DNA of 64,000 nt from Lysobacter sp. S4-A87. GTDB lineage: Bacteria > Pseudomonadota > Gammaproteobacteria > Xanthomonadales > Xanthomonadaceae. Below are positions 1 through 64,000 of the stretch, one piece after another. The translations under genes were made by a program, and so were the position numbers. A model generated the notes under the pieces. The model did not search any database. It was not told the DNA's origin and saw only the letters and a program-made list of their open reading frames with translations. The stretch covers positions 3,410,001 to 3,474,000 of the forward strand of contig NZ_CP093341.1 in the NCBI RefSeq assembly GCF_022637455.1, given 5' to 3'. Every line of letters starts with the position of its first letter. Position 1 is the stretch's first letter.

Positions 1-132
1 GACCGGCGAGAAGTTCGGCGGGTGCGGCAGCAGGCGGGTCAGCGCGGCGACCACGATCATTCCAGCCAATACCAGCGGGCCGGGGGCAAAGACCTTGTCG
101 AAGGCGGATTTCTCGGAGGCGGGACGGTTCAT
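1..132 (-). CDS. Small membrane protein, DUF6580-like (N-terminal part only)
   Basis: Only the first 44 codons are inside the window; the gene continues past base 1. The ATG is the complement of 130-132. The peptide starts with a short polar stretch (MNRPASEKSAF), followed by a hydrophobic helix (GPLVLAGMIVVAALTRLLPH) and the motif LLPHPPNFSPV. That motif is typical of the first helix of DUF6580/ECF-transporter-like small membrane proteins of Xanthomonadaceae. The gene is divergent from ubiH with about 50 bp between the starts. The family assignment rests on memory of the LPHPPNF motif and no function can be given. Confidence 0.6.
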   Translation of the reverse strand, partial: MNRPASEKSAFDKVFAPGPLVLAGMIVVAALTRLLPHPPNFSPV

Positions 133-185
133 CGTGGTCGATTCTTTGGAAGGTAACGGCCTTCAGGAACGGCTAGCATAACGCA

Positions 186-1493
186 ATGCCTGTTTCCCCC
201 CCCAGTTCCCCGGCCTCCGCATCGGCTTCCACCCTGGCCCAGGCGGCCCGCATGTCCGGCCCGTCCGGACGAGGTCTTCACGACGTCCTCATCGTCGGCG
301 GCGGCCTGGTCGGTGCCAGCCTGGCGATCGCGCTCGAGCGCATCGGCCTCGATGTCGGCCTGGTCGAAGCGGCGCCGCTTGGCGCACTGCCTGCCGTATT
401 CGACGAACGCAACCTCAGCTTCGCCGAGGCCACGGTCAACGCGCTGTCGGCGCTGGGCGTGCTGCAGAAGCTGCGTGCGCCGGCCGGTGCGATCGAGCGC
501 ATCCACATCAGCCGCCGCGGCGACTTTGGCCGCAGCCTGCTCGATGCCCGGCGTTACGGCCGCAGCGAATTTGGCCGGGTGGTCATCGCCCGCGATTTCG
601 GCGAAGCGCTCGAAGCGCGACTGGCTGAACTGCCGCGCCTGGCGCGCTATCGGCCCACGCGCTTCCTCGGCCTGGTGCCGGGCGACGAGGCGGCCTGTGC
701 CGTGCGCGTGGCCGACGGCGACGGCGAGCGCGTGCTGAAGGCGCAGCTGCTGGTCGCCGCCGACGGCACCCGCAGCGGCGTACGCGACGCGCTCGGCATT
801 GGCGTGGATGAACACGATTACGGCCAGACCCTGTTCGTCACCCGCGTGCGCGCGGCGCGGCCGCCGGACGGCACCGCGTACGAGCGCCTCGGCGACGAAG
901 GCCCGACGGCGTTGTTGCCGCGAGGCGATCGCCACTACGGACTGATCCACGCCGTCGCCCGTGAACACGCCGAAGCGGTCGCCGCACTCGACGAGGCCGG
1001 CTTCCTTGCGCGCGCGCAGGATGCGTTCGGCTGGCGTGCCGGGCGCTTCCTGGGCTGCGGTCCGCGCAGTGCGCATGAGGCGATCCGCGTGCTGGCGCGT
1101 CGCACCACCGCGGCGCGCGCGGTGCTGGTGGGTAACGCCGCGCAGACCATCCATCCGATCGGTGCGCAGGGATTCAACCTTGGCCTGCGCGATGCGCTGA
1201 CGCTGGCCGAGCTGATCGAACACGCCCGCCGCGCCGATCCTGCCGCCGATTGCGGTGCGACGGAACTGCTCGCGGCCCATGTCGAACGGCGTCGCGAGGA
1301 TCGCCAGCGCACGACCGGTTTTTCCGACGGACTGGCCCGGTTGAGCGCCAACGACGCGCCATTGCTGCGGCCGCTGCGCAGCCTGGGCTTGTTCGCGGTC
1401 GATCGTCTGCCATCGGCGCAATCGTTCCTGGTCGGCGGTGCCATGGGATACCGCGGCGACGTGCCGGCACTGTGCCGGGAGATGGCGCGATGA
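186..1493 (+). CDS. ubiH: 2-octaprenyl-6-methoxyphenol hydroxylase UbiH
   Basis: FAD-dependent monooxygenase of the UbiH/UbiF/VisC family, 435 residues, which hydroxylates the polyprenyl-phenol ring in ubiquinone biosynthesis. The dinucleotide fold is at about residues 32-60 (DVLIVGGGLVGASLAIALER). The second FAD/NADPH motif is LLVAADGTRSGVRDALG, and the C-terminal UbiH signature is VLVGNAAQTIHPIGAQGFNL. The ATG at 186 gives an unusual Pro/Ser/Ala N-terminal extension. The in-frame ATG at 252 (MSGPSGRGLHD) would give a more typical length of 413 residues, so the start is uncertain. The stop overlaps the start of the next monooxygenase (ATGA), so the two are translationally coupled. The paralogous neighbour supports a two-step ubiquinone hydroxylation operon. 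Confidence 0.85.
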   Translation: MPVSPPSSPASASASTLAQAARMSGPSGRGLHDVLIVGGGLVGASLAIALERIGLDVGLVEAAPLGALPAVFDERNLSFAEATVNALSALGVLQKLRAPAGAIERIHISRRGDFGRSLLDARRYGRSEFGRVVIARDFGEALEARLAELPRLARYRPTRFLGLVPGDEAACAVRVADGDGERVLKAQLLVAADGTRSGVRDALGIGVDEHDYGQTLFVTRVRAARPPDGTAYERLGDEGPTALLPRGDRHYGLIHAVAREHAEAVAALDEAGFLARAQDAFGWRAGRFLGCGPRSAHEAIRVLARRTTAARAVLVGNAAQTIHPIGAQGFNLGLRDALTLAELIEHARRADPAADCGATELLAAHVERRREDRQRTTGFSDGLARLSANDAPLLRPLRSLGLFAVDRLPSAQSFLVGGAMGYRGDVPALCREMAR

Positions 1494-2689
1494 GTCGCCG
1501 CGGTGGCCTCGACGTGATCGTCGTCGGTGCCGGCGTGGTCGGCGCAGCGGCGGCACTGGCATTCGCCCGCGATGGCCTGCGCGTGGCGCTGGTCGAAGCG
1601 AAGGAGCCACCGGCATGGCGCGCGGAGGCGACCGGTTCGGACGCCATCGACCTGCGCGTGTATGCCTTCGCGCCGGACAACGCTGCGCTGCTCGACGACC
1701 TGGGCGCCTGGGCCGGCGTGCGCGGGTCGCGCGCGCAGCCCTACCGCGCGATGCGGGTATGGGATGCGGCCGGCGGCGACGAACTGGCCTTCGATGCCGA
1801 TGCGTTCGGTCGCCGCGAACTGGGCTGGATCGTCGAGCATGCCTTGCTGGTCGATCGACTGTGGGCGGCATTGCCTGGCGCGGGGGTGCAGTTGCATTGC
1901 CCAGACTCGGTGACCGCGTTCGAACAGGACGAGCAAGGCGCGACCGTGCACCTGCACAGCGGGCTCTCGCTGCGGGCCCGATTGCTGGTTGCAGCCGACG
2001 GCGCCGAATCCAGGGTGCGCGCACTGGCTGCCATCGAAGCGCCGCGCCGTGACTACGGCCAGCGCGGCCTGGTGGCGTTCGTTCGCAGCGAGCGGCCGCA
2101 CCAGGCGACCTGCTGGCAGCGGTTCCTGCCGACCGGGCCGCTGGCGTTCCTGCCGTTCGCCAGCGACGAGCACACCAGTTCAATTGTCTGGACGCTGCCC
2201 GAAGAGGAAGCCGCGCGTCTGCTCCAGGTCGAACCGGCGCAGTTCCTGCGCGAGCTCGAGCTGGCGTTCGGCGGGCGCCTGGGAGCGCTGGTCGAGGTAT
2301 CGAAGCGGGCGGCGTTCCCGCTGCGGCTGCAGCTCGCACAGAGCCAGGCCAGCGGACGCGTGGCGGTGATCGGCGATGCCGCCCATGCCGTGCATCCCCT
2401 GGCGGGGCAGGGCGTCAACCTCGGCCTGCGCGACGTGGCGACACTGCGCGCGGTCGTGGCGCAGGCGCATCAGCGCGGCATCGATCCAGGTTCGCCGCAA
2501 AGGCTGGCACGCTGGGCGCGTCAACAGCGAAGTGCCAATGCGGTCTCGGCGTATGCCTTCGATGGCATCAACCGGTTGTTCTCCAACGATGCGCTGGTGC
2601 CGACGTTGCTGCGCGGACACCTGCTGGGCATGGTCGGGCGCCTGCCGCCGCTCACGCATGCTTTCTGGCGGCACGCCGCGGGGCTTTGA
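1490..2689 (+). CDS. UbiI/VisC-like FAD-dependent 2-octaprenylphenol hydroxylase
   Basis: Second UbiH-family flavin monooxygenase, 399 residues, overlapping the ubiH stop codon by four bases. Visible motifs are the N-terminal GxGxxG (DVIVVGAGVVGAAAALAFAR), the middle LLVAADGAESRVRALAA motif and the family signature VAVIGDAAHAVHPLAGQGVN. In gammaproteobacteria the gene next to ubiH is usually visC/ubiI (ring C5 hydroxylation). UbiF cannot be excluded from the sequence alone, so no symbol is given. A 13-bp stem hairpin follows within ten bases of the stop, so the two-gene operon probably ends here. Confidence 0.8.
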   Translation: MSRRGGLDVIVVGAGVVGAAAALAFARDGLRVALVEAKEPPAWRAEATGSDAIDLRVYAFAPDNAALLDDLGAWAGVRGSRAQPYRAMRVWDAAGGDELAFDADAFGRRELGWIVEHALLVDRLWAALPGAGVQLHCPDSVTAFEQDEQGATVHLHSGLSLRARLLVAADGAESRVRALAAIEAPRRDYGQRGLVAFVRSERPHQATCWQRFLPTGPLAFLPFASDEHTSSIVWTLPEEEAARLLQVEPAQFLRELELAFGGRLGALVEVSKRAAFPLRLQLAQSQASGRVAVIGDAAHAVHPLAGQGVNLGLRDVATLRAVVAQAHQRGIDPGSPQRLARWARQQRSANAVSAYAFDGINRLFSNDALVPTLLRGHLLGMVGRLPPLTHAFWRHAAGL

Positions 2690-2697
2690 GTCACGCC

Positions 2698-2726
2698 CCA
2701 CTCCTTCCAGTCCCTGGAAGGAGTGG
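2698..2726. terminator. Hairpin after the ubiH operon
   Basis: Perfect inverted repeat CCACTCCTTCCAG / CTGGAAGGAGTGG with a 3-base loop, beginning nine bases after the stop of the ubiI-like gene. There is no T-tract, so it is either a weak terminator or an RNA 3'-end stabilising hairpin. Confidence 0.5.
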
Positions 2727-2744
2727 CCTGAACATACCCCCGAG

Positions 2745-2807
2745 CGCTTTACGTCTGTCCGCTTTACGTCCGGCCCGCCTTACATCCCGCCCGCCTTACA
2801 TCCCGCC
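2745..2807. repeat. Four-copy 15-16 bp tandem repeat over the end of the EF-hand gene
   Basis: Four successive units, CGCTTTACGTCTGTC, CGCTTTACGTCCGGCC, then CGCCTTACATCCCGCC twice. The last unit contains the stop codon and the last codons (Gly-Gly-Met-stop) of the minus-strand EF-hand gene, so the array looks like outward re-duplication of the gene's own 3' end. The two units nearest the gene are identical and the outer two have diverged. Confidence 0.8.
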
Positions 2808-3491
2808 CGCAAGTTCCTTGCGGGTGATGCGGCCGTTGTGATCGGCATCGATGCGGCCAAAATTGCTTGCCAGCATGCTGTTCGTGCCGACTTCGGTGCG
2901 ACTGAGGTTGCCGTCGCGGTCGGCATCAAGCGAATCGAAGTCGACCTTTGCAGACAGCGTCGAGTTGGGCGGACTCGAGGTCACGTTGACTTGCTGCTGC
3001 GCGCTGGCGCCCACGGCCGGTACGGCTGGCGTGGCGGGCATTGCAGGCGCCGGCGGCGTTGCCGCCTGGACGGCAGCTTCGGCGGCCTGCTGCGCCTGCA
3101 GGCTGGCGCCGCTGGCGGCCGATGCCGCCTCGCGCGCCTCGGCCGCGCCGGACGCCGGATTGGCGCCAGAGGTGGCAACGTCCTGCGCACCGTGCGCGTC
3201 ATGGGCTGCATTGACGGCGCGATTGGCGGCGTCCTGCGCGTCGCTGGCGTACTGCGACGCCGAAGGGCCGTAACCCGGGGCCGCAGTTGCGGTGGCATCG
3301 CGTGCGCTCTGTGCGCTTTCACGCGCGGCATTGGCGCTGTCGGTGGCCACCTGCGCGGCCGCTTCGGCCTGCTGCTGCGACCTGGCGGGACTGCCCTGCG
3401 TGCGTTGTGCCATCGCCGTGCCGGTCGATGCGAGCGCGACCAGCAATGCGACGGCAAGGGTCTTCGAAGTGAACTTGTGCGTGGAATTCAT
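2796..3491 (-). CDS. Secreted Ala-rich protein with two C-terminal EF-hands
   Basis: 231 residues. A signal peptide (about residues 1-28, ending ...GTAMAQ) is followed by a long Ala/Gln/Ser/Asp-rich low-complexity region with a helical character (residues 30-135). A Pro/Ala linker follows, then two EF-hand loops near the C terminus, DADRDGNLSRTE and DADHNGRITRKE, each with acidic residues at the canonical 1, 3, 5 and 12 positions or conservative replacements. It probably binds calcium in the periplasm or outside the cell. The Ala-rich part has the look of a lipoprotein-like coiled coil but has no lipobox. A GAGAG-type ribosome site lies upstream of the ATG. The role is unknown. Confidence 0.75.
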   Translation of the reverse strand: MNSTHKFTSKTLAVALLVALASTGTAMAQRTQGSPARSQQQAEAAAQVATDSANAARESAQSARDATATAAPGYGPSASQYASDAQDAANRAVNAAHDAHGAQDVATSGANPASGAAEAREAASAASGASLQAQQAAEAAVQAATPPAPAMPATPAVPAVGASAQQQVNVTSSPPNSTLSAKVDFDSLDADRDGNLSRTEVGTNSMLASNFGRIDADHNGRITRKELAGGM

Positions 3492-3604
3492 CGTCTGCTC
3501 TCGCCTCTGCTTGTGGGCAAGGGCGACGCTAGTCCCGCAATCATCAACCGCCGATAGATTCCGCGTTTGGACGACTCGCAGCGTTCACGCAGGTGAGGAG
3601 CGCG

Positions 3605-4684
3605 TCATTGCGGCGTGGCGAAGACGGTGATTTCCTCGCGGTCGTGATAGAGCTGGCGGGCGCGGATGGTCAGCGGCTTTTCCGCCTGCCGCTCGAACAG
3701 CTCCAGGCACAGCCGGGTCTCTTCCCAGCGCTTCTTCATCGGCAGCTTGAGGTTGAAGATCGTGTGCCTGCACCAACCCTCGCGGATCCAGGTCGCCATG
3801 CGCTCGGCAACACGGCGCGGCTGCTCGACCATGTCGCAGACCATCCAGTCCAACGGGCCCTTGGGCTGCCAGTAGAAACCATCCTCACGCAGATGCTCGA
3901 CGCGACCGCTGTCGAGCAGGTGCGGACGCAGCGGTCCGTTGTCGATGGCGATCACGCGCAGTCCCTGGCGCATCAGCACCCAGCTCCAGCCGCCGGGTGC
4001 CGCGCCGAGATCGGCGGCGCGCATGTTGTCGCGGAACAGGCTTTCCCGCTCGTGCTCGTGGACCAGGGTGAGCAGCGCTTCTTCCAGCTTCAGTGCCGAG
4101 CGACTGGGCGCATCGGCGTGCATGCGCAGACGGGCGATCCCCAGTGGCCATGGCGAACTGTCGCGCGGGCTCGCCTGCGCAAGCATGGCGTGATCGCCGG
4201 CGAGGAAGACCACGTGCAGGCGCGGGCGCCGCGGGTCGTCGATGCGGGTCAGCCAGCCGGCCTTGCGCAGTGCCGGCCGCAATGCGTTGCCGAAGCTGCG
4301 TGCCAGGCCCGCCAGCGGCTTGGCCTCGTCGGAATCGGGATGCTCGACCCACACGTCGCCATAGGCCGACGGCCGGCCTTCGGGGAAGGCCGCATGCAGT
4401 GCGTTGACGATCGGGGTGATGCGATCGCCCGGGTCGAGTCCCTGCAGGTCGGCCAGTCGCAGCAGCTTCTGCCGGGCGAAGATCAGATCGTCGAACGGCA
4501 ATGCGCGGGACAGCGCGACCGCATCGGTGCCGAGGAATTCGACGTAGGCCTGGTTGCGCTGCGTGCGCGCGTAACCGGGCAGGCCGGCCAGCGCGGCGCG
4601 CTCGCCCAGTTCCGCGGCCAGTTCCGGTTCGAAGCCGGGACGGCAGTAGCACAGCAGGGCGTCGGCGATGGGGGCGTCTGTCAT
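3605..4684 (-). CDS. rlmM: 23S rRNA 2'-O-ribose methyltransferase RlmM (C2498)
   Basis: 359 residues, close to the 366 of E. coli RlmM, which methylates the 2'-O of C2498 in 23S rRNA. The N-terminal THUMP-type half is residues 1-200. The Rossmann methyltransferase domain follows, with SAM motif I DLGAAPGGWSW at 226-235. Asp in DWMVCDM (about 284) and Lys in FNLKLPMKKRW (about 313) fit the catalytic K-D-K-E set. I chose the ATG at 4684 (MTDAPIADALLCYC). The frame is open further upstream, but that stretch contains inverted palindromes and no family-like sequence. Confidence 0.92.
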   Translation of the reverse strand: MTDAPIADALLCYCRPGFEPELAAELGERAALAGLPGYARTQRNQAYVEFLGTDAVALSRALPFDDLIFARQKLLRLADLQGLDPGDRITPIVNALHAAFPEGRPSAYGDVWVEHPDSDEAKPLAGLARSFGNALRPALRKAGWLTRIDDPRRPRLHVVFLAGDHAMLAQASPRDSSPWPLGIARLRMHADAPSRSALKLEEALLTLVHEHERESLFRDNMRAADLGAAPGGWSWVLMRQGLRVIAIDNGPLRPHLLDSGRVEHLREDGFYWQPKGPLDWMVCDMVEQPRRVAERMATWIREGWCRHTIFNLKLPMKKRWEETRLCLELFERQAEKPLTIRARQLYHDREEITVFATPQ

Positions 4685-4706
4685 GTCAATCCGGAAGTGC
4701 GGTCGG

Positions 4707-4783
4707 TTCCCGCAAAGGCGGGAATCCAGGGAGGAGGGCAGACGTGGGCGCCAGGGCGCGCCAGGTTCCCGCCTTCGCGGGAA
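4707..4783. repeat. Pair of TTCCCGC...GCGGGAA palindromes
   Basis: TTCCCGCAAAGGCGGGAA (4707-4724) and TTCCCGCCTTCGCGGGAA (4766-4783) lie 41 bases apart between rlmM and the deaminase gene. Each can form a short hairpin. The same type of sequence, as CCCGGCGAAGGCCGGG, recurs at 21221 and 21308, so this is a dispersed REP-like family. Confidence 0.6.
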
Positions 4784-4793
4784 TGGCGGTACC

Positions 4794-5369
4794 TCAGTAG
4801 CGCTCGCCGCCCTGTTCGCCGTAGGCGCGCAATACCTCGCGTGCGTCGTCGCGATGGATGTCGCGCAGCACGGCGATGCCACGACGCTCCAGTTCGCCGG
4901 CCCAGTCGGTGGGTAGCGGGCCTTCGTCGAACTCGGTCAGCTCCTCGACATCGTCGCTGCGCGCGCCGATCAGCAGCCGGTCGATGCCGGCCCAGACGGT
5001 GGCGCCGTAACACTGGCAGCACGGTTGCGAGGACGTGGCCAGGGTGATCGGACCGACGCGCTGGCCGTCCGCGTCCTCGTTGAGGCGCACGCGCTGGGTG
5101 CGTTGCTGCGCCAGCATGTAGGCCATGGTCTCGGCGTGGGCCAGCGAGCAGGTATGCGGCAGCACGCGGTTGACGCCGATCGAGATGATGCGCTCGTCCG
5201 GTCCGAACACCGCCGCACCGAACGGCCCGCCACTGCGGGCCTCGACATTGCGCCGCGAAAGATCGATGGCCAGGGCCACCTTGGCTTCATCGCCATCGTA
5301 AGTGCGCGTGGTGTCGATCGCCTCGTGCACCCACGGCGGCAGGGTCAGGTGAACCTGGGCATACAGCAT
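4794..5369 (-). CDS. Nucleoside/guanine deaminase-like cytidine deaminase fold protein
   Basis: 191 residues of the CMP/dCMP deaminase superfamily. The zinc-binding set is visible: HAE in SLAHAETMAYM (proton-shuttle Glu) and the two cysteines of SSQPCCQCYGATVWAGI (PCxxC type). These proteins remove the amino group from bases or nucleosides such as guanine or cytosine, and the substrate is not readable here. The gene is translationally coupled to the preceding lipoprotein gene, whose stop overlaps its ATG. The protein carries a short N-terminal extension before the core fold. The likely class is guanine-deaminase-like (GuaD/TadA-related). Confidence 0.75.
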   Translation of the reverse strand: MLYAQVHLTLPPWVHEAIDTTRTYDGDEAKVALAIDLSRRNVEARSGGPFGAAVFGPDERIISIGVNRVLPHTCSLAHAETMAYMLAQQRTQRVRLNEDADGQRVGPITLATSSQPCCQCYGATVWAGIDRLLIGARSDDVEELTEFDEGPLPTDWAGELERRGIAVLRDIHRDDAREVLRAYGEQGGERY

Positions 5370-5803
5370 CAGCGCACCTGCTCCGGGCCTTCATCGAGTC
5401 CGGAACTGCGCTCCCTGCACTGTCCCTGCTGGCACTGGCAGCTGTCGATGGCCTTGAAACCGCAGACGCCCATGCGGCCGCTCTTCGCGCACGCGGCCTG
5501 GACACTGGCCGGGTCGGTCGGACTGTTGGCGTTGACGCAGGCGGGCATGGCGCCGCAGCAGTTGCCGACATCCTTGATCGCGCAGTCGCTGTCGCTGCGG
5601 CAGCTGCGGTCGATCTTGATGGCGGCCGGTACGGTCACCGACTGCGCGGGCGTCGGCGCCGCGGCCGGCGGCGGCGTCGCCGCGGTGACCGGCGTCGCGG
5701 CAGGCGCAGGCGTTGCCGCCCGCGCCGCATCCGAAGGCGGAGCGGCGCAGGCGCACAGCACGGTCAGCAGCAGGGCGATCAATACCGACGACAGGCGACG
5801 CAT
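5369..5803 (-). CDS. Cysteine-rich lipoprotein of unknown function
   Basis: 144 residues from the ATG at 5803, which has a strong AGGAGAAGG ribosome site. The signal peptide runs LIALLLTVLCAC, with a plausible lipobox Leu-Cys-Ala-Cys placing the lipidated cysteine at residue 19. A Pro/Ala-rich tether follows. The C-terminal domain has eight or more cysteines (CRSDSDC, GNCCG, QCQQGQC) arranged like a small disulfide-knotted domain. The S-DSDC motif resembles domains annotated as 'Cys-rich' or Kazal-like in proteobacteria, but I do not recognise a family with certainty. It lies 10 bases after glnS in the same direction, so it may be co-transcribed with it. Confidence 0.65.
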   Translation of the reverse strand: MRRLSSVLIALLLTVLCACAAPPSDAARAATPAPAATPVTAATPPPAAAPTPAQSVTVPAAIKIDRSCRSDSDCAIKDVGNCCGAMPACVNANSPTDPASVQAACAKSGRMGVCGFKAIDSCQCQQGQCRERSSGLDEGPEQVR

Positions 5804-5813
5804 GGCCTTCTCC

Positions 5814-7586
<1,773 letters not shown>

Positions 7587-7658
7587 TCGGGATCGCACGG
7601 GCAGGGAAGACCGGGAAGTTTAGCCGCTGGCGGAGAACGGCGTCGTTTCGACCCCTCC

Positions 7659-7714
7659 GTCCCGCCCAGGGCGTCCCGCCCAGGGCATCCTGCCCAGGGC
7701 ATCCCGGCAAGGGC
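7659..7714. repeat. Four-copy 14-bp tandem repeat
   Basis: GTCCCGCCCAGGGC twice, then ATCCTGCCCAGGGC and ATCCCGGCAAGGGC, head to tail in the divergent intergenic region between glnS and the DUF2007 gene. It would lie in or next to both promoters, so copy number could affect spacing. Confidence 0.8.
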
Positions 7715-7791
7715 CCCTCGCAGCCCGTTCAACGACGCCGGCGTATCCTCGGTTGCAGCCTGACCGCGGCTCCCTCCATGAAGGTCCCCCC

Positions 7792-8061
7792 ATGAAAGTC
7801 GTCTACGAAGCCGCCAACCTGATCGACGCCCACCTGGTGCGCCACGCCCTGGAAGCCCAGGAGATTCCGGTGTTCCTCAAGGGCGAGGCGCTGCTGGGCG
7901 GAATGGGCGAGCTGCCGCTGTTCGGCACGATCCTGGTGTGCGTGCCGGACGTGGTCTGGCCCGAGGCCAGCGAGCTGGTGGCGGCGCTGCCGCTGAACCA
8001 GCCCCTCGACGAGGCCGGCGACGAAGCATCGGACCTGCCTCCAGGCCTGCTCCCCGCCTGA
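7792..8061 (+). CDS. DUF2007-type small protein (putative signal-transducing protein)
   Basis: 89 residues. The N-terminal part (MKVVYEAANLIDAHLVRHAL, then a hydrophobic strand VPVFLKGEALLGG) matches the DUF2007 ferredoxin-like fold in which a VY-A-N-x-IDAHL-V-x-xLE pattern is conserved. The acidic tail (DEAGDEASDLPP) is poorly conserved. I chose the ATG at 7792, since the family starts at this Met-Lys. No function is established for the family. The gene stands alone between glnS and apt, followed directly by a dispersed palindrome. Confidence 0.75.
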   Translation: MKVVYEAANLIDAHLVRHALEAQEIPVFLKGEALLGGMGELPLFGTILVCVPDVVWPEASELVAALPLNQPLDEAGDEASDLPPGLLPA

Positions 8062-8065
8062 TCGC

Positions 8066-8152
8066 GTAGCCCGGGCAAGGCCGCAGGCCGCACCCGGGAC
8101 CAGACCCGCCACGTCTGTGAGGCCCGGGTGCGCTGCGCTTACCCGGGCTACG
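8066..8152. repeat. GTAGCCCGGG dispersed palindrome, inverted pair
   Basis: Left unit GTAGCCCGGGCAAGGCCGCA... starts at 8066 and the right inverted unit ends ...CTTACCCGGGCTAC at 8151. Each unit folds on CCCGGGT...ACCCGGG, and the pair together is a larger imperfect palindrome. It lies between the DUF2007 gene and apt. The same family occurs at 10417, 13983, 43383, 44533, 55045 and 56872. Confidence 0.85.
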
Positions 8153-8195
8153 GTCTCGGTGGGATATCGTTTGGCGCCCCCATGCCGGCCTTGCC

Positions 8196-8714
8196 ATGTC
8201 CACTTTCGAATCCCTGATCCGCGAAGTCGCCGATTTCCCCAAGCCGGGCGTGGTGTTCCGCGATGTCACCCCGCTGCTGGCCGATGCCGGTGGTTTTGCC
8301 CGCTGCATCGACGCGCTGGCTGAGCCCTGGCAGGGCAGCCAGGTGCAGGCGGTGTGCGGGATCGAGTCGCGTGGCTTCATCTTCGGTGCGGCGCTCGCGC
8401 AGAAGCTGCACGCCGGCTTCGTGCCCCTGCGCAAGCCGGGCAAGCTGCCGCCGCCGCTGGTCGAGGTCGCCTACCAGCTCGAGTACGGCAGCGACCGCCT
8501 GCAGGCCCGTAATGACGCCCTGCGCCCGGGCGAACGCACGCTCATCGTCGACGACGTGCTCGCCACCGGCGGCACCCTGGCTGCCGCACGGGAACTGGTG
8601 CTGAAGCTGGGGGCGGACCTGGTCGGCGCCAGCGTGCTGATCGAGCTGGAAGCGCTGCAGGGCCGTGCGCGCTGGCCGGCGGGCGTGCCGCTGCACGCGC
8701 TGCTGCGCTACTAG
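8196..8714 (+). CDS. apt: Adenine phosphoribosyltransferase
   Basis: 172 residues; salvages adenine with PRPP to AMP in the cytosol. The type I phosphoribosyltransferase signature TLIVDDVLATGGTLAAA is at 115-131, with the acidic pair Asp119-Asp120 and the GGT loop. The N-terminal FPKPGVVFRDVTPLL and VCGIESRGFIFGAALA motifs are diagnostic of Apt. Length is as expected for the family. It is monocistronic, flanked by a dispersed palindrome upstream and a membrane-protein gene downstream. Confidence 0.95.
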   Translation: MSTFESLIREVADFPKPGVVFRDVTPLLADAGGFARCIDALAEPWQGSQVQAVCGIESRGFIFGAALAQKLHAGFVPLRKPGKLPPPLVEVAYQLEYGSDRLQARNDALRPGERTLIVDDVLATGGTLAAARELVLKLGADLVGASVLIELEALQGRARWPAGVPLHALLRY

Positions 8715-8789
8715 ACCGCTCGCGCCAACTTCACGCCGCACACCTGCCCAGTCAGTAGCCTGACTCCGGTCTGGCAGCCGGGCGGACGG

Positions 8790-9365
8790 ATGGACGCATT
8801 CAATTACCTGTCGGTGATGGTGTCGCTGGTGCTGGGCCTGGGCCTGACCCAGCTGTTTGCCGGCATCGGCAACATGGTCCAGATCCGTCGACGGGTCGAT
8901 CACTACTGGCTGCATGGCGTCTGGGTCGGGTTGCTGATCGCCCTGCACATCCAGATGTGGTGGTCGTTCTGGGCGATGCGGGCCGAGCGCGACTGGACCT
9001 ACGGCGAGTTCGCTTTCGTCCTGCTGGGGCCGGCCACGCTGTGCGTTGCCAGCCACGCGTTCCTGCCCGAACTGATCGACGGCAAGATCGACGTCAGGAA
9101 GCACTACTACGATGCCCGCAAGGTGTTCTTCGGGATGCTGATCGTGGCCGCGGTGTGGGGCATCGTCATCGAACCGCTGATGGGGCTGCGGCCGCTGCTG
9201 ATCCCGTTCCGGCTGGTGCAGGTGACGGGAATCGGACTGATGCTGGCGTGCGCGCTGTCGGGCAATCCGCGCGTGCATGTGGTGTCGACGTTGCTGATCA
9301 CCACGATGCTCGCGGTCGGAACGGCGCTCACGCGCTATCGCCTGGGCCAGACCGGGATGGAGTGA
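8790..9365 (+). CDS. Conserved six-helix membrane protein
   Basis: 191 residues with about six hydrophobic segments, beginning YLSVMVSLVLGLGLTQLFAG and then WLHGVWVGLLIALHIQMWW. The N-terminal pattern MDAFNYLSVMVSLVLGLGLTQL with aromatic WWSFW recurs in uncharacterised proteobacterial membrane proteins. I see no catalytic motif. It lies tail to tail with oxyR, six bases from its stop. No function can be given. Confidence 0.7.
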   Translation: MDAFNYLSVMVSLVLGLGLTQLFAGIGNMVQIRRRVDHYWLHGVWVGLLIALHIQMWWSFWAMRAERDWTYGEFAFVLLGPATLCVASHAFLPELIDGKIDVRKHYYDARKVFFGMLIVAAVWGIVIEPLMGLRPLLIPFRLVQVTGIGLMLACALSGNPRVHVVSTLLITTMLAVGTALTRYRLGQTGME

Positions 9366-9371
9366 AGCGAC

Positions 9372-10319
9372 CTACAACGACTGCGCCAGCGGCTGCGGAT
9401 GTGCGGCGCTGGCTTTCGGCGGGACCAGCAATGAGGCCGGCAGCTTGCGGAACTCGCCGGCCAGCTGCATCAGGAAATCGCCCATCGCCGAGCTGCGACG
9501 CCAGACCATGGCGATCTGCCGGTGCGGTGCGTTGCCGCGGAAACTCAGCAGGTGGATGTCGGAGGAGACCGGCACCGGCGGTTGCACGGCCAGCATCGGC
9601 AGCAGGGTGATGCCGACGCCGGCGGCGACCATCTGCCGCAGCGTTTCCAGGCTGGTGGCGCGGAAACCGTCGCGTTCGCCGGCGCCGGCCATGTGGCAGA
9701 CGTCCAGCGCCTGGTCGCGCAGGCAATGGCCCTCTTCAAGCAGCAGCAGGTGCTGGTTGTCGAGGTCATTGATGTCGAGCGAGTCCTGGTCGGCCATCGG
9801 GTGCTGTTGCGGCACGGCCAGCAGGAACGGTTCGTCGAACAGCACTTCCACGTGCAGCTGGTCATCGTGGATGGGCAGTGCGAGCAGGCCGGCATCGAGG
9901 CGGCCGTCGCGCAGGCGCGCCAGGATCTGGTCGGTCTTCTCTTCCACCAGCAGCAGCTCCAGGCGCGGGAACCGCTGGCGCAGCGGTGCCACCACGTGCG
10001 GAAGCAGATAGGGGCCCAGCGTCGGGAACAATCCCAGGCGGACCGTGCCGGCCTCGGGGTCCTGGCTGCGGCGCGCGATCTCGGCCATCTGCTCGACATC
10101 GGCGATGACCTTGCGCGCGCGCTCGGCGATCTCGCGTCCGACCGGCGTCAGCATCACGCGCCGCGGTGCACGCTCCACCAGCGACACGCCGAGCTCGTCC
10201 TCGAGCTTCTTGATCTGCGTCGACAGCGTCGGCTGGCTGACGAAGCTGGCCGCGGCGGCGCGGCCGAAATGCTTGTGATCGGCGAGGGCTACCAGGTACT
10301 TGAGGTCGCGCAGGTTCAA
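9372..10319 (-). CDS. oxyR: Hydrogen-peroxide sensing regulator OxyR
   Basis: 315 residues of the LysR family. The N-terminal winged helix-turn-helix is MNLRDLKYLVALADHKHFGR followed by AAAASFVSQPTLSTQIKKLE. The redox cysteines fall at Cys199 (EEGHC) and Cys208 (LDVC), exactly the E. coli OxyR positions that form the regulatory disulfide. The start codon is TTG at 10319, supported by a GGAG site eight bases upstream and by the conserved N terminus; no ATG is available. It follows ahpC and ahpF on the same strand with a dispersed palindrome between, and an OxyR-type box lies upstream of ahpC, as expected for autoregulated peroxide control. Confidence 0.95.
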   Translation of the reverse strand: MNLRDLKYLVALADHKHFGRAAAASFVSQPTLSTQIKKLEDELGVSLVERAPRRVMLTPVGREIAERARKVIADVEQMAEIARRSQDPEAGTVRLGLFPTLGPYLLPHVVAPLRQRFPRLELLLVEEKTDQILARLRDGRLDAGLLALPIHDDQLHVEVLFDEPFLLAVPQQHPMADQDSLDINDLDNQHLLLLEEGHCLRDQALDVCHMAGAGERDGFRATSLETLRQMVAAGVGITLLPMLAVQPPVPVSSDIHLLSFRGNAPHRQIAMVWRRSSAMGDFLMQLAGEFRKLPASLLVPPKASAAHPQPLAQSL

Positions 10320-10416
10320 GAGTGTTTCTCCAACACGGCTTGCGGAGCGACGGAACTCGAGGGTGGTGCTTTCGATCTACAACGCTTGCTGCAACTTGAA
10401 CCCTACGTACGGGGCC

Positions 10417-10492
10417 GTAGCCCGGGTAAGCGAAGCGCACCCGGGGTGATGCCGCGGAACCCGGGTGCGGCCTTTGGCCTTACCCGGGCTAC
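10417..10492. repeat. GTAGCCCGGG dispersed palindrome, inverted pair
   Basis: Unit 1 GTAGCCCGGGTAAGCGAAGC... at 10417 and inverted unit 2 ending ...CTTACCCGGGCTAC at 10492, in the ahpF-oxyR intergenic region. RNA reading through would fold into a strong hairpin and could lower oxyR expression relative to ahpF. Confidence 0.85.
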
Positions 10493-10501
10493 GAAACGCG
10501 C

Positions 10502-12091
10502 TCAGGCCGCGACTGCGGTTGAAGTCTCCGCAGGCGCACTGGTGCGGATCAGGTGATCGAACGCGCTCAACGCCGCCTTCGAGCCTTCACCCATCGCGAT
10601 CACGATCTGCTTGTACGGCACGGTCGTGACATCGCCGGCGGCGAACACGCCCGGGATCGAGGTGCGACCGGACGCGTCGACTTCGATCTCGCCACGCGGC
10701 GACAGCGCCACCGTGCCCTTGAGCCATTCGGTATTGGGCAGCAGGCCGATCTGCACGAACACGCCTTCCAGCTCGACCCGGTGCGAATCGCCGCCGACAC
10801 GGTCCTTGTAGATCAGGCCGTTGACCTTCTGGCCATCGCCGAGCACTTCGGTGGTCTGGCCGCTGGTGATGACGGTGACGTTGGCCAGGCTGCGCAGCTT
10901 GCGCTGCAGCACATCGTCGGCACGCAGCTGGTTGTCGAACTCGATCAGGGTGACGTGGCTGACGATGCCGGCCAGGTCGATCGCGGCCTCGACGCCGGAG
11001 TTGCCGCCGCCGATCACCGCCACGCGCTTGCCCTTGAACAGCGGGCCGTCGCAGTGCGGGCAATAGGCCACGCCTTTGTTGCGGTACTCCTCTTCGCCGG
11101 GCACGTTCATCTGCCGCCAGCGCGCACCGGTGGCCAGCACGACGCTGCGCGACTTCAGCGATGCGCCGTTGTCGAGCTGCACTTCGATCAGGCCGCCCGG
11201 CTCGCTCGCCGGGACCAGCCTGCTCGCGCGCTGCAGGTTCATGATGTCGACGTCGTACTCGCGCACGTGCTGCTCCAGCGCGCTGGCCAGCTTCGGACCC
11301 TCGGTGTAGGTCACCGAGATGAAGTTCTCGATCGCCATGGTGTCGAGCACCTGGCCACCGAAACGCTCGCCGGCGATGCCGGTGCGGATGCCCTTGCGTG
11401 CGGCGTAGATGGCCGCAGCCGCGCCGGCTGGACCGCCGCCGACAACGAGCACGTCGAAGGGCGCCTTGGCGTTGATCTTTCCGGCATCGCGCTGCGACGC
11501 GCCGGTGTCGAGCTTGGCCAGGACCTGCTCGATGGTCATGCGGCCCTGGTCGAACGGCTGGCCGTTGAGGAACACGGTCGGCACCGACATCACCTGGCGC
11601 TGCTCGACTTCGTCCTGGTAAAGCGCGCCATCGATGGCGACGTGGCGGATGTTGGGGTTGATCACGCTCATCAGGTTCAGCGCCTGCACGGTGTCCGGGC
11701 AGCTCTGGCAAGAGAGCGACATGAAGGTCTCGAATACGTACTCGCCTTCGAGATCGCGGACTTGCTCGAGCAGCTCCGGCGCAGCCTTCGACGGGTGGCC
11801 GCCGACCTGCAGCAGGGCCAGCACCAGGGAGGTGAATTCGTGGCCCATCGGGATGCCCGCGAAGCGCACACCGACATCGGTGCCGACGCGGTTGATCGCG
11901 AACGAAGGCTTGCGCGCGTCGTCATCGCGGCGCGCATAGGAAATCTTGTCCGACAGCGAGGCAACGTCCTGCAGCAGGGCCTCGAGCTCGCGCGACTTGT
12001 CGCCGTCATCGAGCGAGGCGACCAGCTCGATCGGCTGCGTGACCTTTTCCAGGTACGCCTGCAACTGGGTCTTGAGATCGGCATCCAACAT
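10502..12091 (-). CDS. ahpF: Alkyl hydroperoxide reductase subunit F
   Basis: 529 residues (E. coli 521). The flavoprotein disulfide reductase passes electrons from NADH to AhpC. The N-terminal tandem thioredoxin-like domain carries the CQSC centre ([11 protein letters not shown], about residues 127-130). The FAD motif is [20 protein letters not shown], the active-site disulfide is [15 protein letters not shown], and the NADH motif is [20 protein letters not shown] chose the ATG at 12091 ([11 protein letters not shown]), which has a GGAG site nine bases upstream and the family's usual N terminus; an ATG five codons earlier is less likely. It lies downstream of ahpC and shares its regulation, with a hairpin between. 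Confidence 0.96.
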
Positions 12092-12262
12092 GGGGGACGG
12101 CTCCATCGTTTGTTCGGAATGAACGCCGCGAGCGCCCGGGCAGGGGAGGGAGGGAGAGCTGCCCGAACGTCGCGACATCCAAAGAGGAAAACTGGCGGGC
12201 ATCTGGCCGGCCGGAGGTTCGCGGGGGCGAACCGGTGGGGTGGGCTGGTGTGCCCTCACCCC

Positions 12263-12292
12263 AACCCCTCTCCCGCGGGCGGGAGAGGGGTT
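12263..12292 (-). terminator. Hairpin between ahpC and ahpF
   Basis: Perfect 14-bp stem AACCCCTCTCCCGC / GCGGGAGAGGGGTT with a two-base loop, 15 bases after the ahpC stop. No T-run follows. It is likely an attenuator or RNA stabiliser giving much more AhpC than AhpF. The flanking CCCTCACCCCAACCCC is a dispersed sequence also present near 26380. Confidence 0.6.
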
Positions 12293-12306
12293 CGAAGCGG
12301 CGACTC

Positions 12307-12870
12307 TTAGATCTTGCCGACCAGGTCCAGCGACGGCTTCAGGGTCTTCTCGCCCTCGTGCCACTTGGCCGGGCAGACCTCGCCCGGGTGGGCGGCGACG
12401 TACTGGGCGGCCTTGACCTTGCGCAGCAGCTCGGACGCGTCACGGCCGATGCCGCCGGCGTTGATCTCGACGATCTGGATCTTGCCGTCCGGGTCGATCA
12501 CGAAGGTGCCGCGGTCGGCCAGGCCGGCTTCTTCGATCATCACGCCGAAGTTGCGCGTGATCACGCCAGTCGGGTCGCCGATCAGCGGGTACTGGATCTT
12601 CTTGATCGTGTCGGAGGTGTCGTGCCAGGCCTTGTGGGTGAAGTGGGTGTCGGTGGACACGCCGTAGATCTCCACGCCCATCTTCTGGAACTCGGCGTAG
12701 TTGTCGGCCAGGTCGCCCAGCTCGGTCGGGCAGACGAAGGTGAAGTCGGCCGGGTAGAAGAACACCACGGACCACTTGCCCTTGAGGGTGGCATCGGTGA
12801 CTTCGACGAACTCGCCGTTCTTGTAGGCGGTTGCCTTGAACGGAAGCACTTGGGTGTTGATCAGCGACAT
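12307..12870 (-). CDS. ahpC: Peroxiredoxin AhpC
   Basis: 187 residues; typical 2-Cys peroxiredoxin that reduces H2O2 and organic peroxides and is recycled by AhpF. The peroxidatic cysteine is Cys47 ([13 protein letters not shown]) and the resolving cysteine Cys166 ([11 protein letters not shown]), the same numbering as E. coli AhpC. The usual YF-like C-terminal helix is here [11 protein letters not shown]. An AAGGA ribosome site precedes the ATG. The upstream region contains a TTGATG-17-TAATCT promoter and an ATAG-N7-CTAT OxyR-type box. Confidence 0.97.
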
Positions 12871-12911
12871 CAGGGGATTCCTTATGCGGGGTGGGTGGAA
12901 GCGATGGGCAA

Positions 12912-12977
12912 AGATTAGGGATCGCGCGTTAATCCATCAAGTTGATTGATGGAATTGATTTAATAGGCGTTGCCTAT
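12912..12977 (-). promoter_or_regulatory. ahpC promoter with OxyR-type box
   Basis: On the minus strand, -35 TTGATG (12935-12940) is separated by exactly 17 bases from -10 TAATCT (12912-12917). An ATAG-N7-CTAT dyad (12963-12977) lies upstream of the -35, and an inverted repeat TCCATCAA-N5-TTGATGGA (12933-12953) overlaps the -35. ATAG...CTAT elements are the core of the OxyR recognition sequence. Placement upstream of -35 fits activation of ahpC by oxidised OxyR, which is encoded two genes downstream. Confidence 0.7.
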
Positions 12978-13087
12978 GGATGCACTGGCGGATAGGCCGC
13001 GCTTATCCATCCTGAGGTGCGGATGTTTCCGCCAGCGTCAAGGCGGCCCGCCTCGCGCTGCCCGGCCCCGCACGCGACAATGCCGCG

Positions 13088-13960
13088 ATGAGCAAACCCA
13101 CTCCGTCCGCCGCCCATTCAGCCGGCCATACCGTGGCCCAGCTGCTGGCGGCCGCCGCCGCGCGCCTGCCGGGCGAGGAAGCCCGGGCCGAGGCCGAACG
13201 ACTGCTCGGCCATGCCCTGTGCGTGTCGGCCACCTGGTTGTACAGCCATGGCGAGGACGTGCCGGAACCGGCGCGTGCCGCCGGATTCGAGCGCCTGCTC
13301 GCGCGCCGGCTGGCCGGCGAACCGGTGGCCTATCTGCTGGGCCAGCGCGGCTTCTGGCGCTTCGACCTGCAGGTGACCCCGGCAACGCTCATTCCGCGCC
13401 CGGAAACCGAGCGCCTGGTCGAACTGGCGCTCGATCGGCTGCCGGCCAGCCAGTCTTTGCGCATCGCCGACCTGGGCACGGGCACCGGTGCGATCGCGCT
13501 GGCGCTGGCCCATGAAAGGCCGCTGGCGCACGTGGTGGCGGTCGATGTCAGCGAACAGGCGCTGTCGGTGGCGCGCGAGAACGCGCGCATCCTCGGCCTG
13601 GCGCGCGTCGAGTTCCGCCATGGCGACTGGCTGGCACCACTGGCGGGCGAGCGTTTCGAGCTGATCGCGAGCAATCCGCCCTACATCGCCGACGACGACG
13701 CCCATCTGCAGCAGGGCGACCTGAGGTTCGAACCGCGCGCTGCGCTGGCGTCCGGCCATGACGGACTCGATGCGATCCGACGGATCGTGGCCGATGCGCC
13801 GGACTGCCTGTCGCCCGGCGGCTGGCTGCTGATCGAGCACGGTTGGGACCAGGGCCAGGCAGTGCGCGGGCTGATGCAGGCGCGCGGCTTCGGGCAAGTG
13901 GAGACCACGCAGGACTGGGAAGCGCGCGACCGCGTGACCACCGGCCGCCTCGCCACCTAG
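13088..13960 (+). CDS. prmC: Release factor glutamine methyltransferase PrmC
   Basis: 290 residues; methylates the GGQ glutamine of release factors RF1 and RF2 with SAM. The N-terminal helical domain carries [20 protein letters not shown] and [16 protein letters not shown] motif I is [15 protein letters not shown] (126-140). The catalytic NPPY is at 196-199 ([14 protein letters not shown]). Its substrate gene prfA is in the same window (59639-60724) but about 46 kb away. The gene is divergent from ahpC and followed by a dispersed palindrome pair. Confidence 0.93.
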
Positions 13961-13982
13961 TTCGGGCACGTAGACCGGGTAC

Positions 13983-14064
13983 GTAGCCCGGGTAAGCGAA
14001 GCGCACCCGGGGCAGGGCGCTTCCGGCCGATCCTCCCCGGGTGCGCTTCGCTTACCCGGGCTAC
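13983..14064. repeat. GTAGCCCGGG dispersed palindrome, inverted pair
   Basis: GTAGCCCGGGTAAGCGAAGC... at 13983, and an inverted copy ending ...CTTACCCGGGCTAC at 14064, with 25 bases of unrelated spacer. Both arms are near identical. It fills most of the prmC-pip intergenic region. Confidence 0.9.
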
Positions 14065-14113
14065 TCATCGCATCTGGCCTAGAATTGCCCACCTCCCCAC
14101 GCGAGGTCACGCG

Positions 14114-15055
14114 ATGCGCACGCTCTATCCCGAGATCGAACCCTTCGACAGCGGCACCCTGCAGGTCGACGGGCGCCATACGCTCTATTTCGAGCAGTGC
14201 GGCAATCCTGACGGCAAGCCGGTGGTTCTGCTGCACGGTGGTCCGGGCGCAGGCTGCAGCCCGAAGATGCGTCGCTTCCACGACCCGGCCAAGTACCGCA
14301 TCGTGCTGTTCGACCAGCGCGGCAGCGGCCGTTCGACGCCGCACGCGGACCTGGTCGACAACACCACCTGGGACCTGGTCGCCGACATCGAGAAGCTGCG
14401 CGGCAAGCTGGGCATCGACAAGTGGCAGGTGTTCGGCGGCTCGTGGGGTTCGACGCTGGCGCTTGCTTACGCGCAGGCCCATCCGCAGCGCGTGACCGAG
14501 CTGGTCCTGCGCGGCATCTTCATGCTGCGTCGCTGGGAACTGGAGTGGTTCTACCAGGACGGCGCCTCGCGCCTGTTCCCCGATGCCTGGGAGCACTACC
14601 TGGCGGCGATCCCGGTGGTCGAGCGCCACGACCTCATCAGCGCCTTCCATCGCCGCCTGACCTCGCCCGACGAAGCCACGCGCCTGGCCGCGGCCAAGGC
14701 CTGGAGCGTCTGGGAAGGCGCGACCAGTTTCCTGCACGTGGATCCGGATTTCGCCGCCAGCCACGAGGATCCGCAGTTCGCGCTCGCCTTCGCGCGCATC
14801 GAGAACCACTACTTCGTCAACAGCGGCTTCTTCGAGGTCGATGACCAGCTGCTGCGCGACGCGCATCGCATCGCCGACATTCCCGGCGTGGTGGTGCACG
14901 GGCGCTACGACGTGGTCTGCCCGGTCGCCAATGCGTGGGATCTGAAGAAGGCCTGGCCGAAGGGCGAACTGGTGATCACGCCGGCATCGGGGCATTCGGC
15001 GTTCGAGGCCGAGAACGTGGATGCGCTGGTAACGGCGACCGACCGCTTCGCCTGA
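14114..15055 (+). CDS. pip: Proline iminopeptidase
   Basis: 313 residues; alpha/beta-hydrolase of peptidase family S33 that releases N-terminal proline. The HGGPGAG oxyanion loop is at 41-47, the nucleophile elbow GGSWGS gives Ser110, Asp is in GRYDVVCPV near 266 and His in ASGHSAFE near 293. DQRGSGRSTPH is the S33-specific stretch. The length and the NTTWDLVADIEKLR motif fit cytosolic Xanthomonas-type proline iminopeptidase. It probably acts in peptide turnover. Confidence 0.93.
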   Translation: MRTLYPEIEPFDSGTLQVDGRHTLYFEQCGNPDGKPVVLLHGGPGAGCSPKMRRFHDPAKYRIVLFDQRGSGRSTPHADLVDNTTWDLVADIEKLRGKLGIDKWQVFGGSWGSTLALAYAQAHPQRVTELVLRGIFMLRRWELEWFYQDGASRLFPDAWEHYLAAIPVVERHDLISAFHRRLTSPDEATRLAAAKAWSVWEGATSFLHVDPDFAASHEDPQFALAFARIENHYFVNSGFFEVDDQLLRDAHRIADIPGVVVHGRYDVVCPVANAWDLKKAWPKGELVITPASGHSAFEAENVDALVTATDRFA

Positions 15056-15205
15056 CCAGACCCGTCATTCCCGCCTTCGGGGATGACGGAGTAGCTGGCG
15101 GGGGGATGCCGACGGATGCCCCCTGCATACGTATTCAAGGACAGCCCGCCCCCGCCTCGCGCAGAATCGCCCGGACGCCGCCAGCAGGCGGCCCGGGGGA
15201 TACGA

Positions 15206-16621
15206 ATGAGCGCGATTGCCGAGTCCGGCCAACAACACGTCACAGCACGGGTCGTACTGATATCCGCCGCCGCTGCACTGGGTGGCTTCCTGTTCGGATT
15301 CGACACCGCGGTCATCAACGGCGCCGTCGATGCCATCCGCGGCGGCTTCGGCCTCGGCGCGGCGCAGACCGGTTTCGCCGTGTCCTGTGCGCTGTTGGGT
15401 TCGGCGCTGGGCGCCTGGTATGCGGGTCCGCTCGCCGATCGATTCGGCCGCGTGCGCACGATGCAGGTGGCCGCGTTCCTGCTGGCGATCAGCGCGCTGG
15501 GCTCGGGCCTGGTGTTCGGCGTGTGGGACCTGGTGTTCTGGCGCGTGGTCGGCGGCATCGGCGTCGGCGTGGCGTCGGTGATTGCGCCGACCTATATCGC
15601 CGAAGTGTCGCCGGCGGCAGTGCGCGGGCGACTGGGGTCGCTGCAGCAGCTGGCGATCGTGCTCGGCATCTTCATGGCGCTGCTCAGCGATGCCTGGCTC
15701 GCCGGCATTGCCGGTGGTGCGGCCGGCAAGCTGTGGTTCGGGCTGGAAGCGTGGCGCTGGATGTTCCTGGTCGCGGTGGTGCCGGCGTTGATCTACGGCG
15801 CACTGGTGCTGGGCGTGCCCGAGTCGCCGCGGCACCTGGTCGCCCGTGGCCGCCCGCGCGAGGCGCGCGATGTGTTGCGGCAGGTGCTGGGCCTCAACAG
15901 CGAGACCGCGCTCGACCAGAAGGTCACCGACATCCAGGACAGCCTGCGCTCGGAATACCGCCCCACCCTGAAGGACCTGCGCGGCCCGCGCGCCGGCCTG
16001 CTGCCGGTGGTGTGGATAGGTATCGCGCTGTCGGTGTTCCAGCAGTTCGTCGGCATCAACGTGATCTTCTATTACTCGTCCACGCTGTGGCATTCGGTGG
16101 GCTTCAGCGAGGCCGACTCGTTCACGATCACCGTGGTGACTTCGGTGGTGAACGTGCTGGTCACGCTGGTGGCCATCGCCCTGGTCGACAGGATCGGACG
16201 CAAGCCGCTGCTGACGCTTGGTTCTGCCGGCATGGCGGTGACGCTGGCGCTGATGGCGTGGTGCTTCTCGCAGGCGACCGGCAGCGGCGCAGCGCTGAGC
16301 CTGCCCGAGCCGTGGGGCATGGTCGCGCTGGTCGCCGCCAACGCCTACGTGGTGTTCTTCGGCCTGAGCTGGGGCCCGATGGTGTGGGTGCTGCTGGGCG
16401 AGATGTTCCCCAACCGCATCCGCGCCATTGCACTGGCGGTCGCCGCATCGGCGCAGTGGATCGCCAATTTCGTGATCACCAGCAGCTTCCCGTCGCTGGC
16501 CGAGATCGGCCTGTCGTTCGCCTATGGGCTGTATGCGCTGTTCGCGCTGGGCTCGCTGGCGTTCGTGCTGACCTCGGTGCGCGAGACCAAGGGGATGGAA
16601 CTGGAAGAGATGCGCGACTGA
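15206..16621 (+). CDS. Sugar porter of the major facilitator superfamily
   Basis: 471 residues and 12 predicted helices. Sugar-porter signatures are present: GFLFGFDTAVINGA at the first helix, DRFGRVRTM between helices 2 and 3, PESPRHLVARG in the central loop and QQFVGINVIFYYSS in helix 7. It imports a hexose or pentose by proton symport; relatives are XylE and GalP. I chose the ATG at 15206 (MSAIAESGQQ), and the upstream frame contains no conserved residues. A GGGGGATACGA ribosome-like site precedes it. The substrate is not readable and no sugar kinase is adjacent. Confidence 0.85.
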   Translation: MSAIAESGQQHVTARVVLISAAAALGGFLFGFDTAVINGAVDAIRGGFGLGAAQTGFAVSCALLGSALGAWYAGPLADRFGRVRTMQVAAFLLAISALGSGLVFGVWDLVFWRVVGGIGVGVASVIAPTYIAEVSPAAVRGRLGSLQQLAIVLGIFMALLSDAWLAGIAGGAAGKLWFGLEAWRWMFLVAVVPALIYGALVLGVPESPRHLVARGRPREARDVLRQVLGLNSETALDQKVTDIQDSLRSEYRPTLKDLRGPRAGLLPVVWIGIALSVFQQFVGINVIFYYSSTLWHSVGFSEADSFTITVVTSVVNVLVTLVAIALVDRIGRKPLLTLGSAGMAVTLALMAWCFSQATGSGAALSLPEPWGMVALVAANAYVVFFGLSWGPMVWVLLGEMFPNRIRAIALAVAASAQWIANFVITSSFPSLAEIGLSFAYGLYALFALGSLAFVLTSVRETKGMELEEMRD

Positions 16622-16629
16622 GGCATCGC

Positions 16630-16662
16630 CTCTCCCTGGTCGCCGTATGGCGCCAGGGAGAG
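16630..16662. terminator. Bidirectional hairpin between sugar porter and Nudix gene
   Basis: CTCTCCCTGG-T-CGCC / GGCGCCAGGGAGAG arms, about 14 paired bases with one bulge and a four-base loop, lie between two convergent genes (stops at 16621 and 16668). No long T-tract is seen on either side. Confidence 0.5.
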
Positions 16663-16667
16663 CGGGG

Positions 16668-17222
16668 TTACAGCGCTGCCGATCCGTCCGGGTTGTGCTC
16701 GATCATCCACAGCCCCGCCCACAGCTTCAGATCCAGCTCGTAGCCCTCGCGCTGTTTCTGCATCAGCCATGCCGGTGCGGAAGCGCGCGGGACTTCATGC
16801 ACGGTGATGTCTTCGTTGTCGACGCCGCCGCCGCTGCCGACCTTGCTCAGCCCGCGGGCGCGGACGAAGGCGATGCGCTCGTTGCTCATCCCGGCAGACG
16901 TCGGGCCGACCAGCAGCACATCGACGCGTTGCGCCGACCAGCCGGTTTCCTCGATCAGTTCGCGCCGCGCCGCCGCTTCCAGCGTGTCGGTGGCGTGGTC
17001 GTCGCCGACCAGGCCCGCCGGCATCTCGATCGTGCGCGCGCCCAGCGGGATCCGGAACTGCTCGACGAACAGCACGTTGTCGTCCGGCGTCACCGCAATG
17101 ACGATCACCGCCATGCCGTCGCCGTGCGTGCGCTCGACGTACTCCCAGCGGCCGCGCCGGCGCATGCGCAGCCACGGACCTTCGTAGAGGGTTTCCAGCG
17201 GTTCCTGGACCTGGTCGTTCAT
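16668..17222 (-). CDS. Nudix hydrolase, ADP-ribose pyrophosphatase-like
   Basis: 184 residues. The Nudix box is present as GLVGDDHATDTLEAAARREL then IEETGW, matching G-x5-E-x7-REUxEExGU, which binds the metal and cleaves the pyrophosphate. The preceding FVEQFRIPLGARTIEMPAGL is typical of the ADP-ribose/NudF group. It probably clears ADP-ribose or related nucleotide diphosphates. It lies 27 bases downstream of the exonuclease gene, same strand, possibly co-transcribed. Confidence 0.8.
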   Translation of the reverse strand: MNDQVQEPLETLYEGPWLRMRRRGRWEYVERTHGDGMAVIVIAVTPDDNVLFVEQFRIPLGARTIEMPAGLVGDDHATDTLEAAARRELIEETGWSAQRVDVLLVGPTSAGMSNERIAFVRARGLSKVGSGGGVDNEDITVHEVPRASAPAWLMQKQREGYELDLKLWAGLWMIEHNPDGSAAL

Positions 17223-17249
17223 GGGTTGCCTGTCGTGTTTGCCTGAATG

Positions 17250-18230
17250 CTATGCCGGGACCTGTGACGCCGCGAAGTCCAGGCCGGCGGATTGATAGAG
17301 CCGCCTGCGCGTCATCGGACCGAAGCGGACCGCCTCGCACAGCGCGCCCAGACCGGCGCTGTCGCCATTGCCGCGCGCGAACTGCAGGCTGATGTCGCCC
17401 AGCGGCGCATCCAGGGCGATCGTGGTCAGCTGGCGGCACAGCAGGGCCTGTTCGCGGTGCTGGCGCAGTTTCGCAGCCGCACTGGCGGCGCCGCGCAGGC
17501 GCAGGTAGGGCACCTCCTCCACGCGTGCCAGCAGGGCATCGAGCGTGTCGAAGTGGGCCAGCAGCGCTGCCGCGGTCTTGGCGCCGATGCCGGGCACGCC
17601 GGGAATGTTGTCGACCGCGTCGCCGGTCAGGGCGAGGTAGTCGGCGATCTGCCGCGCCTGCACGCCATGGCGCTCGGGCACGCCGGCCGCGCTCCAGCGC
17701 TGGCCGCGGGCGAAGTCCCACTGCTCGTCGTGGTCGCCGAGCAGCTGCGACAGGTCCTTGTCGGCGGAAACGATGACCGAGCGGAAACCGTTGCCGCGCG
17801 CGGCATGCACGGCGCTGCCGATGAGGTCGTCGGCTTCGTACTGGCCATGCGAAAGCACGGCCAGGCCGAGCGCGCTGCACAGCGCCTTGCAATGCACGAA
17901 CTGGCGCTTGAGCTCTTCCGGTGCCGACTCGCGGTTGGCCTTGTAGGCCGGGTACAGCTCGTTGCGGAAGCACGAGTCCAGCGCTTCATCGAAGGCGATG
18001 GCGATGTGCTGAGGCCGCTCGCGGTCGATCAGCTCGAGCAGGAAACGGGCGAAACCATGCACGGCATTGGTGGGCCAGCCGTCGGCGTCGTGGAACTCGT
18101 TGGGCATCGAGTGCCAGGCGCGGAAGACGTACATGCTGGCGTCGACCAGGTACAAGGTGGTCCCAGGCGCAGACGTGGTCCCCGCGGATGTGCCCCCAGG
18201 AGCGGGCGCAATGTTGTCGGCGCCGCTCAT
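17250..18230 (-). CDS. 5'-3' exonuclease / flap endonuclease (Xni or PolA-exo type)
   Basis: 326 residues, a stand-alone version of the 5'-nuclease domain of DNA polymerase I. The N-terminal acidic motif is LYLVDASMYVFRAWH, the metal-binding AIAFDEALDSCFRNELYPAYK and YEADDLIGSAV follow, and ADKDLSQLL and the helix-hairpin-helix DAVDNIPGVPGIGAKTAAALL complete the FEN fold. The ATG overlaps the stop of the nitroreductase gene by four bases, so expression is coupled. It is likely a repair or Okazaki-flap nuclease. Whether it is the Xni type cannot be decided here. Confidence 0.85.
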   Translation of the reverse strand: MSGADNIAPAPGGTSAGTTSAPGTTLYLVDASMYVFRAWHSMPNEFHDADGWPTNAVHGFARFLLELIDRERPQHIAIAFDEALDSCFRNELYPAYKANRESAPEELKRQFVHCKALCSALGLAVLSHGQYEADDLIGSAVHAARGNGFRSVIVSADKDLSQLLGDHDEQWDFARGQRWSAAGVPERHGVQARQIADYLALTGDAVDNIPGVPGIGAKTAAALLAHFDTLDALLARVEEVPYLRLRGAASAAAKLRQHREQALLCRQLTTIALDAPLGDISLQFARGNGDSAGLGALCEAVRFGPMTRRRLYQSAGLDFAASQVPA

Positions 18231-18832
18231 GCCGGCGACCACGCGCTGAGCAGTTCGGCCGGGTCGGGGCGCTCGCGCTCGGGCGCATCCAGTTTCGGCG
18301 TACCGATATGGACGAAGCCGACCACGCGCTCGTGCTCGGCCAGGCCCAGCCACTGCGCGACCTGCGCGTCGTAGGCCAGCCAGCCGGTCAGCCAGATCGC
18401 GCCATAGCCCAGCGCCTGCGCGGCCTGGAGCAGGGCGAAGCAGACGCAGGAGGCGGTGGAGAAGCGCTCGGATTCGGGGATCTTCTCGTCCGGGCCCAGT
18501 CGCCCGATCACCGCGACCACCAAGGGCGCGTGCGAGAACCGCGTCCGGTCCTTCTCGATCACCGCATCGCTGGCCTCGGGGTCGCGCTGGCGGCTGCGCT
18601 GCGCCAGGCGTTCACCAAAGGCGTGGCGGGCATCGCCACTGAAGCTGATGAAGCGGAACGGCACGCGCTTGCCGTGGTCGGGCACGCGCACGGCCGAGCG
18701 CAGCAGGCGCATCAGCGTATCCGGGTCGGGGCCGGGCTCGCCCAGCTGCTTGGGCGGCACCGAGCGGCGGGCGTCCAGGGTGGCCAGGGCCAGGTCGAAA
18801 TCCAGGGACGGGTCAGATGTGTTTCGCGACAT
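18227..18832 (-). CDS. Nitroreductase family oxidoreductase (YdjA-like)
   Basis: 201 residues of the NAD(P)H-dependent FMN nitroreductase fold. RRSVPPKQLGEPGPD is the FMN-binding N-terminal arm, VPDHGKRVPFRFISF follows, and the C-terminal ALGYGAIWLTGWLAYDAQVA and HIGTPKLDAPERERPD (usual GTP motif) match YdjA-type nitroreductases. Substrate unknown. It overlaps the start of the exonuclease gene. The two genes look co-transcribed. Confidence 0.8.
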   Translation of the reverse strand: MSRNTSDPSLDFDLALATLDARRSVPPKQLGEPGPDPDTLMRLLRSAVRVPDHGKRVPFRFISFSGDARHAFGERLAQRSRQRDPEASDAVIEKDRTRFSHAPLVVAVIGRLGPDEKIPESERFSTASCVCFALLQAAQALGYGAIWLTGWLAYDAQVAQWLGLAEHERVVGFVHIGTPKLDAPERERPDPAELLSAWSPA

Positions 18833-18946
18833 CAGTCACAATTGCTCAAAGTGGGCCTGCAAGGCGAGGTCGTATCTTGCCACTATGCGCCTACCAACTG
18901 CCGGTGCACGGCAGGTTCGGTCCACGCAACTCTGGGGAACAAGCTA

Positions 18947-21214
18947 GTGTCCGGCTATCCGCACGGCGTCGCTCAAGCTACGCGTACCGATCCGATGCGC
19001 ATGCTTGAGGAGATCAAGCGTCAGACCCTGGAGGCGCTCGGCGGGCTGCCGGGCACCCTGTACGGTCCGATCGAGGACGCGCTCAAGCTCGCCTCCCTCA
19101 AGACCGACGGCAAGAACAGTTTCTACGAAGAACAGGCGGCGTTGTGGATGCTGCGCCAGCAACAGGCGTCGCACGTGATGCGGTACCGCCAGCAGATCGC
19201 GCAGGGCTTCGATGACTTCCGCGCGCTGCGCATCCGCAGCGGCGGCGAGGTCCAGCTGCGGCTGGTCGACGAACAGCAGCTGGAATACGAGCTTGCCAGC
19301 GGCCGCCTGAACGAGGCGCTGGTGGCACGTTTCGCCCGTCCGCTCGACACCTTGCAAAGCCGCCTGCAGACCCTCTCCGAAGCGATGCGGGTACCGATGG
19401 GGGTCAATCCGATCGGTCCGGACCGCCTGGTCGCGGCCTTCTCGCAGACGTTCCTGGAAGCGCAGGTGCCCGACACGCTGCGCGCCCGCCTGTTCCGCCA
19501 TTACGAACAGGACCTGGTGCGCCTGCTCGGCGAGCTCTATGCGCGCATCAACACGCTCCTGGCCACCTCCGGCTACGGCAGCGCCACGCCGGCGGCCACG
19601 GCCCGCCCACGCGCCGATGAGCCCCGCCGCGACGGCTACGCGTCTGCGCCGGGCTTCCCGGGCGCTGGTGACGGCTACGGCATCCCCGGCGGCGCGACCA
19701 CCTTCGCGCATGCCTCCGGCGCTGGAAATTTCGGTCGAACCCTGTCAACGCCCATGTCCAACCAGGACATCGCCGCCATGGCCAGCGAGCTGGCCGAACT
19801 GCGCAGCCAGCTGCACGCCTGGCGCGAAACCCTGCCCAAGGACGACGTCGCGTCGGCGCTGTCCGCCGCTCGTGCCACCGGCCCGCGCCGCGAAATGCGT
19901 GTCGATGAAATCCTCAGCGTGGCCTCGCTGCTGCAGGCCGAGCCGCCGGATGCGTTCGCACGCGCGCTGGCGGTATCGGGCCGGCTTGGCGAGACCATCC
20001 GCGACCACCTGCAGGACGGCGCGGCCCGGCTCGGCCTCAATCCGGAGCAGGCCTGCTTCAGTTCCGAGGAAGAGGACGCGATCGACCTGGTCGCGCTGCT
20101 GTTCGATTCGCTGTTCCAGCACAACGCGCTGCAGGATCGGGCTCGCCGCCTGTATGCGAGGCTGGTGCTGCCCTATGTCAAGGTCGCGCTCACCGACAAC
20201 GGTGTGTTCGTCAAGCGCGAGCATCCCGCGCGCCGCCTGCTCGATGCGATCACCGAAGCCTGCGAAGGAAACGACGCAGAGACCGCGCAGGACCGTGAAC
20301 TGCTCGATCGCGCCACCGAGATCTCGCAGCGCATCGTCGCCGAATACAACGAAGACCTGGCCGTGTTCGAGCTGGCCCACGCCGAGCTCGACGCACTGCT
20401 GTCGCAGCAGCGCCGCCGCATCGAACTGCAGGAGCAGCGCGCCGCCAAGGCCACCTATGGCCGCGAGCGGCTGGGGGCCGCGCGCGAGCAGGCCGAAGCG
20501 GCGCTGACAGAACGCCTGGCCGAGCCGGAACTGACCCAGGCCGTGGCCGATTTCCTGGCCATGCCGTGGCGCCACCACGTCGTGCAGACGCTGTTGCGCG
20601 ATGGCGCCGACCCGCGCCGTCACGCCGAGGCCATCGCCTTGGGCGATGCCCTGCTGATGGCCGACCGCATGGCCGAAGAGAACCGCGGCCGCGAACTCGC
20701 CGACCAGTTGCTGGCCTTGCAGCCGGCCATCGTCGAATGCCTGGCCAGTTCCGGTCTTGACGACAGCGCAGCGCAGCACGGCATGGCCGGACTGGTGCGT
20801 GCGCTGGCGACGCCGGATACGCCGCGCCGTCGCCGTCCGCCGCCGTCATTGACCATGCCCGAGGACGACGCCAGCGAGAGCGAGCGCAAGCTGTGGCTCG
20901 TCGGCGGCACCGACACGATGACCCACGACCAGATCCTCGCCGAGCGTATGCGTTCGCTGGAGGTCGGTGACTGGGTGCGCTTGACCGATCTGCAGGGCGA
21001 ATCGGTTGCGGCCAAGATTGCCTGGATCAGTCCGCTGACGTCGCGGTTCCTGCTGGTCAATCGTCGCGGCATCCGGATGCTGGCGGCTTCGCCGGAGGAT
21101 CTGGCGGCGCTGGCCACTGCGGGGCGCCTGACGATCGGTGCTGAGCGGACCGCGTTTGATGAGGCGATGCGACAGGTGCGTCGTCACCTGGACCGGGCGC
21201 CGGTCGCGCGCTGA
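18947..21214 (+). CDS. Large DUF1631 protein
   Basis: 755 residues from a GTG start at 18947, chosen because GGGGA lies about ten bases upstream. The next ATG, at 18995, has no ribosome site but would remove only 16 residues (MRMLEEIKRQTLEALG...). The sequence matches the DUF1631 type: an all-helical N-terminal domain, a Ser/Pro/Gly-rich linker near 210-250, an acidic middle (SSEEEDAIDLVALLF), a long coiled coil (YNEDLAVFELAHAELDALL) and a C-terminal beta domain (GDWVRLTDLQGESVAAKIAW, LVNRRGIRMLAAS). PilZ-like c-di-GMP binding has been suggested for related C-terminal regions, but I see no RxxxR motif. Function unknown. Confidence 0.8.
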   Translation: MSGYPHGVAQATRTDPMRMLEEIKRQTLEALGGLPGTLYGPIEDALKLASLKTDGKNSFYEEQAALWMLRQQQASHVMRYRQQIAQGFDDFRALRIRSGGEVQLRLVDEQQLEYELASGRLNEALVARFARPLDTLQSRLQTLSEAMRVPMGVNPIGPDRLVAAFSQTFLEAQVPDTLRARLFRHYEQDLVRLLGELYARINTLLATSGYGSATPAATARPRADEPRRDGYASAPGFPGAGDGYGIPGGATTFAHASGAGNFGRTLSTPMSNQDIAAMASELAELRSQLHAWRETLPKDDVASALSAARATGPRREMRVDEILSVASLLQAEPPDAFARALAVSGRLGETIRDHLQDGAARLGLNPEQACFSSEEEDAIDLVALLFDSLFQHNALQDRARRLYARLVLPYVKVALTDNGVFVKREHPARRLLDAITEACEGNDAETAQDRELLDRATEISQRIVAEYNEDLAVFELAHAELDALLSQQRRRIELQEQRAAKATYGRERLGAAREQAEAALTERLAEPELTQAVADFLAMPWRHHVVQTLLRDGADPRRHAEAIALGDALLMADRMAEENRGRELADQLLALQPAIVECLASSGLDDSAAQHGMAGLVRALATPDTPRRRRPPPSLTMPEDDASESERKLWLVGGTDTMTHDQILAERMRSLEVGDWVRLTDLQGESVAAKIAWISPLTSRFLLVNRRGIRMLAASPEDLAALATAGRLTIGAERTAFDEAMRQVRRHLDRAPVAR

Positions 21215-21220
21215 TCACTG

Positions 21221-21337
21221 TCGTCCCGGCGAAGGCCGGGACCCAGACCCCCTGCGGACAACGCCACTCCGGAGGCAGCCGGCTCCGCGCCGCCAATCGA
21301 CGTCAAGATGGATCCCGGCGTTCGCCGGGATGACGGG
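21221..21337. repeat. Inverted pair of CCCGGCGAAGGCCGGG palindromes
   Basis: TCGTCCCGGCGAAGGCCGGG ACCCAG (21221-21246) and an inverted GATCCCGGCGTTCGCCGGGA TGACGG (21311-21336) flank about 65 bases of unrelated sequence between convergent genes. Each arm is itself a hairpin. The type is the same as at 4707-4783. Confidence 0.75.
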
Positions 21338-21349
21338 GATCGGACGCGC

Positions 21350-22486
21350 TTACGCCTGGGACTGCGCCTGTTCCTGCGCTGCGCGCTCCGGCCACACAGT
21401 GCGTGCCAGCAGTTCGTCGTTCCAGTCGATCGCCAGGCGGTCTTCCTTCGATGCCTCTTCGGTCACGAACAGGCTGACGAAGTTCAGCACATTGCGAGCG
21501 TACATCTCGCTGGCGTGCACCGCGCCGCTGCTGGCGAGGTTGAGCGGGCCGGCGATGGTCACCCCGTTGCTCTCGATGGTTTCGCCCGGGCGGGTCAGTT
21601 CGCAGTTGCCGCCGGTTTCGGCGGCGAGGTCGACGATCACACTGCCAGGCTTCATACCGGCAACCATGGCCGCAGTGATGATCTTCGGAGCGGGACGACC
21701 CGGGACCGCGGCCGTGCAGACGATCACGTCGATGCCCTTGAGGTGCTCGCCGAGACGACGCTGCTGTTCCGCGCGCTCCTCGTCGGTGAGGGCGCGCGCA
21801 TAGCCGCCTTCGCCGGCGGCGCTGACGCCCAGGTCGAGGAACTTGCCGCCCAGCGACTCAATCTGTTCGCGCGTCTCCGGGCGCACGTCGAAACCTTCGA
21901 CCTGCGCGCCCAGGCGCTTGGCCGTTGCCACCGCCTGCAGGCCGGCGACGCCGGCACCGACGATCAACACCTTCGATGGACGGATCGTGCCAGCGGCGGT
22001 GGTCAGCATCGGGAAGAAACGCGGTGCCAGCTGCGCCGAGATCAGCACCGCCTTGTAACCGGCCATGCCAGCTTGCGAACTGAGTACGTCCATGGCCTGC
22101 GCGCGCGTGGTGCGCGGCAGTCGCTCGAGCGGGAAGGCAAGCAGTCCGCGCGCCGTGATCGCTTCGCCGCGGGCCGCATCGCCCTGCGGCGCCAGCAGTC
22201 CGACCAGGACGGTGCCTTGGCGCAAAGCATTGAGTGACTGTGCCGCTGGCGGCTGCACGCAAAGCACGACATCGGCGTCGTTCCATGCCGAAGCGGCATC
22301 ATCGGCGAGTTCGGCGCCCGCGTCGGCGTAGGCCTGGTCGTCGAAACTGGCCGCGCGCCCGGCGCCGCGCTGCACGCGCACCCGTGCGCCGCGGGCGGCG
22401 AGTTTCTTGCAGGTTTCCGGGGTCACTGCGACACGGCGTTCGCCGTTTGCGGTTTCGCTTGCAACGCCAATGGTGATGCCCGCCAT
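21350..22486 (-). CDS. pntAA: NAD(P) transhydrogenase subunit alpha part 1 (PntAA)
   Basis: 378 residues; soluble NAD(H)-binding domain I of proton-translocating transhydrogenase, which makes NADPH from NADH. IGVASETANGERRVAVTPET and VQRGAGRAASFDDQAY are the alanine dehydrogenase/PNT N-terminal domain. The NAD fold is KVLIVGAGVAGLQAVATAKR and the mobile loop VDLAAETGGNCELTRPGE is present. The ATG has a GGAGCGGAGC site. Unlike most relatives, pntAB and pntB are not directly downstream: they lie on the opposite strand 2.1 kb away, separated by a sigma-factor block. Confidence 0.93.
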   Translation of the reverse strand: MAGITIGVASETANGERRVAVTPETCKKLAARGARVRVQRGAGRAASFDDQAYADAGAELADDAASAWNDADVVLCVQPPAAQSLNALRQGTVLVGLLAPQGDAARGEAITARGLLAFPLERLPRTTRAQAMDVLSSQAGMAGYKAVLISAQLAPRFFPMLTTAAGTIRPSKVLIVGAGVAGLQAVATAKRLGAQVEGFDVRPETREQIESLGGKFLDLGVSAAGEGGYARALTDEERAEQQRRLGEHLKGIDVIVCTAAVPGRPAPKIITAAMVAGMKPGSVIVDLAAETGGNCELTRPGETIESNGVTIAGPLNLASSGAVHASEMYARNVLNFVSLFVTEEASKEDRLAIDWNDELLARTVWPERAAQEQAQSQA

Positions 22487-22544
22487 GCTCCGCTCCAGAA
22501 CCTGATCGCTGCATCCTAGAGCACGAGCGCGCCCGTTGGCGACT

Positions 22545-22575
22545 GCTTCAGCCCGGACCCGAGCTTGTCGGGCTA
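22545..22575. repeat. Hairpin, possible variant dispersed palindrome
   Basis: Inverted arms AGCCCGGAC / GTCGGGCT, ending GGGCTAC on the plus strand, between the DUF3106 gene and pntAA. It resembles the GTAGCCCG family in its outer bases only, so membership is uncertain. Confidence 0.4.
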
Positions 22576-22583
22576 CAACCTGC

Positions 22584-23066
22584 TCAGTGCTGCGGTGGCC
22601 GGTCCTTCTCGGGCGGGGCGGGATTGGCCTGTACCCAGGCGCGACGCTGCTCGGGCGTCATCGCCCGGAACTCCGCCTTGAGCGCGGCGCGCCTGGTCTC
22701 GTCCATGCCGCGCATCTTGGCGTAGAGGGCCCGCATCTGCTCGCGCTGCTCCGGGCTCATGTGTTCCCAGCGCTTCATGCCGTGGCGGGCCTGGTTGCGC
22801 TGCTCGGGCGTCATCTGCTGCCAGCGCTCGGCGCGGTCGAGCATGCGCTGGCGCTCCTCGGGCTGGTTGTTCCAGCGCTCGCGCACGGGCGCGATCAGCT
22901 GTTCGCGCTGGGCCGGCGTGAGCTGCTCCCAGGCGGGTAGCGACTTGGCCGGCGTGGCGGCCACATCCTTCGGCGGGTCAGCGGCGAACACCGGCGAGGC
23001 GGCGACCAGCAACGCCAGCACCGCGGCCACGCGCGTCAGTCGGGAAGGGGGCGAAACGGTACGCAT
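22584..23066 (-). CDS. Periplasmic DUF3106 protein
   Basis: 160 residues from the ATG at 23066, which has a CGGAG site seven bases upstream; an ATG five codons earlier has none. The signal peptide ends ...ASPVFAADPP. The body is a series of short helices with LTPAQREQLIAPV, MTPEQRNQARHG, MSPEQREQMRALY and MTPEQRRAWVQ. This 'P-E-Q-R' repeat is the DUF3106 signature and resembles the LTxxQ motifs of Spy/CpxP-type envelope stress proteins. It is the last gene of the sigma / anti-sigma set and 97 bases upstream of pntAA. It may be an envelope-stress output of that sigma factor. Confidence 0.8.
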   Translation of the reverse strand: MRTVSPPSRLTRVAAVLALLVAASPVFAADPPKDVAATPAKSLPAWEQLTPAQREQLIAPVRERWNNQPEERQRMLDRAERWQQMTPEQRNQARHGMKRWEHMSPEQREQMRALYAKMRGMDETRRAALKAEFRAMTPEQRRAWVQANPAPPEKDRPPQH

Positions 23067-23082
23067 GTCGGTGCTCCGCATG

Positions 23083-23484
23083 TCACTGGTCCAAAGCCGG
23101 CATGGCGTCGTCGTTGGAGGCCAGCCAGAGGTAAAGGTCGGGGTTCTCGTCGAGCGTGGCCAGGGCCGTGTCGGCGTCGTAGGTGGCGGTGGTCGCCGTG
23201 GCCACCGCGGGCGCCGGCGAGCCGACGGCCGGGGCCTGCGGCGACGGCCGCAGCAGCAGCCCTATCGCCAGCGCCGACACCGCGGCAAAACCCGTTGCCA
23301 GCACCCAGCCCGGGCCGCGCCGATGCGCGCGCACCGCGCCGGGTGTGGTCGCTGCCTGGCGGGCGACGCGCAAGCGTGCGCGCGTTGCCGGCGAGACCTG
23401 GTCCACGGCCTGCGTATGCAATCGGCGCATGGCCTGGTCGAAGGCGCGATCATCAGCTTGGTTGTCGTGTTCGTGGTGGCTCAT
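23083..23484 (-). CDS. Putative membrane anti-sigma factor
   Basis: 133 residues with an N-terminal cytosolic part (MSHHEHDNQADDRAFDQAMR, helix RRLHTQAVDQVSPATRARLR) and one transmembrane helix at about 70-90 (GWVLATGFAAVSALAIGLLL), with a periplasmic tail. Its ATG overlaps the stop of the ECF sigma gene, the arrangement usual for sigma/anti-sigma pairs. No HxxxCxxC zinc motif is present, so it is not a ZAS-type anti-sigma. Assignment rests on context and topology. Confidence 0.65.
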   Translation of the reverse strand: MSHHEHDNQADDRAFDQAMRRLHTQAVDQVSPATRARLRVARQAATTPGAVRAHRRGPGWVLATGFAAVSALAIGLLLRPSPQAPAVGSPAPAVATATTATYDADTALATLDENPDLYLWLASNDDAMPALDQ

Positions 23485-24092
23485 CGCCAGTCCTCCAGTT
23501 GCCGCTGCAACGCTTCGCGTGCACGCGACAGGTGTGTCTTGACCGCGCCTTCGCTGCAACCCATCGCCTGCGCGGTCGTGGTGACGTCGAGTTCTTCCAG
23601 GATGCGCAGGCTGAAGGCCTCGCGCTGCCGGCGCGGCAACTTCGCCATCGCCTCGGACAACTTTGCATAGGCCTCACGGCCGTCGAACGTGCGCGACGGG
23701 TCGGGGCCGTCGTCGGCCCAGTCCAGCGTGCTGTCGTCGCGCTCCGGGGTCGGCATCAGCCAGCGCAGGCGGAAGGTGCGACGGCGCTGCACGTCGACGA
23801 TCCGGCTGCGCAGGATGCTCCAGAACAGCGGCGTCCATTCCCCGGCGGGCCGGTCGCGGTAGGACAGCATCTTCATCATCGCGTCCTGCACCGCATCGAG
23901 GGCATCGTCGCGCTGGCGCAGGCCAAGCTCGGCGAAGCGGAAGGCACGTGTGCCGACGCCCGCCAGGAATTCCTCCAGCGATGCCGGCAGGCGCGCGACC
24001 GCCTCCTCGCTGGAGGCGGCGCGCACGTGTGCATGAGCCGGGTTGGCGGCCAGCACGTCGTCGTCGGGTTCGCGGCTCACGCGTCGCAGCAT
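23481..24092 (-). CDS. ECF-type RNA polymerase sigma factor
   Basis: 203 residues. Sigma region 2 is seen in ALDAVQDAMMKMLSYRDRPA, with WTPLFWSILRSRIVDVQRRR. Region 4, with its helix-turn-helix, is LPRRQREAFSLRILEELDVT and TTAQAMGCSEGAVKTHLSRA. The linker is long (about 30 residues). The gene overlaps the downstream putative anti-sigma gene (ATGA) and starts 13 bases after the 11-residue-repeat protein gene. It probably controls an envelope or stress regulon including its own operon. Confidence 0.88.
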   Translation of the reverse strand: MLRRVSREPDDDVLAANPAHAHVRAASSEEAVARLPASLEEFLAGVGTRAFRFAELGLRQRDDALDAVQDAMMKMLSYRDRPAGEWTPLFWSILRSRIVDVQRRRTFRLRWLMPTPERDDSTLDWADDGPDPSRTFDGREAYAKLSEAMAKLPRRQREAFSLRILEELDVTTTAQAMGCSEGAVKTHLSRAREALQRQLEDWR

Positions 24093-24104
24093 ACGGGGCC
24101 TGGC

Positions 24105-24470
24105 TTAATGCCGACGATCTTCGTGCTGATGACCCCAGCGTGCGTCGAAGCGGTCGCCGCGGCGGTCCCAGCGCGCATCGGCGAGGTCGCCGCGACGGTC
24201 CAGGCGTTGCTCGATGCGGTCGCCCTTGCGGTCGAGCCGGTAGGCGCGACGGTCGTGGCCGAGCGCGTCCTGCCACGCGGCACGGCGGTCCAGGCGCTGG
24301 TCGATGCGGTTGCCGCGGGCGTCCAGGCTGGCATCGATGCGGTCGCCCTTGCGGTCCATGCGGCGGTCGACCCCGTCACCACGGTCGCCGGCGAACGCCG
24401 CGGCGGTGGCGGCCAGCATGGCAATCGCGAGTCCAGCCGACAGCGTGCGTTTCAGTGCTGCATGCCTCAT
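24105..24470 (-). CDS. Secreted 11-residue-repeat protein, Arg/Asp rich
   Basis: 121 residues from the ATG at 24470, preceded by GGGAG. A signal peptide (residues 1-27, ...ATAAAFAGDR) is followed by undecad repeats of the type L-D-R-R-G-D-R-I-D-x-R (MDRKGDRIDAS, LDARGNRIDQR, LDRKGDRIEQR, LDRRGDLADAR, WDRRGDRFDAR) to the C terminus, with one irregular unit in the middle. Such 11-residue periodicity gives a long amphipathic helix or right-handed coiled coil. I do not recognise a named family. It is the first gene of the sigma-factor operon, 13 bases upstream of the sigma start. Confidence 0.7.
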   Translation of the reverse strand: MRHAALKRTLSAGLAIAMLAATAAAFAGDRGDGVDRRMDRKGDRIDASLDARGNRIDQRLDRRAAWQDALGHDRRAYRLDRKGDRIEQRLDRRGDLADARWDRRGDRFDARWGHQHEDRRH

Positions 24471-24621
24471 TGCGGTCTCTCCCGGTCTGGCGGACCGTCT
24501 TGGCCCGTCCTTCGGGGGAGACAACGCCTGCCGGCGGCTCCGGTTGACAGCCGCCGGCCGACGGCGCTGGCGCCGCGTTCATCCACGGTTATGATGCGGG
24601 AGACATCGAGATGGGGTACGG

Positions 24622-24939
24622 ATGATGGGCGACGGTTTGGTAGCGCTGTACATCTTCATGCTGGCGGCCATCGCCGGCCACGTGATCATCTCGCGGGTGC
24701 CGGTGATCCTGCACACGCCGCTGATGTCCGGGTCCAACTTCATCCACGGCATCGTCCTGATCGGCGCCATGGTCGTGCTCGGCCACGCCGACACGACGCT
24801 GGAGAAGGCCATCGGCTTCGTCGCCGTGCTGCTGGGCGCCGGCAATGCCGCCGGCGGCTACGTGGTCACCGAGCGCATGCTGGAAATGTTCAAGGCCAGC
24901 CGCAAGCCCGGCTCCGCCCAGAGCGGAGGCAAGGCATGA
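24622..24939 (+). CDS. pntAB: NAD(P) transhydrogenase subunit alpha part 2 (PntAB)
   Basis: 105 residues; the membrane half of the alpha subunit in three-gene transhydrogenases. Three or four helices are visible (LVALYIFMLAAIAGHVII, FIHGIVLIGAMVVLGH, AIGFVAVLLGAGNAAGGYVV). RVPVILHTPLMSGSN is the family's conserved loop. The ATG-ATG start at 24622/24625 leaves a one-residue ambiguity. The stop overlaps the pntB start (ATGA). Confidence 0.93.
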   Translation: MMGDGLVALYIFMLAAIAGHVIISRVPVILHTPLMSGSNFIHGIVLIGAMVVLGHADTTLEKAIGFVAVLLGAGNAAGGYVVTERMLEMFKASRKPGSAQSGGKA

Positions 24940-26342
24940 GCGGCGCGATGCAGAACACGTTCGCCTGGATCGCCGCCGCCAGTTATTTCGTTGCCGCCAC
25001 TCTTTTCCTGCTGGGCCTGCAGCGCATGGCCTCGCCGGTAACTGCGCGCAGCGGCATCCGCTGGGCCGGACTGGGCATGGTCATCGCCACGGTGGCGACG
25101 TTCCTGCTGCCGGGCCTGCACAACATGGCGCTGATCGTGCTGGCGCTCGGCATCGGCACCGGCCTGGCGTGGGTGTCGGGCAAGAAGGTCGCCATCACCG
25201 ACATGCCGCAGATGGTCGCGCTGTACAACGGCATGGGCGGCGGTTCGGCGGCGGCGATCGGTGCGGTCGAGCTGCTGCGTTACTCCAGCGAGGGACATGC
25301 GCCGTCGATGACGTCGCTGGTGCTGGCGGTGCTCGGTGCCGCCATCGGTTCGGTGTCGCTGTCGGGTTCGATCATTGCCTGGGCCAAGCTCGATGGGCGG
25401 CTGGACAAGCGGGTGGTGTTCCCGGGGCAGCAGTTGTTCAACCTGGCCGTGTTCGTGGCGATGATCGTCATGGGTGGCATCGCCATCCACACATTGAGCA
25501 CGTCGGCGATCATCGCCTTCTTCGTGCTGGCGCTGTCGCTGGGCGTGCTGATGACGCTGCCGATCGGTGGCGCCGACATGCCGGTGGTCATCTCGCTGTA
25601 CAACGCGCTCACCGGTCTGGCGGTGGCCTTCGAAGGTTACGTGCTCGGCAATGAGGCGCTGATCATCGCCGGCACCATGGTCGGTGCGGCCGGTACGTTG
25701 CTGACGCAATTGATGGCCAAGGCGATGAACCGACCGATCCACGGTGTGCTGTTCTCCAGCTTCGGTGGCGGTGGGCAGGCGCAGGAGATCAGCGGTACGC
25801 AGAAGCCGATCGAGGCCGGCGATGTGGCGGCGATGATGGCCTATGCCGAGCGCGTGGTGATCGTCCCGGGCTACGGCATGGCGGTGGCGCAGGCGCAGCA
25901 CAAGATCTGGGAGCTGGCGCAGAAGCTGATGGATCGCGGTGTCAAGGTGAAGTTCGCGATCCATCCGGTGGCCGGGCGCATGCCGGGCCACATGAATGTG
26001 CTGCTGGCCGAGGCGGGTGTGCCGTACGACCTGATCGCGGACATGGACGACATCAATCCGGAGTTCGCCAACACGGATGTGTCGCTGGTGATTGGCGCCA
26101 ACGATGTGGTCAATCCGGTGGCCAAGACGGATCCGGCGTCTCCGATCTATGGGATGCCGATCCTGGATGTGACCAATTCGAAGAACACGATCGTGATCAA
26201 GCGTGGCAAGGGCACGGGTTTCGCTGGCATCGAGAATGCGCTGTTCTACCAGGACAATACGCGGATGCTCTATGGCGACGGTGCGGAGATGGCGAGTGCG
26301 CTGGTCAGCGAGTTGAAGGCGCTGGACGGTGGCGGGCACTGA
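24936..26342 (+). CDS. pntB: NAD(P) transhydrogenase subunit beta (PntB)
   Basis: 468 residues; about nine membrane helices carrying the proton channel, then the NADP(H)-binding domain III at 290-468. VVIVPGYGMAVAQAQHKIWE is the Rossmann dinucleotide motif of domain III. IHPVAGRMPGHMNVLLAEAG and IGANDVVNPVAKTDPASPI are NADP-binding loops, and RGKGTGFAGIENALFY is near the end. Four-base overlap with pntAB. With pntAA (21350-22486) it completes the enzyme. Confidence 0.95.
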   Translation: MSGAMQNTFAWIAAASYFVAATLFLLGLQRMASPVTARSGIRWAGLGMVIATVATFLLPGLHNMALIVLALGIGTGLAWVSGKKVAITDMPQMVALYNGMGGGSAAAIGAVELLRYSSEGHAPSMTSLVLAVLGAAIGSVSLSGSIIAWAKLDGRLDKRVVFPGQQLFNLAVFVAMIVMGGIAIHTLSTSAIIAFFVLALSLGVLMTLPIGGADMPVVISLYNALTGLAVAFEGYVLGNEALIIAGTMVGAAGTLLTQLMAKAMNRPIHGVLFSSFGGGGQAQEISGTQKPIEAGDVAAMMAYAERVVIVPGYGMAVAQAQHKIWELAQKLMDRGVKVKFAIHPVAGRMPGHMNVLLAEAGVPYDLIADMDDINPEFANTDVSLVIGANDVVNPVAKTDPASPIYGMPILDVTNSKNTIVIKRGKGTGFAGIENALFYQDNTRMLYGDGAEMASALVSELKALDGGGH

Positions 26343-26345
26343 GTG

Positions 26346-26375
26346 AAAAAAGCCCCCTCCGTGCAAGGGAGGGGG
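26346..26375 (-). terminator. Rho-independent terminator for the AOC-barrel-like protein gene
   Basis: Stem CCCCCTCC (26353-26360) / GGAGGGGG (26368-26375) with a seven-base loop. On the minus strand it is followed by a run of T (complement of AAAAAA at 26346-26351). It lies 37 bases after the stop of the 26412-26888 gene and just after pntB on the opposite strand. Confidence 0.75.
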
Positions 26376-26411
26376 TTGGGGTTGGGGTGAGGGAAGGCCT
26401 TGCGTTGCGGA

Positions 26412-26888
26412 TCACTTCTGGAAACAGATCTCGCCGTTGATGAAGGTGTCGATCATGCCGTGGCCATCTTTCAGTCCACTGACAAAGAAGTAGCCTGTGG
26501 CGCCTGCGAAATCGCCGGTGCCGGCGACGATCTTCTGGTACGCCGTGACCACGCCCGCTGCCGGGCCGGAAGTGGTGACGCCCGTCTCGCGCATGGTCAG
26601 CGTGCCCTTCTCGAGGCGGTACTCGAACGGACCACTGTAGGAGATGAAGCCGGGCGACGTTGCCGGGCCGGCCGCGCCGCTGTCGCCGTTGAAATGGGTG
26701 ACGCCGCGTACGCCGTGGTTGCCGTCGACCTCGCCAAGGAAGCACGTGGCCAGGCCGGGATTGCAGCCCTGCGTGGACGATACTTCGATGAGATCGGCGT
26801 GGATCTTCTTGCACTTGTCGCCGTGTGCGTATGCCGGTGCGGTGGCCAGGGTGAGCAGGACGAGCAGGCCGGGAGCGATGGGGTTCAT
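26412..26888 (-). CDS. Secreted protein, possible allene-oxide-cyclase-like barrel
   Basis: 158 residues. The signal peptide is about 1-21 (...TAPAYAHG), and four cysteines (CKK, GCNPGLATC, ICFQK) suggest extracytoplasmic disulfides. The repeated strand pattern with VRGVTHFNGDSGAAG and IVAGTGDFAGATGYFFVSG resembles AOC-barrel/dirigent-like secreted proteins, in which GTGDFAGATG is conserved. This is a resemblance only. It is the only gene of its transcription unit, with its own terminator. Confidence 0.55.
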   Translation of the reverse strand: MNPIAPGLLVLLTLATAPAYAHGDKCKKIHADLIEVSSTQGCNPGLATCFLGEVDGNHGVRGVTHFNGDSGAAGPATSPGFISYSGPFEYRLEKGTLTMRETGVTTSGPAAGVVTAYQKIVAGTGDFAGATGYFFVSGLKDGHGMIDTFINGEICFQK

Positions 26889-26979
26889 TGCAGTCTCCGT
26901 GCGTTGGTGTCGGGACCGGGGCGCGTCCGGTCTCCGCTGACGCCAGCATCTGCGCGCGCCAGGCGTGAAGCGGTATGGC

Positions 26980-27513
26980 TCAGCCGGGGCGTTCTAGCAT
27001 CGTCGCCAGTGGCGGCGATCCCCACGCGCCCAGCCAGGCGCGCCGCGCGAACCAGGCACATGGCCAGCCGACCAGCGCGATGTGGGCGACGATGCTGGAT
27101 GCGATCCACAGCGGCAGCGGTGAGCCCGCGCGCGGTGCGGCCGACAGCGGCACGACGACGAAACTCATCAGCGCGAACAGGGCCAATCCGTACAGTGCGC
27201 CATACCGCCATGGGCGCTGCAGCAGCGCAGTGGCTTCACGCGCGACCGTCGCGTAGGCGCTGGCCATGGCGATGGCAATCAGGTAGTGCAGGAACAGTCC
27301 CAGCATCGCGCTCGCGCTGCCGCCGGCAAAGCTGTCCTTGCCGAGCACGCCGGCTGCCACGGATTGCAGGATCCGCTGTGGCGGGACCCCGCGCAGCGCC
27401 CAGAAGCCGGTGGCAAAGAGGATGTCGAGCGTGCCGGCGCACAGTCCGCCCAGTAGCATCCAGCCGAGCGCGCGCTGCACCGATGGCTCGATCGTCGTGC
27501 TCAGGCTGCGCAT
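26980..27513 (-). CDS. Four-helix membrane protein, paralogue of the 41303-41830 gene
   Basis: 177 residues with four hydrophobic segments (LLGGLCAGTLDILFATGFWA, FLHYLIAIAMASAYATVA, YGLALFALMSFVVVPL and IVAHIALVGWPCAWFARR). It aligns by eye end to end with the minus-strand gene at 41303-41830: both share LLGGL-xG-xD-FA, SVAA, FAGG-A-A, H-YL-AI, GALY, PLSAAP/PMFSAAP, AH-LVG-PCA-FARR. Its ATG overlaps the stop of the AraC regulator gene by 13 bases, so the two are co-expressed. Function unknown. Confidence 0.65.
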   Translation of the reverse strand: MRSLSTTIEPSVQRALGWMLLGGLCAGTLDILFATGFWALRGVPPQRILQSVAAGVLGKDSFAGGSASAMLGLFLHYLIAIAMASAYATVAREATALLQRPWRYGALYGLALFALMSFVVVPLSAAPRAGSPLPLWIASSIVAHIALVGWPCAWFARRAWLGAWGSPPLATMLERPG

Positions 27514-28406
27514 TGTGCTGCCTCGATGGACGTTTCCTTGACCGACGCTGCATCGATCCGTCGCGCCTGCGTCGCGGTCATGCCGAAGGTGTGCTTGAAC
27601 GCACGGCAGAACGCGCTCTGGCTCTCGAAGCCGAGCACCTGGGTGATCTCGCCGACCGGCATCGCGGTGTCGCGCACCAGGCGCCAGGCGCGTGCGCTGC
27701 GCAGGCGCGCCAGGTATTCCGACGGCGTTTCGCCAAAGACTTCGCGATGGATGCGGATCAGGTGCCCCGGCGAGTAATGCGCGCGGTCGGCAAGCCAGGC
27801 CAGGTCGATCGCCGGTTCGGAGTCGTCATCGGCCTCGACATGGCTGCGCACCAGATGGCGTACGTGCAGCAACCGCAGCAGGGTCTGGCGGCGGTGTGAC
27901 TGGTTGCGGCCACGACAGCGGGGCAGGCGCGCGGCGATGGCCTGCTGCTGCTCGGCCAGCAGCGTGGCCAGGGAGTGGTCAGTGCAAGCCTGCGCGACCT
28001 CGAAGGACGGGGCGTCGCGCAGTGCGCGCGCAAGCTGCACCAGCTGCCGGCGCAGGCGGCGCGGTGCCGCGTGTTGCCAGGCAAGCGGCTCGCGCAAGCC
28101 GGGGACACTGGCGAAATGCCTGGCCCAGGCGGCGGGACTGCCGGCCAGGCACAGCCACAGCGAATCGCGCGTGCCCTGCGCAGACAGTGCGCCGCTGCAC
28201 CACATCTGTGCCTGGCGGCTGCGCAAGCGCCACTGGCAGTCGATGTCCTGCAGTTGCAGGTCGCCGCGCAGTGGCAGCCACAGCGAGAACCAGTCGCGCG
28301 GCAGGCGCAGCGGCGCTTCGCTTCCGACGGCCAGCTCCAGCCATTGCCCGTCGCGCGGGGGCGGCAACGGCGCCGAAGCGGAAAGTGCGTGATAGCGCAG
28401 GGCCAT
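27501..28406 (-). CDS. AraC-family transcriptional regulator
   Basis: 301 residues. The N-terminal domain has no recognisable sensor motif (MALRYHALSASAPLPPPRDG). The C-terminal AraC DNA-binding domain has two helix-turn-helices: IDLAWLADRAHYSPGHLIRI and ITQVLGFESQSAFCRAFKHT with FGMTATQARR at the end. I chose the ATG at 28406. It overlaps the four-helix membrane protein gene downstream, which is a likely target or partner. Confidence 0.8.
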   Translation of the reverse strand: MALRYHALSASAPLPPPRDGQWLELAVGSEAPLRLPRDWFSLWLPLRGDLQLQDIDCQWRLRSRQAQMWCSGALSAQGTRDSLWLCLAGSPAAWARHFASVPGLREPLAWQHAAPRRLRRQLVQLARALRDAPSFEVAQACTDHSLATLLAEQQQAIAARLPRCRGRNQSHRRQTLLRLLHVRHLVRSHVEADDDSEPAIDLAWLADRAHYSPGHLIRIHREVFGETPSEYLARLRSARAWRLVRDTAMPVGEITQVLGFESQSAFCRAFKHTFGMTATQARRIDAASVKETSIEAAQCAA

Positions 28407-28555
28407 GACGGTCTCGCTGGTGCGGCGCGTTCGGTCACGCGCCAATGGCACCACGCTATCGGTCTGAAACAGCAGATTGGAGAGCCACTCGGCTCCGGAT
28501 CAACGGAGCCAATTGCAGTGGCATGACTGTGAACGGGCGAGTCGGCGCGGACGCC

Positions 28556-28900
28556 TTACAGCCCGATCACCGCGCAGAGCAGCACCAGCAAGCCGGTCAC
28601 GGCCACGCCCGCGTGCACGAACACGACCGCCTTGGGCGCGACCCTGCTGCGCATGTGGATCGAAGCGAGATAGAAACCACCGAGCGCAGCCAGGCCCAGG
28701 ATGGCCAATGCCGCAGTCGCCAGCGCCGGTGCGCCGCCCTGGCCCACTCCCATGATCACCAGCACCAGCCCGGTGGCGCCCAGCAATGCATGCATGACGG
28801 AGACAACCCAAGGCGCCAGCCGGCCGCGCAGGACGTGCGAGGCCAGGAACAGGCCGCCCATGGCGGCAATCGCAAACACAATCAGGGCTGCTTTCAACAT
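28556..28900 (-). CDS. Small four-helix membrane protein
   Basis: 114 residues from the ATG at 28900, preceded by GAGGATCCGGCC. Four hydrophobic helices (LIVFAIAAMGGLFLASHVL, VVSVMHALLGATGLVLVI, ALAILGLAALGGFYLASIHM, VFVHAGVAVTGLLVLLCAVI) form two similar halves, each with GGxxLASHxxR / GGFYLASIHMR followed by H-A-x-x-A-x-TGL. It is thus an internal tandem duplication of a two-helix unit. The conserved His in the helices could bind haem or metal, but no family is recognised. Confidence 0.6.
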   Translation of the reverse strand: MLKAALIVFAIAAMGGLFLASHVLRGRLAPWVVSVMHALLGATGLVLVIMGVGQGGAPALATAALAILGLAALGGFYLASIHMRSRVAPKAVVFVHAGVAVTGLLVLLCAVIGL

Positions 28901-29037
28901 GGCCGGATCCTCTTCAGTCGGTGGGACGGGTGGTCGGGCGCTTGCACGCCCTTGAGTCTGGCCAGCACCGTTGCAGTCATCCGTTCGCAACGCGAGCCAG
29001 GAACGGGAACGCGAATCCGACAGCGTGGGCACCCAGG

Positions 29038-30063
29038 TCAAGGTGCCGCGTCGAGCAGCGCTTGCCGCATGGCCTGGGGCGTCTGGCCGAACCAGCGCCG
29101 GCAGGCCCGGTTGAACGAGCTCTGCTCCCTGAAGCCGAGCAGGCCGGCAATCTGGGTCATCGGCATGGCCGGTTCGGCCAGGTAACCCTGGGCGCGGTCG
29201 CGTCGTACGGCATCAAGCAAGGCTTCGAAGGTCAGGCCATCGTCCGCGAGCTGCCGTTGCAGGGTGCGCGAGTGCATGGCCAACTGCTCGGCCACGCTGA
29301 CAAGCGAGCAACGTCCCGTCGGGAGCAGGCGATCGATCGATGCTGTTGCATGCTCGCGCACGTTGCGGGGTTGCTGGTCGATCTCGCGGCTGACGAAGTC
29401 GACGAGGAACGCCCGCATCATCCGGTTGTGGCGATCGATGGGCCGGGCGATCTGGGCACGCGTCAGGACAAGGGCGTTGATCTCCTGGCCGAACAGGACC
29501 TGCGTGCCGAAGTACTTGCGGTAGTGCGCATGGGGCAAAGCGGGTTCGTGGCGACAAAGCACGGCCTGGGCGTGGAAGGCGCGATCATCCAGCAGCATGC
29601 CGACGACGTGGTGCATCAGTCCCAGGGCACGTTCCACCGCGTGCCGGCTGGGGCCCACTGGCTTGCCAAGCTCGAAGTGGTAAGTCAGTCGCGGCGCATC
29701 GGGCTCGGTGGTGCGATCGAGTTCGAACACGGTACCGGCGCTGTAGAAGCCGATGAAGCGGGCGAAATCGTCAAGCGCCGCGCCGACATCGGGACAGTTG
29801 CGCGCGATCAGCGCCACTGGGCCGACGATGTTCCAGTCCTGTTGCTGCGACAGGCGAAGGCCGAAATCCGGGCAATCCAGTTCCGAGGCGGTGCGCTCCA
29901 GCAGATGCACCAGCGACAGCATCGGCACCATCGCGTAGTGCACGTCGAGCAGGTCGGGCGCGATATTGAAGTCGCGCAGCAGCGCCTCGGGGTTACCTCC
30001 GAGCTCGCGGACGAGCTCGCGGTAGTGGGTCAGGGCGGTGATGCGGATCAGGGGTCCGGCCAA
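29038..30063 (-). CDS. AraC-family regulator with arabinose-binding-like N-terminal domain
   Basis: 341 residues. The N-terminal part (LTHYRELVRELGGNPEALLR, HLLERTASELDCPDFGLRLS) is the arabinose-binding-like domain of the OruR/GadX-type AraC group. The C-terminal half has HTH motifs CSLVSVAEQLAMHSRTLQRQ and MTQIAGLLGFREQSSFNRAC plus RRWFGQTPQAMRQ. The start is TTG at 30063 (no upstream ATG, weak ribosome site), so the N terminus is uncertain by a few residues. It is divergent from the next AraC gene at 30262, about 200 bases apart, where both promoters must lie. Confidence 0.8.
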   Translation of the reverse strand: MAGPLIRITALTHYRELVRELGGNPEALLRDFNIAPDLLDVHYAMVPMLSLVHLLERTASELDCPDFGLRLSQQQDWNIVGPVALIARNCPDVGAALDDFARFIGFYSAGTVFELDRTTEPDAPRLTYHFELGKPVGPSRHAVERALGLMHHVVGMLLDDRAFHAQAVLCRHEPALPHAHYRKYFGTQVLFGQEINALVLTRAQIARPIDRHNRMMRAFLVDFVSREIDQQPRNVREHATASIDRLLPTGRCSLVSVAEQLAMHSRTLQRQLADDGLTFEALLDAVRRDRAQGYLAEPAMPMTQIAGLLGFREQSSFNRACRRWFGQTPQAMRQALLDAAP

Positions 30064-30261
30064 GGCGGGGAACCGACAGCAGTTGCGACAGCGAGGCAGG
30101 TTCGCACCCGCGGATGATTGTCGCGTGATGGCAAACCGATGACGTGTCAGGACAAGCCGGCGCTGCCCCGGGCCTGCGCTAATCAGCGCTGGCGAGCCCG
30201 TGGCTCGAAGCAGCAGTAGTCCGCGTGCCGGCCCCGGGGGGGGTGCTGCCGTGGCAGTTCA

Positions 30262-31290
30262 ATGGCAGACGGCAAGCGAAAATCCGAAGCAGCCCCCGGT
30301 CATGGCGCAGCCGGCGGGCGATCACGCCGCGGGGCCATTGCCGGCGCAGCAGAGGCTCGCAGCGATGGCCTGAAGAGCTTCACGCTCGAGCAGTGGCGCC
30401 AGGTCTCGCGCGAGCGCTACAACTGGGACCTGCAACTGCATCCCGGCGCCGCGGGCGCGCATCGGTTCGTCGGCGAGTACAGCGCCTGGGGCGATGGCGA
30501 CACGCGCTTCCTGCACAGCCGGGCGATGGCGGCGCGGGTGCGGCCCTTCAACCCGGCGCAGGGGGGCTTCCGTCTGGTCTTCCTCTTGTCCGGACAGGCG
30601 CAAATCAGCGCCCACGCGGGACCTGAGGCCATTGAAGTTGGCCAGGGCGATCTCTTCGTGCTCGATACCGGTGCGGTCAAGCACGCCCAATGGACGGCGC
30701 ACTCCGACCTGTGCCTGCAGCTGCCGCGGCATGAGGACCTGCGCCCGCGCGTCGGTGATGACGGCGGGTCCGGACGGGCGGTGATCCCGATTGACGATCC
30801 GGTCGTGTCCAACGTGCTCAAGGCGCAGCTGCGTCTGCTGGCCGCGCGCGGTGGCGAGCTGGCAGGGAATGCGCGCACGCGGATGCTGTCGAACATGGTC
30901 GACCTGACCGTGATGGCGCTGCGCGCGCCGGAAGTCGCTGCGGGCGGTTCGGGCAGCGGCCAGGGGATCCTGCTGGAGAAGGCGAAGCTGTACGTGCAGA
31001 CCCATTTCCGTCGCCACGACCTGTCGGTGGACGAAATCGCCGCGGCAGTGGGTTGCTCGCGCACATCGCTGTACCGCTTGTTCTGCGCGCAATCGCTGAC
31101 GGTGCTCGGCTATCTGCGCGAGACCCGGTTGCAGCGCTGCCGCGCCGCGCTGGCCGCTTCACCGGCGCAGGCCAACATTGGCCAGGTCGCGTTCCAGCAT
31201 GGCTTCGTCGACCTGCATGCCTTCACGCGCCTGTTCAAGCGGCGCTTCGGCATGACGCCGGGGCAGGCGCGGGCGTCGGAACGTTACTGA
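30262..31290 (+). CDS. AraC-family regulator with AraC-binding-like domain
   Basis: 342 residues. After a poorly conserved Gly/Ala/Arg-rich N terminus, a cupin-like AraC-binding domain (FVGEYSAWGDGDTRFLHSRA, GFRLVFLLSGQAQISAHAG) is followed by the C-terminal double HTH (LSVDEIAAAVGCSRTSLYRL, IGQVAFQHGFVDLHAFTRLF) and FGMTPGQARASERY. It is divergent from the OruR-like gene. It is the third AraC-type gene in 4 kb. The target is unknown. A decayed copy of the gene's 3' end may lie downstream at 31366-31428. Confidence 0.8.
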   Translation: MADGKRKSEAAPGHGAAGGRSRRGAIAGAAEARSDGLKSFTLEQWRQVSRERYNWDLQLHPGAAGAHRFVGEYSAWGDGDTRFLHSRAMAARVRPFNPAQGGFRLVFLLSGQAQISAHAGPEAIEVGQGDLFVLDTGAVKHAQWTAHSDLCLQLPRHEDLRPRVGDDGGSGRAVIPIDDPVVSNVLKAQLRLLAARGGELAGNARTRMLSNMVDLTVMALRAPEVAAGGSGSGQGILLEKAKLYVQTHFRRHDLSVDEIAAAVGCSRTSLYRLFCAQSLTVLGYLRETRLQRCRAALAASPAQANIGQVAFQHGFVDLHAFTRLFKRRFGMTPGQARASERY

Positions 31291-31600
31291 CCATTGTTCA
31301 GGCCTGTCCGGTGGAACAAACAATCAAAGGAAAGAACCCCAAGTCAGGGTCGCCGAAGTGAGCCGGTGCTTTGCGGTGCCCGGTCGCTCGGCATGACGCC
31401 AGGACAGGTGCGCGCTTCCAGGGCATGACTTCGACGAAAGAATGCGTACGGCTGGAACGCACGGCCAAACCTTGGCACAGGTGATCAAATCCACGCCCGA
31501 TTGCGCTGCATAGGCTGAAAGAGTGCGTTCAGGGGATCTGTCGACGCACGCCTCGCCCACCCCAAGCAATCGCAACCGACGCAGCCCCGAGGGTGTGTCG
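31291..31600. other. Intergenic stretch before the trimeric autotransporter
   Basis: About 310 bases without a gene. It holds a possible remnant of the AraC gene's 3' end (see 31366-31428) and AT-richer segments around 31310-31340. I see no clear -35/-10 pair, hairpin or known operator. The promoter of the autotransporter must lie here. Confidence 0.4.
31366..31428 (+). pseudogene. Possible remnant of an AraC C-terminal end
   Basis: Read in one frame, the bases encode GMTPGQVRASRA-stop just after RSL. The preceding intact AraC gene ends GMTPGQARASERY-stop. The matching block (GGCATGACGCC...CAGG...GCG) is about 29 bases. Upstream the reading frame does not resemble the AraC HTH, so only the end is preserved. 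Confidence 0.35.
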
Positions 31601-34360
31601 ATGGAGAATGAAATGACACTGTTTCCTGCTGTCGCTCGACCGCGTCCGGCACGCCTGGCCCACGCCATTGTCCTCACCCTGGGCCTGGCCCCGGCAGTTG
31701 CCGGCGCGCAGGCGTTCTGTGTCGATGCGAACGGCAACCTGCTCGGTTCGGCCGGCGATCCCGACGCGGTCGCCTGCGGGGTCGATGCGGTGGCCGCCGG
31801 AGCGGCGTCGACCGCGACCGGCGCCTTCGCGCTGGCCGAGGGCGACAACAGCGCCGCGTACGGTGCCTACAGCTGGGCCGCTGGTGGCAACAGCACCGCG
31901 TTGGGCACCGGCACGTTCGCACTTGGCGCGAACAGCACCGCCAGCGGTTTCAACGCCGCCGCCACCGGCGACAACGCCAGCGCCTATGGCCATGGCGCCA
32001 TTGCCGAAGGAAGCGACAGCACCGCGATCGGCACCCGCAGCGCGGCCGCCGGCGCGTCCAGCAGCGCCTTCGGTGCCGGCAGCAACGCCAGCGGCAGCGG
32101 CTCGCTCGCGTTGGGCGGCAGCAGCGCCAGCGCCGACGACGCAGCGGCCATCGGCAGCGCAGCCACGGCAACCGCGGCCAACGCGATGGCGATCGGAACC
32201 GGCGCCGCAGCCAGCGGCCAGAACTCGATCGCCTTGGGCGTGCACTCGGCAGCATCGGCGGTCGGCACGACCGCGATCGGCGATCAGGCCTGGGCCACGT
32301 CCGCCAACAGCGTTGCCATTGGATCGCTGTCCACCACCGCAGGCTATCTGCCGCTGTACGCCAACACCAACGTGGCCCGCAGCAATACCCCGATCAATGC
32401 GACCGGGCAGGTGGCCATCGGGTTTGCTTCGGCCGCGCAGGGGTACAACTCGGTTGCCTTGGGCGCCAACGCCAAGGCCTACAGCGACAACGCCGTCGCC
32501 ATCGGCAACTGGGCCGGGTACCACCAGAACTCCCGGATCGAGCCGGGCGTGGGCGCGAACTCCATCGCCATCGGCTACAGTGCCGTTGCGCCCGGCAGCA
32601 ACAATACAGTTGTGGGCCAGAAGGCCTACACGGCCTACTACGCCCAGGTGGGCGCACCTGCGACGATCTTCGGCGAGTACCTGTTCACGGCCAACGGCAC
32701 CGCGATCGGCTCGGCGGCGGCGGCGAGCCAGACGGCCACGGCATTGGGAACGACGGCGACCGCCGGCGGCATGCAGAGCCTGGCCATCGGTGCCAACGCG
32801 GCCGTGCAGGACCTGGCGCCTGCCGTAAGGCCCGGAACGGGCGGTGATCCGGCTGCGCCGGGTTACGTGCCCGACTCGCTCGACTTCAGCGCGATGAAGT
32901 CGCTCAACTCAACTGCCATGGGGTATGGCGCCAGGGTGCAGTACGCCGCCAATGCCATGGCGCTGGGCGCCAATGCCAGGGTGGCCGGTAGCACCTCCGG
33001 CGCGGCCAGCGACAACTCGATTGCGCTGGGCTCCAACAGCGTGGTGAATGCGGCCACGCCCAATGCGATGGCACTGGGCGCGGGCAGCAATGCCAGCTTC
33101 GCCAACTCGGTGGCGCTTGGCGCCGGCTCGCGTACCACCGTCGGCGCACTGAACAACTACGTCGATGGCAGCGGCCGCCTCAGCGGGCAGAACTCGGTAG
33201 GTGAAGTTTCGGTCGGCAGCGCCACCGGCCAGCGCCAGGTGACCAACGTCGCCGCCGGCAAGAACGGCACCGACGCGGTCAACGTCAACCAGCTCAATGC
33301 CGCCACGGCGGAGCTGGGCACGCGCGTCGACGGTCTGGCGCAGGGCCTGGTCGATGCCGGCTCGCGCATCGACGGCGTGCAGGACCGGGTCGACCAGATC
33401 GCCCAGGGCGTGAGCGATGCCGGTGTGCGGGTGGATGCGGTCGAACAGGGGCTGGCCGACACCAATACCCGCATCGACGACGTCGACGGTCGCCTGGGCG
33501 CCGTCGAGAGCGACATCGAAAGCCTGCGCGGCGCCACCGGGCAGATCGACATGATCGCCGTCGACGGCAACGGTGATGGCAGCGACAAGGCGTCCGTCGC
33601 CGCTGGCAGCAAGGCGGTGGCGATGGGTTCGTCGGCGAGCGCGCAGGGCAGCAACGGCGTGGCCATCGGCAACAGTGCATTCGCCGCAGGCCCGAACGAC
33701 ACCGCGCTCGGCGGCAACGCCCGCGTCGAAGCCGACGGCAGCACCGCAGTCGGCGCCAACGCGACGATCGCGGCGGCGGCGACCAATGCCGTCGCGGTCG
33801 GCGAAAGTGCGTCGGTACTGGCTGCCGGCGGGACGGCGCTGGGCCAGGGAGCCACGGTGGATGCGGCAGCGACCGGTGCCGTCGCCATCGGTCAGGGTTC
33901 GCTCGCCGATCGCGCCAACACGGTCTCGGTCGGCACCGTCGGTGGCGAGCGCCAGGTGGTGAACGTCGCCGCCGGCACGGCCGACACCGACGCCGCCAAC
34001 GTCGCACAGGTGCGCAGCCAGGCCACGCAGACGCTGGGCCAGGCCAATGCCTACACCGACTCGCGCTTCCAGGCGCTGGACGACTGGCAGGACACCGTCA
34101 ACAGCCGCTTCATCAAGCAGGACGAGCGCATCCAGCGCGTCGGCGCGATGGGCGCGGCGATGGCGCAGATGTCGGCAAACACCTCGGGCCTGTCCGGCGC
34201 CAATCGCGTCGGCGTGGGCGTGGGCACCTACGGCAGCGAGGCGGCGATTTCCGTCGGCTACCAGCGTGCGTTCAACAACAACCGCGCCAGCGTTTCCGCC
34301 GGCGCCGCCTTCACCAGCGACGACTCCAGCGTCGGCGCGGGCGCTGGCTTCAGCTGGTAA
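31601..34360 (+). CDS. YadA-type trimeric autotransporter adhesin
   Basis: 919 residues from ATG 31601 (GAGGG upstream). A second in-frame ATG at 31613 has an equally good GGAG site, so the start is ambiguous by four residues. After a signal peptide (...APAVAGAQA) comes a long series of YadA-head repeats (about residues 40-330 and again 660-760) of the S-x-A-x-G-x-x-A/S type: NSTALGTGTFALGANSTASG, and SVALGAGSRTTVG later. Neck/stalk motifs GQRQVTNVAAGKNGTDAVNV and GERQVVNVAAGTADTDAANV alternate with coiled-coil stalk (LVDAGSRIDGVQDRVDQIAQ). The C-terminal YadA anchor is present (RVGVGVGTYGSEAAISVGYQ, FTSDDSSVGAGAGFSW). It should insert in the outer membrane as a trimer and bind surfaces or host matrix. 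Confidence 0.93.
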   Translation: MENEMTLFPAVARPRPARLAHAIVLTLGLAPAVAGAQAFCVDANGNLLGSAGDPDAVACGVDAVAAGAASTATGAFALAEGDNSAAYGAYSWAAGGNSTALGTGTFALGANSTASGFNAAATGDNASAYGHGAIAEGSDSTAIGTRSAAAGASSSAFGAGSNASGSGSLALGGSSASADDAAAIGSAATATAANAMAIGTGAAASGQNSIALGVHSAASAVGTTAIGDQAWATSANSVAIGSLSTTAGYLPLYANTNVARSNTPINATGQVAIGFASAAQGYNSVALGANAKAYSDNAVAIGNWAGYHQNSRIEPGVGANSIAIGYSAVAPGSNNTVVGQKAYTAYYAQVGAPATIFGEYLFTANGTAIGSAAAASQTATALGTTATAGGMQSLAIGANAAVQDLAPAVRPGTGGDPAAPGYVPDSLDFSAMKSLNSTAMGYGARVQYAANAMALGANARVAGSTSGAASDNSIALGSNSVVNAATPNAMALGAGSNASFANSVALGAGSRTTVGALNNYVDGSGRLSGQNSVGEVSVGSATGQRQVTNVAAGKNGTDAVNVNQLNAATAELGTRVDGLAQGLVDAGSRIDGVQDRVDQIAQGVSDAGVRVDAVEQGLADTNTRIDDVDGRLGAVESDIESLRGATGQIDMIAVDGNGDGSDKASVAAGSKAVAMGSSASAQGSNGVAIGNSAFAAGPNDTALGGNARVEADGSTAVGANATIAAAATNAVAVGESASVLAAGGTALGQGATVDAAATGAVAIGQGSLADRANTVSVGTVGGERQVVNVAAGTADTDAANVAQVRSQATQTLGQANAYTDSRFQALDDWQDTVNSRFIKQDERIQRVGAMGAAMAQMSANTSGLSGANRVGVGVGTYGSEAAISVGYQRAFNNNRASVSAGAAFTSDDSSVGAGAGFSW

Positions 34361-34426
34361 CCACCGCGGGCGTCGCCATGCGGCGCCCGCTTCGTGCCGA
34401 CCACCAACACCTCCGGAATCCAACCC
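34361..34426. other. Short intergenic gap with GC hairpin
   Basis: GCGGGCG / CGCCCGC arms near 34367-34390 follow the autotransporter stop. This is a possible terminator without T-run before the first protease. Confidence 0.4.
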
Positions 34427-36205
34427 ATGCAGCGCAAGACTCTCTCGGTGGCGCTTGCCGCCATCCTCGTCGCCGGTGCGACCGGCACCGCCCTCTCCGC
34501 CGCCGCCGGCAAGCCCACGGTCATTCGCGCCGACACGGGTGCGACAGCCGGCAACAGCGACGGCTACGACCGCTTCATCGTCAAGTACCGTGACGGCAGC
34601 GCCGCCAAGGCCGATGCCACGCAACTCACGCGGGCCATCGACGCCGTGGCTGCTCGCGCCGTCACCGCGCGTGCCGGCATGGCCGCCCCGCGTGCCCGCC
34701 ACCTTCGCCGCCTTGCCGGCAGCGGCGCCGATCTCGTGCGCCTGTCGCGCAGGCTCGATCGCGTCGAAGCCGAAAACCTGATGCGCTCGATCGCCGCCGA
34801 TCCGGCGGTCGAGTACGTCGTGCCGGACCGCTTGCGCCAGGCCACGGCAGCACCGAACGATCCGTACTACACCACGCATCAGTGGCACTTCAATCACCCG
34901 GTGGGTGGTGCCGGCGTGCAGACGGCGTGGGATGCCAATGCAACCGGCGCGGGCGTGGTGGTCGCCGTGCTGGACACCGGCGTCACCGAGCATCCCGACC
35001 TGGCCGCCAACCTGCTGCCCGGTTACGACTTCATCTTCGATCACGAAGTGTCGGGCCGCGACAGCGACGGCCGCGTCGCCGGCGGTGCCGACACCGGCGA
35101 CTGGGTCGCCGCCAATCAGTGCTTCAACGGCAGTCAGAAGCGCGACAGCTCGTGGCACGGCAGCCATGTCAGCGGCACGATTGCCGAAGTCACCGGCAAC
35201 GGCGTCGGCATGGCCGGCGTCGCCCGCGACGCCAGGATCGTGCCGGTGCGCGTGCTTGGCCATTGCGGCGGCTACGACTCCGACATCAACGACGCGATCG
35301 TGTGGGCCTCCGGTGGCCACGTCGATGGCGTGCCGGACAACCCGTATCCGGCCGAAGTGATCAACATGAGCCTGGGCGGCAGCGGCAGCTGCGATGCACC
35401 GACGCAGGCCGCGATCGACAGCGCGGTTTCGCGCGGAACTACCATTGTGGTGGCCGCCGGCAACGACAACGGCGACGTGTCGTCGCACTCGCCGGCCAAC
35501 TGCCAGAACGTCATCACCGTCGGCTCCTCGGGCATCAGCGGTCGTCGCGCCAGCTATTCCAACTATGGCGCGCGCATCGACATCGCCGCCCCGGGTGGCG
35601 GCATCAACGACGGCGCCAGCCAGGTCGAGGGCTACATCTGGTCGACGGTGAACATGGGCACGACCGTGCCCACGGTCGCCGGCTACGGCGGCATGGTCGG
35701 CACTTCGATGGCGGCACCGCACGTCGCCGGTGTCGCGGCGATCGTGCAGAGCGCGCTGGACTCGCCGAAGACGCCGGGCGAACTGGCGGCGCTGCTCAAG
35801 CAGACTGCGCGACCGTTCCCGACCACGCCGGACCGGCCGCTCGGGACAGGCATCGTCGATGCGGGTGCAGCGGTAATCGTGGCCAGGACCGGCGGCCAGC
35901 CGCTGTCCAACGGCATCGCCAAGACCGGCCTGCGCGGCAACGCCAACGATGGCTACGTGTATGTGTTCCCCGTGACTGCGGGGACGGCCCGCCTCAACGT
36001 GATCACCTACGGCGGCACCGGACAGGTGAAGCTGCTGGTGAAGAACGGCAGCGAGCCGACCACGACCAGTTACGACGCAATCTCGCAGCGACCGGGCAAC
36101 AACCAGACGATCACCCTCAACGCTCCGGCCGCCGGTGCGTACTACGTGAAGGTGCTGGGCGTGAGCAGCTTCAGCGGCGTGTCGGTGAAGGCTTCAACGA
36201 TGTAA
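34427..36205 (+). CDS. Secreted S8 serine protease 1, with C-terminal pre-peptidase domain
   Basis: 592 residues. Signal peptide MQRKTLSVALAAILVAGATG, then a prodomain with FIVKYRDGSAAKADATQLTR (I9-like, with LVRLSRRLDRVEAENLMRSI). The subtilisin catalytic triad is Asp183 (VAVLDTGVTEHPDL), His244 (SSWHGSHVSGTIAE) and Ser427 (GTSMAAPHVAGVAA). A pre-peptidase C-terminal (PPC) domain with FPVTAGTARLNVITYGGTGQ ends the protein. I chose the ATG at 34427 because it opens the signal peptide; the upstream ATG does not. A perfect 12-bp hairpin follows. It belongs to the same family as the three proteases at 45059-51166, 9 kb away. Confidence 0.93.
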   Translation: MQRKTLSVALAAILVAGATGTALSAAAGKPTVIRADTGATAGNSDGYDRFIVKYRDGSAAKADATQLTRAIDAVAARAVTARAGMAAPRARHLRRLAGSGADLVRLSRRLDRVEAENLMRSIAADPAVEYVVPDRLRQATAAPNDPYYTTHQWHFNHPVGGAGVQTAWDANATGAGVVVAVLDTGVTEHPDLAANLLPGYDFIFDHEVSGRDSDGRVAGGADTGDWVAANQCFNGSQKRDSSWHGSHVSGTIAEVTGNGVGMAGVARDARIVPVRVLGHCGGYDSDINDAIVWASGGHVDGVPDNPYPAEVINMSLGGSGSCDAPTQAAIDSAVSRGTTIVVAAGNDNGDVSSHSPANCQNVITVGSSGISGRRASYSNYGARIDIAAPGGGINDGASQVEGYIWSTVNMGTTVPTVAGYGGMVGTSMAAPHVAGVAAIVQSALDSPKTPGELAALLKQTARPFPTTPDRPLGTGIVDAGAAVIVARTGGQPLSNGIAKTGLRGNANDGYVYVFPVTAGTARLNVITYGGTGQVKLLVKNGSEPTTTSYDAISQRPGNNQTITLNAPAAGAYYVKVLGVSSFSGVSVKASTM

Positions 36206-36215
36206 TTGGCACCTG

Positions 36216-36243
36216 CTGCGGCCAGTCCATCGACTGGCCGCAG
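36216..36243 (+). terminator. Hairpin after protease 1
   Basis: Perfect 12-bp stem CTGCGGCCAGTC / GACTGGCCGCAG with a CATC loop, 11 bases after the protease stop. There is no T-tract, so termination is plausible but not certain. Confidence 0.55.
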
Positions 36244-36424
36244 CGTCTGGCGGTGCGCAATGCCGGCGATTCGAAGCTGTGATGACGATGTGAAAGTGCG
36301 ATGCCTGGCGCCATCAAGCGTTGACGATGCCGCGCCACTGGGGTTTGCTCTGCCGCAGCTTCCGCGCTGCAGCTGCCCCCGCAGGTGCCAGTCAGCGGAC
36401 CCCGCCTGACGGCCTGGAGCCACG

Positions 36425-38938
36425 ATGTCGCGCATTCCCGCCCTGCTTGCCTGTGTCCTGTGCCTGTCGGGCATGTTCGCCATTCCCGAAGCAGCCGCGC
36501 AGACCGCGCCAACGCTGGTCGAGACCAAGGAAAAGGGACCCACGGCCATCCCGGTCGCCGACATCCCGATCCGCGCCGACGATGACGAGCGCTTCTCCCA
36601 GGACGTGACCCTGCGGGCAACGACTTCGGATCTGACGAAGGAGCTGTCTCCGCGCCTGGCGACGATCGAGCGCTCGGTGAGCGAGAAGGCCAAGCTGCTG
36701 GTCTCCAAGGACCTGCGCACGCTGCCGGTGATGCGGCTGGAAAGCCTGGACCGGCACTGGAAGTTCGACGCCCGCCAGTACGCACGCTGGCAGTCCGACC
36801 TGCGCCAGGCCAGTGCGCCCTTCGGCGAGGATGCCGCCGAGCTCGCACGCCGCCGTGCCGACTGGGAAGCGACCAAGGTCGCCGCACAGGCCGGCAGCCT
36901 GGCCAATGCCCTCGACAACCGCATCGAGTCGGTCGTTGCCAAACTCAAGCAGGCCGAGCAGGCGCTGTCGGCGCCGCTGGAAAAGCAGATCGCGCTGGGC
37001 CGGCGCGGCAACGCGGTGGAGGCGCGGATCCAGGCCGGCCAGAAGGCCGTAAACCAGGCCATCGACTACATCGACAGCCGCCTGATACGCCTGGATGCAC
37101 CGCCGTTGTGGGAGGCGCAGCGCGAGCAGCGCGGCACCGAGTCGGCGTTGGATTCGATCCGCACCGGCCTGGAAATCGAAAGCCGTTTCGTCAGCCAGTA
37201 CAGCGCGGCCGACCTGGGCAACCAGCGCGCACTGCACTGGCTGCAGATCCTGTTGCTGCCGCTGCTGGTGTGGCTGAGTTTCCGTACGCGCAAGCAGGCG
37301 CCGACCGGGCTGGAAAACGAAGCCTACAACCGCGTCCTGCGCCGGCCGATTTCCTCATGGATCCTGTTGTCGATGATGGGCGTGCTGGTGTTCGAGCCCG
37401 ATGCGCCACTGCTCGCGCACCAGGTCGCGATGCTGGTGGCGCTGGTGCCGGTGCTGCGCCTGCTGCCGCCCGACAGCAAGCGCCTGCTCGGATACTGGCC
37501 CTTCGTCGCCACCGGCCTGTACCTGGTCGAGCGCATCGGCTTCGTCTTCCTCGCCAGCGAGCTGATGTACCGCTGGTACTACCTTGGCCTGACCCTGCTG
37601 GCGATGGTGCTGATGCTGTGGCTGCTGCTATGGCGTTCGCGCCGCGCGCTGCCCGGGTCCGACCCGGCGGCGCGGGCGAGCCGGATCATCCATGTGATCG
37701 CCTGGGGCGCCACGGTGCTGCTGGCGGCTTCGGCGGTGTCCAACATCGTCGGCAATGTGTCGCTGGCGGAGATGCTCACCGCCGGCGTGGTCGACAGCGG
37801 TTACCTCGGGCTGGTGCTGTACGCCGGCATCAACGTGTTCAACACGCTGCTGCAGCTGATGATCGCGCGCCGCAGCGCCTCGCGCTTCCGCATCGCCAGG
37901 GAACACGCCGCGCCGATCCTGGGGGGGTTCAACAAGCTGCTGAAGATCGCCGCGGTGCTCGGCTGGATCGCCTTCGCGATGAGCCGCTTCCGCATCTTCC
38001 GGCCGGTGTACGGCGTGGTCGAGTCGATACTCACGTACTCGGTCAAGTTCGGCGAGATCTCCGTCAGCCTGGGCCACATCCTGGTGTTCGCGGTCTCTGT
38101 GTTCATCGCCTACTGGACCGCCCGCACGGTCCGCTTCCTGCTGCAGGAGCAGGTGCTGCCGAAGATGTCGCTGCCGCGCGGTGTCGGCAACTCGGTGGCG
38201 TCGCTGAGCTATTACGCGCTGCTGCTGATTGGCCTGGTGGTCGCGTTGGCCGCAGCCGGCTTCAAGGTCGGGCAGCTCGCCTTCCTGTTCGGCGCGCTCG
38301 GCGTCGGCATCGGCTTTGGCCTGCAGAACGTGGTCAACAATTTCGTATCCGGCCTGATCCTGATGTTCGAGCGGCCGATCCAGCCCGGTGACGTGGTCGA
38401 GATCACCGGCACGGCCGGTCGCGTGCGCGAGATCGGCATGCGTGCCACCACCATCAAGACCTTCGACGGCGCCGACGTGGTCGTGCCCAATGGCACGCTG
38501 CTTTCGGAGAAACTCACCAACTGGACCCTGCTCGACATGAGCCGTCGCATCGATATCGACCTGGGCGTGGGCTACGGCTCGGAGCCGTCGCAGGTCATGG
38601 CGCTGCTGGCGAAGGTCACCACCGAAACGCCGCACGTGGCCCGCTCGCCGGCGCCGGTGGTGCTGTTCACCGGGCTGGGCGCGAGCTCGCTCAACTTCGC
38701 GATCCGCGCATGGACCTACGACTTCGAGAACTGGACCAACATCCGCAGTGAGCTGATGACGCGGGTGCACGCGGCGCTGCGCGAGGCCGGCATCGAGATG
38801 CCGTTCCCGCAGCAGGACATGCACCTGCGCAGCGTGTCGAAGGATGTTGGTGCCATGCTCATGCCGCAAGGACCCGGTCGTCCCGTCAAGCCGATCGGCA
38901 GTGATGTGGAAGGTGATGGAACGGACTCAGCGCAGTGA
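36425..38938 (+). CDS. MscK/KefA-like mechanosensitive channel of the MscS family
   Basis: 837 residues. A signal peptide (MSRIPALLACVLCLSGMFAI...AQT) is followed by a periplasmic coiled-coil domain (residues 50-240, KLKQAEQALSAPLEKQIALG). Then come many transmembrane segments (240-600) and the conserved MscS core: SYYALLLIGLVVALAAAGFK, AFLFGALGVGIGFGLQNVVN (the gate helix), then FVSGLILMFERPIQPGDVVE and the beta domain with VVVPNGTLLSEKLTNW. This organisation resembles MscK/KefA or YjeP more than the short MscS. It should relieve turgor on hypo-osmotic shock. GGAG precedes the ATG. The acidic tail is not conserved. Confidence 0.88.
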   Translation: MSRIPALLACVLCLSGMFAIPEAAAQTAPTLVETKEKGPTAIPVADIPIRADDDERFSQDVTLRATTSDLTKELSPRLATIERSVSEKAKLLVSKDLRTLPVMRLESLDRHWKFDARQYARWQSDLRQASAPFGEDAAELARRRADWEATKVAAQAGSLANALDNRIESVVAKLKQAEQALSAPLEKQIALGRRGNAVEARIQAGQKAVNQAIDYIDSRLIRLDAPPLWEAQREQRGTESALDSIRTGLEIESRFVSQYSAADLGNQRALHWLQILLLPLLVWLSFRTRKQAPTGLENEAYNRVLRRPISSWILLSMMGVLVFEPDAPLLAHQVAMLVALVPVLRLLPPDSKRLLGYWPFVATGLYLVERIGFVFLASELMYRWYYLGLTLLAMVLMLWLLLWRSRRALPGSDPAARASRIIHVIAWGATVLLAASAVSNIVGNVSLAEMLTAGVVDSGYLGLVLYAGINVFNTLLQLMIARRSASRFRIAREHAAPILGGFNKLLKIAAVLGWIAFAMSRFRIFRPVYGVVESILTYSVKFGEISVSLGHILVFAVSVFIAYWTARTVRFLLQEQVLPKMSLPRGVGNSVASLSYYALLLIGLVVALAAAGFKVGQLAFLFGALGVGIGFGLQNVVNNFVSGLILMFERPIQPGDVVEITGTAGRVREIGMRATTIKTFDGADVVVPNGTLLSEKLTNWTLLDMSRRIDIDLGVGYGSEPSQVMALLAKVTTETPHVARSPAPVVLFTGLGASSLNFAIRAWTYDFENWTNIRSELMTRVHAALREAGIEMPFPQQDMHLRSVSKDVGAMLMPQGPGRPVKPIGSDVEGDGTDSAQ

Positions 38939-39030
38939 CGCGGTCCGCTACGTCAATAGCAGAAGTAGCTGATCACGCGCGCATGATCGAGGGGTGCAGT
39001 AGTCGTTGTCAGTCATCGTTGAGGTGAATG

Positions 39031-39044
39031 GTTCCGATCGGAAC
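39031..39044. promoter_or_regulatory. Perfect 14-bp palindrome upstream of the catalase gene
   Basis: GTTCCGATCGGAAC, 68 bases before the catalase ATG. It is a strong candidate operator for a dimeric regulator. It does not match the ATAG...CTAT OxyR pattern, and no regulator gene is adjacent. Confidence 0.5.
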
Positions 39045-39111
39045 AAGTGATTTCTCTTCGCCACGTGCCTCGTGAATGCTCTTGGCTCTTCAGCCAGAGT
39101 CAAGACGCCTC

Positions 39112-40641
39112 ATGAGACACGGACGACATTCGAACCTCGCGCTGCTGCTGTTGTTGCCCGCAACCCTGGTCCAGACGGCCAGCGCACAGTCGATGCTCAC
39201 CCTCGACAGCGGCGCAAAGGTTGGCGACAACCAGAATTCGCAGACGGCCGGCGCAACCGGGCCGACGCTGCTGCAGGACGTGCAGCTGGTGCAGAAACTT
39301 CAGCGTTTCGATCGCGAGCGGATTCCCGAGCGCGTGGTCCATGCCCGCGGCACCGGCGCCCATGGCGAGTTCGTGGCGACGCAGGACATCTCCGGGCTGA
39401 GCAAGGCGCAGGTGTTCCGGCCGGGCACGAGGACACCCGTCTTCGTTCGGTTCTCGTCGGTCGTTCACGGCAATCATTCGCCCGAGACCCTGCGTGACCC
39501 GCATGGCTTCGCCGTCAAGCTCTACACAAGCGAGGGCAACTGGGATCTGGTCGGCAACAACTTTCCGACCTTCTTCATCCGTGACGCGATCAAGTTTCCG
39601 GACATGGTGCACTCGGTCAAGCCCGAGCCGCGCACCAACCTGGACGACGATTCGCGCCGTTTCGACTTCTTCTCGCACGTGCCAGAGTCGACCCATACGT
39701 TGACCCGGCTGTACTCCAACGACGGAACTCCCGCTGGCTACCGTTTCATGGACGGTAACGGGGTGCATGCCTACAAGCTGGTCAACGCCGCCGGCGAAGT
39801 GAGCTACGTCAAGTTCCGCTGGAAGTCCCTGCAGGGGATCCGGAACCTCGATCCGGAACAGGTTGAGAAGGTCCAGGGGCGCGACTACAGCCATCTGACC
39901 AACGACCTGGTCTCATCGATCAAGCGCGGTGAGTACCCGCGATGGGACCTGATGATCCAGGTTTTGGCACCTGAGGACCTTGCGAAGTTCGACTTCGATC
40001 CGCTCGACGCCACGAAGGTCTGGCCCGGCGTGCCGGAGCGGAAGATCGGCGAGATGGTGTTGAACCGGAACGTCGACAACGTGTTCCAGGAAACAGAGCA
40101 GGTCGCGCTGTCGCCAGCGAACCTGGTGCCGGGCATCGAGCCGTCCGAGGACCGCTTGCTGCAGGGACGACTGTTCGCCTATCCCGACACCCAGATCTAT
40201 CGCCTCGGGGCCAATGGGCTGGGGCTGCCGATCAATCGACCGAGGGTGGCTGTCCACAACGTCAACCAGGATGGATCGGGGAACAACGGTCGCACCGCCA
40301 GCGGGGTCAACTACGAGCCGAGCCGACTGCAACCGCGACCACAAGAGGGCAGCGCGCGCCCGAGCCAGTTGCCGCTGACGGGCAGCACCCAGCAGGCGAA
40401 GATCCGGCGCGAGCAGAACTTCAAGCAGGCAGGAGACCTGTATCGATCCTTCAGCGCGAAGGAACGCCAGGATCTGATTCGCAGCTTTGGCCAGTCGCTG
40501 GCCGGTAGCGACGATGAGAGCAAGCACATCATCCTTTCGTTCCTGTACAAGGCCGATCCGCAGTACGGCACCGGCGTCAGTCGTGAGGCCAAGGGCGATC
40601 TCGCCCGCGTCCGCGAGTTGGCCGCGGCATTGCAGGACTGA
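39112..40641 (+). CDS. katB: Periplasmic monofunctional catalase (KatB type)
   Basis: 509 residues including a cleavable signal peptide (MRHGRHSNLALLLLLPATLV...ASAQS). Haem-catalase motifs are His77 in RVVHARGTGAHGEF, Asn149-150 in WDLVGNNFPTFFIRDA and the proximal haem ligand Tyr357 in RLFAYPDTQIYRLG. The short size and signal peptide place it in clade 3, with Pseudomonas KatB. It decomposes H2O2 outside the cytosol. Start chosen at 39112; an ATG 12 codons upstream lacks a ribosome site. The AnkB-like gene follows, as in pseudomonads, with a strong hairpin between. Confidence 0.93.
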   Translation: MRHGRHSNLALLLLLPATLVQTASAQSMLTLDSGAKVGDNQNSQTAGATGPTLLQDVQLVQKLQRFDRERIPERVVHARGTGAHGEFVATQDISGLSKAQVFRPGTRTPVFVRFSSVVHGNHSPETLRDPHGFAVKLYTSEGNWDLVGNNFPTFFIRDAIKFPDMVHSVKPEPRTNLDDDSRRFDFFSHVPESTHTLTRLYSNDGTPAGYRFMDGNGVHAYKLVNAAGEVSYVKFRWKSLQGIRNLDPEQVEKVQGRDYSHLTNDLVSSIKRGEYPRWDLMIQVLAPEDLAKFDFDPLDATKVWPGVPERKIGEMVLNRNVDNVFQETEQVALSPANLVPGIEPSEDRLLQGRLFAYPDTQIYRLGANGLGLPINRPRVAVHNVNQDGSGNNGRTASGVNYEPSRLQPRPQEGSARPSQLPLTGSTQQAKIRREQNFKQAGDLYRSFSAKERQDLIRSFGQSLAGSDDESKHIILSFLYKADPQYGTGVSREAKGDLARVRELAAALQD

Positions 40642-40654
40642 GGGCGTTTCCCCT

Positions 40655-40682
40655 CGCGCACCGCGGCGGGCCGCGGTGCGCG
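40655..40682 (+). terminator. Hairpin between katB and ankB-like gene
   Basis: Perfect 12-bp stem CGCGCACCGCGG / CCGCGGTGCGCG with a CGGG loop, 14 bases after the katB stop and 18 before the ankyrin start. There is no T-run. It is likely to reduce read-through or protect the katB mRNA while still allowing some downstream expression. Confidence 0.6.
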
Positions 40683-40700
40683 CCTTGACAGAGAATCAAT

Positions 40701-41306
40701 GTGCGCACTTACCACTGCTCCCATGTCTTCCTGGGTTTATTGCTGGCGCTTGCCACCGGCGGCGCCTGCGCACAGCCGGGCAAGTCCGGCGACGCGCAAG
40801 CACTTCAGGCAACGCAGCTGCGCACGCAGTTGCAAGGCTATTTCTTCGACGCCGCGCGCAGCGGCCATCAGTCCATGCTCGATGAATTCATTGCCGCAGG
40901 CTTCGACCTCGATGTCCGCGACGAGAAGGGATACACGGCGTTGATTCTTGCCGCCTACCATGGGCATGCGGCGGCAGTGGAACAGTTGCTGGCGGCTGGC
41001 GCGGACCCGTGTGCGCAGGACAAGCGCGGCAATACCGCGCTGATGGGTGCGATCTTCAAGGGAGAGCTGTCGATCGCGCGTCGCCTGCTGCGCGCCGAGT
41101 GTGCGCCGGATCAGCGCAACAATGCCGGCCAGACTGCCGCGATGTATGCGGCGCTGTTCCGTCGCAAGGACGTGCTTGAGGCGCTTGGGGCCAAGGGAGC
41201 GGACATGCGCGCCGAAGATGCGGCAGGCAATTCGCCGGAACGGCTGGCCAACGGCGAGTTCGGCGCGTTTCCGGCTACTTCCGCTGGCCGCGGTAACGAG
41301 CGCTAG
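40701..41306 (+). CDS. AnkB-like ankyrin-repeat protein
   Basis: 201 residues from GTG 40701. The signal peptide (HCSHVFLGLLLALATGGACA) is followed by about four ankyrin repeats (FFDAARSGHQSMLDEFIAAG, KGYTALILAAYHGHAAAVEQ, RGNTALMGAIFKGELSIARR, AGQTAAMYAALFRRKDVLEA). Pseudomonas aeruginosa ankB lies directly downstream of katB and is needed for full catalase protection. The order and the ankyrin content match here. The stop TAG shares the CTAG palindrome with the convergent gene. Confidence 0.8.
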   Translation: MRTYHCSHVFLGLLLALATGGACAQPGKSGDAQALQATQLRTQLQGYFFDAARSGHQSMLDEFIAAGFDLDVRDEKGYTALILAAYHGHAAAVEQLLAAGADPCAQDKRGNTALMGAIFKGELSIARRLLRAECAPDQRNNAGQTAAMYAALFRRKDVLEALGAKGADMRAEDAAGNSPERLANGEFGAFPATSAGRGNER

Positions 41307-41830
41307 TCGTCGGTCCGGTGCCACCTGCGCGCGAACAACGCGCAGGGGACGCCCACCAGCAGCATGTGCGCGAGCAGACAGGCGATCGACCAGTCCAGCA
41401 GGAACCGCCGCGGCGGCGCCGCCGAGAACATCGGCACGGCGATGACGTGGATCAGCACGTAGCACAGCGCGCCGTAGAGCATGCCGTTGCGCAGCGGATG
41501 CTGCAGCAGCCACGGCCGGCCGCGGCTGGCGACGTGGTAGATCGCGACGATCGCGGTCATCAGGTAGAAGTGCACCGCCGCCCCGAACAGGGCCGTGGCG
41601 GCGCCGCCGGCGAAGGCGGCGTCACGACCGATCAGCCAGGCCGCGACCGACTGCGGAATGCGGATCGGGGAGGTGCCCAGGGGCGCCCACCAGATCATCG
41701 CGAACATCAGGTCGAAGGCGCCGACGGTCAGGCCGCCGAGCAGAATCCAGGCCCAGGCCGCGGGCCGTTCCCACGGGGTGGCGGTCGGGGAGGCATGGTC
41801 GCGGGCGGGCACTTTCATGGTCGGGTCCAT
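41303..41830 (-). CDS. Four-helix membrane protein, paralogue of the 26980-27513 gene
   Basis: 175 residues from the ATG at 41830 (an ATG at 41818 is equally possible). It has four hydrophobic helices and aligns by eye with 26980-27513: LLGGLTVGAFDLMFAMIWWA, QSVAAWLIGRDAAFAGGAAT, HFYLMTAIVAIYH and AHMLLVGVPCALFARRW are the matching blocks. It is convergent with the ankyrin gene and divergent from the MocR gene. No motif of known function. Confidence 0.65.
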   Translation of the reverse strand: MDPTMKVPARDHASPTATPWERPAAWAWILLGGLTVGAFDLMFAMIWWAPLGTSPIRIPQSVAAWLIGRDAAFAGGAATALFGAAVHFYLMTAIVAIYHVASRGRPWLLQHPLRNGMLYGALCYVLIHVIAVPMFSAAPPRRFLLDWSIACLLAHMLLVGVPCALFARRWHRTDD

Positions 41831-41936
41831 TCGCACGGGATTGGCCCTATGGAGCCGTGGCAAAGTGGCACTGGCAAGGTCCAATTCATCGGGCTTGAAT
41901 GGGGCCAATCCGCCATGCCCCTCCAGGAGGCCGGCC

Positions 41937-43373
41937 ATGCACCTGCAACTCGACGGAAGCGGTCCGCTGCACGCGCAGCTGACCCGCGCCCTCAAGAGCG
42001 CCGTATTCGCCGGCCGGGTGAGCCAGGGCGCGCGGTTGCCGGCGACCCGGCAGCTGGCGCGCGAACTGGGTGTCTCGCGCAACACCGTGCTGGCCGCCTA
42101 CGACCAGCTGCGCGCCGAGGGCTTCGTCGATGGACGGGTCGGATCGGGCAGTTACGTCACCCCGCCAGTGCAATCGGCGCGGCCGATGCATCCGGTGGAC
42201 GCGCCCTTGCCGGCGCAGTCGCAATTCGCCCGCCGCGCGCGCGTCATCCACGACCACCTGCGCATCCCCGGACGCGCCGTGCCGGGCGTGCGCTATGCCT
42301 TCCAGTACGGGGTGCCGCTGACCAATCCGGCGCTGACCAGCGCCTGGGCGCGCGAACTGGCACACGCCGCTGCCTACACCTCGCCGACCTATCCGCCGTC
42401 GCAGGGGCTGCTGGCGCTTCGCGAAGCGGTATGCGACTACCTGGGCCGCCGCCGTGGCGTGCAGGCGCAGCCCGAGGACGTGGTCATCGTCCACGGCACC
42501 CAGCAGGCGGTGGCGCTGACGGCGCGCGTGCTGCTCGATCCGGGCGATGAGGTGGTGCTGGAAGAGCCGCACTACTCGGCGATGCGCGAAGCCCTGCAGA
42601 TCCACGGTGCGAAGGTGCGTACTGTCGGCGTCGACGGACAGGGCCTGGTCTGCGACGACCTGCCCGTGCCGGCACCGAAGCTGGTGTGCGTGACTCCTTC
42701 GCACCAGTTTCCCAGCGGCGCGGTGCTGTCGCTGCAACGCCGGCTGGCGTTGATCGACTACGCCCGCCGGCATGGCAGCTGGATCCTCGAGGACGACTAC
42801 GACGGCGAGTTCCGCTACGACGCGCGGCCACTGGCGGCATTGCGCTCACTCGACGACAGCGCCCGGGTGATCTATGTCGGCACGTTCTCCAAGGTGATGT
42901 TCCCGTCGCTGCGGCTGGGTTACCTGGTGGTGCCGCCAGGGCTGCGCGGTGACTACGTCAACGCCAAGTGGCAGGACGACTTCGGCTCGTGCGGCATCGA
43001 GCAGGCCGCGCTTGCGCGGTTCATCGCCGACGGCGGCTTTGAGCGCCACCTGCGGCGCACCTGGAAAACCTTGAAGGAACGCCGCGCGGCACTGCTCAAT
43101 GGCCTGCAGCGTTGCAGCCGGGGACGACTGCAGATCAACGACTCGCGTGCCGGCATGCACCTGGTGGTCTGGCTGAAGGGTCGCAGCGCGGAGCAGGGCG
43201 AGGCGTTCATCGCCCGCGCACGCAGCCTCGGCCTGGGCCTGTATCCGATCCGGCCGTACTACCTGGATCCACCGGACCGGGCCGGCCTGCTGCTCGGCTA
43301 CGGCGCGCTGTCGGTGGCGGAGATCAACGAAGCCGTGGCCGTCTTCGAGACCTGCCTCGACGAATCCCCCTAG
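41937..43373 (+). CDS. MocR-type PLP-dependent transcriptional regulator
   Basis: 478 residues with an excellent AGGAGG site six bases upstream. The N-terminal GntR winged helix is GSGPLHAQLTRALKSAVFAG, LPATRQLARELGVSRNTVLA. The C-terminal class I aminotransferase domain carries the PLP-lysine at Lys319 in VGTFSKVMFPSLRLGYL, and DDYDGEFRYDARPLAALRS and SHQFPSGAVLSLQRR are typical. Proteins of this kind (PdxR, GabR) sense PLP or an amine and regulate a divergent gene. The divergent neighbour here is the four-helix membrane protein at 41303-41830. Confidence 0.88.
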   Translation: MHLQLDGSGPLHAQLTRALKSAVFAGRVSQGARLPATRQLARELGVSRNTVLAAYDQLRAEGFVDGRVGSGSYVTPPVQSARPMHPVDAPLPAQSQFARRARVIHDHLRIPGRAVPGVRYAFQYGVPLTNPALTSAWARELAHAAAYTSPTYPPSQGLLALREAVCDYLGRRRGVQAQPEDVVIVHGTQQAVALTARVLLDPGDEVVLEEPHYSAMREALQIHGAKVRTVGVDGQGLVCDDLPVPAPKLVCVTPSHQFPSGAVLSLQRRLALIDYARRHGSWILEDDYDGEFRYDARPLAALRSLDDSARVIYVGTFSKVMFPSLRLGYLVVPPGLRGDYVNAKWQDDFGSCGIEQAALARFIADGGFERHLRRTWKTLKERRAALLNGLQRCSRGRLQINDSRAGMHLVVWLKGRSAEQGEAFIARARSLGLGLYPIRPYYLDPPDRAGLLLGYGALSVAEINEAVAVFETCLDESP

Positions 43374-43382
43374 CCGCTGGCC

Positions 43383-43411
43383 GTAGTCCGGGTAAGCGCA
43401 GCGCACCCGGG
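43383..43411. repeat. Single GTAG(T/C)CCGGG dispersed palindrome
   Basis: GTAGTCCGGGTAAGCGCAGC ending ...CACCCGGG. This is a single unit, unlike the inverted pairs elsewhere, in the 49-bp gap between the convergent MocR gene and a membrane-protein gene. Confidence 0.8.
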
Positions 43412-43422
43412 AAGCAGACGCC

Positions 43423-43842
43423 TCAACGCGAAAGCCACCCCGCAACCACCAGCCCCGCCACGATAAAGGCCAGGTCGGCGACCCCATTGGCCAGCTGCAC
43501 CAGGATCCACGCATGGTGGATCCCCAGCCGCATCGCCGAGTCCCACGGTGGCATCCCCAGCATCGCGCCGAGCTGGGTCGCGGTGATGAACCAGTTGGCG
43601 GCGACCACTATCGCGGCGGTGGCGATCACCCCCGCCAGCAGCCGCTTCGGGCCGGGGCGCCAGCCGCCCAGGCGCAGCATCAGGGCGATGTCCAGCGCGC
43701 CCAGCACGGCCATCCAGCCGTTCTGGCGGCCGGTGTACAGGCTCAGCAGCACCCACACGGCGGCAAACCCGCAGGCGCCCAGCAGCAAAAGCAACCACGA
43801 AAACCACGAGACGCGGCGGGCAGGCGGGGCGGGTGGGGTCAT
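43423..43842 (-). CDS. Four-helix membrane protein
   Basis: 139 residues from the ATG at 43842; a TTG two codons earlier is an alternative. Four hydrophobic helices: FSWLLLLLGACGFAAVWVLL, GWMAVLGALDIALML, LLAGVIATAAIVVAANWFIT and ILVQLANGVADLAFIVAGLV. The sequence WDSAMRLGIHHAWILVQLAN resembles small proteobacterial membrane proteins of unknown role. No catalytic motif. It is convergent with mocR and divergent from sufT. Confidence 0.65.
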   Translation of the reverse strand: MTPPAPPARRVSWFSWLLLLLGACGFAAVWVLLSLYTGRQNGWMAVLGALDIALMLRLGGWRPGPKRLLAGVIATAAIVVAANWFITATQLGAMLGMPPWDSAMRLGIHHAWILVQLANGVADLAFIVAGLVVAGWLSR

Positions 43843-43908
43843 CGACAACTCGGCGGACGGTCAATGCAACAGCATAGCCGGGCGGCCATACCCTTAGGCC
43901 ATACAGTT

Positions 43909-43914
43909 TAGAAT
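43909..43914 (+). promoter_or_regulatory. Possible -10 element of the sufT promoter
   Basis: TAGAAT 43 bases before the sufT ATG fits a -10 hexamer; the -35 position has no convincing match. Confidence 0.3.
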
Positions 43915-43956
43915 CGCGGACCTTGTGCCGGGTCGCGGCACCCCAATCTATCCGGC

Positions 43957-44514
43957 ATGTATTCCCGCAGCAGCGAACCCGTCCGTTTCGAGCGCGATTG
44001 CGCCGTTGTCATGGTCCCCCAGGGAGAACAGCTGACGTTGCCCGCGGGCAGCATCGGCTATATCACCCAGGGCCTTGGCGGCAGCTACACCGTGTTCGTC
44101 GAAGGCAACCTGTTCCGCGTCGCGGGACGGGATGCCGACGCCATCGGCAAGGAACCGCCGGAGCCGTTGGAGTTGCCCGAGGGCGCCGACGACGAGGCCG
44201 TCGAGCAACTGGTGTGGCGCCAGCTGCGCACCTGCTTCGATCCGGAGATCCCGATCAACGTGGTCGACCTGGGCCTGGTCTACGAGGCCAGCATCCAGCC
44301 GCATCCCGAGCAGGCGGGCAAGCGCCGCGTCGAAGTGCGCATGACCCTGACCGCGCCCGCCTGCGGCATGGGCGACATCCTCGTCGCCGACGTGCGCGAC
44401 AAGCTCGAGATGATCCCGACCGTGGCCGAGGCCGACGTCGAGCTCGTTTTCGACCCGCCGTGGAACCGCAACATGATGTCGGAAGCGGCCCGCCTCGAAA
44501 CCGGGATGTTCTGA
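43957..44514 (+). CDS. sufT: Fe-S cluster assembly protein SufT (DUF59)
   Basis: 185 residues. DUF59/MIP18 core: QLRTCFDPEIPINVVDLGLV, then TLTAPACGMGDILVADVRDK with the conserved cysteine in TAPACGMG. The C-terminal FDPPWNRNMMSEAARLETGM is typical of SufT, which assists maturation of Fe-S proteins. A short N-terminal beta domain (VVMVPQGEQLTLPAGSIGYI) is family-specific. No suf operon is adjacent. A short hairpin precedes the ATG. Confidence 0.9.
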   Translation: MYSRSSEPVRFERDCAVVMVPQGEQLTLPAGSIGYITQGLGGSYTVFVEGNLFRVAGRDADAIGKEPPEPLELPEGADDEAVEQLVWRQLRTCFDPEIPINVVDLGLVYEASIQPHPEQAGKRRVEVRMTLTAPACGMGDILVADVRDKLEMIPTVAEADVELVFDPPWNRNMMSEAARLETGMF

Positions 44515-45058
44515 AGCCCCCTTGAGTCCCCCGTAGCCCGGGTAAGCGAAGCGCACCCGGGTAAACGCGTGTCTGTCCCCCCGTGCGCTCCGCTTACCCG
44601 GGCTACGCCATCCAAGCTGAATGCGCAGCCGGAAAGGCTGAACGCGATGGCCTTCTCATTTCCGTGACTTTGCCAATCCTGTTCATTCGATTGGCGGTAG
44701 GGGGTCCCGGTATTGCTGCGTTGAGCTGGTTTGAGAGCGGAGGGGGCTGCTCTCGGCCTCGTCGCGCGGTTTCCGGACGCCGGGGCGCAGGACCTGGCAG
44801 CACGCACTCTCGCCGTCACCGCCATGAGGGCTCAAGCCCCGACCAGGTGACCGCCCTGCGTTCGTGCTGCCCGGTTGACCGCAGCCCGCTGCGGTCGTGG
44901 TTGCAGGCATCAAACGGTCGCCACCTCGACGTGGCGGACCGCCGAACGTGCCCGGCCCCGGCGTGGTGATCTCGCGGCGATGAATTCGCGGCGATGGATC
45001 CGCTTCCACGGGCCGGACCCGACCATCACGAAGTTCCTGACTTTGGGGGTTCCATCCG
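44515..45058. other. 544-bp gene-free stretch
   Basis: It holds the GTAGCCCGGG inverted pair (44533-44606) and a 14-bp tandem duplication (TCGCGGCGATGAAT at 44972, TCGCGGCGATGGAT at 44986). Otherwise I see no gene, terminator or promoter that I can support. Codon bias does not suggest a hidden CDS. Confidence 0.5.
44533..44606. repeat. GTAGCCCGGG dispersed palindrome, inverted pair
   Basis: GTAGCCCGGGTAAGCGAAGC... at 44533, and an inverted copy ending ...CTTACCCGGGCTAC at 44606, with a 10-base spacer. It lies 19 bases after the sufT stop. Confidence 0.9.
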
Positions 45059-47134
45059 ATGTCCGATCGTCACTCGCGTCGCATCCGCATGCACGCACTC
45101 TCCGTCGCCACCGTCGTCGCGATTTCCGCCAGCTTCGCCGCACCGGCCCTGGCGCAACAGGCACGCATCAATCTCTCCGGCCTGCAGGCCGACAGCGGCA
45201 ACGACCGCTTCATCGTCAAGTACAAGGACGGCAGTGCCGCCCAGACCAACGCTGCCACGATGCGCAGCGCGATCAGCTCGGCCGGCAAGGTCGTCGGCCT
45301 GACCCACGTGCGCCGCATCGCCACCGGTGCCGACGTGGTCCGCGCCGCGCGCAAGCTCGACCGCGTCGAGGCCGAGACGCTGATGCGCCAGATCGCTGCC
45401 GATCCGAGCGTCGAGTACGTCGAGGTCGACAAGCTCAACAAGCCGCTGCTGACCCCCAACGACACGCGATACAGCGAGCAGTGGGGCTATTCGGGCACCT
45501 ACGGCATCAAGGCCAACCTGGCCTGGGATGTCACCAACGGCGCCGGCGCAGTGGTCGCGGTGCTCGACACCGGCATCACCAGCCATAGCGATCTCAGTGC
45601 CAACATCCTGCCGGGTTACGACTTCATCATCGACACGGCGGTGTCCAACGATGGCAACGGCCGCGACAGCGATCCGAGCGATCCGGGCGACTGGGTCACC
45701 GCCAACCAGTGCGGCGGCACCCACGCAGCGCAGAACTCGAGCTGGCACGGCACCCACGTCGCCGGCACGATTGCCGCGGTGACCAACAACGCCAAGGGCG
45801 TGGCCGGCGTCGCGTACGGCGCCAAGATCGTCCCGGTGCGCGTGCTCGGCACCTGCGGCGGTTACGACTCCGACATCGCCGACGCCATCACCTGGGCATC
45901 CGGCGGTACCGTCAGCGGCGTACCGGCCAATGCCAATCCGGCCGAAGTCATCAACCTCAGCCTCGGCGGCAGCGGTGCCTGCGGCACCACCACCCAGACC
46001 GCCATCAACGGCGCGGTCGGTCGCGGCACCACCCTGGTCATCGCCGCCGGCAACGACAACACCAACGTCTCCAACGCTTCGCCGGCGAACTGCAACAACG
46101 TCATCGCCGTGGCCTCGATCACCAGCACCGGCGCACGTTCGAGCTTCTCCAACTATGGCTCGCTGATCGACATCGCCGCACCGGGCTCGAACATCCTGTC
46201 CACGCTCAACAGCGGTGCCACCACGCCGGGCGCCGAGACCTATGCGTCCTACAACGGCACCTCGATGGCGACCCCGCACGTTGCCGGCGTAGTGGCGCTG
46301 ATCCAGTCCGTGGCCACCACGCCGAAGACGCCGGCGCAGGTCGAGGCGCTGATCAAGGGCAACGTCACCGCGTTCCCGTCGACGCCCTCGCAGCCGATCG
46401 GCCCTGGCATCCTCAACGCCAAGGCCGTGGTCGATGCCACCAACGGCACCACGCCGCCGCCGACCGCCACGCCGCTGACCAACGGCGTTGCCGTGACCGG
46501 CGTCAGCGGCGCCGCCGGCAGCGACAAGCTTTACTCGCTCGACGTGCCCGCCGGTGCCACCGGCCTGAAGTTCGTCACCAGCGGCGGTACCGGCGATGCC
46601 GACCTGTACGTCAAGTTCGGCAGCGCACCGACCACCACGACGTTCGACTGCAAGTCCGAAAGCAGCAGCAACGCCGAGACCTGCAACATCGCCACCGCCC
46701 AGACCGGCAAGTACTACGTGCTGGTGCGCGGCTACGCGGCGTACTCGGGCCTGTCGCTGACCGGCAGCTACACCACCGGCGGTGGCGGCGGCACGCAGAC
46801 CTACAGCAACACCGCCGACTTCACCATCAGCGACAACGCCACGGTCGACAGCCCGGTCACCGTGTCGGGCCGGACCGGCAACGCACCGAGCAATGCATCG
46901 GTGACGGTCGCCATCGTGCACACCTACCAGGGTGACCTGAAGGTGGATCTGGTTGCGCCGGATGGCTCGCTCTACAACATCCACAACCGTACCGGCGGCA
47001 GTGCCGACAACGTCAACAAGACGGTCACGCTGAATCTCTCCAGCGAGCCGCTCAACGGCACGTGGAAGCTGCGCGTCAACGACAACGCCGGTGGCGATAC
47101 CGGCTACATCAACAGCTGGAGCGTGACGTTCTGA
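45059..47134 (+). CDS. Secreted S8 serine protease 2, with PPC and P domains
   Basis: 691 residues, the longest of the four proteases. Signal peptide (MSDRHSRRIRMHALSVATVV...AQQ), prodomain with NLSGLQADSGNDRFIVKYKD and DVVRAARKLDRVEAETLM. Triad Asp170 (VAVLDTGITSHSDL), His230 (SSWHGTHVAGTIAA), Ser402 (GTSMATPHVAGVVA). A PPC domain (DVPAGATGLKFVTSGGTGDA) is followed by a Gly-linker and a proprotein-convertase P domain (YSNTADFTISDNATVDSPVT, TYQGDLKVDLVAPDGSL, NAGGDTGYINSWSVTF). It is followed by a strong rho-independent terminator. It is likely exported by the Sec and type II secretion pathways. Confidence 0.93.
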   Translation: MSDRHSRRIRMHALSVATVVAISASFAAPALAQQARINLSGLQADSGNDRFIVKYKDGSAAQTNAATMRSAISSAGKVVGLTHVRRIATGADVVRAARKLDRVEAETLMRQIAADPSVEYVEVDKLNKPLLTPNDTRYSEQWGYSGTYGIKANLAWDVTNGAGAVVAVLDTGITSHSDLSANILPGYDFIIDTAVSNDGNGRDSDPSDPGDWVTANQCGGTHAAQNSSWHGTHVAGTIAAVTNNAKGVAGVAYGAKIVPVRVLGTCGGYDSDIADAITWASGGTVSGVPANANPAEVINLSLGGSGACGTTTQTAINGAVGRGTTLVIAAGNDNTNVSNASPANCNNVIAVASITSTGARSSFSNYGSLIDIAAPGSNILSTLNSGATTPGAETYASYNGTSMATPHVAGVVALIQSVATTPKTPAQVEALIKGNVTAFPSTPSQPIGPGILNAKAVVDATNGTTPPPTATPLTNGVAVTGVSGAAGSDKLYSLDVPAGATGLKFVTSGGTGDADLYVKFGSAPTTTTFDCKSESSSNAETCNIATAQTGKYYVLVRGYAAYSGLSLTGSYTTGGGGGTQTYSNTADFTISDNATVDSPVTVSGRTGNAPSNASVTVAIVHTYQGDLKVDLVAPDGSLYNIHNRTGGSADNVNKTVTLNLSSEPLNGTWKLRVNDNAGGDTGYINSWSVTF

Positions 47135-47174
47135 GTTGATCGGCCGCCTTTCGCGCGATCACGAAACACCATTG

Positions 47175-47204
47175 GCGCCCCGGTCTCGGCCGGGGCGCTT
47201 TTTT
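47175..47204 (+). terminator. Rho-independent terminator after protease 2
   Basis: Stem GCGCCCCGG (47175-47183) / CCGGGGCGC (47190-47198), loop TCTCGG, followed by six T. It is a textbook terminator. A decayed similar stem (GCGCCCCGG...CCGGGGCGC) is found at 49274-49297. Confidence 0.92.
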
Positions 47205-47381
47205 CTGCCCGACGCCCATGAATGTTCCAAGGTTGGCGGAGCCCATTGTGGGCTGGGGCGGACAACGGTTGCTGTCATGCCAGCCGTTGCATCGATGTTG
47301 TGTCGCGGATCGCTCCAGCGCAGCAGCCATCAGGGCCGGCCGGGATCTTCGATGCCGCGCGCGATGCCGCAGTGCGCAGTG

Positions 47382-47408
47382 TTGCGCGCTTGGCTGCGCC
47401 GCTACATT
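47382..47408 (+). promoter_or_regulatory. Candidate promoter of protease 3
   Basis: TTGCGC (47382-47387) and TACATT (47403-47408), spacing 15. The corresponding TTGCGT/TAGATT with spacing 16 lie upstream of protease 4 (49472-49499). This is an inference from conserved positions. Confidence 0.35.
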
Positions 47409-47546
47409 GCATTCAGCGGAGTGGGGCCGCTCGTTCCCGGTACATGCATCGCGTGTCCGGGACCGGCCACCCGCGGGGCCTTCGGAAACGGGGCATTCAC
47501 CCTTTCCTTCCATTCGATCTGCGTGATGGCCGGCGATGTCGCACTC
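47401..47546 (+). repeat. Duplicated non-coding leader, copy A
   Basis: It matches 49492-49635 with only a handful of substitutions and small indels by eye (for example ATTC/ACTC, CCGCGG/CCGCGA, a three-base insertion after CTTTCC). The region is 5' of the protease 3 ATG by about 100 bases, so it is an untranslated leader. Confidence 0.85.
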
Positions 47547-47642
47547 CACTGTGGCGTCGACGTTCCTGTGTTGCGTTCAGCCGAATGCCGCCTGCGTGGG
47601 GCCGGCTGTCTTCCCGCAGTTCGATACAAGGGGATTCCCAAA

Positions 47643-49046
47643 ATGTCAGTAGATCACTCACGTTCGTTCCGTGCCCGCTGCCTGTGCGCGGCACTGGTGA
47701 TTGCCGTGCCGGTCGCCATTCCGGTATCGGCACAGGATTCGCGGCTGAATCTGTCCGGCATGGGCGCCAGCGACCGCTTCGACCGCTTCATCGTCAAGTA
47801 CCGCGACGGCAGCGCCGCCCAGGTCGATTCCGCCGCACTGCAGCGGTCGCTCCACGCCGTATCGTCCGTGCAGGGGCGAGGCAACGCCATGGCCTTGAAA
47901 CACGTTCACCGGATTGCCACGGGCGCAGATGTGGTCAGCGTCAACCGCAAGCTCGACCGGGTCGATGCGCAGTCGCTGATGCGCCAGATCGCCAGCGATC
48001 CGAGCGTGGAGTACGTCGAGGTCGATCACCTCATGTTGCCGGCCAAGCGGCCCAAGGATTCCAGTTACGTATCCCAGTGGGGGCTGCATGGAATCAATGG
48101 CATCGATGCCGCCAGGGCCTGGAGGCGCGGCGATGGTCGCGGCACCGTAGTGGCGGTGATCGATTCCGGCATCACGAGGCACAGTGATCTCGATGGGAAC
48201 GTGCTGCCAGGGTACGACTTCATCAGCCGCGCCGACGTTTCCAACGATGGCAACGGACGCGACGGCGATCCCTCTGATCCGGGTGACTGGGTCAGGGCAG
48301 GGCAATGCGGAGCTGGGAGTCCTGCGAGGGACTCAAGCTGGCACGGCACGCATGTGGCTGGCACCATTGCGGCGGTCACCAACAATGGCAAGGGAGTAGC
48401 CGGTGTCGCCCCCGCTGCCAGGATCGTGCCAGTACGCGTGCTGGGCACCTGCGGTGGCTTTGAATCCGACATCGCAGACGCGATCGTCTGGGCGTCGGGA
48501 GGAGACGTCCCCGGAGTTCCGGCCAACGCCAATCCGGCCGAAGTGATCAACCTGAGCCTCCAGCGTCCCGGGCAGTGCAGCGCGACCTTCCAAGGCGCGA
48601 TCAACTTCGCGGTCAGCCGCGGGACGACGTTGGTCGTTGCCGCCGGCAACGGTTCGACGGACGTCTCCGGCCAGCGGCTGGCAAGCTGCGACAACGTGAT
48701 TGTCGTGGCGGCGACCAACCGGTTGGGCCGACGCACGCGTTCGTCCAACCATGGATCGAAGGTCGACATCGCGGCGCCCGGCATTGGCATTCTGTCGACG
48801 ACCAACGGCGGCGAAACGAAGCCCCAAAGAGAAGACTATGGCAGCGCGGACGGCACCTCGGTGGCCGCACCGCACGTTGCCGGCGTCGTGGCGCTCATCC
48901 AGTCGGCGGTGGCCACGCCCAAGTCGCCTGCGCAGGTCGAGGCATTGATCAAACACACCGCGTCACGTGCCAAGTCACGACCGGCTGAGCCCATCGGAGC
49001 TGGCATCGTCAATGCGAAATCGGCAGTGGATGCAGCGGTCCGGTAG
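47643..49046 (+). CDS. Secreted S8 serine protease 3, no C-terminal domain
   Basis: 467 residues. Signal peptide (MSVDHSRSFRARCLCAALVI...SAQ), prodomain with RLNLSGMGASDRFDRFIVKY and DVVSVNRKLDRVDAQSLMRQ. Triad Asp174 (VAVIDSGITRHSDL), His234 (SSWHGTHVAGTIAA), Ser406 (DGTSVAAPHVAGVV). It ends just after the catalytic domain, without PPC or P domain. Start at 47643 has AAGGGGATTCCC upstream. It is preceded by the duplicated leader, followed by a terminator. The triad residue numbers are identical to protease 4. Confidence 0.93.
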   Translation: MSVDHSRSFRARCLCAALVIAVPVAIPVSAQDSRLNLSGMGASDRFDRFIVKYRDGSAAQVDSAALQRSLHAVSSVQGRGNAMALKHVHRIATGADVVSVNRKLDRVDAQSLMRQIASDPSVEYVEVDHLMLPAKRPKDSSYVSQWGLHGINGIDAARAWRRGDGRGTVVAVIDSGITRHSDLDGNVLPGYDFISRADVSNDGNGRDGDPSDPGDWVRAGQCGAGSPARDSSWHGTHVAGTIAAVTNNGKGVAGVAPAARIVPVRVLGTCGGFESDIADAIVWASGGDVPGVPANANPAEVINLSLQRPGQCSATFQGAINFAVSRGTTLVVAAGNGSTDVSGQRLASCDNVIVVAATNRLGRRTRSSNHGSKVDIAAPGIGILSTTNGGETKPQREDYGSADGTSVAAPHVAGVVALIQSAVATPKSPAQVEALIKHTASRAKSRPAEPIGAGIVNAKSAVDAAVR

Positions 49047-49059
49047 CCCATGGACAAGA

Positions 49060-49090
49060 AAACACCCCGCTGATACCGGGGTGTTTCTTG
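49060..49090 (+). terminator. Rho-independent terminator after protease 3
   Basis: Perfect 10-bp stem AAACACCCCG (49060-49069) / CGGGGTGTTT (49077-49086) with a seven-base loop, followed by CTTG. It lies 14 bases after the stop. Confidence 0.8.
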
Positions 49091-49127
49091 CATCCCGCGC
49101 GCTTCCGGGCGATTGCTGCCAGTCGTG

Positions 49128-49237
49128 CGATCAGTCCGCTTCGAAGCGGTTGGCCGCGACGTTCTTGCGGACCCTGGTCGGATCCCAGATGCGTCCGTTC
49201 ATGGCGATGTAGACGCCCGGCGGCAGCGACTGCACCG
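49128..49237 (-). repeat. Exact 110-bp copy of the asparaginase 3' end
   Basis: Every base from CGATCAGTCCGC to GCGACTGCACCG is identical to 51267-51376, which covers the stop codon and about 35 codons of the asparaginase gene. In this copy the rest of the gene is absent, so it is a fragment. Confidence 0.93.
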
Positions 49238-49491
49238 TTTTGCAGGCTGCGAGTCATCGCGAAATTGCTCAGCGCCCCGGTCCTGGCCGGGGCGCGTTTC
49301 ATTCTGGCGTCGATGGATGTGCTCGGGTTGTCGCTAGTCGTTCGGCATCGAGGCGATCAAATCGATGTCATGCCAGCCGGGCTTCGCCAATGTGTCGGGG
49401 GCGCTCGCAGGCGGCTTTTCGCAGAGCCTTCCGGGGGGTTCGATACCGTCCAGGTGCGCCGCTGCGCGGTGTTGCGTGGGTGGCCCGCGTT

Positions 49492-49635
49492 GCTAGATTG
49501 CACTCAGCGGAGTGGGGCCGCTCGTTCCCGGTACATGCATCGCGTGTCCGGGACCGGCCACCCGCGAGGCCTTCGGAAACGGGGCATTCACCCTTTCCAT
49601 TTCGATCTGCGTGATGGCCGGCGATGTCCGCACTC
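49492..49635 (+). repeat. Duplicated non-coding leader, copy B
   Basis: Counterpart of 47401-47546, about 105 bases upstream of the protease 4 ATG. The upstream 30-40 bases are recognisably similar too. Confidence 0.85.
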
Positions 49636-49738
49636 GAGTGAGACGTCGACGTCTGTCGTGCGCACAGCCGGTGCCCTCACGTGACCGGCTGCCAACTCGC
49701 AGTTCGATGCAAGGTTAGATACAAGGGGATCCAACACC

Positions 49739-51166
49739 ATGTCAGTCCTTCGAGCACGTTCGTTTCGTGTCCAGCTACTGTGTGGGGCGCTTGCAGTGGC
49801 GCTGGCTCACGCCGCTCCGGCGTCAGCGCAGCAGTCACGCCTGAACTTGAGCGGCATGAATTCCGGTGATCGCTACGATCGCTTCATCGTCAAATATCGC
49901 GACGACAGCGCCGCCCATTCCAGTCCCGCGGCGCTGCAACGGTCGCTTCAGGCAATGGCGACGCCGCGCGGGCGTGGCAACGCCATGGCACTCAAGCGCC
50001 TGCACCGCATCGCCACTGGCGCCGATGTGGTGAGCGTCGACCGCGGCCTCGACCGCGTCGAAGCCGAATCGCTGATGCGCCAGTTCGCCGCCGATCCCGG
50101 TGTCGAATACGTCGAGGTCGACCACATCGTCCGGCCGGCGCTGACCCCGAATGATCCGCGATATCGGCGCCAATGGTCCTACTGGGGCAACAACGGCATC
50201 GACGCCGATGAGGCCTGGGACCTCAGCGACGGCTCCGGAACGGTGGTCGCGGTGCTCGATACCGGCATCACGCGGCACAGCGATCTCGACGAGAACGTCC
50301 GCCCCGGCTACGACTTCATCAGCAGCACCCGGTCCTCCAACGATGGCGATGGACGCGACGGCGATCCGTCCGACCCCGGCGACTGGGAACGGGCCGGGCA
50401 GTGCGGCGAGGGGCGTCCCGCGCGGGCATCCAGTTGGCACGGCACACACGTCGCCGGCACGATCGCTGCGGTCACCAACAATGGCAAGGGTGTCGCCGGG
50501 GTCGCGCATTCCGGCTGGATCGTGCCGGTGCGCGTTCTGGGTACGTGCGGCGGTCACGTTTCGGACGTTGCCGACGCGATCATCTGGGCCTCCGGCGGGG
50601 CTGTCGCCGGCGTCCCGGAAAACCCCTATCCGGCCGAAGTACTCAACCTCAGCCTGAGCCATCGCGCGAGCTGCGGCCGTACCTACCAGCGTGCAATCGA
50701 CAGCGCGGTCAGTCGCGGCACGACGATAGTGGTTGCGGCAGGCAATGAATCGGCTGACGTTGCGGGATCATCGCCGGCCAGTTGCGACAACGTGATCGCG
50801 GTGGCGGCAACCACGCGGCCTGGCAGGCGGGCAGGTTTCTCCAACTACGGAGGGAAGGTCGACGTGGCCGCACCGGGTTCGCACATTCTTTCGACGCTCA
50901 ACAGCGGCAGTACCCGGCCCGAAACCGAGATCTACGGCACGCGCAGCGGCACTTCGATGGCAGCGCCACACGTCACCGGCGTTGTTGCGATCATCCAGTC
51001 GGTCGCTGGTACGCCGAAGACGCCGGCGCAGGTGGAAGCGCTGGTCAAGTCCACGGCAAAGGCCACCCGGGCCAGGCCGTCACGGCCGATTGGTGCCGGC
51101 ATCGTCAATGCCAAGGCGGCGCTGGATGCGACCATCGCGCCATTGCCGCCGGTTCCGGTGGACTAG
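49739..51166 (+). CDS. Secreted S8 serine protease 4, no C-terminal domain
   Basis: 475 residues. Signal peptide (MSVLRARSFRVQLLCGALAV...ASAQ), prodomain with RLNLSGMNSGDRYDRFIVKY and RGLDRVEAESLMRQFAADPG. Triad Asp174 (VAVLDTGITRHSDL), His234 (SSWHGTHVAGTIAA) and Ser406 (SGTSMAAPHVTGVVA). Ends with a Pro-rich tail (IAPLPPVPVD) directly after the catalytic domain. It is closest to protease 3 by eye but clearly diverged along its whole length. AAGGGGATCC precedes the ATG. The gene is convergent with asparaginase, with a shared hairpin between. Confidence 0.93.
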   Translation: MSVLRARSFRVQLLCGALAVALAHAAPASAQQSRLNLSGMNSGDRYDRFIVKYRDDSAAHSSPAALQRSLQAMATPRGRGNAMALKRLHRIATGADVVSVDRGLDRVEAESLMRQFAADPGVEYVEVDHIVRPALTPNDPRYRRQWSYWGNNGIDADEAWDLSDGSGTVVAVLDTGITRHSDLDENVRPGYDFISSTRSSNDGDGRDGDPSDPGDWERAGQCGEGRPARASSWHGTHVAGTIAAVTNNGKGVAGVAHSGWIVPVRVLGTCGGHVSDVADAIIWASGGAVAGVPENPYPAEVLNLSLSHRASCGRTYQRAIDSAVSRGTTIVVAAGNESADVAGSSPASCDNVIAVAATTRPGRRAGFSNYGGKVDVAAPGSHILSTLNSGSTRPETEIYGTRSGTSMAAPHVTGVVAIIQSVAGTPKTPAQVEALVKSTAKATRARPSRPIGAGIVNAKAALDATIAPLPPVPVD

Positions 51167-51219
51167 CCGACACATGCAGCGCCTGGATTCGCAGGTGCGA
51201 CATGCGTCCCTGGAAGAAA

Positions 51220-51244
51220 AACGCCCCGGCATTGCCGGGGCGTT
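51220..51244. terminator. Bidirectional terminator between protease 4 and asparaginase
   Basis: Perfect 11-bp stem AACGCCCCGGC / GCCGGGGCGTT with an ATT loop. The preceding AAGAAAA gives a T-run for the minus-strand asparaginase transcript; the plus-strand side has TTGTC. Confidence 0.8.
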
Positions 51245-51269
51245 GTCGATTCTGATGCGCGGCCAGCGA

Positions 51270-51755
51270 TCAGTCCGCTTCGAAGCGGTTGGCCGCGACG
51301 TTCTTGCGGACCCTGGTCGGATCCCAGATGCGTCCGTTCATGGCGATGTAGACGCCCGGCGGCAGCGACTGCACCGCGCCGACCGCGCAGCCGACGTTGA
51401 ACTCGGCATCGGAACCGCGGAAACGGGCCGGGCTCAGCGCACCCGTCAGCACGATTACTTTGTCGCCCAGGCTCGACAGCACCTTGGCGGTCTCCACCAT
51501 CGTGTCGGTGCCGTGGGTGATCAGCACGTGGCGCGCCGGTTGTGCGGCGATGGTCGCCCGGATCAGCTGGCGGTCCTCGGCGGTGATGTGCAGCGAGTCC
51601 TTGCGCAGGATCGGGATCACGTTGAACTGGAAGGCGACGCCCAGCTCGCGCAGGATCCCGCCGATCTGCGGCTCGCCGATCTGGTAGTCCGACTTGTCGT
51701 CGAAGTAGATCTTGTCGATCGTGCCGCCGGTGGTGACGATGCAGAGCTGATCCAT
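51270..51755 (-). CDS. Short asparaginase-family protein (N-terminal domain only)
   Basis: 161 residues. The asparaginase active-site motifs TTGGTIDK (residues 8-15) and HGTDTMVETAKVLS (middle) are present, so the catalytic Thr residues are there. The C-terminal domain of normal 330-residue asparaginases is missing, and the gene ends with its own terminator, so it is not simply broken. Short single-domain asparaginase relatives occur in proteobacteria; activity is uncertain. Its 3' 110 bp is duplicated at 49128-49237. Confidence 0.75.
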   Translation of the reverse strand: MDQLCIVTTGGTIDKIYFDDKSDYQIGEPQIGGILRELGVAFQFNVIPILRKDSLHITAEDRQLIRATIAAQPARHVLITHGTDTMVETAKVLSSLGDKVIVLTGALSPARFRGSDAEFNVGCAVGAVQSLPPGVYIAMNGRIWDPTRVRKNVAANRFEAD

Positions 51756-51839
51756 CGTGATGCGCGCGCTGGGGGAGATGTCGGCAATTATACGGCCGCT
51801 ATACGGCCGCCGCCGGTCTCTCCCGCCAGGTCAGCCGAT

Positions 51840-52169
51840 TCAACGCTTGCGCGCGAACCGCGCCCGCAGCCCGGGCAGATTGCCGGCGAAGACGACCACC
51901 AGTGCCAGCACGATCTCGGCCGTGGCATGGGCGCGTTCGCCGGGGCGGGAGTACGCCACCATCACGCCATGGCTGAACCAGCCCAGCGCGAACACCCCGG
52001 CCCAGAAGGACGCCTTGCGGTTGCCGCGCAGCGCCGCGACTGCCAGCAGCACCGGCGGCAGCGCGAACACGGCCAGGGCGACCCAGGGCGATGGCTGCGG
52101 CGCGAACCAGGCCACGAACACCGACGCCAGCGCCAGCAGCGCCACGATCAATACCCAGCGCGCGCTCAT
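51840..52169 (-). CDS. Membrane protein, DUF2069
   Basis: 109 residues with three to four helices (ALLALASVFVAWFAP, WVALAVFALPPVLLAVAALR, ASFWAGVFALGWFSHGVMVA, AEIVLALVVVFAGNLPGLRA). The FWAGVFALGWFSHGVMVAYS block is typical of DUF2069 proteins, which sit next to wrbA in many proteobacteria. The ATG overlaps the wrbA stop (ATGA), so they are one operon. Confidence 0.8.
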   Translation of the reverse strand: MSARWVLIVALLALASVFVAWFAPQPSPWVALAVFALPPVLLAVAALRGNRKASFWAGVFALGWFSHGVMVAYSRPGERAHATAEIVLALVVVFAGNLPGLRARFARKR

Positions 52170-52759
52170 GCGGCCACCTTCGCGACCAGCATCGCCAGGC
52201 GACGGCCGAGGGCGCGTGCGAGCTGCGCTTCCTCGTCGCTGGGTTGCGGGTCGTCGCCACTGCCGGCGACGTGGCTGGCGCCGTACGGCGTGCCGCCGCT
52301 GCGCGTGCTGGTCAGTGCCGGTTCGGTGTACGGAATGCCCATCAGCACGCAGCCGTGGTGCAGCAGCGGCACCATCATCGTCAGCAGGGTCGATTCCTGG
52401 CCGCCGTGCATCGTCGCGGTGGAGGTGAACACCGCCGCGGGCTTGTCGACCAGCGTGCCACTGGCCCATTCGGCGCCGAGCCCATCGAGCCAATGCTTGA
52501 CCGGTGCGGCCATGTTGCCGAAGCGGGTGGGGCTGCCCAGTGCGATGCCCGCGCACTCGACCAGGTCGCGGGCCTCGACGTAGGGGGCGCCATCGTCCGG
52601 CACCGGCGGCGCCGCGGTCTGCGTCACCGCCGCCACCGGCGGCACGGTGCGGATGCGCGCGCCGACGCCTTCGACCTCGCCGATGCCGCGCGCGATCTGC
52701 CGCGCCAGGCGCGCCACTGAGCCGCCACGGCTGTAATAGAGCACCAGGATCTCGGTCAT
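52166..52759 (-). CDS. wrbA: NAD(P)H:quinone oxidoreductase WrbA
   Basis: 197 residues with a flavodoxin-like fold. The FMN phosphate loop is VLYYSRGGSVARLARQIARG, and GIALGSPTRFGNMAAPVKHW and FTSTATMHGGQESTLLTMMV are WrbA-specific. It reduces quinones by two electrons, avoiding radicals. It carries a typical insertion near residues 40-55 (VPPVAAVTQTAAPPVP). The ATG at 52759 is the natural start. DUF2069 follows. Confidence 0.9.
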   Translation of the reverse strand: MTEILVLYYSRGGSVARLARQIARGIGEVEGVGARIRTVPPVAAVTQTAAPPVPDDGAPYVEARDLVECAGIALGSPTRFGNMAAPVKHWLDGLGAEWASGTLVDKPAAVFTSTATMHGGQESTLLTMMVPLLHHGCVLMGIPYTEPALTSTRSGGTPYGASHVAGSGDDPQPSDEEAQLARALGRRLAMLVAKVAA

Positions 52760-52879
52760 CGCATTGGTTCGTGAGGCGTGAGGCGGGAAGGATAGTGGAA
52801 GTGGCGGTCCGACGTGACCGGGCGCACATGCCCGGCCCCGTGACCCCGCGCTCCCCGCGCATCGGTTACCCTCCGCCCG

Positions 52880-54145
52880 ATGGAGCCGCTGAACACCTTG
52901 AACCGCTGGAGCGAGCGAGCGCGTGACCGCGCACGTGCGGGCACCTTCTTCCGATTCCTCGCCAAACGCTTCCTCGACGACAACCTGTTCCAGGCCGCCG
53001 GCGCGCTGTCGTACACGACGGTGTTCGCGCTGGTGCCGCTGTCGATGGTGGTGTTCGGCGTGTTGTCGGCGTTCCCCGTCTTCGGGGAATGGAGCGATCG
53101 CCTCAGCGATTACATCTTCTCCAACTTCGTCCCCAGTGCCGCCCGCTCGGTCGAGTCCTACCTCAAGCAGTTCTCGGCCAATGCCGGCCAGCTCACCGCG
53201 GCCGGCGTGATCGCCCTGGTGGTGTCGCTGCTGATCACCCTCAATGGGGTGGAGGCGACCTTCAACCGGATCTGGCGGGTCAAGACCGGGCGGCCGAAGG
53301 TCGGACGCTTCCTCGTCTACTGGACCGTGCTGACCCTGGGCGCGCTGATGGCCGCGGCGAGCCTGGCGATCTCGGCGCGATTCTTCGCCATGTCCGTCTT
53401 CGAGACCGAGGCCGGGCACCTCCTGCAGAAGATGCTGCTGCGCCTGGCGCCGATCGCGATCGAGCTGCTGGCCTTCGCCGCGATCTACCGCGTGGTGCCG
53501 CACCGCACGATCCAGTGGCGTCACGCCATTGCCGGCGCGATGCTGGCGACGTTCCTGTTCGAGTCGGTGAAGTGGGGCATCGGCCTGTACCTGGGCAACT
53601 TCGGTTCGTATTCGAAGATCTATGGCACGCTCGCCTTCGTCCCGATCTTCCTGCTGTGGATCTACCTGAGCTGGATAGCGATCCTGCTCGGCGCGTCGCT
53701 GGCCTCGTCGATGTCGGCGTTCCGCTACCAGCCGGCGAGCATGCGCCTGCCGCTGGGCCATGAGATCTACGGCCTGCTTCGCCTGTTGGGCCGCTTCAAC
53801 GAGGCGCGCAGGAAGGGCAACGGCCTGCACATCGACGACATCGAACAGCTCGAGCCGATGCTGACCGATGCGCTGGTCCAGCAAATGCTCGCCCAGCTCG
53901 ACGAGATCAACGTCGTGCGGCGCGCCGAAAATGGCGAATGGCTGCTGACCCGCGACCTGGACGAGCTGACCCTGGCCGAGCTGTACGAGGCGTGCAACCT
54001 GCGCATCCCGATCGCCGAAGCGGTGCTGCCGTGCCGCGACGATGCGCTGGGCCGCTCCGCCATTGCCGTTCTCGATGAACTTCGCATTCCATTGCGCGAG
54101 CTGCTCAAGCGCCGCGCGTCCACCATCCATTCCGAAGAGGTCTAG
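52880..54145 (+). CDS. YihY-family inner membrane protein
   Basis: 421 residues. The YihY/RNase BN-like membrane domain (residues 20-290) shows NLFQAAGALSYTTVFALVPL, AAGVIALVVSLLITLNGVEA (here NGVEATFNRIWRVKTGRPKV) and YGTLAFVPIFLLWIYLSWIA, with about six helices. A C-terminal cytosolic domain (290-421) follows with a winged-helix-like pattern (DALVQQMLAQLDEINVVRRA). Despite the old name 'ribonuclease BN' these are membrane proteins of unknown role. It forms an operon with the thioredoxin-like and acylphosphatase genes. Confidence 0.87.
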   Translation: MEPLNTLNRWSERARDRARAGTFFRFLAKRFLDDNLFQAAGALSYTTVFALVPLSMVVFGVLSAFPVFGEWSDRLSDYIFSNFVPSAARSVESYLKQFSANAGQLTAAGVIALVVSLLITLNGVEATFNRIWRVKTGRPKVGRFLVYWTVLTLGALMAAASLAISARFFAMSVFETEAGHLLQKMLLRLAPIAIELLAFAAIYRVVPHRTIQWRHAIAGAMLATFLFESVKWGIGLYLGNFGSYSKIYGTLAFVPIFLLWIYLSWIAILLGASLASSMSAFRYQPASMRLPLGHEIYGLLRLLGRFNEARRKGNGLHIDDIEQLEPMLTDALVQQMLAQLDEINVVRRAENGEWLLTRDLDELTLAELYEACNLRIPIAEAVLPCRDDALGRSAIAVLDELRIPLRELLKRRASTIHSEEV

Positions 54146-54149
54146 TCCG

Positions 54150-54782
54150 ATGTCGAGCCGCCTGCTCTCCCTGCATGTCTCCACCCGTGCCAAGGCGTGC
54201 GCCGCCACGGTCCTGGCCATGCTGCTGCTCGCCGGCTGCCAGAAGCCGGCGCCCGCGCCGGAAGCGCAGGCACCTGCGAAGCCCGGGGCGCCGGCCGCAC
54301 CTGCTGCTCCGGCGGCTCCGGCCACGCCGGCGGCTCCCTCCGACACGCCCGAGCTGAAGATCACCACGGTCGATGGCAAGCCGTACGACCTCGCCGAACA
54401 TCGGGGCAAGTGGGTCGTGGTGAACTTCTGGGCGACGTGGTGCAAGCCCTGCCTGAAGGAAATGCCGGAGCTGTCGGCGCTCGACGCGATGCGTGAGCAC
54501 GTCGAAGTGCTGGGCCTGGCCTATGAAGAAATCGCGCCGGCCGACATGCGCGCCTTCCTGATCAAGCACCCGGTGTCGTACCCGGTCGCGATCGTCGACA
54601 CCTTCAATCCGCCGGCGGCCTTCGAGACCCCGCGCGGCTTGCCGATGACCTTCCTGATCGGCCCCGACGGCAAGGTTGCCGACAAGTTCCTCGGCCCGGT
54701 CACCGCGCACGACATCGAGGCGGCGATTGCCAAGGCCGGCGGCCCGCAGGCGCAGCCTGCCGCCGCTGCGACGAAGTCATGA
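54150..54782 (+). CDS. TlpA-like thioredoxin-fold lipoprotein
   Basis: 210 residues. Lipobox LLAGC with the lipidated Cys30; a Pro/Ala-rich tether (residues 35-65); then a thioredoxin domain with WATWCKPCLKEMPEL (Cys98-Lys-Pro-Cys101). LPMTFLIGPDGKVADKF is the cis-Pro loop and strand. This is typical of membrane-anchored TlpA/ResA reductases that reduce periplasmic disulfides. GAGG lies upstream of the ATG. It follows yihY by four bases and overlaps acyP by four. Confidence 0.88.
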   Translation: MSSRLLSLHVSTRAKACAATVLAMLLLAGCQKPAPAPEAQAPAKPGAPAAPAAPAAPATPAAPSDTPELKITTVDGKPYDLAEHRGKWVVVNFWATWCKPCLKEMPELSALDAMREHVEVLGLAYEEIAPADMRAFLIKHPVSYPVAIVDTFNPPAAFETPRGLPMTFLIGPDGKVADKFLGPVTAHDIEAAIAKAGGPQAQPAAAATKS

Positions 54783-55048
54783 GCGCGGCGCGCTTCATCG
54801 TCAGTGGTCGCGTGCAGGGCGTGTTCTTCCGCGCTTCGACCCGCGACCAGGCACTGGCGCTGGGCTTGCGCGGATTCGCCCGGAACCTGCCGGACGGCCG
54901 TGTCGAAGTGCTCGCGGCCGGTGACGACGTGGCACTCGACCGGCTCGCCGCGTGGCTGCGGCAAGGCCCGGCCATGGCGCAGGTGGACGACCTCGAGCGC
55001 CTGGCAGCGCTGGACAACGAAGCCGGCGAAACCTTCGTGATCTCGTAG
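54779..55048 (+). CDS. acyP: Acylphosphatase
   Basis: 89 residues; hydrolyses acyl phosphates. The catalytic pair is Arg18 (GRVQGVFFRASTRDQA) and Asn36 (LRGFARNLPDGRVEV), as in all acylphosphatases. The start overlaps the stop of the TlpA-like gene. Its TAG stop lies inside a dispersed palindrome (55045-55073). Confidence 0.93.
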   Translation: MSAARFIVSGRVQGVFFRASTRDQALALGLRGFARNLPDGRVEVLAAGDDVALDRLAAWLRQGPAMAQVDDLERLAALDNEAGETFVIS

Positions 55049-55073
55049 CCCGGGTAAGCAACGCGCACCCGGG
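55045..55073. repeat. Single GTAGCCCGGG palindrome supplying the acyP stop
   Basis: GTAGCCCGGGTAAGCAACGC... ends ...CACCCGGG. TAG at 55046-55048 is the acyP stop codon. Confidence 0.85.
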
Positions 55074-55110
55074 ACAACCGCCCGCAATCCCTCAACGCCC
55101 CCCGGATCGC

Positions 55111-55887
55111 CTAGCCCTTGATCGTCCGGATCGGCTTGATCACCCCGTACCGTTCCTTCTTCGCCTTCCCCGCCAACGGCTCGAACACGATCGGCTCCTC
55201 ACCGACATGCGTGTCGGGCAGCCGGTCGAGCAGGTCGCGGATCAGGGTCAGCCGCCCCCGCTTCTGGTCGTTGAAGTCGACCAGCGTCCAGGGAGCATGC
55301 CGGGTGTGGGTGGCCTTGAGCATGGCCTCGCGCGCCTGCGTGTAGGCGTCATAGCGCTTGCGCGCCTCGAAGTCGATCGGCGACAGCTTCCAGCGCTTGA
55401 GCGGATCGTCGAGCCGCTCGAGGAAGCGCTGTTCCTGTTCGTCCTGGTCGCAGCACAGCCAGTACTTGAACAGCAGGACGCCGTCGTCGACCAGCAGCTT
55501 TTCGAAGGTCGGCGTCTGCCGCAGGAAGGCCTTGACCTGCGCATCCTCGGCGAACCCCATCACCTGTTCGACGCCGGCGCGGTTGTACCAGCTGCGATCG
55601 AACAGGGCGATCTCGCCTGCGGAGGGCAGGTAAGGCACATAGCGCTGGAAGTACCACTGCGCGCTTTCGCGTTCGGTCGGTTTCGGCAGCGCGACCACCT
55701 GGCATTGCCGCGGGTTGAGGTGCTCGGAGATGGCGCTGATCGCGCCGCCCTTGCCGGCGGTGTCGCGACCTTCAAACAGCACGACCAGGCGACGGCCGTT
55801 GTGCTTGAGCCAGCGCGCCATGTTCGCCAGCTCGATCTGCAGCGGTTCGAGCAGGGCTTCGTATTCCTTGCGCTTGAGGCCGGCCAT
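55111..55887 (-). CDS. ppk2: Polyphosphate kinase 2
   Basis: 258 residues; the PPK2 family transfers phosphate between polyphosphate and nucleotides. The Walker A motif is FEGRDTAGKGGAI (38-50). The Walker B-like motif is ALFDRSWYNRAG (94-105). KPTERESAQWYFQRYVPYLP is family-specific. GGGAG precedes the ATG. The ATG overlaps the stop of the XRE regulator gene, so the two are co-translated. Class I or II cannot be decided with certainty. Confidence 0.9.
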   Translation of the reverse strand: MAGLKRKEYEALLEPLQIELANMARWLKHNGRRLVVLFEGRDTAGKGGAISAISEHLNPRQCQVVALPKPTERESAQWYFQRYVPYLPSAGEIALFDRSWYNRAGVEQVMGFAEDAQVKAFLRQTPTFEKLLVDDGVLLFKYWLCCDQDEQEQRFLERLDDPLKRWKLSPIDFEARKRYDAYTQAREAMLKATHTRHAPWTLVDFNDQKRGRLTLIRDLLDRLPDTHVGEEPIVFEPLAGKAKKERYGVIKPIRTIKG

Positions 55888-56246
55888 CACTTGCTCCCTC
55901 GACGACGTTTGGCGGTATTGGCGCTGGCGGCGCCGGCCATGCTGCGCGCCACTTCCAATAGCGCGCCTTGCTGGCGCGTGGTGAGGGCACGGTAGGCGCT
56001 GAGCAGGTCGTGTTCGCCCTGGGTGCGGGCCGGGTCGAGCGTGCTGGCCAGTTCGGCCAGCAGGGCGCCCGCCGGCACGCCGAAGGCGCGTGCCAGTGCG
56101 TCGAGCTGTTCCTTGCCGGGCATCTTCTCGCCCCGGAGCCAGGCGCTGACGGTGGCGACGCCGGCGCGCGGTATGGCGGTGGCGATGTCGGCTGCGCTCA
56201 GGCCGCGGGCCCTGGCGAGCAGTTGCAGGGTGGTGTCCAACGGCAT
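55887..56246 (-). CDS. XRE-family transcriptional regulator
   Basis: 119 residues. N-terminal HTH: LQLLARARGLSAADIATAIP, VATVSAWLRGEKMPGKEQLD, ALARAFGVPAGALLAEL. The C-terminal half (ALTTRQQGALLEVARSMAGA) is helical and basic at the end (KRRRGSK). Its stop overlaps the ppk2 ATG, so it is likely to control polyphosphate metabolism or itself. Confidence 0.75.
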   Translation of the reverse strand: MPLDTTLQLLARARGLSAADIATAIPRAGVATVSAWLRGEKMPGKEQLDALARAFGVPAGALLAELASTLDPARTQGEHDLLSAYRALTTRQQGALLEVARSMAGAASANTAKRRRGSK

Positions 56247-56288
56247 GGTCTGGCTCCGGTGGTTGAACCCGATCGATGGGCGTGCGGG

Positions 56289-56810
56289 TCAGCGTTCCTT
56301 GAGGCGTGGGCGCAGCGTGGCGAGGTTGCAGGGCCGGGTACGCGCGTCGAGCTGGTTGCGGATGATCCTCTCCCAGGCGGTGCGACACGCCGAGGTCGAG
56401 CCCGGCAGGGCGAACACGAACGTGCCGTTGGCCAGGCCGGCGAAGGCACGCGATTGCACGGTGGACGTGCCGATCTCTTCGTAGCTGATGGCGCGGAACA
56501 GTTCGCCGAAGCCTGGCATCTGTTTGTCGAGCAGCGGCAGCAGGGCTTCGGGCGTGGAGTCGCGCCCGGTGAAGCCGGTGCCGCCGGTGACGAGGATGCC
56601 GTCGATATCGTCGTCGGCGATCCATTTCGACACGATGGCGCGCAGGCGGTAGCGGTCGTCGGGCAGCAGCTTGCGATCGGCCAGCCGGTGGCCGTCGTCG
56701 GTCAGCGACTGCACCAGGTAGTCACCGGAGCTGTCTTCGGCGAGGGTGCGCGAGTCCGAGACGGTCAGCACGCAAAGATTCAGGGGGATGAGGTCGTGTT
56801 CGGCAGTCAT
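56289..56810 (-). CDS. moaB: Molybdenum cofactor biosynthesis protein MoaB
   Basis: 173 residues; MoaB/Mog adenylyltransferase fold. [40 protein letters not shown] and [20 protein letters not shown] are the family's nucleotide- and molybdopterin-binding loops (GGTG, DxTPE, PGS). No other moa genes are nearby. Confidence 0.93.
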
Positions 56811-56871
56811 GGCGGCGAGCCTAACCGATTGCCTGTGTGATGGCGGTGCTCACCTTTGCGGCCCCGCCTCC

Positions 56872-56939
56872 GTAGCCCGGGTAAGCGCAGCGCACCCGGG
56901 ATTGACGGTCCCCGGGTGCGCTGCGCTTACCCGGGCTAC
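56872..56939. repeat. GTAGCCCGGG inverted pair supplying the OGT stop
   Basis: GTAGCCCGGGTAAGCGCAGC... at 56872 and an inverted copy ending ...CTTACCCGGGCTAC at 56939. The TAG stop of the minus-strand OGT gene is the complement of CTA at 56936-56938, inside the repeat. Confidence 0.9.
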
Positions 56940-58630
56940 CGGCGCGCCATCGCGCGCACCGCGTCGGCAAAGTCACGCGCAAAGCCGCCCATGTCGAACA
57001 GGCCGCTCTCGCTTCGTCGAAGAGCCAGCTCGTCCTTGAGCGCATCCAACGCGCGCGGATCCCTCCCCAGCGCGACCGCGCGCGCCACGAATGCCGCATC
57101 GTCGGCGACATTCATGTCCATCATGCCGAGGTGATGATTGAGGCTGCCGGCAACACGCGCCGCGAACGTCTCGCCCGGTCGCGTCAGTACCGGACACCCG
57201 GCCCACAAGGCATCCGATGCGGTGGTGTGGGCGTTGTAGGGCTCGGTGTCGAGGAACAGGTCGGCGTGCTGCAGCCGGGCCATGTACTCGGCGTGCGGTT
57301 GCTTGGGCATGAACACCAGCCGGGCGGGATCGACTCCCTGCATGCGCGCAACATCGCCCAGGCGCGCGTCGGCGTGGCCCGGTCCCGACAACAGCCACAG
57401 CACACTGCCGGGCGCGTCGCGCAGCACCGCCAATGCGCGCGTCACGCTGCGCGGGTTGAGTTTGTAGCTGTTGTTGAAGCAGCAGAACACCACGCCTTCG
57501 CCGTCGGTGCCGCGCTCGGGAAGGCCGCATTGCGCGCGCGACGGCGGCGGCAGGAGCGCGCGCGTGGTATCGGACGGCTGGAAGCAGCGCGGCAGCCACA
57601 CCACGTTCTCGCTGAAGGCGTGCGCCATCGTTTCCGGCAGCACGAAGCGGTCGGCCAGCACATGATCGATCCAGGGTGCGCCGGACGTGCCTGGGTAGGC
57701 CAGCCAGTTCACCTGCACCGGCGCGGGTCGCATCGCCAGTACTTCCGGCGCGCCACCGCCGCCCCAGCCGCGCAGGTCGAACAGCACGTCGATGCCGGCC
57801 GCGCGGATGGCCGTCGCCACCTGCGCATGCGCGCGCATCGAGACATCGTGCAATGTGTGGGCGGCGGCCTGCAGGCGCTGGCGGATCGGACTGCCGTCGT
57901 CGTCGTTGAGCGCGAACAGGTGGATCTCCATGTCCGTCTGCGCCTTGAGTCGTTCGAACATCGCCGCCGTGAGCAGGCCGGTCGGATGTGCGCCGAAACC
58001 GTTGGAAAGGAAGCCGACGCGGATCGGCCCGGCGGCCGCGGCCTCCGGTGGCGGCATCGTGCGCACTGCCGCGGCTACGACACCCGCGCGAAGGCGCGCG
58101 CAGCGCAACTGTTCCAGGGCGCTGGCGTCCTCGCTGAGAAAGGCGAACGGTTCGACCGATGCGCTGCCGTTGTTGACCGCATCGCGGACCTGGCGCGCAA
58201 GCGCGTCGAGATCGCGCCAGTCACACAGTTTGCGCCGCCAGGCCAGCAGGTAGGCGGCCAGTTGCGGTTCGTCCGGGGCCAGCGCGTGTGCACGCGCGTA
58301 GGCCTGCGATGCGGCTTCGGCCTCGCCGGCGTCTTCCAGCGCATGCCCCAGCCAGACCGCGATGCCGGGATGATCGGGCGCATTGGCCGCGGCCGCGCGC
58401 AGGCTGGCGACAGCCTCGCCGCGCTGGCCCTGCATCCACTGCGCGCGCCCCAGTCGCGCCAGCGCTTCGGGATGGCCGGGCCTCAGCGCGAGTGCGCGCT
58501 GCGCAGCCATCGCGCCGGCGGCGGCATCGCCGCGATCGAGCTCATGTTCGGCCAGCAGGATCCAGGCAAAGCCATCGCCGGGATTGCGCTCGAGTGCGCG
58601 GCGCAATTCGATGCGCGGATCGTTGTGCAC
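56936..58630 (-). CDS. TPR-containing O-GlcNAc-transferase homologue (GT41)
   Basis: 564 residues with N-terminal TPRs (residues 5-130: AWILLAEHELDRGDAAAGAM, ALARLGRAQWMQGQRGEAVA, IAVWLGHALEDAGEAEAASQ). The family GT41 catalytic region follows with RVGFLSNGFGAHPTG (His215) and FCCFNNSYKLNPRSV (Lys390, matching the UDP-binding lysine of OGT), and PNAHTTASDALWAG-type motif YNAHTTASDALWAGCPVL. It is similar to the Xanthomonas XcOGT. The start is GTG at 58630, three bases after the GNAT stop, so translation is coupled. The natural protein substrate is unknown. Confidence 0.88.
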   Translation of the reverse strand: MHNDPRIELRRALERNPGDGFAWILLAEHELDRGDAAAGAMAAQRALALRPGHPEALARLGRAQWMQGQRGEAVASLRAAAANAPDHPGIAVWLGHALEDAGEAEAASQAYARAHALAPDEPQLAAYLLAWRRKLCDWRDLDALARQVRDAVNNGSASVEPFAFLSEDASALEQLRCARLRAGVVAAAVRTMPPPEAAAAGPIRVGFLSNGFGAHPTGLLTAAMFERLKAQTDMEIHLFALNDDDGSPIRQRLQAAAHTLHDVSMRAHAQVATAIRAAGIDVLFDLRGWGGGGAPEVLAMRPAPVQVNWLAYPGTSGAPWIDHVLADRFVLPETMAHAFSENVVWLPRCFQPSDTTRALLPPPSRAQCGLPERGTDGEGVVFCCFNNSYKLNPRSVTRALAVLRDAPGSVLWLLSGPGHADARLGDVARMQGVDPARLVFMPKQPHAEYMARLQHADLFLDTEPYNAHTTASDALWAGCPVLTRPGETFAARVAGSLNHHLGMMDMNVADDAAFVARAVALGRDPRALDALKDELALRRSESGLFDMGGFARDFADAVRAMARR

Positions 58631-58633
58631 GGA

Positions 58634-59083
58634 TCAGACCAGGGCCAGGTGATAGCGAAGCGTGCCGTCGTACAGCTGCCAGCCGCCGGATTCGTACAGG
58701 GCCTGGGCGTTGCGGTTGTCCGGCGTTGTCTCCAGCTCGAGGCGGATCGCGCCGTCATCGCGCGCGAACATCGCGGCGGCCGTCAGCAGCGCCTGCGCCA
58801 CGCCTTGCCGGCGCGCACCCTGGGCGACGTACAGATCGTTGAGCACCCACACCCGTGCCGCGCGCACCGAAGAGAACGTCGGGTAGAGCTGGGTGAAGCC
58901 GACGGCTGCCTCGTCGATCATCGCCAGCAGGACGACGGACTGGTCGCGCTGGATGCGATCGTGCAGGAACCCGCGTGCCAGTGCCGGATCCTGCGGCTGC
59001 TCGTAGAACATGCGGTAAGCGTCGAACAGCGGTGCAAGCTGGTCGAGGTCGCCGAGCGTGGCGCGCCTGATCTCGAGGGGCAT
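58634..59083 (-). CDS. GNAT-family N-acetyltransferase
   Basis: 149 residues. Motif A of the GNAT fold is seen as VWVLNDLYVAQGARRQGVAQ and ALLTAAAMFARDDGAIRLEL, with Q-x-x-R-R-x-G (acetyl-CoA loop) in QGARRQGVA. The C-terminal NAQALYESGGWQLYDGTLRY is typical. Substrate not readable. The OGT gene starts three bases after its stop. Confidence 0.85.
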   Translation of the reverse strand: MPLEIRRATLGDLDQLAPLFDAYRMFYEQPQDPALARGFLHDRIQRDQSVVLLAMIDEAAVGFTQLYPTFSSVRAARVWVLNDLYVAQGARRQGVAQALLTAAAMFARDDGAIRLELETTPDNRNAQALYESGGWQLYDGTLRYHLALV

Positions 59084-59167
59084 GGCGATTCCTTGGGCAC
59101 GAGGTGTCGGCGATTGTAGACAACACGCGCGGCCCGCAATGTCGTCTCTCTGCCGCGGACCGTCCGG

Positions 59168-59536
59168 CTAGAGTGCCGCGAGGCCGTCCTGGATCACGCC
59201 GATCAGCACGCCGGCCGCCAGCAGCCCCAGTCCCCACAGGAACATGCGGATCGCCCGCGAGTATTGCGACGCCTGCAGCGAATCGGGATGCAGCAGCCGC
59301 TTGAGCGCCACCAGTTGCGCCGCGATGCCGGCCACCATTGGCGTCACGACACCAATGTCGGTGAGGTGCCAGGGCTCGGGATCGTCCGTCCACTGGGTGA
59401 GGATGCCGAGCGAGAAGGCCGCCAGCACGCCGACCACGGTCATCGACCCGTTGCGGAAGACCGCGTCGATGTCCTTTGCCGGAGGTGCGGGAGTCGGAGG
59501 CGCGGCTGTTGGGGGCGCAGTGGGTTCATCCGCCAT
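59168..59536 (-). CDS. Small membrane protein of unknown function
   Basis: 122 residues from the ATG at 59536. A Pro/Ala/Thr-rich N-terminus is followed by about three helices (SMTVVGVLAAFSLGILTQWT, VVTPMVAGIAAQLVALKRLL, MFLWGLGLLAAGVLIGVIQD). No recognised family. Confidence 0.6.
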   Translation of the reverse strand: MADEPTAPPTAAPPTPAPPAKDIDAVFRNGSMTVVGVLAAFSLGILTQWTDDPEPWHLTDIGVVTPMVAGIAAQLVALKRLLHPDSLQASQYSRAIRMFLWGLGLLAAGVLIGVIQDGLAAL

Positions 59537-59638
59537 GCTGGGCACCGTGTCGTGGCCGGTTGGCCGCGAGTGTAGCGCCGTTGTCGTCCACGCCCGCGTC
59601 ACCTCGCCGTGCCGTGTCGCGGCATGGTCCAGCCCGAC

Positions 59639-60724
59639 TCAGGCGTCGTGCGTCAGCCGCGCCAGTTCGTCGGCCTGGTGCTCGTGCTGCAGGCGTCCGA
59701 GCAGTTCCTCCAGATCGCCCTCGATCACGTTGGGCAGGTCATAGAGCGTGAGGCCTTCGACGCGGTGGTCGGTGATGCGGCCCTGCGGGAAGTTGTAGGT
59801 GCGGATGCGCTGGCTGCGGTCGCCGCTGCCGACCTGGAGCTTGCGGATCGAGGCCTGCGCGGCGGCGGCCTTGGCTGCCTGCGCCTCGGCCAGGATCGCG
59901 ACCAGGCGCTTCATCGCCTTGTCGCGGTTGGCGTGCTGGCTGCGTTCGGTCTGGCATTCCACGACCACGCCGCTGGGCACGTGGGTGATGCGGATCGCCG
60001 ATTCGGTCTTGTTGACGTGCTGGCCGCCGGCGCCGCTGGAGCGGAAGGTATCGACCTTCAGGTCGGCCGGACTGATCTCGATCGGTTCGCCCTCGGCCTC
60101 GACCGCGATGATCGCCACCGTCGCCGCCGAGGTGTGGATGCGGCCCTGCGACTCGGTCGCCGGCACGCGCTGCACGCGGTGCGTGCCCGATTCGAACTTC
60201 AGGCGCGAATAGGCGCCGCGCCCTTCCACGCGCGCGATCACTTCCTTGAAGCCGCCGTGCTCGCCGGGGCTGCTCGACTCGATCTCCACCTTCCAGCCCT
60301 GACGCTCGGCGTAGCGCGCGTACATGCGGAACAGGTCGCCGGCGAAGATCGCCGCTTCGTCGCCACCGGTGCCGGCGCGCACTTCCAGGTAGATGTCGCC
60401 GTCGTCGCGCGGATCTTTCGGCACGAGGTGGGCGAGCAGTTCGCTTTCGAGCTGCAGCAGGCGCGAGTTGGCGGAAGCGATTTCCTCTTCCGCCAGTTCG
60501 GCCAATTCCGGGTCGTTGCGCATGCCCTCGGCCGCGCTCAGGTCGCGCTTGGCCTGCGCCTCGGCGGACAGGGCATGGGCCACCGGCTCGAGCTGGGCGA
60601 ACTCGCGCGAGAACTTGCGGAAGCGATCGGCATCACCGATGACGCCGGGGTCCGACAACAGCCGCTCGAGTTCTTCGCGGCGTTCGACGAGGGCTTCGAG
60701 CTTGCGGCGCAGGGTAGGGGTCAT
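59639..60724 (-). CDS. prfA: Peptide chain release factor 1
   Basis: 361 residues; recognises UAA and UAG stop codons. The codon-recognition PAT (188-190, [16 protein letters not shown]) identifies RF1, not RF2. The catalytic GGQ is at 233-235 ([15 protein letters not shown]). It lies 55 bases downstream of hemA, the usual hemA-prfA order; its methyltransferase gene prmC is elsewhere in the window. Confidence 0.97.
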
Positions 60725-60778
60725 GGGCGAACCGGGTGTGGAGGAAGGGAGCAGGCAGTACCGCGGCCGTGAAGGTCG

Positions 60779-62059
60779 CTAGGCTTCGCGCTGCTCGTCA
60801 TTCCCGGCACCGGGTTCGCTCTCGGGGAAAAGCTTCTCTGCCGCACGCGCCAGTTCGACGTTCCCACTCAGTGCCGCCTCGCGCAACGCCACGGTCGGTG
60901 CGTGCAGCAGGCGGTTGGTGAGCGTGTGGGCGAGGAAGTTCAGCACTTCCTGCGGGTCCTGGCCGGCGGCCAGTTGCTGTTGCGCCCGGGCCAGCACATC
61001 GGCCCTGGCCGACTCGCCGTGCGCGCGCAGGCGCTTGAGCGGCGCGGTGCGGGTGCTGGCGGCGATGGTCTCGGTGAAGCGCGCCACCTGCATCTCGACG
61101 ATGGCCTCGGCTTCGGTCGCCGCTTCGCGACGGCTGCGGCGGTTGTCCTCGATCGCCCGTTCCAGGTCGTCGACGGTGTACAGGAACACGTCCTTGAGCT
61201 CGGCGACGTCGGCGGCGATGTCGCGCGGCACGGCCAGGTCGAGCAGCAGCATCGGCCGGTGCCGGCGCGTCGCCAGTGCCGCGGCGACATTGGCCTTGCG
61301 CAGGATCGGGTCTCGGCTGGCGGTGGCCGAAATAACCACGTCGGCCTCGCCCAGGTGCTTGTCGAGCTCGCCCAGGGGCAGGGCGACGCCACCGTGGCGG
61401 GTGGCCAGTTCCTGCGCGTGGGCCAGCGTGCGGTTGGCCACCAGCAGGCGTTTCGCGCGCGCCTGCACGAGGTGGCGCGCGGCCAGCTCGATGGTTTCGC
61501 CGGCGCCGATGAGCAGCACGGTAGAATCCTCGAGGCGGGCGAAGGATTCCTGCGCCAGGCGCACCGCCGCCGAAGCCACCGACACCGGGTTGGCGCCGAT
61601 GCGGGTATCGGTGCGCGCGCGCTTGGCGGTGGAGAAGGCGTGCTGGAACAGTCGGTCGAGCTGGCTGCCCAGGCTGCCGGCACTGCGCGCAGTGGCCCAG
61701 GCGTCCTTCACCTGGCCCAGGATCTGCGGCTCGCCGAGCACCAGCGAGTCCAGTCCCGTGGCGACGCGGAACAGGTGGCGCACCGCATCGGCATCGCGAT
61801 GGCGGTACAGGTAGGCATGCAGGTCGCCGACCTCGTCGGGGTGGGTGGCCAGCCAGTCGGCCAGGGACTGGCCGTCGTCATCGGCAACCGCATAGAGCTC
61901 GGTGCGGTTGCAGGTCGACAGCAGTGCGACCTCGCTGACCTGCGGCAACGCGCGCAGCGCATCGAGCGCTGCCGGCACGGAGTCGGCCGAAAACGCGACG
62001 CGCTCGCGCAGGCTGACCGGCGCGGTCTGGTGGTTGATGCCTAGTACGAACAAACTCAT
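60779..62059 (-). CDS. hemA: Glutamyl-tRNA reductase
   Basis: 426 residues; first step of tetrapyrrole (haem) synthesis, reduces glutamyl-tRNA to glutamate-1-semialdehyde. The catalytic Cys50 is in [33 protein letters not shown] and [20 protein letters not shown] (NADPH fold) follow. I chose ATG 62059 ([15 protein letters not shown]), the family N terminus. prfA follows on the same strand; it is divergent from the TPR gene, a usual arrangement in this lineage. Confidence 0.96.
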
Positions 62060-62187
62060 TTCAAACGCGCCGGACTTCGCCGACTGGGGCCTCTTCCGTT
62101 CAGGTGCTTGCGATAAGCTGCTGGCTACCGCGGAGGCCGACATTCTACCGGCCCCGTCCCGTCCCGGTTGACCTGCAGGCTTGATCG

Positions 62188-63873
62188 ATGCCCGTTGCCT
62201 TGCGCACGCTATGTTTCATCCTTGTCGCCCTGCTGGCCGCCGAACCGCTGGCCGCCGCGGAAAAAATGGCCCGGCCCGGCCCGGTCGCCGACCCCACCGC
62301 CGCTTCGCTGGAGCCGTTGCTGGCCGGCGAGTTCGCCCTGCAGTCCGGGCGGCTGGACGAGGCCGCCCAGTCCTACCTGGACGCCGCCCGCGCCGCCGAC
62401 GACGTCGCCCTCGCCGAGCGCGCGACCCGCATCGCCCTGCTCGCCAAGGACGACAAGCGCGCCGCCGAGGCCCTGGACCTGTGGCGCAAGCAGGGGGGTG
62501 AGGGCCTCAACCTGGCCGCCGCCGAAGCGGTCCTGGCGATCCGCCGCGGCGACGAACGTGCCGCCCGCCGATACCTGACGCAGTTGCTGTCCGCCCCGGG
62601 CGACAGCGGCTGGCGCCAGGCGCTGGGCGTGCTCAGTGGCGGCGCGCGCGACCCGAAGCAGTCGGCTCGCTTGCTGGAGCGGCTGGTCAAGGACGGCAGC
62701 ATTCCCAACAAGCTGCCCGCCTGGCTGGCCTTCGGTGGCCTGGCCCAGGGGCTGGAGCAGCCAGAGCTGGTCGAGCGCATCGTGGCCGAAGTGGTCGAGC
62801 GTTTCCCCGGCGAGGCCCGCGTTGGCCTGCTGCGCGCCAGCCAGCTGCGTGAGGCCGGCAAGGAAGACGAGGCGCGCAAGCTGCTGGCCTCGCTGTCCGA
62901 GCAGGCGGGTACCGACGCCGAGCTGCGCCGGGCGATCGCCGACGAGTACCACCGCCTGGGCGACTACCAGTCCGCCGAGGCGGTGCTGGCCAAGGGCCCG
63001 CAGGACGACCAGACCTATGCCCTGCGCGCCGCGCTGCTGGCCCAGGGTGAGGACAAGCAGTCGCTGACCCGCCTCTACGAGGAACTGCGCGCCGGAGCCT
63101 CGCAGCCGGATCCGCAGCGCCGCCTGCTGCTGGGCCAGATGGCCGAGTTCCTCGATCGCTTCGACGAAGCGCTGGAGTGGTATCGCGGCGTGCCCGGTGG
63201 CGAACAGCGCTGGGCCGCGCGGCTGCGCAGCGCCAACGTGCTGCACGAGCTCGACCGCGACGCCGAAGCCTACAAGCTGCTGCGCGAGCTGCAGGCCGAT
63301 GCCGCTGTCGACGACGAATCCCGTCGCGATGCCTACCTGCTCGAGGCCGCATTGCGCGAGAAGGACAAGGACCTGCCCGGCGAAGTCGACGTCTATGCGC
63401 GCGGCCTGGCTGCGTTCCCGGACGACCCGGAGATCCTCTACGCCCGCGCCCTGAGCTGGGAGCGCCATGACGACATCGCGCGTGCCGAGGCCGACCTGCG
63501 CAAGATCCTAGTCGCCGAACCGGACAACGTCGCCGCGCTCAACGCGCTGGGCTACACGCTGGCCGACCGCACCACGCGTTACCAGGAAGCGCTGCAGCTG
63601 ATCGAGCGCGCGCGCACCGCCGAGCCCGACAATCCGGCGATCGTCGACAGCTACGGCTGGGTGCTCTATCGCCTGGGTCGCAACGAAGAAGCGCTGATCG
63701 AGCTGCGCCGCGCCCTGACCCTGCAGAAGGACGCCGAGATCGCCGCGCACCTTGCTGAAGTGCTGTGGGTGACCGGTCGCAAGGACGAGGCGCGCAAGTA
63801 CTTCGAGCAGTCACGCAAGATGGATCCGGACAATCGCTCGCTGCTGCGCGCGCTGGAGAAGACCGGCGCATGA
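62188..63873 (+). CDS. Periplasmic tetratricopeptide-repeat protein
   Basis: 561 residues with a signal peptide ([25 protein letters not shown]). It has many TPRs, e.g. [80 protein letters not shown] and [23 protein letters not shown] proteins with this position between hemA and lolB are common in Xanthomonadaceae and pseudomonads and scaffold envelope complexes. The stop overlaps the lolB start. No enzymatic motif. Confidence 0.85.
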
Positions 63874-64000
63874 ATATCCGCGATTCGTTGTGCCTGGCGG
63901 CGTTGTCGATGGCCATGCTCGCCGGCTGCGTGTCGAGTCCGACCCGCGCCCCAGCCGTGCCTGTCGACCCCGTCCAGGCGCAGGCCAACGACCAGCGCCG
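63870..64000 (+). CDS. lolB: Outer-membrane lipoprotein LolB (N-terminal part)
   Basis: Only 43 codons lie in the window. The signal peptide ends with the lipobox MLAGC, lipidated Cys20. LolB inserts lipoproteins into the outer membrane. The identification rests on the hemA-TPR-lolB order and the lipobox; the conserved LolB core is outside the window. It overlaps the TPR stop by four bases. Confidence 0.7.
   Translation, partial: MNIRDSLCLAALSMAMLAGCVSSPTRAPAVPVDPVQAQANDQR

Follow-up and report, generated by a model that had tools for sequence, protein, structure and literature searches.

The window analysed here is a stretch of 64,000 nucleotides from Lysobacter sp. S4-A87 (NZ_CP093341.1, positions 3,410,001 to 3,474,000, forward strand). 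Our subject is the part in which the subtilase genes P2, P3 and P4 are followed by a short asparaginase-like gene on the opposite strand (Table 1). In P3 and P4 the Pfam search detected neither the PPC domain nor the P domain that P2 has. By alignment, the DNA behind P2 falls into two collinear tandem units, 47135-49237 and 49238-51376. Each of them opens with a spacer whose start resembles the P2 3' region; then come a leader, a protease gene, a 3' flank containing a hairpin and, last, the end of the asparaginase gene. The identity between the two units differs from part to part, with about 60% in the spacer, about 70% in the protease, 95% in the leader and 100% in the asparaginase end. The two asparaginase ends, F1 and F2, form a direct repeat that flanks a unit of 2,139 bp. 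The hairpin behind P3, which is absent from the terminator-scan list, is a possible terminator of P3. Outside the two units, short repeats that look like REP elements, several of them as palindromic pairs of the GTAGCCCGGGTAAGCGCAGCGCACCCGGG type, are found at 43378-43411, 44528-44607, 55040-55073 and 56865-56946.

Table 1. Features of the locus between P2 and the asparaginase-like gene (positions in the window).
Feature	Position	Strand	Description
P2	45059..47134	+	Subtilase with PPC and P domains (Pfam: PF00082, PF04151, PF01483)
Spacer A	47135..47395		P2 3' region followed by intergenic DNA; similarity to spacer B about 60% (unit alignment)
Terminator-like hairpin in spacer A	47174-47199		Terminator scan
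L1	47396..47545	+	Leader island 5' of P3; 95% identical to L2
P3	47643..49046	+	Subtilase, 467 aa (Pfam: PF00082); nearest relative P4
Hairpin 3' of P3	49060..49086	+	9-bp stem, 9-base loop, short T-poor tail; read from the sequence
F1	49127..49237	+	Copy of the asparaginase 3' end, 111 bp long and sharply bounded
Spacer B	49238..49486		Follows the new joint 49237/49238; resembles spacer A and the P2 3' region
L2	49487..49634	+	Leader island 5' of P4
P4	49739..51166	+	Subtilase, 475 aa (Pfam: PF00082); nearest relative P3
Terminator-like hairpin between P4 and asparaginase	51220..51244		Terminator scan
F2	51266..51376	-	Native 3' end of asparaginase and presumed source of F1
Short asparaginase-like gene	51270..51755	-	161 aa (Pfam: PF00710); intact, conserved

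An earlier note on this DNA had described an identical copy of the asparaginase 3' end between the third and the fourth protease. This was confirmed, with one base more at the left end and none at the right, so that F1 and F2 are identical over 111 bp. F2 comprises the final 107 bases of the asparaginase gene, stop codon included, and the four bases downstream. An exact repeat of this length is far beyond chance. In a whole-genome search with the 110 bases of the original description, F1 and F2 were the sole full-length copies in the genome. A third, partial match of 35 bases with 89% identity (C1:1415614-1415648) is taken as a chance match, since it sits in an unrelated long frame of 686 amino acids that looks like a membrane protein. 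With 0 differences in 111 positions, the 95% upper bound on the divergence of F1 and F2 is 2.7%, and two copies with 5% divergence would be free of differences with a probability of 0.003.

The presence of a repeat is the one point that speaks for an assembly artefact, which the earlier note had named as a possible objection. We regard such an error as extremely unlikely, because the genome is a single contig (99.99% complete) and a 111-bp direct repeat with unique flanks allows one consistent linear order, the one order that would keep P4 in the chromosome. Direct repeats of a gene 3' end around the 2,139-bp unit could also be the attachment-site repeat of an integrating element that inserted into the end of the asparaginase gene. 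However, no integrase was found, none of the six other long frames within or overlapping the unit matched Pfam, where P4 was the only match, and the P4 unit resembles the P3 unit from end to end. Moreover, 111 bp would be long for an attachment-site core, and this explanation is hardly credible.

We compared the locus with the other genomes of the genus, 12 genomes including the window's own, with one genome per species. The 161-amino-acid asparaginase is present over 159-161 residues with 92-99% amino acid identity in all 11 congeners (tblastn), so the short gene is not a truncated one. All 11 also have a P2 relative with 81-96% identity beside the asparaginase gene (tblastn; in G009 and G010, only part of the P2 relative lies inside the fetched loci). 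The F1 copy is absent from all 11 in a whole-genome search of the genus: each congener has one match of 95-113 bases, which is the asparaginase gene itself, and the nearest congener (G001) has one extra 30-base match elsewhere in its genome. This comparison with sibling genomes had been suggested in the earlier note, and its outcome argues for a recent event.

In the nearest congener, P2 is directly followed by the asparaginase gene, with 77 bp between the stop codons. The homology between this genome and the window breaks off at 47146 and starts again at 51214, and window positions 47147-51213 with P3, F1 and P4 are missing. Other congeners hold different genes between P2 and asparaginase, including further subtilases. 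All three frames tested from this interval (in G003, G010 and G011; Pfam) are reprolysin-like metallopeptidases with a P domain, and the interval of G011 also holds a DUF488 gene (Pfam). We infer that the interval between P2 and asparaginase is hypervariable and serves related strains as a site for exchanging divergent protease cassettes by way of the shared flanks.

The proteases have indeed diverged at the protein level, as the earlier note had it. P3 and P4 share 68.7% amino acid identity, with a dS of 0.98 (Nei-Gojobori, own script) and differences at 103 of 203 fourfold sites. Four genes of the window compared with the nearest congener gave a dS of 0.22-0.29, so that the P3/P4 divergence is about four times as large, and the split of P3 and P4 is several times older than that of the two genomes. 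F1, or its last homogenisation, is younger than the latter split: a divergence below 2.7% falls well inside the time since then, and F1 carries the window base at all six sites where the asparaginase end of the window differs from that of G001.

A simple recent tandem duplication, with P3 and P4 diverging afterwards, would account for the tandem and collinear layout. It would make all parts of the unit equally old, whereas half the fourfold sites of the proteases differ and not one base of the fragment does, and F1 is not expected to evolve more slowly than the proteases. As F1 is far younger than the split of P3 and P4, plain tandem duplication of one protease cannot account for it. This explanation is refuted unless gene conversion is added, and we give it almost no credence. 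Of the earlier proposal that F1 was copied recently, by gene conversion or unequal crossing-over, the recent date stands, based on the absence from all congeners, the lack of differences and the shared window bases. Simple unequal crossing-over is refuted by the difference in age, and gene conversion is possible and not needed.

A protein tree built from 20 sequences of the genus places P3 and P4 as sister branches, both long, with support of 100/99. Relatives of P3 were sought in 395 genomes of the family, and those of P4 in 12 genomes of the genus and 397 of the order. Among the candidates scored, which were the best four or fewer per genome in the family and order searches and had E-values up to 1e-180 in the order, no relative of P3 or P4 outside the pair exceeded 64% amino acid identity, and the best reached 62-64%. 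A separate contig search, which perhaps did not cover the window's own genome, kept 80 loci, all of them distant subtilases, the best with 57% identity in a 'Lysobacterales bacterium' MAG. A plasmid as the origin of P4 was rejected, since all nine plasmid records were less than 60% identical and the eight listed ones were at 42-50%. The GC3 of P3 and P4 is 0.77, compared with 0.90 for P2 and 0.92 for asparaginase, which suggests a foreign origin or relaxed codon choice.

The explanation we consider probable is that two protease cassettes were recently placed in tandem, which left F1 behind as a stub without function. It starts from two single-cassette haplotypes that we infer from the sequences, P2-P3-asparaginase and P2-P4-asparaginase. 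The incoming DNA would have carried P2, P3 and the last 111 bp of the asparaginase end, and the recipient chromosome P2, P4 and asparaginase. The P2 side of the incoming piece may have joined by homology, for which the P2 flank would be the anchor, and the other end would have joined without real homology just behind the P2 stop. In the outcome P3 would be added and the ragged asparaginase end left as F1. The route would be homology-facilitated illegitimate recombination (HFIR) or an equivalent non-allelic event, and this exact route is the least certain step. F1 would equal F2 because donor and recipient were close relatives, and P3 would differ from P4 because they were already distinct cassettes before they were joined. 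Against this scenario, DNA has not visibly been lost, whereas classical HFIR usually deletes DNA, and a difference of 30% is large for alleles of one species. A gene of the ComEC family is present in the genome; such a gene also occurs in 10 of the 14 control genomes, among them E. coli, and is therefore uninformative on competence.

The edges of F1 and their flanks bear on this reading. The flank between P4 and asparaginase resembles the flank between P2 and asparaginase in G001, with 0 of 1,000 shuffles as good, and the asparaginase flank on the P4 side is by this likeness the native one. The F1 identity starts abruptly four bases past the stop of asparaginase and runs up to the joint 49237/49238. 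Here the asparaginase end meets the spacer that resembles the P2 3' region, and a 20-base word spanning this joint has a single occurrence in the window. There is a possible CCG microhomology at the joint, with the window P2's own 3' region as a stand-in for the parent. On the left, the last 40 bp before F1 resemble neither the P4 nor the G001 flank (anchored p about 0.29 in each case). Taken as a whole, the P3 3' flank has a weak likeness to both, with anchored p 0.032 and local p 0.044 for the P4 flank and anchored p 0.008 and local p 0.236 for the G001 flank, and this signal rests largely on the hairpin. It would fit a former position of P3 directly beside asparaginase and would fit an old duplication as well, and so it also counts against the recent joining of two cassettes.

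The main rival is such an old tandem duplication of one cassette, with its right breakpoint 111 bp inside the asparaginase gene, after which gene conversion kept the older stub F1, and with it the leader, alike. We consider it unlikely, though a serious alternative. The units are collinear along their entire length, the leader island is homogenised too, and the weak likeness of the whole P3 flank to the P4 and G001 flanks agrees with it. However, that likeness is mostly the hairpin, the last 40 bp left of F1 contain no recognisable diverged P4-asparaginase flank, and a conversion tract would have to span the whole stub to its very edges. Its right edge would be the joint itself, and on its left the adjoining 40 bp are without clear homology while the flank as a whole is weakly alike.

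Homogenisation that looks like gene conversion does occur in the same interval of other genomes. In G006 and G011 (loci L021 and L026), the P domain of the reprolysin-like gene shares 96% and 95% DNA identity, respectively, with the corresponding domain of that genome's P2. Compared with the same gene in six other genomes, the reprolysin-like P domains of G006 and G011 are 80-84% identical, and 90% identical to each other. The reprolysin-like gene and the adjacent subtilase gene P2, whose catalytic parts are unrelated, thus have a nearly identical 3' end in these two genomes. The process thus occurs in the interval, which speaks also for the conversion rival. Against this, six of the eight testable genomes are without P-domain homogenisation, and the two positives may share one event.

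Besides F1, the leader islands L1 and L2 are a second abnormally similar stretch, with an anomaly almost as marked as that of F1. Their best identity over 150 columns is 0.93 despite the dS of 0.98 between P3 and P4, and the island pair is found in the window's own genome only, one of the 12 genus genomes. Ordinary functional constraint was considered as a cause and is unlikely, because P2-ortholog leaders are that similar at a dS of 0.22-0.23 only: three of 36 P2-leader pairs, from nine of the 12 genomes (G005, G009 and G010 omitted), reached at least 0.93 in a 150-column window, all of them at this divergence. A partial functional constraint on the leader island is conceivable. With a young leader and a young far end in each unit, and an old spacer and protease, the pattern fits recombination between flanks shared within the species around exchangeable contents.

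A GC-rich leader of about 300 nt with long invariant stretches is present upstream of P2 in the window (44640-45058) and in seven congeners (loci L017, L018, L019, L021, L022, L023 and L026), with a mean column identity of 78% over seven genomes. Part of this leader resembles L1 and L2. The nearest congener is without the part that matches window positions 44755-44903. A structured leader RNA as the cause of the likeness was rejected, since the RNAalifold covariation term for the seven P2-ortholog leaders was +1.02, which is no covariation support. No Rfam match reached the gathering score in window positions 44500-52800 or in four relatives.

A further, rather doubtful extension is that P3 and P4 belong to a cassette-exchange locus that is still active, in which recombination of F1 with F2 would excise P4 as a circle of 2,139 bp and recombination of L1 with L2 would remove P3. 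If so, asparaginase would be left whole after F1-F2 recombination, a population could switch among states with P3, P4 or both, and the circle could integrate into the genome of any close relative, again at the asparaginase end.

As the alternative to a recent origin, it had been proposed that F1 is retained, as an antisense RNA to asparaginase or as a recombination target. Selection would then keep F1, and the antisense RNA would act in trans on the asparaginase mRNA. An RNA from the P3 strand would be perfectly complementary to the asparaginase mRNA end. However, none of the 11 congeners has retained F1, and its folding is no better than that of shuffles (z of 0.04 and -0.46 for the two strands). 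F1 also lies downstream of the possible P3 terminator hairpin. No sigma-70-like promoter was found in 44500-51800, which weighs little, as none was found there for any gene. Furthermore, the convergent pair of P4 and asparaginase already permits antisense RNA by read-through, so F1 would add little. Retention for either role is unsupported and very improbable, and the sequence gives no reason to assign F1 a function. The perfect conservation of a fragment is no sign of function when no relative keeps it.

Recent tandem placement of two cassettes would make F1 a dated footprint, one that points to two old protease genes having been neighbours for a short time only. If they have, the interval between P2 and asparaginase probably turns over by recombination. 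The locus matters mainly as an example of how a repertoire of secreted proteases is rearranged.

Short, highly identical islands within diverged paralogous units are typical of gene conversion between neighbouring paralogs. The F1 locus likewise has short near-identical islands in diverged units; unlike in that process, the F1 island represents an unrelated gene's end, cut off on one side and sharply bounded. The excerpted text of PMC4657364 does not mention the P2-asparaginase locus. The locus shares with the small variable segments between conserved genes of bacterial genomes (PMC2884548) short genome-specific DNA between conserved anchors, here P2 and asparaginase. It differs from them in that secreted-type peptidase genes (subtilases and a reprolysin-like gene) make up much of its content, though with a DUF488 gene in G011, and in the repeat at one edge. 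HFIR is the closest described reaction to the proposed F1 event. According to PMC3240628, HFIR joins DNA by homology at one end and illegitimately at the other, where 3-10 bp of microhomology are mostly present, and in its classical form usually deletes about as much recipient DNA as is inserted. Unlike such products, the F1 locus has no visible deletion. Like them, it has an illegitimate joint, found here at 49237/49238, which together with a putative one-sided homology would give a small insertion with a ragged edge fragment.
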